Assembly: GCA_949744075.1 (NCBI GenBank) | Contig: CATJWI010000087.1 | Location: 1 to 33,468 of the forward strand | Origin: an uncultured Eubacteriales bacterium | Lineage (GTDB): Bacteria > Bacillota > Clostridia > Oscillospirales > Oscillospiraceae | Direction of reading: 5' to 3' | DNA length: 33,468 nt | In this document: in pieces, positions 1 through 33,468 of the stretch | How positions within the stretch are numbered: the first letter of the stretch is position 1 | Layout of the letters: each line of letters opens with the position of its first letter | Notes under the pieces: model-generated | Seen by the model: only the letters and a program-made list of their open reading frames with translations | Databases searched by the model: none | What the model was told of the DNA's origin: nothing | Translations under genes and position numbers: made by a program

Positions 1-1175
1 GCCCCCTCAAAGGAGTTGGCAATGGCCATGACTTCACCGGTAGCCTTCATCTGCGTGCCCAGGGTCCGGCTGGCGGTAGTAAACTTGTCAAAGGGCAGAC
101 GGGGGATCTTCAGCACGCAGTAGTCGATGGTGGGCTCAAAGCAGGCCTTGGTCACCCCCGTGACCGCGTTGGGAATCTCGTCCAGGGTATAGCCCAAGGC
201 CACCTTGGCCGCCACCTTGGCGATGGGATAGCCCGTAGCCTTGGAAGCCAAAGCCGAGGACCGGGACACCCGGGGGTTGACCTCGATAACGGCGTACTCA
301 TAGGAGTCCGGGTTCAGGGCAAACTGTACGTTGCAGCCCCCCTCAATGCCCAAAGCGGAGATGATCTCCAGGGCGGCGGAGCGCAGCATCTGAAACTCCT
401 TGTTGGCCAAGGTCTGAGTGGGGGCCACCACGATGGAGTCCCCGGTGTGGACCCCCACCGGGTCGATGTTTTCCATAGAACAGATGGTGATAACGTTGCC
501 CGCTGAGTCCCGCATGACCTCGAACTCGATCTCCTTCCAGCCCGAGATGCACCGCTCGATGAGCACCTGTCCCACCCGGCTGAGGTTGATGCCCCGGTCG
601 GCGATCTCCTCCAGGGCAGCCCGGTCATAGGCGATGCCGCCGCCGGTGCCCCCCAGGGTATAGGCCGGACGCACAATGACGGGATAGCCGATGCTCTCGG
701 CAAAGGCCACCGCGTCCGCCACACTCTCCACCACCTCGGATACCACGCAGGGCTGGCCGATGGACTCCATGCAATCCTTAAACCCCTGCCGGTCCTCCGC
801 CTTACGGATGGACTCCGGACTGGTGCCCAGCAGCTTCACGTGATATTTTTCCAGAGTACCGTTCTCATAGAGGGCCATGGCCATGTTAAGGCCGGTCTGC
901 CCACCCAGGGTGGGCAGGATGGAGTCGGGCCGCTCCTTCTCGATGACCTGGGTAATGGAGGGGATATTCAGTGGCTCGATGTACACGTGGTCGGCAATGT
1001 CCTTGTCGGTCATGATAGTGGCGGGATTGGAGTTCACCAGCACCACCTCAAGGCCCTCTTCCTTCAAGGCCCGGCAGGCTTGGGTGCCGGCATAATCGAA
1101 CTCGGCGGCCTGGCCGATGACGATGGGCCCCGAGCCCAGCACCAGCACCTTCTTTACGTCTGTATACTTGGGCAT
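1..1175 (-). CDS. carB: Carbamoyl-phosphate synthase large subunit, N-terminal part (cut by window edge)
   Basis: The first ~391 residues of the large subunit, which uses ammonia from CarA, bicarbonate and two ATP to make carbamoyl phosphate for pyrimidines and arginine. The N-terminus reads [18 protein letters not shown], then [20 protein letters not shown]. This is the first (carboxyphosphate) ATP-grasp half, with [13 protein letters not shown] and a metal-binding [20 protein letters not shown] segment. The stop lies off the left edge, so it is absent from the ORF track. The ATG overlaps the carA stop by one base (TAATG), and GGAGGTGAGG lies just upstream, so the two are translationally coupled. 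The full protein is normally about 1070 residues. No frameshift is visible in the part present. Confidence 0.96.
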
Positions 1176-2257
1176 TACTCCTCACCTCCCATGGCATCCA
1201 CAAAGCGGTTGAACAGATATTCCGTATCCTTCGGCCCGGCGTTGGCCTCCGGGTGGAACTGGGTGGTAAAGCAGTGGGGACGCTTATACCGCAACCCCTC
1301 GCAGGTGCCATCGTTCACATTGACATGGGACACCTCTGCCACGGCGGGGTCCACCGTCTCGGAAAGCACCGTATAGCCGTGGTTTTGGCTGGTGATGAAT
1401 ACTCTCCCCTTCTCCAGGTCCCGGACCGGGTGGTTGCCCCCCCGGTGACCGTAAGCCAACTTGCCTGTCTTGGCCCCGGTGGCCAGGGCCAGCAGCTGGT
1501 GCCCCAGGCAAACGCCGAAAATGGGCAGCCGGCTCTCATATAGCTTTTTCAGTTCTGCAATGATCTGGATGTTCTCCGCCGGGTCACCGGGGCCGTTGGA
1601 GAGCATCACGCCGTCATATCCCCCCGAGAGGACCGCCGCAGCCGTGGTCAGCGCGGGCAGCACCGTGACCCTGCATCCCCGCTTACACAGGCAGTCGATC
1701 ATGTGCTGCTTGACACCGTAGTCCATCATGGCCACGTGGAACCGCTCCTCCCCGAAGGCCGGGAAGACCTCGGGCTGCGTCCGTGTGACCCGGGCCACCA
1801 CATTCTCCACCCGATAGGCCCGCAGCCGCTCCAGGACCTCAGTGATATTAAAATGCTCCGCACAGGTGAGCATTCCATTCATGCTCCCCTGACTGCGGAG
1901 TATTTTGGTCAGCGCCCGGGTGTCGATCTCCTGGATGCCGGCAATATTATTTTCCTTTAAATAAGTGCCCAAGTCTCCTTCACAGCGGAAATTGCTTCCC
2001 CGGGGAGAGAGATGACGGACCACTAACGCCTCTACCCACGGCCGGCAGGACTCGTTGTCCTCATGGTTGATCCCATAATTTCCGATGAGGGGATAGGTCA
2101 TCACCACTCCTTGCCCCGCATAGGAGGGATCGGTCAGGATCTCCTGATACCCCACCATCGAGGTGTTAAACACCATCTCGCACACCCGGTCCGCCGTGAC
2201 GCCGATGCTCTCGCCCCGGAACACAGCGCCGTTTTCCAAAATGAGGGTCGCTCTCAT
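1175..2257 (-). CDS. carA: Carbamoyl-phosphate synthase small (glutaminase) subunit
   Basis: 360 residues, the usual family length. It hydrolyses glutamine and channels ammonia to CarB. The N-terminal CarA-specific domain (residues 1-~150) shows [15 protein letters not shown] and the [13 protein letters not shown] block. The C-terminal class I glutamine amidotransferase domain carries [10 protein letters not shown], with the nucleophile at about Cys250, and the His/Glu pair in [16 protein letters not shown]. Its stop overlaps the carB start (TAATG). A GGGAG ribosome site precedes the ATG. The promoter is TTGTCA-17-TAAAAT with a leader of only about 35 nt, too short for a PyrR attenuator, so any control probably acts on the DNA upstream. 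Confidence 0.97.
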
Positions 2258-2298
2258 CTCTTATCTCCCGCCTTTCTCCATATTTCCCTATCCGTTTG

Positions 2299-2327
2299 AT
2301 TTTAATATAAATCCCGCCGGATGACAA
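2299..2327 (-). promoter_or_regulatory. carAB promoter
   Basis: Read on the minus strand: -35 TTGTCA (2327-2322), a 17-nt spacer and -10 TAAAAT (2304-2299). This predicts transcription from about 2292, 35 nt before the carA ATG. Only the sequence match and position support it. Confidence 0.75.
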
Positions 2328-2351
2328 CCCAATTTTTTCGTTCCGACCCTC

Positions 2352-2380
2352 TTTGGACAAAAATCTGTATTTTGGACAAA
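2352..2380. repeat. Pair of identical 10-bp palindromes upstream of carAB
   Basis: TTTGGACAAA occurs at 2352-2361 and again at 2371-2380, a 19-bp period (about two helical turns). Each copy has TTTG and CAAA arms around a 2-bp centre. They lie about 60-90 bp upstream of the predicted carA start of transcription. They could be a two-site operator or activator site; no regulator is identified. Confidence 0.6.
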
Positions 2381-2409
2381 CTCCCCCGCCCCTCTGGTTT
2401 TCCTTCTTG

Positions 2410-3246
2410 TCAAACCGCCGGGGCCAGGTCTACCACCACTACCTCCGGCCGGTTATAGAACCGGGGCACCCGGGTGCTCTCCCGGGCCAGCCCCCGGCTC
2501 ACGATCAAGGTGCCGCCGCCCTCCACGGGATAGGCTCCCCCGGTATAGGCCGGAAACCACCCCTGGTCCGGGGCAAAGAGCCCGTCGATCAGCCCGGGAA
2601 GCCTCCACTGTCCCCCGTGGGCATGTCCGGTCAAGACCACATCGAACCCGCCATAGGACCCGATCCGCTCCGGCCGGTGGGACAACAGCAAGGTGCAGGC
2701 CTCCCCGTCCGCCCTCTCCGCCACTCCGCGCATCGCTTCCAGCTCCACCGCCCACTGCCCCTCTCCCACCGAAGGGTCGTCCATGCCGCACAGCAGCAGC
2801 CGCTGGCCCCGTACTGTCACCTCCCGGCTCTCCCCTTCCAGGACCTGGACACCCTGGACCGCCATCTGTGCCTTGATTTCCTCCTCGTAGCCACACCACA
2901 CCTCGTGGTTGCCGCAGACATAATAGGTGGGCCATTTCTCCGCCAGGGCCCGGGCCGTCTCATAGGCCCGCTCCGGGGGCAGCCGGCCAAAGTTATCGTC
3001 CACCCAGTCTCCCCCCAGCAAGACCAGGTCCGGCTCCTGAGCCTCCACCATCTTCAACAGAGCCCTCTGCCCCTCCCCATAGTCGCAGGAATGAAGATCG
3101 GTGAGCAGCGCCACCCGCACCGTCCCGGTCAGCTTTTCGCTTCCGATCCGGTAATTTCGCAAAACAAGCCTGGTATCCAGTCCTGCCAAAATAAAAACTC
3201 CCAGCAGCAGACACACCGCCCGAAGCACTCGCCTTTTCTTTTTCAT
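2410..3246 (-). CDS. Membrane-anchored calcineurin-like metallophosphoesterase
   Basis: 278 residues from the chosen ATG (MKKKRR...). GAGGTG lies 6 nt upstream; an ATG two codons earlier (3252) is possible, and the longer track start runs into the promoter. A basic N-terminus and a hydrophobic stretch (VCLLLGVFILAG) predict a single membrane anchor with the catalytic domain outside. All metal-binding motifs are present in order: LLTDLHSCD, LLGGDWVDD, VCGNHE, LSHRPE and TGHAHGGQ. This is the YkuE/YaeI-like subgroup, which in other bacteria acts on UDP-sugar or lipid-linked phosphates; the substrate here is unknown. It is a single gene, divergent from the DUF421 gene, with carA downstream under its own promoter. 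Confidence 0.9.
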   Translation of the reverse strand: MKKKRRVLRAVCLLLGVFILAGLDTRLVLRNYRIGSEKLTGTVRVALLTDLHSCDYGEGQRALLKMVEAQEPDLVLLGGDWVDDNFGRLPPERAYETARALAEKWPTYYVCGNHEVWCGYEEEIKAQMAVQGVQVLEGESREVTVRGQRLLLCGMDDPSVGEGQWAVELEAMRGVAERADGEACTLLLSHRPERIGSYGGFDVVLTGHAHGGQWRLPGLIDGLFAPDQGWFPAYTGGAYPVEGGGTLIVSRGLARESTRVPRFYNRPEVVVVDLAPAV

Positions 3247-3269
3247 TCCCATCACCTCATTTGCCTGCA

Positions 3270-3275
3270 AGTATA
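3270..3275 (-). promoter_or_regulatory. Extended -10 promoter of the metallophosphoesterase gene
   Basis: On the minus strand TGC-TATACT is an extended -10, with only a weak -35 (TTAACA at 19 nt). It sits 24 nt upstream of the chosen start codon. The divergent DUF421 gene must be served from the same ~120-bp interval, where the best plus-strand match is a weak CTGACA...CATACT. Confidence 0.5.
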
Positions 3276-3368
3276 GCACACCAAGCCGGACAAATGTTAA
3301 AATTTTTCTGACATTTTCCCCCGCCCGCTGACCATACTGACAAAAGAGAACCATTGGGAGGTCTTGCT

Positions 3369-4049
3369 ATGGTCATCGCCTTTGTCCGTACCATTATTTT
3401 ATATCTGCTGATCATTGCCGGGGTCCGGCTCATGGGAAAGCGCCAGGTGGGTGAACTGGAGCCCTCCGAGCTGGTGCTGGCTCTTATCATCGCGGACCTG
3501 GCCGCCGTTCCCATGCAGGACTTTGGCATCCCTCTGCTGACGGGCATCATCCCCATCCTGACCCTGCTGTCCATCACCATGATCATCTCGGTCCTGTCCA
3601 TGAAGAGCGTCAAATTCCGCGCCCTGCTCTGCGGCCGCCCCTCTATCATTGTTGAAAACGGCAAGCTGAAACAACAGGAGATGCAAAAGAACCGCTTTAC
3701 TGTTGACGAACTCATGGAAGAACTGCGGATGAAGGGGGTCAACGATATCTCCACCCTGAAATACGCCATTCTGGAGACCAACGGCCAGATCTCTATCCTC
3801 CCCTACGCCGACCAAAAGCCCCCGGTGGCCAAGGACTTGAGCGTGACCCCCGAGGAGGCCGGACTGCCCATCGTCCTCATCAACGACGGCCGGGTGCTGG
3901 ACCGGAACCTCCAGTCCCGGGGCTACGACCGGAACTGGCTGAACAAGCAGCTCAAGGCCCACGGGGCCAAGGACCCCAAGGAGGTCTACCTCCTCACTGC
4001 CGACGAGCTGGGCCGGGTCTACTTCTCTTCCAAGGAGGATAACGCATGA
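3369..4049 (+). CDS. DUF421 (YetF-family) membrane protein
   Basis: 226 residues from ATG 3369, chosen because GGGAGG lies 7 nt upstream; the track start is a TTG inside that leader. Three transmembrane segments fill residues 1-~85 (VIAFVRTIILYLLIIAGVRL; LVLALIIADLAAVP; GIIPILTLLSITMIISVL). They are followed by the soluble YetF domain with GRPSIIVENGKL, FTVDELMEELRMKGV and ILETNGQISIL. The molecular role of this family is unsettled; relatives occur in spore and envelope contexts of Firmicutes. Its stop overlaps the next start (ATGA), so it is coupled to the DUF4363 gene, a pairing commonly seen in Clostridia. Confidence 0.9.
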   Translation: MVIAFVRTIILYLLIIAGVRLMGKRQVGELEPSELVLALIIADLAAVPMQDFGIPLLTGIIPILTLLSITMIISVLSMKSVKFRALLCGRPSIIVENGKLKQQEMQKNRFTVDELMEELRMKGVNDISTLKYAILETNGQISILPYADQKPPVAKDLSVTPEEAGLPIVLINDGRVLDRNLQSRGYDRNWLNKQLKAHGAKDPKEVYLLTADELGRVYFSSKEDNA

Positions 4050-4426
4050 AGCGGATCATCATTGCCGGGGCCATTCTGCTCCTGGTCTTCGTTGCCACCC
4101 TGAGCCACAGCTTTTATATTTCCTCCTTCACCGGCCACCTCACCTCCCTCCTGGAGGCCGCCGAGGCCCGGGCCGAGGAGGAGGACTGGGCTGCCGCCGA
4201 CGAGCTGACCCTCTCCGCCAAAAGCCGCTGGGACGCCAAGGGCTCCTATCTCCACATTCTTCTGCGCCACAGCGACACCGACGCCGTCTACACCGGCTTT
4301 CGGGAGGTCATCGAGTTCATCCAATGCCAGGAGGGCGGAGAGTACTCCGCCGCCAACGCCCGGCTCATCGCCGAGCTGGAGCTTTTGGCCGAGGCGGAGC
4401 AGCTGACACTGAAAAACATCCTATGA
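4046..4426 (+). CDS. DUF4363 family small membrane-anchored protein
   Basis: 126 residues. A single N-terminal membrane segment (IIIAGAILLLVFVATLSHSFY) is followed by a mostly helical, acidic extracytoplasmic domain (EAAEARAEEEDWAAADEL, then a second helical hairpin). The shape and the 4-nt ATGA overlap with the upstream DUF421 gene match the DUF4363 family, whose members usually sit directly behind DUF421 genes. Function unknown; a two-protein membrane complex with the DUF421 partner is a reasonable inference. Confidence 0.8.
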   Translation: MKRIIIAGAILLLVFVATLSHSFYISSFTGHLTSLLEAAEARAEEEDWAAADELTLSAKSRWDAKGSYLHILLRHSDTDAVYTGFREVIEFIQCQEGGEYSAANARLIAELELLAEAEQLTLKNIL

Positions 4427-4429
4427 TTT

Positions 4430-4458
4430 TTGACAGAATACGACATTTATGATATATT
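4430..4458 (+). promoter_or_regulatory. Promoter of the DUF2971 gene
   Basis: TTGACA (4430-4435), a 17-nt spacer and TATATT (4453-4458), in an AT-rich stretch directly after the DUF4363 stop. It predicts a start of transcription near 4465 and a very short leader. Confidence 0.8.
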
Positions 4459-4491
4459 TTTCTTAATATATCCATGTCGGGGGTGACATAT

Positions 4492-5985
4492 ATGCTGGAA
4501 GAAAAGCAGATCGATTATCAGCAGCAGCTCTCCGCCCTGCTGTCAGCCCCTGTTCCTCCCCGGGATTCTCTTGACTATTTATCCCGCCTCTACTCCCTGG
4601 CCAACTGCTACTATAATCTCCGGCGGTATGCCGAGGAGCTCACCTGCCGGGAAGAGATCCTGTCTATCGCCAAAACCCCTACGAACCTGAATAACCTGGC
4701 CGTATCCTACGAGAATAATGGCATTAGGAGAAACGTTCTCAACCTATATAAGCGAGCTCTGGAGTCAGAGCCCTTCGACGCGCCCTCCAGCGTCATCTAC
4801 GGAAATCTGCTCCGTTACGTAGCCCGGTACCGGGTCTATGAACGGGCTAAAACCACACGTCTGCACCCCCGCACCTACATCAATGATATCAGCACCATCC
4901 TCCGATTCGCGGTGGCCTGCTATGAGGATTATGAATGGGATACCTTTTCTCTCGCCGATTCCATTACCATTTCCCCCGACTGTCCGGATATTGAAAAATA
5001 TTCCATCATCAAAACTATTTTTGATTCCACCAAAGGACTTCAAGAAAAAACGCTGCTCCGTCTCTATCTGATTTCTCTGTACCACAACGCCACCGCTATC
5101 CTGGACGGCCACCGAACCTCTATCCGCGATCAAAAACTGGAAATCGCCCATTATACCCGGGTAGAAAATCTAAAGAGCCTACTGAAGGCAAATGCGGATA
5201 CCTTTCAGCGCCTGTTCAATGTGGCCTATATGAACGACCCCTCTGAGGGAAAAACCTTTGATCATCTGCTAAAATGCTATGGCACCAAGCTCAGCCAAAG
5301 CACCACCTCCAGCTGCGCCCACAACGGCCGCAACTATCAGAGCTACGGCTACAGCAACACGTACATCGGCAGCTTTTCCAGCAGTATCGACAGCCTCCCC
5401 ATGTGGGTGCAGTACGGAAACGGCGGCAAGGGCTGCTGTCTGATCTTCGAAAACAGCTTCTTCGATGAGGAGGAACCCTTGCTCCTCCACATGTCCAAGC
5501 CCGCTGCTCCCTCTGAGCTCACTTCGGAGGATGCCCTTCCCTCCGATCCCCCTGAGCGCTATGTTCTTTATAAAGTCTATTATCTCTCTGAGCCCAGCAA
5601 ATACCCCTATCGCACCAATCTGCAAATGATTGCCAGGCTATACAATCAGCTTCAAGAACTTCTTGAAAAGATGGATAAGACCGCGGTTCAGCAGATCACC
5701 ATTTACATCGACAGCATTTTGGACCAGATCCGATTCCTGTTCAAAGAGCCCGACTATGCCCACGAGCAGGAATACCGGGTCATCAAATGGGCCGACTCCC
5801 CTCTATGCGACGAGGGCAACCGCAGCGGTGAGGTCCCTCACCTCTACATCGAAATGGCCCGTCCGCTGGAATATAAAGAAGTCATCCTGGGTCCCAAGGT
5901 AGAGGCCCCTTCCGCCGTAGCCCCCTATCTCCACTATACAAAAAAAGTCAAGCGCATCACCAAATCCAACATTCAATATCAATAA
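4492..5985 (+). CDS. TPR-like / DUF2971 domain protein
   Basis: 497 residues from ATG 4492, chosen because GGGGGTG lies 7 nt upstream; an in-frame ATG at 4474 has no such site. Residues ~20-120 look like helical tetratricopeptide repeats (LANCYYNLRRYAEE; LNNLAVSYENNG; LYKRALESEP). The C-terminal half matches DUF2971: AYMNDPSEGKTF (~245), SLPMWVQYGNGGKGCCLIF (~300) and AHEQEYRVIKW (~421). DUF2971 has no proven biochemical activity. It is soluble with no signal peptide. The gene is visibly more AT-rich than its neighbours (many AAA, TAT, ATT codons) and has its own promoter and terminator, which suggests horizontal acquisition. It could be a stress or defence effector, but nothing in the sequence proves that. 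Confidence 0.8.
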   Translation: MLEEKQIDYQQQLSALLSAPVPPRDSLDYLSRLYSLANCYYNLRRYAEELTCREEILSIAKTPTNLNNLAVSYENNGIRRNVLNLYKRALESEPFDAPSSVIYGNLLRYVARYRVYERAKTTRLHPRTYINDISTILRFAVACYEDYEWDTFSLADSITISPDCPDIEKYSIIKTIFDSTKGLQEKTLLRLYLISLYHNATAILDGHRTSIRDQKLEIAHYTRVENLKSLLKANADTFQRLFNVAYMNDPSEGKTFDHLLKCYGTKLSQSTTSSCAHNGRNYQSYGYSNTYIGSFSSSIDSLPMWVQYGNGGKGCCLIFENSFFDEEEPLLLHMSKPAAPSELTSEDALPSDPPERYVLYKVYYLSEPSKYPYRTNLQMIARLYNQLQELLEKMDKTAVQQITIYIDSILDQIRFLFKEPDYAHEQEYRVIKWADSPLCDEGNRSGEVPHLYIEMARPLEYKEVILGPKVEAPSAVAPYLHYTKKVKRITKSNIQYQ

Positions 5986-6018
5986 AAACACAGGGGCCTT
6001 ACCGGCCCCTGTGTTTTT
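5984..6018. terminator. Bidirectional terminator between the DUF2971 gene and yjdF
   Basis: A 15-bp perfect stem (AAAAACACAGGGGCC / GGCCCCTGTGTTTTT) around a TTACC loop, with A and T runs on the flanks so it can work on both strands. The yjdF stop codon lies in the loop, so the two convergent genes share it. Confidence 0.9.
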
Positions 6019-6418
6019 GCTTTCTCTTCTCCTGGCGGAGCCGGAACCTTCTCTCCTCCTCCGCCATTTTGTCCTCCCGGCTCTTCTCCCGCCGGGCTTC
6101 CTTTCCCTCCGTCCGCTGGAGCTTCAAGGCCTCCTGGGCCTTGGTGCCCACCGGGGCCTTGGACAGCTGCCGGGCAGCCTCTCTCCTGGCCCGCTTGGGG
6201 TTTTTCGCTGCGGCTGCCCTTCTCTCCATGGGCAGCGCCTCGGAAAACCGCAGCTGCCTCCAGTGGTCCAGCAGCGCCGCGTAGACCTCAAAGTCCCGGG
6301 GCTCCGCGCCGAAGGTGAGCTTACACGCCGAATACCGGCCGCCCTCCTCCCGCTCGATGAGCCCCACCCAAAAGGGGTCCTGAAAGAAGACTGTGATGGT
6401 ACAGGTATCGCATGCCAT
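5999..6418 (-). CDS. yjdF: YjdF family protein (DUF2992)
   Basis: 139 residues from ATG 6418, chosen for AAGGAGG 7 nt upstream; the longer track start falls inside the leader structure. The N-terminal half is the conserved part (TITVFFQDPFWVGLIERE, then ACKLTFGAEPRDFEVYAALL). The C-terminal half is a highly charged Lys/Arg/Glu helix. In Firmicutes this family is commonly controlled by the yjdF riboswitch, which responds to azaaromatic compounds, and is thought to help cells deal with them; the reaction is unknown. Here too a ~150-nt structured leader precedes the gene. It is convergent with the DUF2971 gene and divergent from the membrane protein gene. Confidence 0.85.
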   Translation of the reverse strand: MACDTCTITVFFQDPFWVGLIEREEGGRYSACKLTFGAEPRDFEVYAALLDHWRQLRFSEALPMERRAAAAKNPKRARREAARQLSKAPVGTKAQEALKLQRTEGKEARREKSREDKMAEEERRFRLRQEKRKQKHRGR

Positions 6419-6424
6419 AGAACT

Positions 6425-6530
6425 TCCTCCTTTTTGCCGTTCCACGGAGAAGGGACAACCAAGGAGGCAGGTTACTGACGGCATTGGTTCAAATGCCGCG
6501 CCCGGACTACCCGACCGGGCCGTGTTTTTA
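6425..6530 (-). ncRNA. Candidate yjdF-class riboswitch leader
   Basis: Read on the minus strand, the leader holds a stem CCCGG/CCGGG (6519-6515 with 6505-6501). Next is a strong hairpin CGGCATT/AATGCCG (6498-6479), then CCTCCTT (6467-6461), which is exactly complementary to the ribosome site AAGGAGG (6432-6426). A CCGT (6447-6444) can pair either with the nearby ACGG (6440-6437) or with an identical ACGG at the 5' end of the structure (6523-6520). Two exclusive pairings plus a sequestered ribosome site are what a translational switch needs. Assignment to the yjdF class rests on the downstream gene, not on a covariance search. Confidence 0.65.
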
Positions 6531-6571
6531 TCCCCGCATATTCTATTTTGTGCTTCATCACCACCAGCTTT

Positions 6572-6600
6572 ATTATAAAATACCCCCTTTCCCCTGTCAA
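6572..6600 (-). promoter_or_regulatory. Consensus promoter of yjdF
   Basis: On the minus strand TTGACA (6600-6595), a 17-nt spacer and TATAAT (6577-6572): both hexamers match consensus perfectly. Transcription would begin near 6565, giving a leader of about 147 nt. Such strong initiation fits control by the leader RNA rather than at the promoter. Confidence 0.85.
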
Positions 6601-6618
6601 TCGTAAGAATATCGTCAT

Positions 6619-6647
6619 TTGTTTTTCTCCCTCTCCTGTGATATACT
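6619..6647 (+). promoter_or_regulatory. Promoter of the polytopic membrane protein gene
   Basis: TTGTTT (6619-6624), a 17-nt spacer and TATACT (6642-6647) with a TGA extended -10 element. The track ORF begins inside this -35 box, which argues for the downstream TTG start at 6679. Confidence 0.7.
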
Positions 6648-6678
6648 TTTTTCAGCCTATCACAAGGGGGCGACCGCC

Positions 6679-7803
6679 TTGGCCGATGCCTTTTTCAGTC
6701 TGTTCCTGCTCTGTTTTATCTTCGTTTGTCTACTGGTCCCGCCGGTCCTGACCGGCTTTGCCGTCTTTAACCTCCGCGCCAAACAGCCCTTCCACGAAAA
6801 AGCTATTGATATCCTCATTTTTACTCTCGGCCCCTTCCTCACCGTCCTTCTCTGGAATCTTCTCTCCTTCCGGGAGTGGGACGAGGCCATCTTAATCGGC
6901 CCCGCATCGGACCTCTCCTCCTTCCACGCCCCTATTGCCGGAGCGCACCTGCCCACCCTCCTGACTCTTGCAGTTTACGCCATTCTCTGCCTTTGCCTTC
7001 TCCGTTTCTCTCAAAAGGGCTTCCCGCCCCTGCCTGCTGCATTCCTCATCGGCGGTGTTCTCACTGGGCTCCTTCTCTGCCTGATTTTGATGGTCCAGCT
7101 CTTCCCCCATTTGACCGGAAACGCCATCCCCTTTGATATCGTTTACCTCTGCCTTCTCCCCCTAAACTATATCCTCTGTTCGGCTAAGACCCTCCGCCGG
7201 GTCATTGCCGCCCAGGTCCTCCGGTTTCAGACCTCTCCCCCAGCCGACGCCCGGCCTGTGGTCCTGTTTTCCTACCGGTTCCTCTCCAAAAGCGGCGGCT
7301 GGCTCCTGCTGGCCTTCCTCCTGGCCCTCCCGGTCCTGGCGCTGCTTCTCGCCATTTTGACCCTCTTCGGCCAGACCCCCGACGCCGCCGTTCGGGCCTT
7401 TACTGAGACCAGCGACTGGGCCCTCTCCCAAAAGATCTCTCCCCCGCCCATCGAGACCGACGGCCACTACCTTTGCACCGTGGCGGTGGGTGGCCACCCC
7501 AGACTGGTGAAGCCCATTCGGTACGGTATCCGCCACGGCAAACGCATCGTGGTAAACCGCCAGCTCTGCGTGGCCAACGCCTTTGAACAGCTCATCATGG
7601 AACGCGCCCCAAGGCTCCACCGGGCCATCCGGCAGTTTTATGATACCCATGGCTATCCCCTCTCCCAAAAGCTCACCACTCCCCTCCGGGCTGATATCAC
7701 CTATCTGGTCATGAAACCCCTGGAATGGTTCTTCCTCCTCTGCCTCTATACTTTTGACCGGGAGCCGGAAAATCGCATCGCCCTGCAATACACCAAGGCA
7801 TAA
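6679..7803 (+). CDS. Polytopic membrane protein of unknown function (DUF6688-like)
   Basis: 374 residues if translation starts at TTG 6679, which follows AGGGGG by about 9 nt; upstream codons lie in the promoter. About six hydrophobic segments fill residues 5-~240 (for example SLFLLCFIFVCLLVPPVL and WLLLAFLLALPVLALLLAIL). A conserved-looking soluble domain follows (HYLCTVAVGGHPRLVKPIRYGIRHG; NRQLCVANAFEQLI; YDTHGYPLSQ), ending in MKPLEWFFLLCLYTFDREPENRIALQY. This ending resembles a Clostridia membrane family I recall as DUF6688; treat that name as tentative. No catalytic motif is visible. Single-gene unit with its own promoter and terminator. Confidence 0.7.
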   Translation: MADAFFSLFLLCFIFVCLLVPPVLTGFAVFNLRAKQPFHEKAIDILIFTLGPFLTVLLWNLLSFREWDEAILIGPASDLSSFHAPIAGAHLPTLLTLAVYAILCLCLLRFSQKGFPPLPAAFLIGGVLTGLLLCLILMVQLFPHLTGNAIPFDIVYLCLLPLNYILCSAKTLRRVIAAQVLRFQTSPPADARPVVLFSYRFLSKSGGWLLLAFLLALPVLALLLAILTLFGQTPDAAVRAFTETSDWALSQKISPPPIETDGHYLCTVAVGGHPRLVKPIRYGIRHGKRIVVNRQLCVANAFEQLIMERAPRLHRAIRQFYDTHGYPLSQKLTTPLRADITYLVMKPLEWFFLLCLYTFDREPENRIALQYTKA

Positions 7804-7807
7804 AAAA

Positions 7808-7840
7808 CGCCCCGCCTGACATTCAGGCGGGGCGTCTTTT
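7808..7840. terminator. Bidirectional terminator between the membrane protein gene and nrdR
   Basis: A 12-bp GC-rich stem (CGCCCCGCCTGA / TCAGGCGGGGCG) with a 3-nt loop, preceded by six A and followed by a TCTTTTCTCTT tract. It serves the two convergent genes. Confidence 0.92.
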
Positions 7841-7843
7841 CTC

Positions 7844-8299
7844 TTATTTCTCCTGGAGCAGCTTGTTCAGCTCGCTCATAAAGGTGCTGATATCCTTGAA
7901 CTGGCGGTACACCGAGGCAAAGCGCACATAGGCCACCTCGTCCACATCCTTGAGCCGGTCCATGACCATCTCCCCGATCTGGGCGGAGGGCACCTCCCGG
8001 TTCATCTCGTTCTGGAGGATCTGCTCGATCTCGTCCACCATCTTCTCCATGGTGTCAAAAGACACCGGCCGCTTCTCGCAGGCCCGGATCATGCCGTTCA
8101 GGAGCTTGCTCCGGTCAAAGCTCTGGCGGCTTCCATCCTTCTTGATGACCACCACCGGCAGGGTCTCCATCACCTCAAAGGTGGTAAAACGCTTATGACA
8201 GGCCAGGCTCTCCCGGCGGCGGCGGATGCTGGCGCCGTCCTCAGCGGGGCGGGAATCCACCACCTTGCTGTCCAGATAACCGCAGAAGGGACATTTCAT
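7844..8299 (-). CDS. nrdR: Transcriptional repressor NrdR (zinc ribbon + ATP-cone)
   Basis: 151 residues, the usual length. NrdR senses ATP/dATP through its ATP-cone and represses ribonucleotide reductase genes. The zinc ribbon is at residues 1-~45 ([17 protein letters not shown] ... RFTTFE) and the ATP-cone at ~47-140 ([18 protein letters not shown]). An oddity: where the family has C-x-x-C in the second half of the ribbon, this protein reads [10 protein letters not shown]. Ser31 (codon AGC, 8209-8207) replaces the third zinc-ligand cysteine. AGGAG lies upstream of the start. It sits downstream of folD with a 69-nt gap that contains a TGG-TAAAAT extended -10. Confidence 0.95.
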
Positions 8300-8335
8300 A
8301 TCAGCACACTCCTATGTAGGATTTTGTTTCATGAT

Positions 8336-8341
8336 ATTTTA
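8336..8341 (-). promoter_or_regulatory. Possible nrdR promoter (-10 only)
   Basis: On the minus strand TGG-TAAAAT forms an extended -10, 37 nt upstream of the nrdR ATG. No good -35 is seen. nrdR may also be read through from folD. Confidence 0.4.
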
Positions 8342-8368
8342 CCACAGAAAAGAAAACTTTTCTACCCC

Positions 8369-9211
8369 TTAGGCCAAATTTTGACGGCGTTTTGCCGCCA
8401 AAAGGGTGTTTTCCATCAGCACCGCCCGGGTCATGGGCCCCACCCCTCCGGGCACCGGAGTAAGAAATGCCGACTTTTCCGCCACGGCGGCAAAGTCCAC
8501 ATCCCCGCAGAGCTTTCCCTCCCGGTTCCGGTTCATGGCCACGTCGACGACCGCAGCACCTTCCTTCACCATGTCCCCGGTGACCAGGCCCACCTGGCCC
8601 ACCGCGGAGACCAGGATATCCGCCTGACGGCAGACCTCCGCCAGATCGGGGGTCTTGGAGTGGCACACCGTCACTGTGGCATCCCGGCGCAGAAGCAACA
8701 GAGCCATGGGCTTTCCCACAATATTGGACCGACCGATCACCACCGCCCGCTTTCCCGCAGGGTCGATGTGGTACTCCTCCAGCATCTCCATCACGCCGGC
8801 CGGGGTGCAGGGCAGAAACCCCTCCCGGCCGATCAGGAGGTTCCCGGCGTTCACGGGATGGAAGCCATCCACATCCTTGGCCGGGTCAATGGCCTCGATG
8901 ACCGCCTGCTCATTCAAGTGCTTGGGCAGGGGCAGCTGGACTAGGATGCCGTCAATGTCCTCCCGCCGGTTCAGGGTCTCCACCAGCTCCAGCAGCTGCT
9001 CCTGGCTGGTCTCCTCCAAAAGGGCGTACTCCTCGCTGTAGAAGCCGCACTCCTCGCAGTCCTTCCGCTTGCTGGTCACATACACCCGGGAAGCCGGGTC
9101 GTTACCCACCAGCACCACGGCCAGGCCGGGCCGGCGGGGCAGCCTGGCCGCATCCGCCCGCACCCGGGCCTTTACTTTTTCAGACAGAGCCTTACCGTCC
9201 ATCCTGGTCAT
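8369..9211 (-). CDS. folD: Methylenetetrahydrofolate dehydrogenase / cyclohydrolase
   Basis: 280 residues from ATG 9211, chosen for GGAGAGG 6 nt upstream; another ATG lies 3 codons on. It interconverts 5,10-methylene-, methenyl- and 10-formyl-tetrahydrofolate using NADP, in the cytoplasm. All family marks are present: the catalytic YVTSKRKDCEECG (Tyr/Lys), DGILVQLPLPKH, DVDGFHPVNAGNL, the Rossmann stretch VIGRSNIVGKPMALLL, and TPVPGGVGPMTRAVLMENT. The start overlaps the last 20 nt of lgt, so it is the last gene of a tightly packed minus-strand unit. Confidence 0.96.
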   Translation of the reverse strand: MTRMDGKALSEKVKARVRADAARLPRRPGLAVVLVGNDPASRVYVTSKRKDCEECGFYSEEYALLEETSQEQLLELVETLNRREDIDGILVQLPLPKHLNEQAVIEAIDPAKDVDGFHPVNAGNLLIGREGFLPCTPAGVMEMLEEYHIDPAGKRAVVIGRSNIVGKPMALLLLRRDATVTVCHSKTPDLAEVCRQADILVSAVGQVGLVTGDMVKEGAAVVDVAMNRNREGKLCGDVDFAAVAEKSAFLTPVPGGVGPMTRAVLMENTLLAAKRRQNLA

Positions 9212-10133
9212 CCTGATCCTCTCCTTCCTCCTGCTCCTCCTGGGGCAGTTCCGCCCCTTCCTCTGGGACCTTCTCCTCCAGCCGGGCACAGCGGTTCACC
9301 CACAGCTCCGCCGGGTCATGGGGCCGGGACATCTGATAGAGCAACACCCCCGCCGCCGCTACACAGGACAGGATGGCCAGCACCTGGGACACCCGCAGGC
9401 CGGTGGCGAAAAAGTACAGGCTGTCGGTCCGCAGCCCCTCGATCCAGGCACGGCCCAAGCCATACCAGGCAATATAGCTCAGGAATATCTGCCCCTCGAA
9501 TTTTCGGCGCTTTGCCACCAGCAGAGCCAGCAGCAAAAAGCCCAGCAAGTTCCAAAGGGACTCGTAGAGGAAGGTGGGATGGACCTCCATGTACTGGTAG
9601 ACCCCGTCCACCGTGGTGTAGATCCCCATCCGCCAGGGCAGGTCGGTGGGGCTGCCAAAGGCCTCCACATTAACGAAGTTCCCCCATCTCCCGATCATCT
9701 GCCCAATGAGCATCCCGAAGGAGCCCAGGTCGGCAAAGGCCAGGAAGGGCACTTTTTTGACCCAGCAGAACACCAGCAGGACCAGGATGGCCATGATGAT
9801 CCCGCCATAGATGGCCAATCCCCCGTCCCAGATCCGAACCATCCGGCCAAAGTCTAGGGTCCCGTCGGCATTCCGGTAGAGGTCCAGGTAAAAAATGATG
9901 TAGTAGAGCCGCGCCCCAATGATGCACAGGGGCACGGCGTAAATCAGCAGGTCGATGATATCGTCCTGCTTGATCCCGTAACGGTCGGCCTTTCGGCTAC
10001 AATAGGCCACCGCCAGCAGAAACCCGGCGGCGATAATAATGCCATACCAGTGGATGGGCCAGCCAAAGATGCGGAAAGCGATGTCCCGCACATTGACCGC
10101 AAAGCCCAACCCAGGGAAGGTTACTGTACTCAT
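9192..10133 (-). CDS. lgt: Prolipoprotein diacylglyceryl transferase
   Basis: 313 residues. It transfers diacylglycerol from phosphatidylglycerol to the lipobox cysteine of prelipoproteins, in the plasma membrane. Seven hydrophobic segments are visible. The signature IGRWGNFVNVEAFG (~residues 150-165), the IWDGGLAIYGG segment, HPTFLYES and GLGRAWIEGLRTDSL (the C-terminal essential Arg) are all present. A ~35-residue acidic Glu/Gln/Asp tail at the C-terminus is unusual, and its coding DNA contains the folD ribosome site and start. Its ATG overlaps the ymfH stop by 4 nt (ATGA), so it is coupled upstream and downstream. Confidence 0.96.
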   Translation of the reverse strand: MSTVTFPGLGFAVNVRDIAFRIFGWPIHWYGIIIAAGFLLAVAYCSRKADRYGIKQDDIIDLLIYAVPLCIIGARLYYIIFYLDLYRNADGTLDFGRMVRIWDGGLAIYGGIIMAILVLLVFCWVKKVPFLAFADLGSFGMLIGQMIGRWGNFVNVEAFGSPTDLPWRMGIYTTVDGVYQYMEVHPTFLYESLWNLLGFLLLALLVAKRRKFEGQIFLSYIAWYGLGRAWIEGLRTDSLYFFATGLRVSQVLAILSCVAAAGVLLYQMSRPHDPAELWVNRCARLEEKVPEEGAELPQEEQEEGEDQDDQDGR

Positions 10134-11410
10134 TTTCCCTCTCCTTTCGGCTTTACCACCGCCAGAGCAGTCTTGCTCTCCACCACCACCCGGCGGATGG
10201 TCTGCTCCACGTCCGCCTTGCTGATATTGGCAAAGCAGTCGGCAAAGTCCAGGTAGTCATAGCCGCAGAAGTGGGCCATGGCTTGGTTGATACATAGATT
10301 CTCAAAGGAGTTGAGCCCCCGGACCATGCTGCCGTAGACCGCCCGCTTCAGCCGCTGGAACAGGGCCTCGTCCACCCCTTCCCGGCTCAGCCTCTCCCCC
10401 TCCGCCAGAACGGCGGCCCGGACCGCCTCCGGATCCCGGCTCTCCCCGCCGGCGCAGAGGAAGGCAGCGCCGGGATATGCCTCGCAGCCATAGCCAAAGC
10501 TCTCGTTCACCAGCCCCTCGTTATAGAGCCTGGCATAGAGGGGACTGGAGGTGCCCAGCAGGGCCTCGCAGGCCAGGTTGCCCGTCAGCTCCCACTTCAG
10601 CCACTCCCCACCCTTCTGGGGCGGCGTATCCTTAAAGCCCAGCTGGAAGATGGGCACCGATACCGCCATCTCCTTCTCCCAACGGCTCATGTGTGCCTGG
10701 GGCGCCTCGGGCTGGCCGTGATCCTTCTCCGCCGGGGCGTGGCCCTGGACGGGCAGCACCTCCCGGGCAATGGCCGTCACCCGCTCCGGGTCCACGTCGC
10801 CGGTGACGCACAGGACCATATTTCCCGGGTCATAAAAGGCCCGGTGGCACAAGTTCAGCGTATCGGCGGTGATCTGGGCGATGGATTCCACCGTTCCGGC
10901 AATATTCACCTGGATGGGGCTGTGGGCGTAGAGCCCTTCCAGCATCCCATAAAAGACCTGGGTGTCCGGCTCGTCGTCCCCCATGCGGATCTCCTGGCCG
11001 ATGATGCCCTGCTCCTTGTCCACGCTCTCTTGGGTGTAGTAAGGGATGGAGACGAAGGAGAGCAGGATCTTCAGATTCTCCTCAAACTTTTCGGTGCTCT
11101 CAAAATAGTAGCCCGTCATAGCCGTAGAGGTAAAGGCGTTGGGCGATGCCCCGTTGGCCGCCAGGTCCTGGAGGGCGTTGCCCTCCTTGGTGTCAAAGGT
11201 CTTGTGCTCCAGGAAATGGGCCACACCGGCGGGGGTATCCACCCATTGGCCATCCAGCCGGAAGCGCATATCCATGCCGCCATAGTTGGTGGCAAAAAAG
11301 GCGTAGCTCTTTTGGAAGCCAGGCTTCTGGTCCACATAAATGTGAAGGCCGTTTTCCAGCACGGTGTGGAAGAAGCTCTCCCCCAGCCGCTCATAGCGTT
11401 TCTCTTCCAT
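10130..11410 (-). CDS. ymfH: M16 family zinc peptidase, YmfH-like (catalytic partner)
   Basis: 426 residues from ATG 11410, which has GGGAGGGGTGAGC upstream; the track start lies inside ymfF. M16A-type peptidase with the inverted zinc motif HFLEH (His65, Glu68, His69) and the downstream Glu in GIIGQEIRMGDDEP. The C-terminal M16 domain begins around residue 190 (AFYDPGNMVLCVTGDVDPE). It is the active half of a YmfF/YmfH pair. In Bacillus relatives the pair has been linked to EF-P aminopentanol modification, and NCBI family names reflect that; the substrate is not shown here. It lies 2 nt after ymfF and overlaps lgt by 4 nt. Confidence 0.88.
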   Translation of the reverse strand: MEEKRYERLGESFFHTVLENGLHIYVDQKPGFQKSYAFFATNYGGMDMRFRLDGQWVDTPAGVAHFLEHKTFDTKEGNALQDLAANGASPNAFTSTAMTGYYFESTEKFEENLKILLSFVSIPYYTQESVDKEQGIIGQEIRMGDDEPDTQVFYGMLEGLYAHSPIQVNIAGTVESIAQITADTLNLCHRAFYDPGNMVLCVTGDVDPERVTAIAREVLPVQGHAPAEKDHGQPEAPQAHMSRWEKEMAVSVPIFQLGFKDTPPQKGGEWLKWELTGNLACEALLGTSSPLYARLYNEGLVNESFGYGCEAYPGAAFLCAGGESRDPEAVRAAVLAEGERLSREGVDEALFQRLKRAVYGSMVRGLNSFENLCINQAMAHFCGYDYLDFADCFANISKADVEQTIRRVVVESKTALAVVKPKGEGK

Positions 11411-11412
11411 GC

Positions 11413-12693
11413 TCACCCCTCCCTTCCGTTGAGGAAATAGACCGTATCCAGGCTTAAGGACTTGGCCACAGCCACCGCCTGGTCCAGACTCACCGTCTCC
11501 ACCGCCCGGGCCAGCTCCTCCGGGCCCTGAGTGAGGCCGGCCACCGCCTGGCCCACCCACCAGTCCTCCTGGCGGCCCTGGCTGTCCAGGGCGGTGAGGA
11601 GGGAACTGACGGTATACCTCCGGGCCCCCTCCACCTCCCAGGGCTCGAACTCTTTTTTGCGGCAGGCCTCCAGCTGGGCCATGATCTCGTCCTCCGCCCG
11701 CTGCTTGTTGGAGAACTCCACCCCGGAGGACACCAGCATCACGCCCTTATATTTCTGGACCGAAGAGCTGGCGTAATAACACAGGGATAACTTTTCCCGC
11801 ACATTGAGGAACAGCTTGGCGGTGGTGGTGCCTCCAAACAAAGCATTGCAGAGCACCAAGGCGGGATAGTCCGGGGATGCGGCGGTGATCCCGCCGGTCC
11901 GGAATCCCATGGTCAGCTTGCCCTGGGCCACGTTCAACCGCTCCTCCACCTGCCGCACCGACTGGGCGGTAGGGACCACAAGGGTCTGGGGCACCTCATA
12001 GCCTCCCTCCCGCGGCAGGCCCGCCAGGGCCTTTTGCAGGATGAAGCATCCCTGGTCCGTCCCCGCCGAGCCGCAGTAGTACAGCTCCAGCCGGGCATGG
12101 GCCAGCAACTCCCGATAGCGCTTCCAGGCCGATTGGGGAGTGATGGTCTCCACATCGGCCTCCCGGCCCATGCGCCCCACCCCGTAAGGCTCCTGGCGGC
12201 ACATCTCCTCCACCACCCGGTCAATGGCATACTGGCGCTTGTCGTTGACCTCCGAGCGGATCCGGTCCACCAGGTTGGCCTTCTCCTGCCGGGTGTAATC
12301 CGGGCAGAAGGCTCCGTCCCGGGTGTAGGGCCGCAGCAGCAGCTCTCCCATCAGCTCCGCCGCCGGGTCCAGCACGCCGCTGCCGTCCAGGGTATAGGCA
12401 TCATCCAGAAAACTGCCGATGAAGCCCACGCACTGGACCTCTCCTTTTTTACGGACCACCGGCTCAATAGAGCCGCCGTAAAGCTGGTCCAGGGCGGCCG
12501 CCAGGGATTGCAGGTCCGGGTGGGCCTCGCTGCCCCGGCGAAGCAGATAGGGGATCAGGGCGTTGACGGCTGCGGTCTCCTGCGCCATGGGGGCCAGCAG
12601 AGTCATGGACAGAAGAGAGGATTTGAATTTTTTAGTGTGGACCGAGGTGAGAAACACGCCGGGCAGCAATTGGGTCCGGGTCACGTCGCTCAT
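11413..12693 (-). CDS. ymfF: M16 family peptidase-like protein, YmfF-like (non-catalytic partner)
   Basis: 426 residues, the same length as YmfH. It has the same two-domain M16 fold (N-terminal half with ALIPYLLRRGSEAHPD, C-terminal half with LELYYCGSAG and LTMGFRTGGI). The HxxEH zinc motif is replaced by RRGSEAH, so it should be the inactive subunit of a heterodimer with the next gene, as in other M16 pairs. AAGGAAGGTGG lies upstream of the ATG. The gap to ymfH is 2 nt, so co-translation is likely. It is the first gene of the ymfF-ymfH-lgt-folD unit. Confidence 0.87.
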   Translation of the reverse strand: MSDVTRTQLLPGVFLTSVHTKKFKSSLLSMTLLAPMAQETAAVNALIPYLLRRGSEAHPDLQSLAAALDQLYGGSIEPVVRKKGEVQCVGFIGSFLDDAYTLDGSGVLDPAAELMGELLLRPYTRDGAFCPDYTRQEKANLVDRIRSEVNDKRQYAIDRVVEEMCRQEPYGVGRMGREADVETITPQSAWKRYRELLAHARLELYYCGSAGTDQGCFILQKALAGLPREGGYEVPQTLVVPTAQSVRQVEERLNVAQGKLTMGFRTGGITAASPDYPALVLCNALFGGTTTAKLFLNVREKLSLCYYASSSVQKYKGVMLVSSGVEFSNKQRAEDEIMAQLEACRKKEFEPWEVEGARRYTVSSLLTALDSQGRQEDWWVGQAVAGLTQGPEELARAVETVSLDQAVAVAKSLSLDTVYFLNGREG

Positions 12694-12741
12694 GGGACCA
12701 CCTTCCTTTCCGTTTCAAAGGGATAGAATGGAACAAAGGCT

Positions 12742-12771
12742 ATTATACAACAGATTTTTCCGTTTGGCACC
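12742..12771 (-). promoter_or_regulatory. Promoter of the ymfF-ymfH-lgt-folD unit
   Basis: On the minus strand TATAAT (12747-12742), with GTGCCA 18 nt upstream as a partial -35. Transcription would start about 40 nt before the ymfF ATG. It lies in the 100-nt gap after the glucan synthase gene, where I see no convincing terminator for that gene. Confidence 0.55.
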
Positions 12772-12793
12772 CCTCTGGGGCGAAAAAAGTCTT

Positions 12794-15700
12794 TTATTTT
12801 CCCTCCGGGAGGATGACCTCCAACCTGTGCTCCCCCTTCAGCCCTGTCAGGAGAAGCTCCTCCGCGGTAGCACCGTCCAAAAGGGTCCGGGCCGTTTCCC
12901 CCCGCCGGACCAGAATGTGCAGCATACCCTCCGGCAGGGCCCAACGGAGCTCACAGCCGGTCCAGGTCTTGGGAAGGTTCGGTTTTACCGTAAGGCGTCC
13001 TTCCTTAACAGTTATACCCAGCAACCCCTCCAGGGCCGCCTGATGATACCAGCCCGCCGCCCCGGTGTACCAGCTCCAGCCGCCCCGGCCCCGGTGCTGT
13101 GGGTGGGCGTACACATCCGCCGCCAGCACATAGGGCTCCGCCTTATAGACCTCCTCCGGGTGGGTGGAGGGCAGAAGAGCGTGGAGCAGGGCCTGCCCCT
13201 CCTCCGGCCTGCCGTCCCGGAAGCAGGCCAGGGCCAGCCAGACGGCGGCGTGGGTATACTGTCCGCCGTTCTCCCGGACGCCGGGGAGATAACCCCGGAT
13301 ATAGCCTGGCCGGGCCTCCCCGTCGTCAAAGGCGGGGTCGAAAAGCCGGACCAGTCCGGCCTCCCGGTCAAACAGTCTCTCCAAGGCGGCCGTAAGGGCC
13401 TTGTCTCCCTTTTCTCCCCCGGCGAAAAGGGCCCAGCTCTGGGGGATCGAATCGATTTGGCACTCCTGGGAGTCACTGCTGCCCAAAGGTTGGCCGTCAT
13501 CATACCAGCCCCGGAGATACCATTCCCCGTCCCAGGCCGCCTCGGCCGCCTCCCGCAGCTTACGGGCCCAGTCCCGGCAGAGGGCCTCTCCCTCCCGGTC
13601 TTCCCGCTGCGCCGTTAGAGGCAGAAATGCCTCCAATGTCACCACGGCAAACCAGGTCAGCCACACGCTCTCTCCCCGACCCCGGCCGCCCACCTCATTC
13701 ATGCCGTCGTTCCAATCTCCGGCGCCCATTTTCAGCAGACCGTGTTCCCCGGTCCCCCGGTCGATCACACACCGAATGGCCTGAAGGGCATGGGCATAAA
13801 CGTCCTCTGTCTCCGCTGTGGATCGAGGGACAAAATATCGTTCCTTCTCCTCTGGTTTCAGCGGTTCCCCTGACAAGCAACTTACCTGTTCAGATAATAT
13901 ATTCCAATCATCCCAAGCGGAAATATACCGGCTCAGCGCATAGGGCAGCCATAGCAGATCATCGGAGATCCGGGTGCGGACCCCCCGGTTCTTTTCCTCC
14001 CCCACCTCGTGCCACCAGTGCTGTACGTCCCCCTCCCAAAACTGGTGGGCACAGCAGCGCAGGATCTGATCCCGGGCCCATTCCGGCTGAAAGGGTAGCA
14101 GGGCAAGGGTGTCCTGTAGCTGGTCCCGGAACCCGTAGGCCCCACCGTTCTGGTAGTGGGAGGTCCGTCCCAGCAGGCGGCAGGCGATCACCTGGTAAAG
14201 GCACCAGCCGTTGAGATATTCGTCCAGAGCCGGGTCCGGCGTCTTCACTTTCAGAGGGCACACCAGCTCCCGCCATCGCTTTTCCGTAGCTGTCAGCAAA
14301 GGGCCAAACTGCTCCGGGTCCACCCGTTCCGTTCCCCCCGCCCCGGTGGCAAGACACACCCGCTCTCCAAAACTGTAAAGGGCCTCCTCTTTCCCCAGGC
14401 AGATATGCCGCAGCTCCCCCGCTCCCTCGGGCAGCTCCACCAGCAAGAGCCGCCGGTTTTGATCCCAGGGGACCAGGGCGGTGGTCTTCACCGTCCCGCC
14501 GGGCCATTTCTTCTCCCAGCAGGCCCAGCCAAACCCGTAGGTCACAGTCACGCCCAGTCCGTCCCCGTCCGCAAAGAGACTGTGGCTCTCCCCCTTCCAG
14601 CCCAGCAGGAACCATTCCGGCCCACCCACTGCCAGAGGGTCGTTATTCCAGGGCGTGATGGGAGACTCCCGGGAATTGCCCTGCCACAAGTGGCCACATC
14701 CGCTCTCATCCATGATCCAGCCAAAGCTGGGATTGGTCAGGAGTTGGCTCCAGCCCAAGGGAGGCAGGTTTCCGTTTAGTTGTAAAGCAAATTCACTTTC
14801 TGGGGCGAAGTTCCATTGGACAGGCTCCCCAGCAAGCCGGCAGCTCCGCCTGGGCGGCTGAACCGGCTCTTTTCCCTCTTTCTTCCACTGCCCCTGGGGC
14901 GTTATCAGCACTGCCGCCCAATCCTCCCAGGGGCTGGAATCCCCCTCTATCAGGTGGATTCCACCCTTTCGCCCCAACTGCCCCTCCCGGCCCAGGGCCT
15001 TGATCTGCTCCAGCACCCCGCTTTTTTGCGGTCGAAGATAGCTGCCCCCATCCGAGAGGAGATAGACCAGGTCAAAGGAATAGCTGCATTGGCTCAAAAG
15101 GGCATGGGCCTTCAACGGGAACAGCTCTACTCCCTCCTCCCCGGGTTGGACCACGGCCAGGGGCAGGTCTCCCGACACGCCGTAGGCCCACAGGGCCGAT
15201 TGAGGACTGTCTCCCCGCTCCCGGCCGGGAAAATTCAGGACAGAGAGCAGCTCCATGGCCCGCTCCTCCTCCCCGGCGGAGAGCTGCAGCTCCCGCAGGA
15301 GACCGTCCAACCGCCCTACCGTCTGCTCCGGGGCGGAGAGCACCGACAGGGCCGTCCGCTCCGCCTGCTCCTCCCCATCCTCAAAGCCCAGAGCCAGCCG
15401 GAGATGAAATCTCCCGTTCTCCCCCAAGGGAAAGCGGACCAGCAGGCAGGGGTCCAGCACCGCGCCCGCGCTATGCTCCGCCTGGGCCTCCAAAGCCTGC
15501 TCCAACCGGCGCAGGCCGCCGCGGCCCAGGGCCTTCTCCCGGCTGGTGTCCCAGGTGGCCTCCTCTCGGTCCCAGAGCACTGAAACCGTCGCCCGCCGGT
15601 CTCCCGTCCTGGGGCGTCGCACAAAGGTCATCCCCCGATCCAGAACTTTACTCTCCAGAGAGAGCTTGGAATAGGCCGGATGGGCCCGGTGATCCTCCGG

Positions 15701-18700
15701 CCGGGCCAGCATGGGCTCCAGATAGCACACTACCTCCCCCGCCTCCGGCCCCTCCAGAGCTACCGTCCACAACGCGCCCCGTTCCCCTCTGGGAAGGATC
15801 AGCCGTATCTTTGCTGTAAAGGTCTTTCCATTTGCAGTCCATGTGGCCCCGCCGCCGTCAAAGCTCCAGTCAAAATTCCCCTCTTCCAGCAGGGGCGCCC
15901 CAGTCAGCGGCCACAGCTCCCCTCCCGGGTCCCGGTAAAAAAAGCTGACTCCCGCCGGGGCATAGCGCTGTCGGAGCTGACTGACCAGAGGGCTCTCCCC
16001 CTGTTCATTGGTAAGGGCCACTGCCCCGGCGTCAGTGCACAGGGCGGAAAGCAGCCCGTTGGACAGCAAGTGACAGGCCGGCCGGGCTAGGTCAAAGCCC
16101 GATCCCGTCCTGCAAAATTGACTCTGCCGCTGGGGCCGGCTCCGCTCCGGTCCTGCCTGGCGGCCCGTCTTCATTACGGGAGCCCCCACCGGCACCTTCT
16201 CCTGAAGCAGCTCCCGGAAGGCCCCCATGGCGCAGTCTCTTAGAAAGCGCTTCTGCATCACATTGTCCATCAAGGCGTTGTCCACCGCCACCAGGCTCAT
16301 GCCCAAGTGGTGAGCCATAAAGGAGCGAACCACCGCCCACTTCTCTCCCTCCGGCAGATGGGCGGGGGTAAAATCCACCGCCTCATAAAGGCCGTATTCC
16401 CCCTCCAGGCCCATGTCCCGCAGCCTTCTCAGGTTCCGCCCCGCGCTTCTGGGGGCCAGCAGCAGGGTCAGGAAGGAGGCATAAGGGGCCACCACCAGCT
16501 CCCGGTCCAGCCCCCGCTTCAGGCCCAAGGCCTGGACCCCGTGGGCCTTATACTGGTAAGCCATCCCGGGGTCAAAGGCATAAAACCCCGACTCCGAGAT
16601 GCCCCAGGGCCTTCCCGCCCGGCCGCCCCGCCTTTTCTGGGCGTAGACGCAGAAGGACAGGGACTCGTACATCAAACTCCCCTGCTCACAGGGCAGCAGC
16701 AGGTTGGGCATAAAATACTCGAACATGGTCCCCGTCCAGGAGGCCATACCGCAGTAGTCGTTCTCCCCCACCAGGGCCCGGCTCAGCTTCCGCCAGTGGC
16801 GGGGGTCCACCTCTCCCGAGGCGATGGCCAGATAGCTGGCAAGCCGGGCCTCGCTGGCCATCAGGTCGTACCAGCCGGCGGTAAACTCCTCCTTCTCCAC
16901 GTCATAGCCGATGGTGAACAGCTTCCGGCTCTCGTCATAGAGGGGCGAGAGGGCCATGGCGTCGGATAAGACCTCCGCCCGGCGGGCCAGGGCATCCTCC
17001 CCCCACTCGTAGAGGGCCTCCCGCAGGGCGATGAGACAGCCCTTCAAATTGCCGCTGTCCACCGTGGAGACATACTGGGGCCGTAGTGGGGCGCAGTTCG
17101 AGGTATCATACCAGTTGTAAAGGTGCCCCTTCCACTTGGGCAGAGCTTCCACCGTATCCAGGATGTGGCCGATGAGCTCCACCGCCTGCCCCCGGCCTGT
17201 CAGCTCCAGGTCGGCGGCGGCCACGCAGCTCAAAAGGGCCATCCCGATATTGGTGGGGGAGGTCCGGCGGGCCGGGCCCAGCCAGGGCTTCTCCTGGACG
17301 TTGTCCGGCGGCAGCCAGTGGTCCTCCTCCCGGAGCCAGTCCTGGAAATAACCCCAGATCAGGGCGGCCTGATGCAGCAGGAAGGGCCTGTCGTCCCCGT
17401 TGGCCCCCTTCCCCTCCTTCACCGGCCGGGACATGGCCCAGGCAAAGGCCGGGGAGGCCGCCCACACAAGGCCCATGGCCGCCCCCGCCGGGAACCGGGC
17501 AAATCCCATGGCAAAAAGTCCCACCGCCACCGCCGGCCATTGGGTCCGGAAGTTGCTCCCGATCCCCTCCTTTTTCCGCTCGGCGTCCGCCGCCGTCACC
17601 CATTCCAGCATTTTTTTGTGGCTTATCACCCCCCGCCACAGAGCGGTGCAGATGGCCGAGGCGCTGATCCAGGCGTGATAGGGCAAAAAGAGGAGCTGTA
17701 CCAAGGTCTGAAGGATCATCCCTCCCGGCCCGGCGATGATGGTGGCGTGGTACCGCCGCCGCAGTCCCACTCCCCCCCGGATGGCCAGGTCCGCTCCGGT
17801 AAGCAGCAGGTTGGACCAGGCGGAGACGATAGCCAGAGCCGCCGCGGCTCCGAAGGCCGGGGCGGACAGGCACATCCCCAGCAGCAGAGCCACCAGGGTA
17901 AACACAGGGGAAAGGCTCCGGCGCAGGTTATCAAAGAGCTTCCACTTATCCATGGGGGCAATGGGATTCTCCACCCGCTCCCCCTTCTCATTCCGCACAT
18001 ACCGCCCCAGCCAGGGCAGCAGCTGCCAATCCCCCCGGACCCAGCGGTGGAGCCGGGAAAAATAGCCGGAGACCTTGTAGGGATACCCGTCGGTCAGCTC
18101 CACATCCTCCAACAGCCCCGCATGGAGATAGGCCCCCTCCAGAAGGTCGTGGGACAGGACTCGGTCCTGGGGGAACCGGCCCTCCAGGCATTGGGCAAAG
18201 GCCTCCACATCGAAAATGCCCTTGCCCGTATAGGTCCCCCGGTCAAAGAGGTCGTGATATACGTCGCTGCAGGCCCCGCCGTAGGGGTCGATCCCCCCCT
18301 GGCCGGCAAAGATGCGGGAGAACTGGGAGCGGTTGGCCGCCTTCAGCTCCACCCCCACCCGAGGCTGAAGCAATCCATAGCCCGCCGTCACCACCCGCCG
18401 GCGGGGGTCCACCTGGGGCCGGTTCAGGGGGTGGAGCATAGCCCCCACCAGCTCCCGGGCCGCCCCCACGTTGAGGGCGGTATCGGAGTCCAGCGTAATG
18501 ACATACCGGGTGTTTTTCAGCGCCCTGAGCTCCCCCGCCCGGACCCGCAGGCCCGAGGGCCGCCCCCGGAGCAGGCGGGTCAGCTCCAGCAGGGCCCCCC
18601 GCTTTCTCTCCCAGCCGGTATACCGTTCATCGGTCCGTTGAAATACGGGCTGGCGGAAAAAGAGGTAGACCCCCCCGCCATATTTCTCGTTCAGGGCGTC

Positions 18701-19903
18701 CATGGCCGCCTTGGCCCGCGCCACCCACCGCCGCTCCTCCTCCCCCATGGGGGAGGCCCGGTCGGGCAGATCGGCCAGCAGGCCAAAGCGCAGTTCTCCT
18801 CCGCTGTCCCGGTTGGCCAGGTGGTACCGCTCCAGAAGGGCGGCGTACTCGTCCCCGCTCTTCTCCCCGGTCAGGAGGCCCGCAATGACGCAGAGGGTCC
18901 TGCCCTCGGGCGGGATCCCCCCTTTCAGCTCCATCCGCGGCACGCTTCTGGGCCGGACCAGGCGGACAGCAAAAAAATCCGTGAGGTTTTTCATCAGATC
19001 GGAGGCTGGCAACAGCAGGAGAAGAAACAGGGCCCAACTCTCCAGCAAAAACCCCAGCAGCAGCGCCAAAAAGAGGGTGGGCAGCAGGATCACCCCCACG
19101 TAAAGGACCCCCGAGGGCTCCCGCTCCTTCCGCTCCAAGGGCCGGCGGAACAAAAACCAGCCGATGTGCCGTTCCTGGCCCTTGCCCTCCCGGGCCAGGG
19201 CCAGGGCCTTTTCCGCCGCCTCTTCCTCCCCCAGGCCATGGCGCCGGGCCAAAAGGCAGACCTGACGGCGGTAGCGGGCCCGGGTGGCCTCGTCCATCCG
19301 GCCATAGAGCTCCGCCGGGTCCCGGCGAAGCGTCTGCTCTACCGGGCTACTCTCCTCCAAAAGCGGTCCCAGGTTGGCCACCGACAGGGTCCGCAGGCCG
19401 GTGAAAATGCCCTCCATCTCCTCGGCCAGCCCCGGCTTCTCCGGATCGGTCTCCAAAATGGAACACCGCTCCGCTAGAAGGCGGCACAGCTCTCCCTTCA
19501 GGGCGGGGATGAACAGAGACAGTTCCTCCTCCGTAAGAGCCCCCTCCTCCTGTAGGCCGGCCAGGTAGGCGCTCAGCTCCTCCTGCCCCGCGGCGGGGGC
19601 CGCCCTTCCAAAGACATAAGCCGCCTGCTGCACATAGCTCCGCTCCCCTTGGCGGCGCAGGCGCTTTCCCCGCTTCAGCTCCTCCCAGGCGGAAGCTCCC
19701 TCCCGCTTGGCCAGGTAGGCGTTGTCCAGCAGCCACTCCACCGCCGTGGGCAGCCGCTGGCAGGACTTTTGGGTCAAACGCCGGCGGGTCTCCTCGATTC
19801 GTTCTACCGCTTTCAGGACCTCCCGCGCCGCCCTTCTGCCCGGATATCTCCCCTGCGCCTGTTCCGCCCCGGCGGTCTTCCGGCCCAGCTCCTGCAAGTC
19901 CAT
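12794..19903 (-). CDS. Cyclic beta-1,2-glucan synthase-type protein (GT84 + glycoamylase-like + GH94)
   Basis: 2369 residues from ATG 19903 (AAGGGGGAGC upstream). Order of parts: a helical N-terminus; two membrane segments (~265-305); a GT84-type glycosyltransferase (~330-640) with [12 protein letters not shown] and [18 protein letters not shown]; more membrane segments (~655-825). Next comes a glycoamylase/GH144-GH189-like domain (~840-1200, [32 protein letters not shown]). Beta-sandwich and GH94 phosphorylase-like regions follow (~1260-2369), with the acidic [11 protein letters not shown] at ~2060. Known relatives (NdvB/ChvB) build beta-1,2-glucan from UDP-glucose, cyclise it and trim it by phosphorolysis. 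All three modules look intact. The product here (cyclic or linear) is inferred. No obvious exporter gene is adjacent. Confidence 0.9.
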
Positions 19904-19963
19904 GTTGCTCCCCCTTCCATCTCTCCCCAGTTTTGACAAACAGGGGCTTTTTCATACTCCCTC

Positions 19964-19992
19964 TTGCATTTCCCGGTGGGATACGGGATAAT
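19964..19992 (+). promoter_or_regulatory. Candidate glpK promoter
   Basis: TTGCAT (19964-19969), a 17-nt spacer and GATAAT (19987-19992), about 34 nt before the glpK ATG. A TTGACA at 19933 has no -10 at proper distance. No catabolite-response element is obvious. Confidence 0.6.
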
Positions 19993-20025
19993 AGGATCAC
20001 AACCATTGTTTTGGGAGGGACCGTT

Positions 20026-21513
20026 ATGGGCAAGTACATCCTCACTCTGGACCAGGGCACCACCAGCTCCAGGGCCATTCTGTTTGACCACGGGCAGAAC
20101 ATGCTGGCCGCGGCCCAAAAGGAGCTGAACCAGATCTATCCCCGGGAGGGCTGGGTAGAGCACGACCCGGTGGAGATCTGGTCCTCCCAGTACGCCGTGA
20201 TGATGGAGGTTCTGGCCCAGTCCGGCATTGATCCCCAGGATATCGCCGCCATCGGCCTGGCCAACCAGCGGGAGACCACGGTGGTCTGGGAAAAGGCCAC
20301 CGGGCTGCCGGTCTACAATGCCATCTGCTGGCAGTGCCGCCGAACAGCCAGGACGGTGGACCAGCTCCGCGCCCAGGGGCTGGAGGAGCACATCCGCAAA
20401 ACCACCGGGCTGCTGCCCGACGCCTATTTCTCCGCCACCAAGCTGAAGTGGATCCTGGACCGGGCAGACCCGGACCGGGCCCGGGCCAAACGGGGCGAGC
20501 TGCTCTTCGGCACGGTGGACTGCTGGCTGGTGTGGAAGCTCACCGGCGGCGCCGCCCACGTCACCGACGCCACCAACGCCTCCCGGACCATGCTCTATGA
20601 TATCCACAAGGGACGCTGGGACGACACCCTTTTGGAGGCTTTGGATATCCCCGCCTCCATGCTGCCCCGGGTGGTGGAATGCAGCGGCGTGGTGGGTCAC
20701 GCCCAGATCGGCTCCGCCCAAGTCCCCATCGCGGGCATGGCGGGAGACCAACAGGCCGCCCTTTTCGGCCAGACCTGCTTTGCCCCCGGGGAGGCCAAAA
20801 ATACATACGGCACCGGCTGCTTCCTGCTGATGAACACCGGCACTGTTCCCTGCGAGAGCAAAAACGGCCTTTTGACCACCGTCGCCATGGCCCGGAACGG
20901 CCAAATCCAATATGCCCTAGAGGGCTCCGCCTTCACCGGCGGGGCGGTGATCCAATGGCTCCGGGACGAGCTGGGCTTCCTATCCTCGGCCCCCCAGGCG
21001 GAGACCCTGGCCGCCACCGTCCCCGACACCGGCGGGGTCTACCTGGTCCCCGCCTTCACCGGCCTGGGGGCCCCCTATTGGGACATGTACGCCCGGGGCT
21101 GCCTGGTGGGCCTCACCCGGGGCACCGGCCGGGCCCACATCGTCCGGGCCGCCCAGGAGTCTATCGCCTACCAGGTTTGGGACCTGGTAAACGCCATGGA
21201 AAAGGACACCGGCCTCTCCCTGTCCTGCCTCAACGCCGACGGCGGGGCCAGCCGGGACAGCTTTTTGCTCCAATTTCAGGCCGATATCCTGGGGAAACCC
21301 GTCCGCCGCCCGGTGGTCCGGGAGACCACCGCCCTGGGGGCCGCCTATCTGGCAGGGCTGGCCGTAGGCTTCTGGCGGGACACCCAGCAGTTGCGCCAGC
21401 TCTGGCAGGAGGACGCCTCCTTCTCCCCCGCCATGGAACCCCACCGGAGGACCTCCCTCCTCTCCGGCTGGCACAAGGCGGTGGGCCGCGGCCTGGACTG
21501 GGCGGAGCACTGA
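20026..21513 (+). CDS. glpK: Glycerol kinase
   Basis: 495 residues from ATG 20026 (GGGAGG upstream; the track start lies upstream of the promoter). It phosphorylates glycerol to sn-glycerol 3-phosphate. FGGY-family marks: [62 protein letters not shown] and [18 protein letters not shown]. The segment where many Gram-positive enzymes carry the HPr-phosphorylated histidine (a YHFYG-type sequence before the [12 protein letters not shown] block) reads [16 protein letters not shown], so that activation site seems absent. No glpF, glpD or PTS gene is next to it, so it is an orphan glycerol kinase in this window. Confidence 0.95.
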
Positions 21514-21590
21514 GGCACCCCCCGACCCTCCGGGACATATGATGGAGCGTGGCCCATGGGCTACAATTCACACACGGAGGGATCATCAAT

Positions 21591-21902
21591 ATGTGGTCTT
21601 GCGGATGTAATTCCTGCTCCTGCGGGTGTTCCTGCAGCAGCTCTTGCGGTAGTTCCTGCGGCAGCTCCTGTGGCTGCTCCTGCGGCAGTGGTTCCAACAA
21701 TGGTATCACCACCCTGCCTTCCTTCCCCAGCACGCCCGTCTTCCCCGGTTTCCCGGTTTTCCCTGACTTTTCCGCCCCTCAGTTCCCGGTCTACGTCTCC
21801 TACCCGTCCTTTTACCCCTCTGACAGCGCTGTCTTTGACGCCAACGTAGCGCTGTTCTCCCGGGACAGCGGTTCTGACAGCGGCTGCGGCTGCAACGGCT
21901 GA
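21591..21902 (+). CDS. Small Cys/Gly/Ser-rich protein of unknown function
   Basis: 103 residues from ATG 21591 (GGAGG 9 nt upstream); the track start at 21549 has no ribosome site. The N-terminal 31 residues hold 11 cysteines in CxC and CxxxC spacing (MWSCGCNSCSCGCSCSSSC, then repeated CGSS units). The middle is Phe/Pro-rich (VFPGFPVFPDF, then YVSYPSFYPS), and the C-terminus closes with two more cysteines (DSGCGCNG). There is no lysine, no signal peptide and no membrane segment. The composition suggests a metal-binding, disulfide-cross-linked or spore-surface protein. A RiPP-type precursor is less likely because there is no separate leader and no modifying enzyme nearby. A hairpin terminator follows. 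I do not recognise the family. Confidence 0.72.
   Translation: MWSCGCNSCSCGCSCSSSCGSSCGSSCGCSCGSGSNNGITTLPSFPSTPVFPGFPVFPDFSAPQFPVYVSYPSFYPSDSAVFDANVALFSRDSGSDSGCGCNG
21606..21690 (+). repeat. Degenerate short tandem repeats encoding CGSS/CxC units
   Basis: Imperfect units of 6-15 nt built from AGCTCCTGCGGC-like sequence (for example tcttgcggtagt, tcctgcggcagc, tcctgtggctgc). They stay in frame and give the CGSS and CGC peptide repeats, so the cysteine spacing may vary by slippage between strains. Confidence 0.6.
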
Positions 21903-21913
21903 ACCGGACCCTC

Positions 21914-21946
21914 GCCGCCCCTTTGGGGCGGCCTACATATTTTTCT
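21914..21946 (+). terminator. Terminator after the Cys-rich gene
   Basis: An 8-bp stem GCCGCCCC/GGGGCGGC with a TTT loop, followed within 8 nt by ATTTTTCT. It starts 12 nt after the stop codon. Confidence 0.75.
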
Positions 21947-22029
21947 AATATTTGTAAAATTCGCTCCGTATGGGCACCATAACACATTCCAAAACAAGGA
22001 AACGATAGGATTTATTTTGGTGATGTATT

Positions 22030-22248
22030 GTGTATTTTCGACGGATCGCAGACATGCGGATCGACCATGACAAAACGCAGCTTCAAATTGCAAAGCTGCT
22101 TGGGTTGCACCCCAGCGTATACCGCCGCTATGAAAAGGGCAACCGGGATATTCCCCTGTGGGCTTTGATCCGCCTGGCCGACTATTACGAGACCAGTACC
22201 GATTATCTGCTGGGCCGGACAGATAACCCTTCCAAACCCCGTGCGTAA
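22030..22248 (+). CDS. XRE-family helix-turn-helix regulator
   Basis: 72 residues from GTG 22030. The MYFRRIADMRIDHDKTQ beginning matches many small Clostridia XRE proteins, which supports this start although the ribosome site is weak. A single Cro/C1-type helix-turn-helix covers residues ~8-65 (TQLQIAKLLGLHPSVYRRYEKG, then IRLADYYETSTDYLLGRTD). There is no effector domain, so it is a stand-alone DNA-binding protein. Its last 8 nt overlap the comEC start, so it should be co-transcribed with comEC and exoA. Targets are unknown. No strong promoter is seen in the AT-rich 85 nt upstream. Confidence 0.88.
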   Translation: MYFRRIADMRIDHDKTQLQIAKLLGLHPSVYRRYEKGNRDIPLWALIRLADYYETSTDYLLGRTDNPSKPRA

Positions 22249-24514
22249 GCTGTGCTGGTGGGCGCTTCCCTTTTCCGGCGCCATATTTTTGGCTGTCTAT
22301 CTCCTGCCGGAGGCCCTCCTTCTTCCGGTGGGAGCTTTGTGCGTCTTGGGTGCCCTGGCTTCCCTGCTGTGCAAAGGCTCCGTCCGGCTTCGGATCGCCC
22401 TGGCCGCCCTTGGACTGGCCCTCGGCTTTTTGTGGACAGACTGTTACGGCCTCCTGTTTCGCGCTCCCGCCCAGGCTTTGATTTCCGAAGAGTCCCTCCC
22501 CCACACCATGACCGTGCTGGATTTCCCATCCGCCACCAGCAGGGGCGCTGTTTTCCCGGTCCGGTTGGAATCCGGCCCCAAGGCCCAGCTCTATGCCGAT
22601 GAGGACGCGCTGACCCTCCGCCCCGGGGATGTGGTCTCCTGTCCGGTCCGGCTGACCTCTTCCGAAACGGTCCGGGGCGAAAGCGTGGATTATTACACCG
22701 CAAAGGGCGTCTTTCTTTTGGGTTACGCCCAGGAAAATCCTGAACTGCTGACCAGGCCCCAGCGCCCCTCTCCGCTCTTCTGGCCTCAATATGCAGCCCG
22801 GGCCTTAAAGGATGCCATCGCCCGGGTGTTTCCCGCCGATGTCTCCGGCTTTCTCACCGCCCTTGTCACCGGGGACAAATCCTGTTTGCCCACCGGGGTC
22901 TACGCCGCCTTTCAGCGGGCCGGGCTCTCCCACGTCATCGCCGTCTCCGGCCTGCACATCGGCTTTTTGGCCGGGCTTTTATCCCTCCTCTTGGGCAAGC
23001 GCTCCCGGCTTTCCGCCGGGGTCGGTATCGCCCTGATGTTTTTCTTTGCCGCAGTGGCCGGCCATTCTCCCTCGGCCCTCCGGGCCGCTGCCATGTGTAC
23101 CCTGCTGCTCATCGCTCCCCTGGTAGGCCGGGAGCCGGACAAGCCCACCACCCTGGCCGCCGTTCTCTTCCTTCTGCTTCTTCCCTGCCCCTATGCCGCC
23201 GCCAGCGTCAGCCTTCAGCTCTCCTTCGCCGCAGTGGCCGGGATCTATCTGGTCACGGGAGAACTGAGCCGCCGATGGCTCAAGGCCCTTCCCAAATGGG
23301 ACAAGCCCTTGGGAAGGCTGGGCCGGCAGGTGCTGGTCTTTGCCGTCGACAGCCTGGCTGTCACCCTCGCCGCCCTGCTCTTTACCACCCCGCTAGCCGC
23401 CCTCCATTTCGGCTCGGTCTCCCTGGCCGGGCCCTTGACCAATTTGCTCACCCTCTGGGCCATATCCTACTGCTTTCTGGGCGGACTTTTCTCCGCTCTC
23501 CTGGGGCTTCTTCTGCCGTCTCTGGCCTCCCCCTTGGCCTGGCTCAGTGCCTGGCCTGCCCGGTGGATCCTCTGGGTCGCCCGGAATATTGCCCACTTGC
23601 CCTTCGCCTCGGTCTGCCTCTCCTCCCGCTATCTGATCCTTTGGTTTTTCGCGGCCTATGGGATCGTTCTCCTCTGGCTCACCGGCCGGCGGCAGGTGCG
23701 TCCTCTCATCCCCGTCTCCGCCCTAGTCATCACCCTCTGTGCGGCCCTGCTCACCAACAGCTGGGACGCCCTCACCTCCCAGCTCACGGTGACGGCTCTG
23801 GATGTGGGCCAGGGCGCCTCTACTCTTTTTTACTCCAAGGGCCATACCGTTTTGGTAGACTGCGGCGGTAACAGCGGCGACGACCCCGGCGACATTGCCG
23901 CCGACGCCCTTCAAGCCCTAGGTGCCTCCCATTTGGACGCCCTGATCCTCACCCACTGCCATACCGACCACGCCTGCGGCGTGCCCGCCCTTCTCTCCCG
24001 GGTAGACGTCTCCCTCCTGATCCTGCCCGAAGGGGACCCGGAGGACAGCCTTCAACAGGAGGTCCTCGCTCTGGCGGAGGAATATGGGTGTAAAGCAGAA
24101 TTCCTTACCAATGACACCCGCATCACCTTTGGAGACGCCTCCCTACAGCTTTACGCTCCTCTCGGGGACGGCGGCATCAACGAGGCCGGCCTGTCCGTTC
24201 TCTGCTCCGCGGGGGAGTTTGACGTCCTTATCACCGGGGATATGAACGATGTTGTGGAACGGCGGCTTGTAAAGTATAAAAACTTGCCGGATATTGAGCT
24301 CCTGATGGTGGGCCATCACGGCTCCAAAAACGCCGCCTCCGAGGAGCTTTTGCTGGCCCTCTCCCCGGAGACCGCCGTCATTTCCTCCGGCTACAACAGC
24401 TACGGCCACCCCGCCTTAGAGACGCTGGAGCGGCTGGGCGCCGCGGGCTGCGACATTTACCGCACCGACCTGATGGGCACCATCACCTTCACTGCAAAGG
24501 AGACTGACCAATGA
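22241..24514 (+). CDS. comEC: DNA internalization / competence protein ComEC (Rec2)
   Basis: 757 residues from GTG 22241, overlapping the XRE gene; no clear ribosome site, so translational coupling is likely. ComEC forms the membrane channel that takes up single-stranded DNA. Parts in order: two N-terminal membrane segments; an OB-like DUF4131 domain (~50-170); the Competence membrane domain (~205-480) with SHVIAVSGLHIGFLAG; and a metallo-beta-lactamase-like domain (~510-757) with VDCGGN, LILTHCHTDHACG (~570) and MVGHHGSKNAASEE. The metal motif is intact, consistent with a nuclease role proposed for this domain. comEA and other competence genes are not in this window. The stop overlaps the exoA start (ATGA). 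Confidence 0.93.
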   Translation: MRKLCWWALPFSGAIFLAVYLLPEALLLPVGALCVLGALASLLCKGSVRLRIALAALGLALGFLWTDCYGLLFRAPAQALISEESLPHTMTVLDFPSATSRGAVFPVRLESGPKAQLYADEDALTLRPGDVVSCPVRLTSSETVRGESVDYYTAKGVFLLGYAQENPELLTRPQRPSPLFWPQYAARALKDAIARVFPADVSGFLTALVTGDKSCLPTGVYAAFQRAGLSHVIAVSGLHIGFLAGLLSLLLGKRSRLSAGVGIALMFFFAAVAGHSPSALRAAAMCTLLLIAPLVGREPDKPTTLAAVLFLLLLPCPYAAASVSLQLSFAAVAGIYLVTGELSRRWLKALPKWDKPLGRLGRQVLVFAVDSLAVTLAALLFTTPLAALHFGSVSLAGPLTNLLTLWAISYCFLGGLFSALLGLLLPSLASPLAWLSAWPARWILWVARNIAHLPFASVCLSSRYLILWFFAAYGIVLLWLTGRRQVRPLIPVSALVITLCAALLTNSWDALTSQLTVTALDVGQGASTLFYSKGHTVLVDCGGNSGDDPGDIAADALQALGASHLDALILTHCHTDHACGVPALLSRVDVSLLILPEGDPEDSLQQEVLALAEEYGCKAEFLTNDTRITFGDASLQLYAPLGDGGINEAGLSVLCSAGEFDVLITGDMNDVVERRLVKYKNLPDIELLMVGHHGSKNAASEELLLALSPETAVISSGYNSYGHPALETLERLGAAGCDIYRTDLMGTITFTAKETDQ

Positions 24515-25266
24515 AATTCGTATCCTGGAATGTCAACGGCCTGCGGGCCTGCCTGAAAAAGGACTTTATGCAGAGTTTTGCCGCCCTGGATGCGGACGCC
24601 TTCTGTCTCCAGGAGACCAAGATGCAACCCGGCCAGGCAGAGCTGGACCTCCCCGGCTACCAGGAGTTCTGGAACTCTGCCGAAAAGAAGGGCTATTCCG
24701 GCACCGCCATCTTCACCAGGGTCCCGCCCCTGTCCGTCTCCTATGACATCGGGGATGAGGACCACGTGGGGGAGGGCCGGTCCATCACCCTGGAGTTCGA
24801 GGAGTACTACCTGGTCACCGTATACACCCCCAACTCTCAGGACGGGCTGCGGCGGCTTCCCTACCGCATGGCCTGGGAGGACGCCTTCCGGACCTACCTA
24901 CTGGAGCTGGACGCCAAGAAACCGGTGATCGTCTGCGGAGACCTGAATGTGGCCCATGAGGAGATCGACCTGAAAAACCCCAAGTCCAATCACGAAAACC
25001 CCGGCTTTTCCGACGCGGAGCGGGAAAAGTTCTCCCAGCTCTTGGCTGCCGGCTTTACCGACACCTTCCGGTTTTTAAATCCCGGCCTGGCCGGGGCCTA
25101 CTCCTGGTGGAGCTACCGCTTCCACGCCCGGGAGAACAACGCCGGATGGCGCATCGACTACTTCCTGGTCTCCGACCGGCTCCGGGAGCGGATCGCGTCG
25201 GCGGCCATCCACGCCGACATCTTCGGCAGCGACCACTGCCCGGTCTCTCTGGAACTCCATGGCTGA
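24511..25266 (+). CDS. exoA: Exodeoxyribonuclease III / AP endonuclease
   Basis: 251 residues, the usual length. A base-excision repair enzyme that cuts abasic sites and degrades 3' ends. The EEP-fold motifs are present: SWNVNGLRA, FCLQETKMQ (metal Glu), YTPNSQDGLRRLPYRMAWE, CGDLNVAHEEIDLKNPKSN, WWSYRFHARENNAGWRIDYF and SDHCPVSLEL (catalytic His). It overlaps comEC by 4 nt and is followed by a strong terminator, so XRE-comEC-exoA is one unit. Confidence 0.96.
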   Translation: MKFVSWNVNGLRACLKKDFMQSFAALDADAFCLQETKMQPGQAELDLPGYQEFWNSAEKKGYSGTAIFTRVPPLSVSYDIGDEDHVGEGRSITLEFEEYYLVTVYTPNSQDGLRRLPYRMAWEDAFRTYLLELDAKKPVIVCGDLNVAHEEIDLKNPKSNHENPGFSDAEREKFSQLLAAGFTDTFRFLNPGLAGAYSWWSYRFHARENNAGWRIDYFLVSDRLRERIASAAIHADIFGSDHCPVSLELHG

Positions 25267-25299
25267 GCTTCCAGCAGAAAAAAGTGACAAATCAATGAC

Positions 25300-25334
25300 A
25301 AAAGGCCGCCGAGCATTGTCTCCGGCGGCCTTTT
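25300..25334 (+). terminator. Terminator after exoA
   Basis: A 12-bp stem AAAAGGCCGCCG/CGGCGGCCTTTT with an 11-nt loop. The loop contains the -35 box of the next gene. Confidence 0.9.
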
Positions 25335-25344
25335 GCGTTATAAT
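25316..25344 (+). promoter_or_regulatory. Promoter of the S41 protease gene, nested in the terminator
   Basis: TTGTCT (25316-25321) in the terminator loop, a 17-nt spacer made of the 3' arm, and TATAAT (25339-25344). It predicts a start near 25351 and a leader of about 37 nt. Confidence 0.75.
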
Positions 25345-25387
25345 ATGCAATTGACCGAAATCTCTACTCCATAGAAAGGCAGCCAAT

Positions 25388-27304
25388 ATGAAACACAGAT
25401 TTTTCTCCCGCTTGTCGGCGTTGACCCTCTCCCTCGCCCTGCTGGCCCTCCCCGCCGCCCGGGCCCTTACCCCCGGACAGGCCGGGCAGCTTTTGCAGGA
25501 GGTTTACATCGATCCGGTGCCCCAGTCCGTACTGGAGCAGCCCACCGTCAAGGAGATGGTGGCAGCCCTGGGGGACCCCTATACCGAATACTTCACCCCC
25601 GAGGAGTACCAGGCTTTCAACGCCTCCATGTCCGACACCTCCCTGGTGGGCATCGGCGTCGTCTTCCGCAATACCGAGGAGGGGCTGCTACTGGAGCAGG
25701 TCCTTCCCGACTCTCCCTCCCTCAAGGCCGGGCTGGAGGCCGGGGACCTGATCGTGGCCGTGGACGGTAACAGCGTCCTGGGGCAGGACAACGACACCGT
25801 CACCGGCTGGATCCAGGGGGAGGAGGGCACCGCCGTCAAGGTGACCTACCTCCGCGGCGGAAACCGGAAAACGGTCACCCTCACCCGGGCTCAGGTCATC
25901 CTGCCCGCCACCACCAGTGAGCTCATCGACGGCCACATCGGCTATATCAGCTGCACCACCTTCGGCCCCGAGACCGCCGGGCATTTCAAGGAGGCTCTGG
26001 ACGCATACGGGGACAAGGCCACCGTCTGGATCGTGGACCTGCGCTCCAACTCAGGGGGCGTCACCGAGGCCGCCACCACCTCTGCCGGGTACTTCACAGG
26101 CGCCGGGGAGATGGCCTACCTCCGGGACAGCGAGGACCAGTACGGCGCCTACTATAACGAGGACAGCGCCCTCACCCTCTACCCGGTGATCGTACTGGTG
26201 GACCTATACTCCGCCAGCGCCTCGGAGATCTTCGCCTCCGCCATCCGGGACCAGGGCTCCGGCATCGTGGTGGGCACCCGGACCTTTGGAAAAGGGGTGG
26301 CCCAGAGCGTGGTGGACCAGTCCTACCGCCCTGAGCTCTTCCCCGACGGAGACGCCATCAAGATCACCTCCCACCGCTTCTTTACCCCCGCCGGCAACAC
26401 TACCGATCAAGTAGGGGTCATCCCAGACCTGCTGGTGGAGCCCGAGGAGATCGCCAATGTGGCCTATCTGCTGGCCGGGGCCGCCCCCACCTCCGACACC
26501 ACAAACGTCCTCCGGGCCGACATCGACTGGCGGTGGTTCATCGACCTGGACCTGGCCACCAGCGCGGACTTTCGGGACACCTTCCTGGACCTGCTGCAGG
26601 CCATTCCCCAAAACAAAAACCTATGGCTGGGTACCGGCGGCCCCGACGGCTGGACGCGGACCGACCCTGAGTCGGTGGCCGAAACCTATGGCCTGGACTA
26701 CCAGGCCCCCGTCTTCCCCGATCAGGACGACTCCCGCTATTCCACTGTTCTCAGCGTCTTGAAGACCTACGGCCTCATTAACGGCCGGGAGGACGGACTC
26801 TTCCACCCCCAGGACACCCTGACCCGGGCTGAGCTGTGCCAGCTGCTGGCGGTGGCCCTCCACTGTACCGTCCCCACCAACGAGAGCCCCTACTCCGATG
26901 TGGCCGACGACGCCTGGTACGCCCCGGCGGTCATCGCCATGAGCAACATGGGCCTGGTCCAGGGAATCGGCGAGGACACCTTCCGCCCCGACGACCCGGT
27001 GGACCACCAGCAGCTCATTACCATCATGGGCCGGCTGGCCCAGCGGCTCAACATGTTCCTCTATAACACGGTGCAGGAGCACCAGGGCGGCTTCTCCAGC
27101 ATCGCCGGGCTCATGGACTACGACGAGTGGGCCAAGGAGTCCGCCTGGCTGCTGTCCTACAGCCAAAAGGGCTATTTGGGCAACACCATCTCCCTGCTCT
27201 GGGCCAGTGCCGACGAGATCGCCCCCACAGCGGCCACCACCCGGGACGAGGCGGCCTACGCCCTCTACCGCCTCCTCTCCTACACCGGGATCCTCCCCGC
27301 CTAA
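25388..27304 (+). CDS. Secreted S41 (CtpA-like) protease with C-terminal SLH repeats
   Basis: 638 residues. A signal peptide (MKHRFFSRLSALTLSLALLA, cut near ARA-LTP) sends it out of the cell. A PDZ domain spans ~85-165 (LVGIGVVF; KAGLEAGDLIVAVDG). The S41 domain spans ~180-360 with VWIVDLRSNSGG (~216), the serine in SASASEIFASA (~275) and the lysine in TFGKGVAQS (~300). SLH-type repeats from ~450 to the end (GREDGLFHPQDTLTRAEL; YSDVADDAWYAPAV) should tie it to secondary cell-wall polymers. The usual CtpA lacks SLH repeats, so this is a wall-bound version that may process surface or spore proteins. Single-gene unit. Confidence 0.92.
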   Translation: MKHRFFSRLSALTLSLALLALPAARALTPGQAGQLLQEVYIDPVPQSVLEQPTVKEMVAALGDPYTEYFTPEEYQAFNASMSDTSLVGIGVVFRNTEEGLLLEQVLPDSPSLKAGLEAGDLIVAVDGNSVLGQDNDTVTGWIQGEEGTAVKVTYLRGGNRKTVTLTRAQVILPATTSELIDGHIGYISCTTFGPETAGHFKEALDAYGDKATVWIVDLRSNSGGVTEAATTSAGYFTGAGEMAYLRDSEDQYGAYYNEDSALTLYPVIVLVDLYSASASEIFASAIRDQGSGIVVGTRTFGKGVAQSVVDQSYRPELFPDGDAIKITSHRFFTPAGNTTDQVGVIPDLLVEPEEIANVAYLLAGAAPTSDTTNVLRADIDWRWFIDLDLATSADFRDTFLDLLQAIPQNKNLWLGTGGPDGWTRTDPESVAETYGLDYQAPVFPDQDDSRYSTVLSVLKTYGLINGREDGLFHPQDTLTRAELCQLLAVALHCTVPTNESPYSDVADDAWYAPAVIAMSNMGLVQGIGEDTFRPDDPVDHQQLITIMGRLAQRLNMFLYNTVQEHQGGFSSIAGLMDYDEWAKESAWLLSYSQKGYLGNTISLLWASADEIAPTAATTRDEAAYALYRLLSYTGILPA

Positions 27305-27312
27305 CCGCTTCC

Positions 27313-27350
27313 AACAGCCGCCGTTCCTTGGAACGGCGGCTGTTTTTTTC
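27313..27350 (+). terminator. Terminator after the S41 protease gene
   Basis: A near-perfect 15-bp stem (AACAGCCGCCGTTCC / GGAACGGCGGCTGTT) followed by a run of seven T starting at the stem end. Confidence 0.95.
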
Positions 27351-27360
27351 GGACAGGTCG

Positions 27361-27389
27361 TTGTTTTTTTCCTCCGGAGCGCATACAAT
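27361..27389 (+). promoter_or_regulatory. Promoter of ppx-ppk1
   Basis: TTGTTT (27361-27366), a 17-nt spacer and TACAAT (27384-27389), 33 nt before the ppx ATG. Confidence 0.7.
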
Positions 27390-27422
27390 ATAGGTCGTGA
27401 ACCATACAAGGAGGGATGTGCC

Positions 27423-28331
27423 ATGCCCAATTGCGGCATCATCGATGTGGGCTCCAATACCATACGTCTGTCCATCTACCGCTACGGCCGGGAGGGCTTC
27501 CGGCTTTTGCTGGGCAAGAAGGAGACCGCTGGCCTGGCGGGCTATGTCCGGGACGGGGCCCTCTCCCCCCAGGGGATAGAGCGGGCGGCCCAGGTCTTGT
27601 CCTCCTTCCGCTTTTTACTGGAAAATCTGGGCATCGGAGACTATTACGCCTTTGCCACCGCCTCCCTGCGTAACATCTCCAACACTGAGCAGGCGGTGGA
27701 GGCCATCCAGCGCGCCTCCGGGGTGTCCCTCTCCGTCATCTCCGGCGCGGAGGAGGCCGCCCTGTCCTTCCGGGGCGCTCTCCTGGACGCCCCCTCCCAG
27801 CCGGGCAAGGGGCTGCTGGTGGATATCGGCGGAGGCTCCACCGAGCTGGTGGTCTATGAGGAGGGAACGGTCTCCTCGGGGGTGAGCCTGCCCATGGGCT
27901 CCCTGTCCCTCTTTACCCAGCACGTCTCCGGGCTCCTCCCCTCCGACCAGGAGTGGAAGGAGCTCCGCCGCCATGTGCGCCAGGCCCTGGAGCAGGTGGA
28001 GACCGTTCCCTGTCCCCATCTCCGGGGGGTGGGCGGCACCATCCGGGCCGTCGGAAAGCTCTGCGGCCTGGGGCCCCGTGACACTCTGCCCGCCGGGGAG
28101 GTCCGGTCCCTTTCCCGCCGTCTGCGGGACAGGGACCAGGACGCCCTTCGCCAGGTCCTCCAGGTCTCCCCCGACCGGCTCCATACCCTGCTGCCCGGAC
28201 TGGCCATTTTGACCGCCATATTGAAGCTCTATGAGGTGGAGACCTTGGACGTCAGCACCCAGGGAGTCCGGGAGGGCTATCTGCTGACCTATGTGATGGG
28301 AGAGGGGGAGGCCGGTGCCCAGGGACGGTGA
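27423..28331 (+). CDS. ppx: Ppx/GppA exopolyphosphatase family protein
   Basis: 302 residues from ATG 27423 (GGAGGG upstream; the longer track start crosses the terminator and promoter). It removes phosphate from polyphosphate ends and/or the 5' phosphate of pppGpp. ASKHA-fold marks: GIIDVGSNTIRLSIY, FATASLRNISN, LLVDIGGGSTELVV, GVGGTIRAVGKL and STQGVREGYLL. It is the short two-domain form without the C-terminal HD-like extension of E. coli Ppx. Its end overlaps the ppk1 GTG by 17 nt, so the two opposing enzymes of polyphosphate turnover are coupled. Confidence 0.93.
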   Translation: MPNCGIIDVGSNTIRLSIYRYGREGFRLLLGKKETAGLAGYVRDGALSPQGIERAAQVLSSFRFLLENLGIGDYYAFATASLRNISNTEQAVEAIQRASGVSLSVISGAEEAALSFRGALLDAPSQPGKGLLVDIGGGSTELVVYEEGTVSSGVSLPMGSLSLFTQHVSGLLPSDQEWKELRRHVRQALEQVETVPCPHLRGVGGTIRAVGKLCGLGPRDTLPAGEVRSLSRRLRDRDQDALRQVLQVSPDRLHTLLPGLAILTAILKLYEVETLDVSTQGVREGYLLTYVMGEGEAGAQGR

Positions 28332-30441
28332 GGTAGACACCCGATACACCCAAGACAGGGAGCTGTCCTGGCTCAAATTTGACCAGCGGGTGATGGAGGA
28401 GGCCTGGGACCCCTCGGTGCCCGCTTTCGAGCGGCTGAAATTTGCCGCTATCTTCACCAGCAACTTAGACGAGTTTTTCATGGTCCGGGTGGGCAGCATC
28501 GGGGACCTGGCCCTTCTAAAAGGCCGGCATCGGGACAGCCGGAGCGGCCTCACCCCCGACCAGCAGCTCCGGGCCATTTTTCGGGCGGTGCGGCCCCTGT
28601 ACCGCCGCCGGGATAAGCTGCTCGCCACCCTGGAGGCCAAGCTGCGGACCTATGGGATCTGCTGCCTCCTTCCCCAGGAACTGGACGCCAAGGAGCAAAA
28701 GCAGATGGAGCGGTGGTTCCGTGACCAGGTGGTCCCCGTCCTCTCCCCCATGGTGGTGGACAGCCACCACCCCTTTCCCCACCTGCCCTCCAAGCAGTCC
28801 TGCGTCGCCCTCTCCCTCCAGCGGGAGGGCCGGGAATACCTGGGGCTGGTCCCCGTTCCCCGGACTCTGTCCCCCTTCTGGGTCCTGGAGGAGCCAGGGC
28901 TGCGGTATGTGCTCACCGAGCAGGTTGTCCTGGCCATGGCCCCCACCCTCTTTGGGAGCTATTACGTCACCTCCCGGGCCATTATGGCGGTGACCCGCAA
29001 CGCCGACCTGCCCCCCGAGGACGAGGACCAGGAGGAGAGCGAGGACTTTCGCCAGCACATGAAAAAGGCCCTGAAAAAGCGCGCCCGCCTCTCCCCTGTC
29101 CGCCTGGAGCTCCAAGGGGAGCTGGAGGAACATGCCCTCTCCCACCTTAAGGAGCGGTTGGAGCTCTCGGAGGAACGGGTCTTCTTTTCCCGCTCCCCCC
29201 TCTCGCTGGACTATGTCTATTCCCTGGAACCCCGGCTGCCCGCCGAGAGTGCCGGGCTTCGATATTCCCCCTTTTCCCCTGTCTGGCCCCGGGAACTGGA
29301 CCGGAAGGAGCGGCTCATCCCCCAGCTTTTGCGCCGGGACCTGCTCCTGTTCTACCCCTACCACTCCATGGAGCCCTTTTTGCAGCTCATCCGGGAGGCC
29401 GCCGGCGACCCGGAGGTGCTGTCCATCAAGATCACCATCTACCGCCTGGCCTCCCACGCCAAGCTGGTGGAATACCTGGCCGCCGCGGCGGAGAACGGCA
29501 AAGAGGTCACCGTTTTCATGGAGCTCCGGGCCCGGTTCGACGAACAGAACAACATCCGCTGGGCCGAGCGGCTGGAGGAGGCGGGCTGCACCCTTCTCTA
29601 CGGCGTAGAGGGCTACAAGGTCCACGCCAAGGTCTGCCTCATCACCCGTCGAGACCGGGGAAGGGTCCGCACCATCACCCAGATCGGCACAGGCAACTAT
29701 AACGAGAAGACCGCCCGGCTCTATACCGATATCTCTCTTATCTCGGCCCACCCTGGCATCGGCGCCGATGCCGCCGCCCTTTTTCAGGACCTGGCTGTGG
29801 GGGAGCTTCAGGGGGAATATCCCCACCTGCTGGCCGCCCCCCACTCCCTGCGTCCCGCCCTGCTCTCTCTCATGGACCGGGAGATCGCCAAGGGCCCCGA
29901 CGGCTTCCTCTTCCTGAAAATGAACGCCATCACCGACCGGGTCCTCATTGACAAGCTGGCCCAGGCCAGTCAGGCCGGAGTCCGGGTCGTGATGAACGTC
30001 CGGGGCATCTGTTGCCTGCGGCCGGGGGTGGAGGGGCTCACCGACCATATTCGGATCTTTTCCATCGTGGGCCGCTTCCTGGAACACGCCAGGCTGTTTG
30101 TCTTCGGCAAGGGGGAGGACGCCCTGTTTTACCTCTCCTCCGCCGACTTTATGACCCGGAACACCCAGCGGCGGGTGGAGGTAGCCTGTCCCGTCCTGGA
30201 CCCGGGACTTCGGCTCCAATTGGCCCAGTATGTGGACATTCTCTGCCAGGACGACGCAAAGGCGCGGAGCATCCAGCCCGACGGCTCCTGGTCCGCCCCT
30301 GTCTCAAACGGCCAAATGGACTGCCAGGCCGCCTTCCTCTGCTCTCCTCCCTCCTGTCCCCCTCCAGAGGCTTCTTCTCCCTCTCCCCCCGCCCAGGCCG
30401 GGCTCTTTTCCCGGCTCCTCCGGGGGCTTCACCTCGGTTGA
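28315..30441 (+). CDS. ppk1: Polyphosphate kinase 1
   Basis: 708 residues from GTG 28315 (GGGGGAG 4 nt upstream). It makes polyphosphate from ATP reversibly. The N-terminal domain reads DRELSWLKFDQRV and SNLDEFFMVRVG. The catalytic core has SIKITIYRLAS and FMELRARFDEQNNIRWAERLEE. The autophosphorylated histidine is His437 in EGYKVHAKVCL, equivalent to E. coli His435, and the second essential histidine is His591 in FLEHARLFVFG. The last ~35 residues are a Ser/Pro/Ala-rich tail (SCPPPEASSPSPPAQ) ending in a basic-hydrophobic GLFSRLLRGLHLG, not part of the usual fold. A terminator follows. Confidence 0.95.
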   Translation: MPRDGEVDTRYTQDRELSWLKFDQRVMEEAWDPSVPAFERLKFAAIFTSNLDEFFMVRVGSIGDLALLKGRHRDSRSGLTPDQQLRAIFRAVRPLYRRRDKLLATLEAKLRTYGICCLLPQELDAKEQKQMERWFRDQVVPVLSPMVVDSHHPFPHLPSKQSCVALSLQREGREYLGLVPVPRTLSPFWVLEEPGLRYVLTEQVVLAMAPTLFGSYYVTSRAIMAVTRNADLPPEDEDQEESEDFRQHMKKALKKRARLSPVRLELQGELEEHALSHLKERLELSEERVFFSRSPLSLDYVYSLEPRLPAESAGLRYSPFSPVWPRELDRKERLIPQLLRRDLLLFYPYHSMEPFLQLIREAAGDPEVLSIKITIYRLASHAKLVEYLAAAAENGKEVTVFMELRARFDEQNNIRWAERLEEAGCTLLYGVEGYKVHAKVCLITRRDRGRVRTITQIGTGNYNEKTARLYTDISLISAHPGIGADAAALFQDLAVGELQGEYPHLLAAPHSLRPALLSLMDREIAKGPDGFLFLKMNAITDRVLIDKLAQASQAGVRVVMNVRGICCLRPGVEGLTDHIRIFSIVGRFLEHARLFVFGKGEDALFYLSSADFMTRNTQRRVEVACPVLDPGLRLQLAQYVDILCQDDAKARSIQPDGSWSAPVSNGQMDCQAAFLCSPPSCPPPEASSPSPPAQAGLFSRLLRGLHLG

Positions 30442-30446
30442 CCGTT

Positions 30447-30484
30447 GCGCGTCAAAGGGTCTCACCCCTTCGGCGCGCTTTTTT
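30447..30484 (+). terminator. Terminator after ppk1
   Basis: Outer stem GCGCG/CGCGC and inner stem AAGGG/CCCTT around TCTCAC, separated by a small internal loop and followed by six T. Confidence 0.75.
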
Positions 30485-30504
30485 CACCCCCCTGCATCTT
30501 TTTC

Positions 30505-30552
30505 TTGACAATTGCCTTTCCATGGTATATAGTTCACTTTATGAACTATATA
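30505..30552 (+). promoter_or_regulatory. Promoter and palindromic operator of the marR-degV unit
   Basis: TTGACA (30505-30510), a 17-nt spacer and TATAGT (30528-30533). A perfect 11-bp inverted repeat, TATATAGTTCA - 5 nt - TGAACTATATA (30526-30552), covers the -10 and the predicted start of transcription. Its dyad form and position fit autorepression by the MarR protein encoded just downstream. Confidence 0.85.
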
Positions 30553-30567
30553 GGGAGACTCAACAGT

Positions 30568-31002
30568 ATGCTCAACGAGGAACTGCTTTTTACCTGGCTC
30601 CAACTGGGAAACGTCGTGGACAACCAACGCCTGGTCAGCGGCATGTCCTTCAACGAGGCCATGGTCTGCGGCCTTCTGGCCCGGGCCCAGCGCTCCGGCG
30701 GCTCCCTCACCGCCAGTGAGCTGTGCGCCCAGACCCGCATCCTCAAGTCCCAGATGAACGTGATCCTCCGCTCCCTGGAGCGGGAGGGCCTGCTGCTGCG
30801 CCAGCGGTCCCAGACTGACCTGCGCAGCATTGAGCTGCGCCTCTCCCCCGAGGGGCTGAGGCGCTATGCCGAGGCCCATCGGAAGGTCCTGGTCCTGGTA
30901 GACCGGCTGATCTCCGCCATGGGCGAGGATGCGGTCCACACCCTGATCCCTCTGCTGCGTCAGGTGGTAGAGGTTTTCGACACTATTTTACAGGAGGCAT
31001 AA
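30568..31002 (+). CDS. MarR-family transcriptional regulator
   Basis: 144 residues from ATG 30568 (AGGGAG upstream). The ATG at 30541 lies inside the operator at the start of transcription, so it is not used in the usual way. The winged helix-turn-helix spans ~35-100 (LTASELCAQTRILKSQMNVIL, wing RSQTDLRSIELRLS), with dimerisation helices at both ends (EELLFTWLQLGNVV; VVEVFDTILQEA). It probably represses itself and degV through the palindrome that covers the promoter. The ligand is unknown. Because DegV/FakB proteins bind fatty acids, a fatty-acid or acyl ligand is a plausible inference, by analogy with FabT. Confidence 0.9.
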   Translation: MLNEELLFTWLQLGNVVDNQRLVSGMSFNEAMVCGLLARAQRSGGSLTASELCAQTRILKSQMNVILRSLEREGLLLRQRSQTDLRSIELRLSPEGLRRYAEAHRKVLVLVDRLISAMGEDAVHTLIPLLRQVVEVFDTILQEA

Positions 31003-31007
31003 ACCCT

Positions 31008-31853
31008 ATGGCAATTCGTATCATCACCGACTCTTCCTCTGACTTTGACCGGACCTATGCCAAAGAGCTGGGGATCGACGTGGTCCCCATGTCCATCCAA
31101 TTTGGGGACACGTCCTATCTGGACGGCGTCACACTGAACAAGGCGGACTTCTACCGCCTGCTTTTGTCCGGCAAGGAAAACCCCTCCACCGCCCAGCCGG
31201 CCCCCTCCGACTTCCTCACCCTGTTGGAGCAGGTCAAGGCCGCCGGGGACGAGGCGGTGGTCCTTCCCATCTCCAGCGTCCTCAGCGGTACTTATCAAAG
31301 CGCCTGCATCGCCAAGGACATGTGCGGCTATTCCCCCGTTGAGATCGTGGACACCCGCAGCGCCACCGCCGGCATCCAGCTCTTGGCTGAGCACGCCTGC
31401 AAGCTCCGGGACCAGGGCCGCTCCGCCCAGGAGATCGCCCGGGAGCTGGAGGAACTGAAGGACCGCATCCGCATTTTCGCCCTCATTGACACCCTGGAAT
31501 ATCTCCGCCGGGGCGGGCGGCTTTCCAGCCTCCAAGCGGGGCTGGGCACCGTCACCAAGCTCAAGCCGGTGATCTCGGTCCGGGACGGAGCAGTGGTCGT
31601 GGTGGGCAAGGCCTTCGGCGTCTCCGCCGCCATGAAGCAGCTGCTGAAATTTCTCTCCGAGCACCCGGTGGACAACGCCTTCCCCGCCTTTGCCCTCTAT
31701 TCCGACGACGAAAGCCGGGTGGATGACTTCCTGCCCAAGCTCCGGGAGCTGGACCTGCTGCCCAAAGAGCTGCGGCGGTGCTCCATCGGCCCCACCATCG
31801 GCACCCACATCGGCCCCGGCGCGGTGGGCATGGCCTATGTGGAGCGGCTGTGA
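31008..31853 (+). CDS. DegV family fatty-acid-binding protein (FakB-like)
   Basis: 281 residues, ATG 5 nt after the MarR stop. DegV/FakB proteins hold a fatty acid for phosphorylation by the kinase FakA, feeding host or recycled fatty acids into phospholipid. Marks: IITDSSSDFD, STAQPAPSDFLTLLEQ, LPISSVLSGTYQSA, IDTLEYLRRGGRLSS, KPVISVRDGAVV and the C-terminal GTHIGPGAVGMAYV. No fakA is in the window. Co-transcription with the MarR gene suggests inducible use. Confidence 0.95.
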   Translation: MAIRIITDSSSDFDRTYAKELGIDVVPMSIQFGDTSYLDGVTLNKADFYRLLLSGKENPSTAQPAPSDFLTLLEQVKAAGDEAVVLPISSVLSGTYQSACIAKDMCGYSPVEIVDTRSATAGIQLLAEHACKLRDQGRSAQEIARELEELKDRIRIFALIDTLEYLRRGGRLSSLQAGLGTVTKLKPVISVRDGAVVVVGKAFGVSAAMKQLLKFLSEHPVDNAFPAFALYSDDESRVDDFLPKLRELDLLPKELRRCSIGPTIGTHIGPGAVGMAYVERL

Positions 31854-31875
31854 ACCAGACCGGTACTCCAAAACC

Positions 31876-31910
31876 AAAAGGAGACGCTTCTGTCAGAAGC
31901 GTCTCCTTTT
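31876..31910. terminator. Bidirectional terminator between degV and the GNAT gene
   Basis: A 35-nt near-perfect palindrome: AAAAGGAGACGCTTCTG, one T, then its complement ending in CTCCTTTT. It lies between two convergent genes. Confidence 0.92.
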
Positions 31911-31925
31911 CTCTGCACCGGGACA

Positions 31926-32381
31926 TCAGCCCCGGTGGATATACATCCGGCTCCTATTTGCCTCTCCCTCTCCCTGCACCATACAGAGAAATTCCCAGCC
32001 GTACCGCTCATAGAAGGAAGTGTGGTCTGTCACAAGATACAGCACAGAAACTCCCTTTCCCCTCATCTCGGCACAAACATAGTCCAGCAAGGCCCCCGCT
32101 ATCCCGCGGCAGCGCCTGTCCTCCTCTACATACACCGCGCAGACATTGGGCGTCAAGTCCTTTCGGTCATGAAAATCATTTTCGATGACCCCCAAGCCCC
32201 CGACGATCCTGTCCCCCTCCACTGCCAGATACCACTGGGGAATGGGCCCAGCCTTCTGCAGACACTGCTCCATACTCTCTCTATACGCCGCCAAGGGAAC
32301 ACCCCATTTTTCGTGAAACCACCCGGCCGCCTCTTCCATTTTCTCCGGCCCCTCGGCCAAATTGATAATCCTATATCCCAT
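31926..32381 (-). CDS. GNAT family N-acetyltransferase
   Basis: 151 residues from ATG 32381 (GAGGAAG 8 nt upstream); the track start at 32435 is in the leader. GNAT fold with strand YLAVEGDRIVGGLGVIEN, motif A VCAVYVEEDRRCRGIAGALLDYV (acetyl-CoA pyrophosphate loop RCRGIA) and the end SVLYLVTDHTSFYERYGWEFL. The substrate is unknown; similar stand-alone GNATs act on small amines, antibiotics or protein N-termini. Monocistronic, with its own promoter and an unusually long (~113 nt) leader. Confidence 0.88.
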   Translation of the reverse strand: MGYRIINLAEGPEKMEEAAGWFHEKWGVPLAAYRESMEQCLQKAGPIPQWYLAVEGDRIVGGLGVIENDFHDRKDLTPNVCAVYVEEDRRCRGIAGALLDYVCAEMRGKGVSVLYLVTDHTSFYERYGWEFLCMVQGEGEANRSRMYIHRG

Positions 32382-32494
32382 CTCTGCACTTCCTCTGTAT
32401 AATCGGGCTTTCCTCTTCCGCCGAAAGGATTTCAAAACGGAAAGGCCCCGCTGCCAGTCGGATAGTATCCGCCCCTACATAGGATAGGGACTTA
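32382..32494 (-). other. Long structured 5' leader of the GNAT gene
   Basis: On the minus strand the leader contains CCCTA...TAGGG (32490-32474), the palindrome CGGATA-C-TATCCG (32471-32459) and a longer stem CTTTCC/GGAAAG flanked by GGG/CCC shortly before the ribosome site. I match it to no known riboswitch class. The DNA palindrome could equally be an operator. Confidence 0.4.
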
Positions 32495-32500
32495 TGTTTT

Positions 32501-32529
32501 ACTTTATCACACCCACCTATCACCGTCAA
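32501..32529 (-). promoter_or_regulatory. Promoter of the GNAT gene
   Basis: On the minus strand TTGACG (32529-32524), a 17-nt spacer and TAAAGT (32506-32501). It is back-to-back with the leuA promoter; the two -35 boxes are 16 bp apart. Confidence 0.65.
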
Positions 32530-32545
32530 CACACAAGCCTCCCTC

Positions 32546-32574
32546 TTGACAAACCGGCCCAAACATTTTATAAT
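32546..32574 (+). promoter_or_regulatory. Consensus promoter of the T-box-leuA unit
   Basis: TTGACA (32546-32551), a 17-nt spacer and TATAAT (32569-32574): a perfect consensus. Transcription starts near 32581, just upstream of the T-box leader. Confidence 0.9.
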
Positions 32575-32586
32575 AATCAAAACACA

Positions 32587-32838
32587 ATGAAGGGAAGAAG
32601 GTCCCCGGACCCCCCTCAGAGAGCTGGCGGTCGGTGCGAGCCAGCGGGCAGGTCCCCTGACGTATACTGGTCCCCGAGTGGTCCGGCTGAACTCTTTCAG
32701 TAGGCCGGAACGTATGGCCCCGTTAGCGGCCGCGGCCTTGTTGGAGGCCATGAGGGCTGTTTGGGACAACCGGCAGCCGAATCAGGGTGGTACCGCGTGA
32801 TATACGCCCCTGACCAGAAATGGTCGGGGGCGTTTTTT
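32587..32838 (+). ncRNA. T-box leader, probably leucine-specific, controlling leuA
   Basis: A T-box riboswitch reads the charging state of a tRNA and decides termination. Stem I shows the AGAGAG bulge and the distal-loop signature GGTCGGTGCGAGCC (~32620-32645). A CTC at 32692-32694 in the sequence GAACTC is the likely specifier for tRNA-Leu. The T-box AGGGTGGTACCGCG lies at 32784-32797; its TGGT would pair with the tRNA acceptor end. The terminator follows directly. Leucine specificity is supported by both the CTC and the downstream leuA; the exact specifier alignment is my reading, not a model hit. Confidence 0.9.
32804..32838 (+). terminator. Regulated terminator of the leuA T-box
   Basis: A 13-bp stem ACGCCCCTGACCA/TGGTCGGGGGCGT (one G-T pair) with a GAAA tetraloop and six T. 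It competes with the antiterminator that includes the T-box sequence. Confidence 0.93.
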
Positions 32839-32870
32839 CATCCCCGCCAAATCCAAGGAGGAACCAAGCA

Positions 32871-33468
32871 ATGAAGCAAGGCTACAAAAAGTACATCCCC
32901 TTCGTCCCCCTCAAGCGGCCCAACCGCGCCTGGCCCAACAAGGAGCTGAAAAAGGCCCCCGTCTGGTGCTCGGTGGACCTGCGGGACGGCAACCAGGCCC
33001 TTATCGATCCCATGAACGTACAAGAGAAGCTGGAGATGTTCCACACCCTGGTGGACATCGGCGTTAAGGAGATCGAGGTGGGCTTCCCCTCCGCCGCCGA
33101 AGTGGAGTACGACTTTCTCCGCACCCTCATCGACGACGGCCATGTGCCCGACGACGTGACCCTCCAGGTGCTGGTCCAGGCCCGGCCCCACCTCATCAAA
33201 AAGACCTTCGAGGCCATCCAGGGGGCCAAGCACGTCATCTTCCACTTCTATAACTCCACCTCCACCCTCCAGCGGAAGGTGGTCTTCCACACCGACGTGG
33301 CCGGGGTAAAAAAGATCGCGGTAGAGGGCGCCGAGATGATCTTCGAGACGGCCCAGTCCGTCATTGCCTCGGGCATGGACCTACGGTTCGAGTACTCCCC
33401 CGAATCCTTCATGGGCACCGAGATGGACGCCGCCGCCGAGATCTGCGCCGCCGTGCTGGATGCCCTCC
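32871..33468 (+). CDS. leuA: 2-isopropylmalate synthase, N-terminal part (cut by window edge)
   Basis: The first ~199 residues of the enzyme that condenses acetyl-CoA with 2-oxoisovalerate, the committed step of leucine synthesis. AAGGAGG lies upstream of the ATG. The beginning (YKKYIPFVPLKRPNRAWPNK) is typical of the longer, actinobacterial/fungal-like LeuA branch (about 560 residues). The HMGL-like TIM barrel shows SVDLRDGNQALIDPM (metal Asp), GVKEIEVGFPSA and FHFYNSTSTLQRKVVF. No stop in the window. Expression should rise when tRNA-Leu is uncharged, through the T-box. Confidence 0.95.
   Translation, partial: MKQGYKKYIPFVPLKRPNRAWPNKELKKAPVWCSVDLRDGNQALIDPMNVQEKLEMFHTLVDIGVKEIEVGFPSAAEVEYDFLRTLIDDGHVPDDVTLQVLVQARPHLIKKTFEAIQGAKHVIFHFYNSTSTLQRKVVFHTDVAGVKKIAVEGAEMIFETAQSVIASGMDLRFEYSPESFMGTEMDAAAEICAAVLDAL

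Follow-up and report, generated by a model that had tools for sequence, protein, structure and literature searches.

A lysine-free, cysteine-rich protein family of Oscillospiraceae behind a sigma-K-type promoter, presumed to contribute to the spore coat or exosporium

Cysteine-rich proteins have been described from the spore surface of several bacteria. CdeM, found in the exosporium of C. difficile, is a protein of 161 residues with 8.7% cysteine and no conserved domain, called unique to C. difficile (PMC6101409). CdeC, an exosporium morphogenetic protein of the Peptostreptococcaceae, is cysteine-rich as well, and self-assembles partly via disulfides (PMC7677010). CsxA from C. sporogenes and CotY/ExsY from Bacillus form disulfide-locked arrays at the spore surface, while the clostridial protein and its Bacillus counterparts have no homology to each other (PMC7333573).

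The gene described here lies in a stretch of 33,468 nucleotides, referred to as the window, from the draft genome, 78% complete, of an uncultured gut bacterium. The family to which its product belongs resembles CdeM, being short, taxon-restricted and cysteine-rich; CdeM resides on the spore surface, where the new family may be presumed to reside too. The two differ in that CdeM contains lysine and the repeats CHK and CNCCNCCRK, while the family is lysine-free, 61–103 residues long, with about 15% cysteine and a centre of the FPVYVSYPAF type. CdeC has 37 cysteines and NPC and CCRQGKGK repeats, none of which is seen in the family; CsxA has 25 cysteines and forms a crystalline lattice, whereas the family member from the window is predicted to be disordered and shows no sequence match to it. 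Profiles and published descriptions set the family apart from CdeC/CdeM, CsxA and CotY/ExsY: the 17 members searched match nothing in Pfam or NCBIfam, and the lysine-bearing repeats are absent. In kind, the family very probably joins the cysteine-rich spore-surface proteins; in sequence, judging from profile searches and repeat descriptions, it appears unrelated to the known ones.

The open reading frame, at 21591-21902 on the forward strand (as are all features described below, unless indicated), encodes 103 residues, followed by a TGA stop: MWSCGCNSCSCGCSCSSSCGSSCGSSCGCSCGSGSNNGITTLPSFPSTPVFPGFPVFPDFSAPQFPVYVSYPSFYPSDSAVFDANVALFSRDSGSDSGCGCNG. Translation bears out an earlier reading, made from the sequence alone, of 11 cysteines within the first 31 residues (positions 4, 6, 9, 11, 13, 15, 19, 23, 27, 29 and 31; 13 in the whole protein), a closing CGC and no lysine. 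Two parts are distinguished by the alignments: an N-terminal cysteine cluster, variable in length and spacing (residues 4-31, 21600-21683), and a conserved core, delimited by invariant or near-invariant columns (residues 40-89, 21708-21857), which reads TTLPSFPxTP...FPVYVSYPSF...DANVALF. The AlphaFold model has a mean pLDDT of 51 and a single helix, at residues 78-89, of low confidence: the protein is predicted to be mostly disordered.

A search with the single protein found relatives from the same genus, all keeping the frame, with E values from 1e-9 to 1e-21. Two alignment profiles (A1 and A2) brought in relatives from further genera within the bacterial family. In all, 23 homologues were found, spread over some six genera of a single family; named records among them are assigned to Oscillospiraceae/Pseudoflavonifractor. 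The profile built from the 20 catalogued members (A5; four further members were found later) matched 24 of 401 genomes of the family, three of these matches being weak, with internal stops or short frames. Weak matches carrying internal stops or falling in unrelated frames were dropped (L011, L012, L043 and G123/G269/G014:C48), and G123 and G269, each with an internal stop, are not counted as members. When the same profile was run on 391 genomes spread over the class, the window's own genome was the only match; in a sample of 394 genomes from the order all matches came from the same family, save a weak one with an internal stop. A match of 58% over 30 residues was also seen in Opitutales (L021).

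No credible match was found for the window protein in Pfam, NCBIfam or PHROGs, and a profile search of PDB returned chance-level matches only, including a tail-spike at E 0.1; in these four collections the statement that no family is recognised therefore stands. As defined by these searches, the family is new, restricted to one taxon and without a recognised domain. For the ten copies from the same genus the median pN/pS is 0.43, indicating that the frame is under purifying selection. The reading frame is a real gene, as had been suggested from the sequence alone: homologues keep the frame, pN/pS is low, and the flanking promoter, ribosome site and 3' hairpin are likewise conserved, more than chance would allow.

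All homologues are short and rich in cysteine, with 8 to 17 cysteines per protein, the first cysteine of the cluster falling at residues 2-6. The 20 catalogued members sum to 1,572 residues, of which 15.1% are cysteine, 0.3% histidine and none lysine; the four members found later likewise lack lysine. At a lysine frequency of 3%, the odds of such an absence by chance are below 1e-20, when residues are treated as independent, though members are related. With its high cysteine content, short length and low complexity, the family fits the functional class of cysteine-rich coat and exosporium structural proteins. The cysteine-rich character is thus kept in relatives, while the exact spacing is not: number and spacing of cysteines vary freely among the aligned homologues, and the emphasis of the sequence-only reading on a CxC/CxxxC order was misplaced. 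What stays constant is the Phe/Pro-rich centre, ITTLPSFP...FPVYVSYPAF. Within the genus it takes the form xNGITTLPSFPDTPxF...FPVYVSYPAFYAG...GANxALF; in other genera it reads xPVY[VL]S[IV]PAFLW, and a C-terminal cluster of the CGC type is usually present.

This distribution of constraint bears on the possibility that the protein is a spore-associated metal sink, whose cysteines would bind Zn, Cu or Cd in thiolate clusters in the manner of a metallothionein, any cross-linking being secondary. A cluster rich in CxC and CC, with up to 17 cysteines in a protein, would fit, and a late mother-cell promoter, such as the one described below, is compatible with it. Yet it is the cysteine-free centre that is conserved, rather than the cysteines; histidine is scarce and lysine absent. 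Bacterial metallothioneins, like cysteine-rich precursors of ribosomally made peptides (RiPPs), are small and cysteine-rich, but the family differs from both in anatomy and matches no Pfam or NCBIfam profile; neither the conserved cysteine spacing nor the known profile of metallothioneins is found. At seven loci from different genera, examined by reading, no obvious gene for metal transport or metal regulation is seen. We regard a metal sink as unlikely.

The neighbours of the gene are informative also for a second alternative, a RiPP precursor of thiopeptide, heterocycloanthracin or sactipeptide type, with the cysteine-rich segment as its core. In ten genomes of the genus the gene lies behind glpK, and comEC comes next wherever the locus was read further (in the window and G014, and in G001 as far as the start of comEC). 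Three relatives (G012, G013, G015), with a GlpK of only about 70% identity, lack the gene behind glpK. Outside the genus the neighbours, identified by reading, are different (accC, icd, or glpK at a distance): the gene therefore moves as a single-gene unit, provided with its own signals. No RiPP maturase is recognisable beside the gene at the same seven loci (again by reading, not by a family scan). A short peptide rich in Cys, Ser and Gly, with CxC repeats, does recall a RiPP core. Its cluster, however, sits at the extreme N terminus, starting at residues 2-6, and so leaves no room for a leader, while the conserved segment lies downstream of the cluster; no NCBIfam RiPP model is matched, and the promoter is of sigma-K type. 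The RiPP candidate put forward earlier is therefore disfavoured, and we hold it to be highly improbable.

Other features of the window may be recorded here. A small ORF resembling XRE-type helix-turn-helix proteins (22030-22248) lies between the cysteine-rich gene and comEC, and is not seen there in G014 (L117). A yjdF (azaaromatic) riboswitch (6435-6541, minus strand; Rfam RF01764, 76.2 bits) overlies the start of an ORF at 5999-6484, minus strand, which presumably encodes a YjdF-type protein. A T-box leader (32578-32814; Rfam RF00230, 101.3 bits) is found close to the window end. A 2,381-residue ORF (12794-19939, minus strand) resembles enzymes of the cyclic beta-glucan synthetase/phosphorylase type, and another, at 25388-27304, looks like a C-terminal processing protease with SLH-type repeats after it.

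Upstream of the gene, a sigma-K-type promoter is found at 21517-21544: the -35 element AC (21517-21518) is separated by a 17-nt spacer from the -10 element CATATGAT (21536-21543). Promoters used by sigma-E and by sigma-K in C. difficile have a common -10 and differ at -35, ATA for the former and AC for the latter; the sigK P2 promoter reads AC ... CATATAAT, and sigma-K promoters have been mapped for dpaA and cotA (Saujet et al., PMC3789822). The pattern AC-N16/17-C[AG]TAnnnT precedes all 20 catalogued homologues (alignment A3 and its extension), with a spacer of exactly 17 nt in 18 of them, and all four members found later, none of which was used for training; in some genera the -10 is CGTATACT. 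The family thus features the AC/CATAnnnT signature of the sigma-K regulon, at a spacing within 16-18 nt, and not the ATA of sigma-E. No sigma-70 promoter was called upstream of the gene by the scan. Expression of the gene would accordingly depend on sigma-K, as far as promoter sequence can tell.

The same pattern, in the form AC-N16/17-CATAnnnT, was found by direct inspection before dpaA in 11 of 12 genomes of the genus, the window's own included (ACCTTCCCCACCCGGAGCGCATAGGATG); the exception is the dpaA of L124, with no match. It was absent from all 11 spoIVA upstream regions inspected, which serve as a negative control only: spoIVA follows another gene, without a visible promoter, and hence does not provide a sigma-E promoter contrast.

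The window's own genome encodes the sporulation sigma cascade. SpoIVA, SigE and SigG are present, and SigF was identified by reading (L092). SigK is partial: only its C-terminal part is available, at a contig end, where the best NCBIfam match is to SigK (1.9e-57, against 2.2e-46 for SigE). Co-occurrence with SpoIVA is uninformative for a link to sporulation, since 38 of 39 good-quality relatives carry it. Some related sporulators lack the cysteine-rich gene, for example G013, whose genome is 98% complete; the gene is therefore dispensable.

A link to sporulation genes, blind to the protein, was obtained with a covariance model (R1), trained solely on the DNA upstream of family members and run on 60 genomes. 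The model recovered the family itself, along with a divergent member from G014 (L054), missed by the single-protein search. Matches were found directly upstream of dpaA in six genomes of the genus (G001, G006, G007, G008, G011, G014) and in G025; a further one, in G006, immediately precedes a coat gene of the CotA family (NF041648, E 2.8e-69). CotA thus has a promoter type in common with the family, within the same genus, but is a domain protein of 215 positions, non-homologous to the cysteine-rich protein. Other matches precede a superoxide dismutase, several small Cys/Gly-rich peptides and two conserved unknown genes. Beyond an E of about 0.01 the matches take in ordinary genes and represent mostly noise.

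Some genes behind this promoter type deserve mention in their own right. In the window's own genome, an ORF on the minus strand (L078, G000:C145:4500-7000, at 1390-1533) encodes a 48-residue hydrophobic protein rich in Cys and Gly, MGCCNNGCGSWGGGCCWIILIIILLVCCC..., with a sigma-K-type promoter match at G000:C145:6030-6122 (minus strand). Its 5' stem-loop is strong (z -4.8), and peptides like it occur in G028 (L065) and G050 (L066). A conserved protein with the motif DKDC[IEV]EDLR, 170-310 residues long as read, recurs behind sigma-K-type promoters (L061, L080, L084, L087, L060, L068); it has no match in Pfam (two copies scanned) or NCBIfam (one copy), and has the look of an uncharacterised spore protein of wide distribution. 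In six genomes of the genus this promoter type also precedes a PRK06851-like P-loop ATPase, possibly a sporulation ATPase (L056, L057, L058, L059, L081, L082).

Because sigma-K also drives non-structural genes, such as dpaA, the promoter alone is no proof of a coat role. The protein might instead be a non-structural sporulation factor, for example one acting in redox sensing or germination, with thiols oxidised in the mature spore: it shares its promoter with enzyme genes, and its Phe/Pro centre is well conserved. Low complexity, variable length, absence from close sporulating relatives and predicted disorder are better suited to a structural part, and a factor of this kind appears decidedly improbable.

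The transcript carries signals of its own. A stem-loop, GTGGCC-CATG-GGCTAC, is located near the expected transcription start (21549-21564). In all 20 copies a stem-loop is present between the -10 and the ribosome site, with a mean z of -2.55 (Stouffer -11.4) when each sequence is folded against dinucleotide shuffles. RNAalifold, run on the MAFFT alignment A3, gives a weak signal (three predicted pairs, two of them with changes on both sides), since stem lengths differ between copies. Searches of both UTRs against Rfam gave no credible match. The ribosome site mentioned by the sequence-only reading is GGAGGG (21576-21581), placed 9 nt upstream of the ATG and belonging to a conserved block in A3.

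The terminator proposed by the same reading stands in part. A strong G+C-rich hairpin, GCCGCCCC-TTT-GGGGCGGC, does follow the stop codon, its stem at 21914-21932, and is followed in turn by CTACAT (whole element, 21914-21938). The hairpin lacks a T run beginning within 2 nt of its stem and goes uncalled in the terminator scan, and most homologues have no U tract at all behind theirs. It is specific for the gene: a pattern search found the exact element behind the gene in 10 of 10 gene-positive genomes of the genus but in 0 of 6 gene-negative genomes, with only two other matches in 40 genomes. It is followed by YTACAT within the genus, and by TACTTA in other genera.

Stem-loops just past the -10 tend to occur in genes of structural type: besides the family, the DKDCIEDLRVY protein, Cys/Gly peptides, CotA and a ferritin-like protein (5' UTRs of L080, L084, L078, L065, L066, L074 and L085). 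The dpaA and PRK06851-like ATPase genes have none at this position. The pattern is a lead only, given the small number of genes and their selection by a model which had been trained on the family. As a tentative idea, less likely to hold than to fail, sigma-K mRNAs for structural coat proteins in this bacterial family could carry a conserved 5' stem-loop, close behind the promoter, which enzyme genes of the regulon lack, marking a post-transcriptional class of long-lived coat mRNAs, of which the cysteine-rich protein would be the best-conserved member, its ban on lysine leaving only disulfides active. If so, the ban would keep the chain clear of lysine-based cross-linking, and disulfides alone would act.

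Conservation of the gene, its sigma-K-type promoter, the sporulation genes of the genome and a promoter shared with dpaA and cotA are the observations on which an interpretation can be built. The gene is quite probably a single-gene unit switched on by sigma-K, and its product a disulfide-cross-linked protein of the coat or exosporium. Standing behind a sporulation promoter, the new family most likely provides a disulfide-linked building block of the spore shell; among the roles suggested earlier, the promoter and the protein-blind link to dpaA and cotA speak strongly for a spore or surface protein cross-linked by disulfides. By analogy with known spore-surface proteins, the following course may be proposed. 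Late in sporulation, sigma-K RNA polymerase would transcribe the unit in the mother cell. The short mRNA would begin near the 5' stem-loop, which we infer to be stabilising, and would yield ample protein as the mother cell's life draws to a close. The disordered, lysine-free chain, rich in Cys, Gly and Ser, would be laid onto the forespore surface, where the conserved aromatic and proline-rich centre (FPVYVSYPAF) probably mediates docking, onto a partner or onto itself. Oxidation of the N- and C-terminal cysteine clusters would then produce inter-chain disulfides, locking a coat or exosporium layer.

Many gut Oscillospiraceae pass between hosts as spores, yet little is known of their spore-surface proteins, since coat proteins change too rapidly to be followed by homology. 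Sigma-K genes can be found with the promoter model without resorting to protein similarity, and the model yields a set of coat-protein candidates for a mostly uncultured group. The family itself would be a further independent case of cysteine-rich proteins used as spore armour, unusual for its strict absence of lysine.
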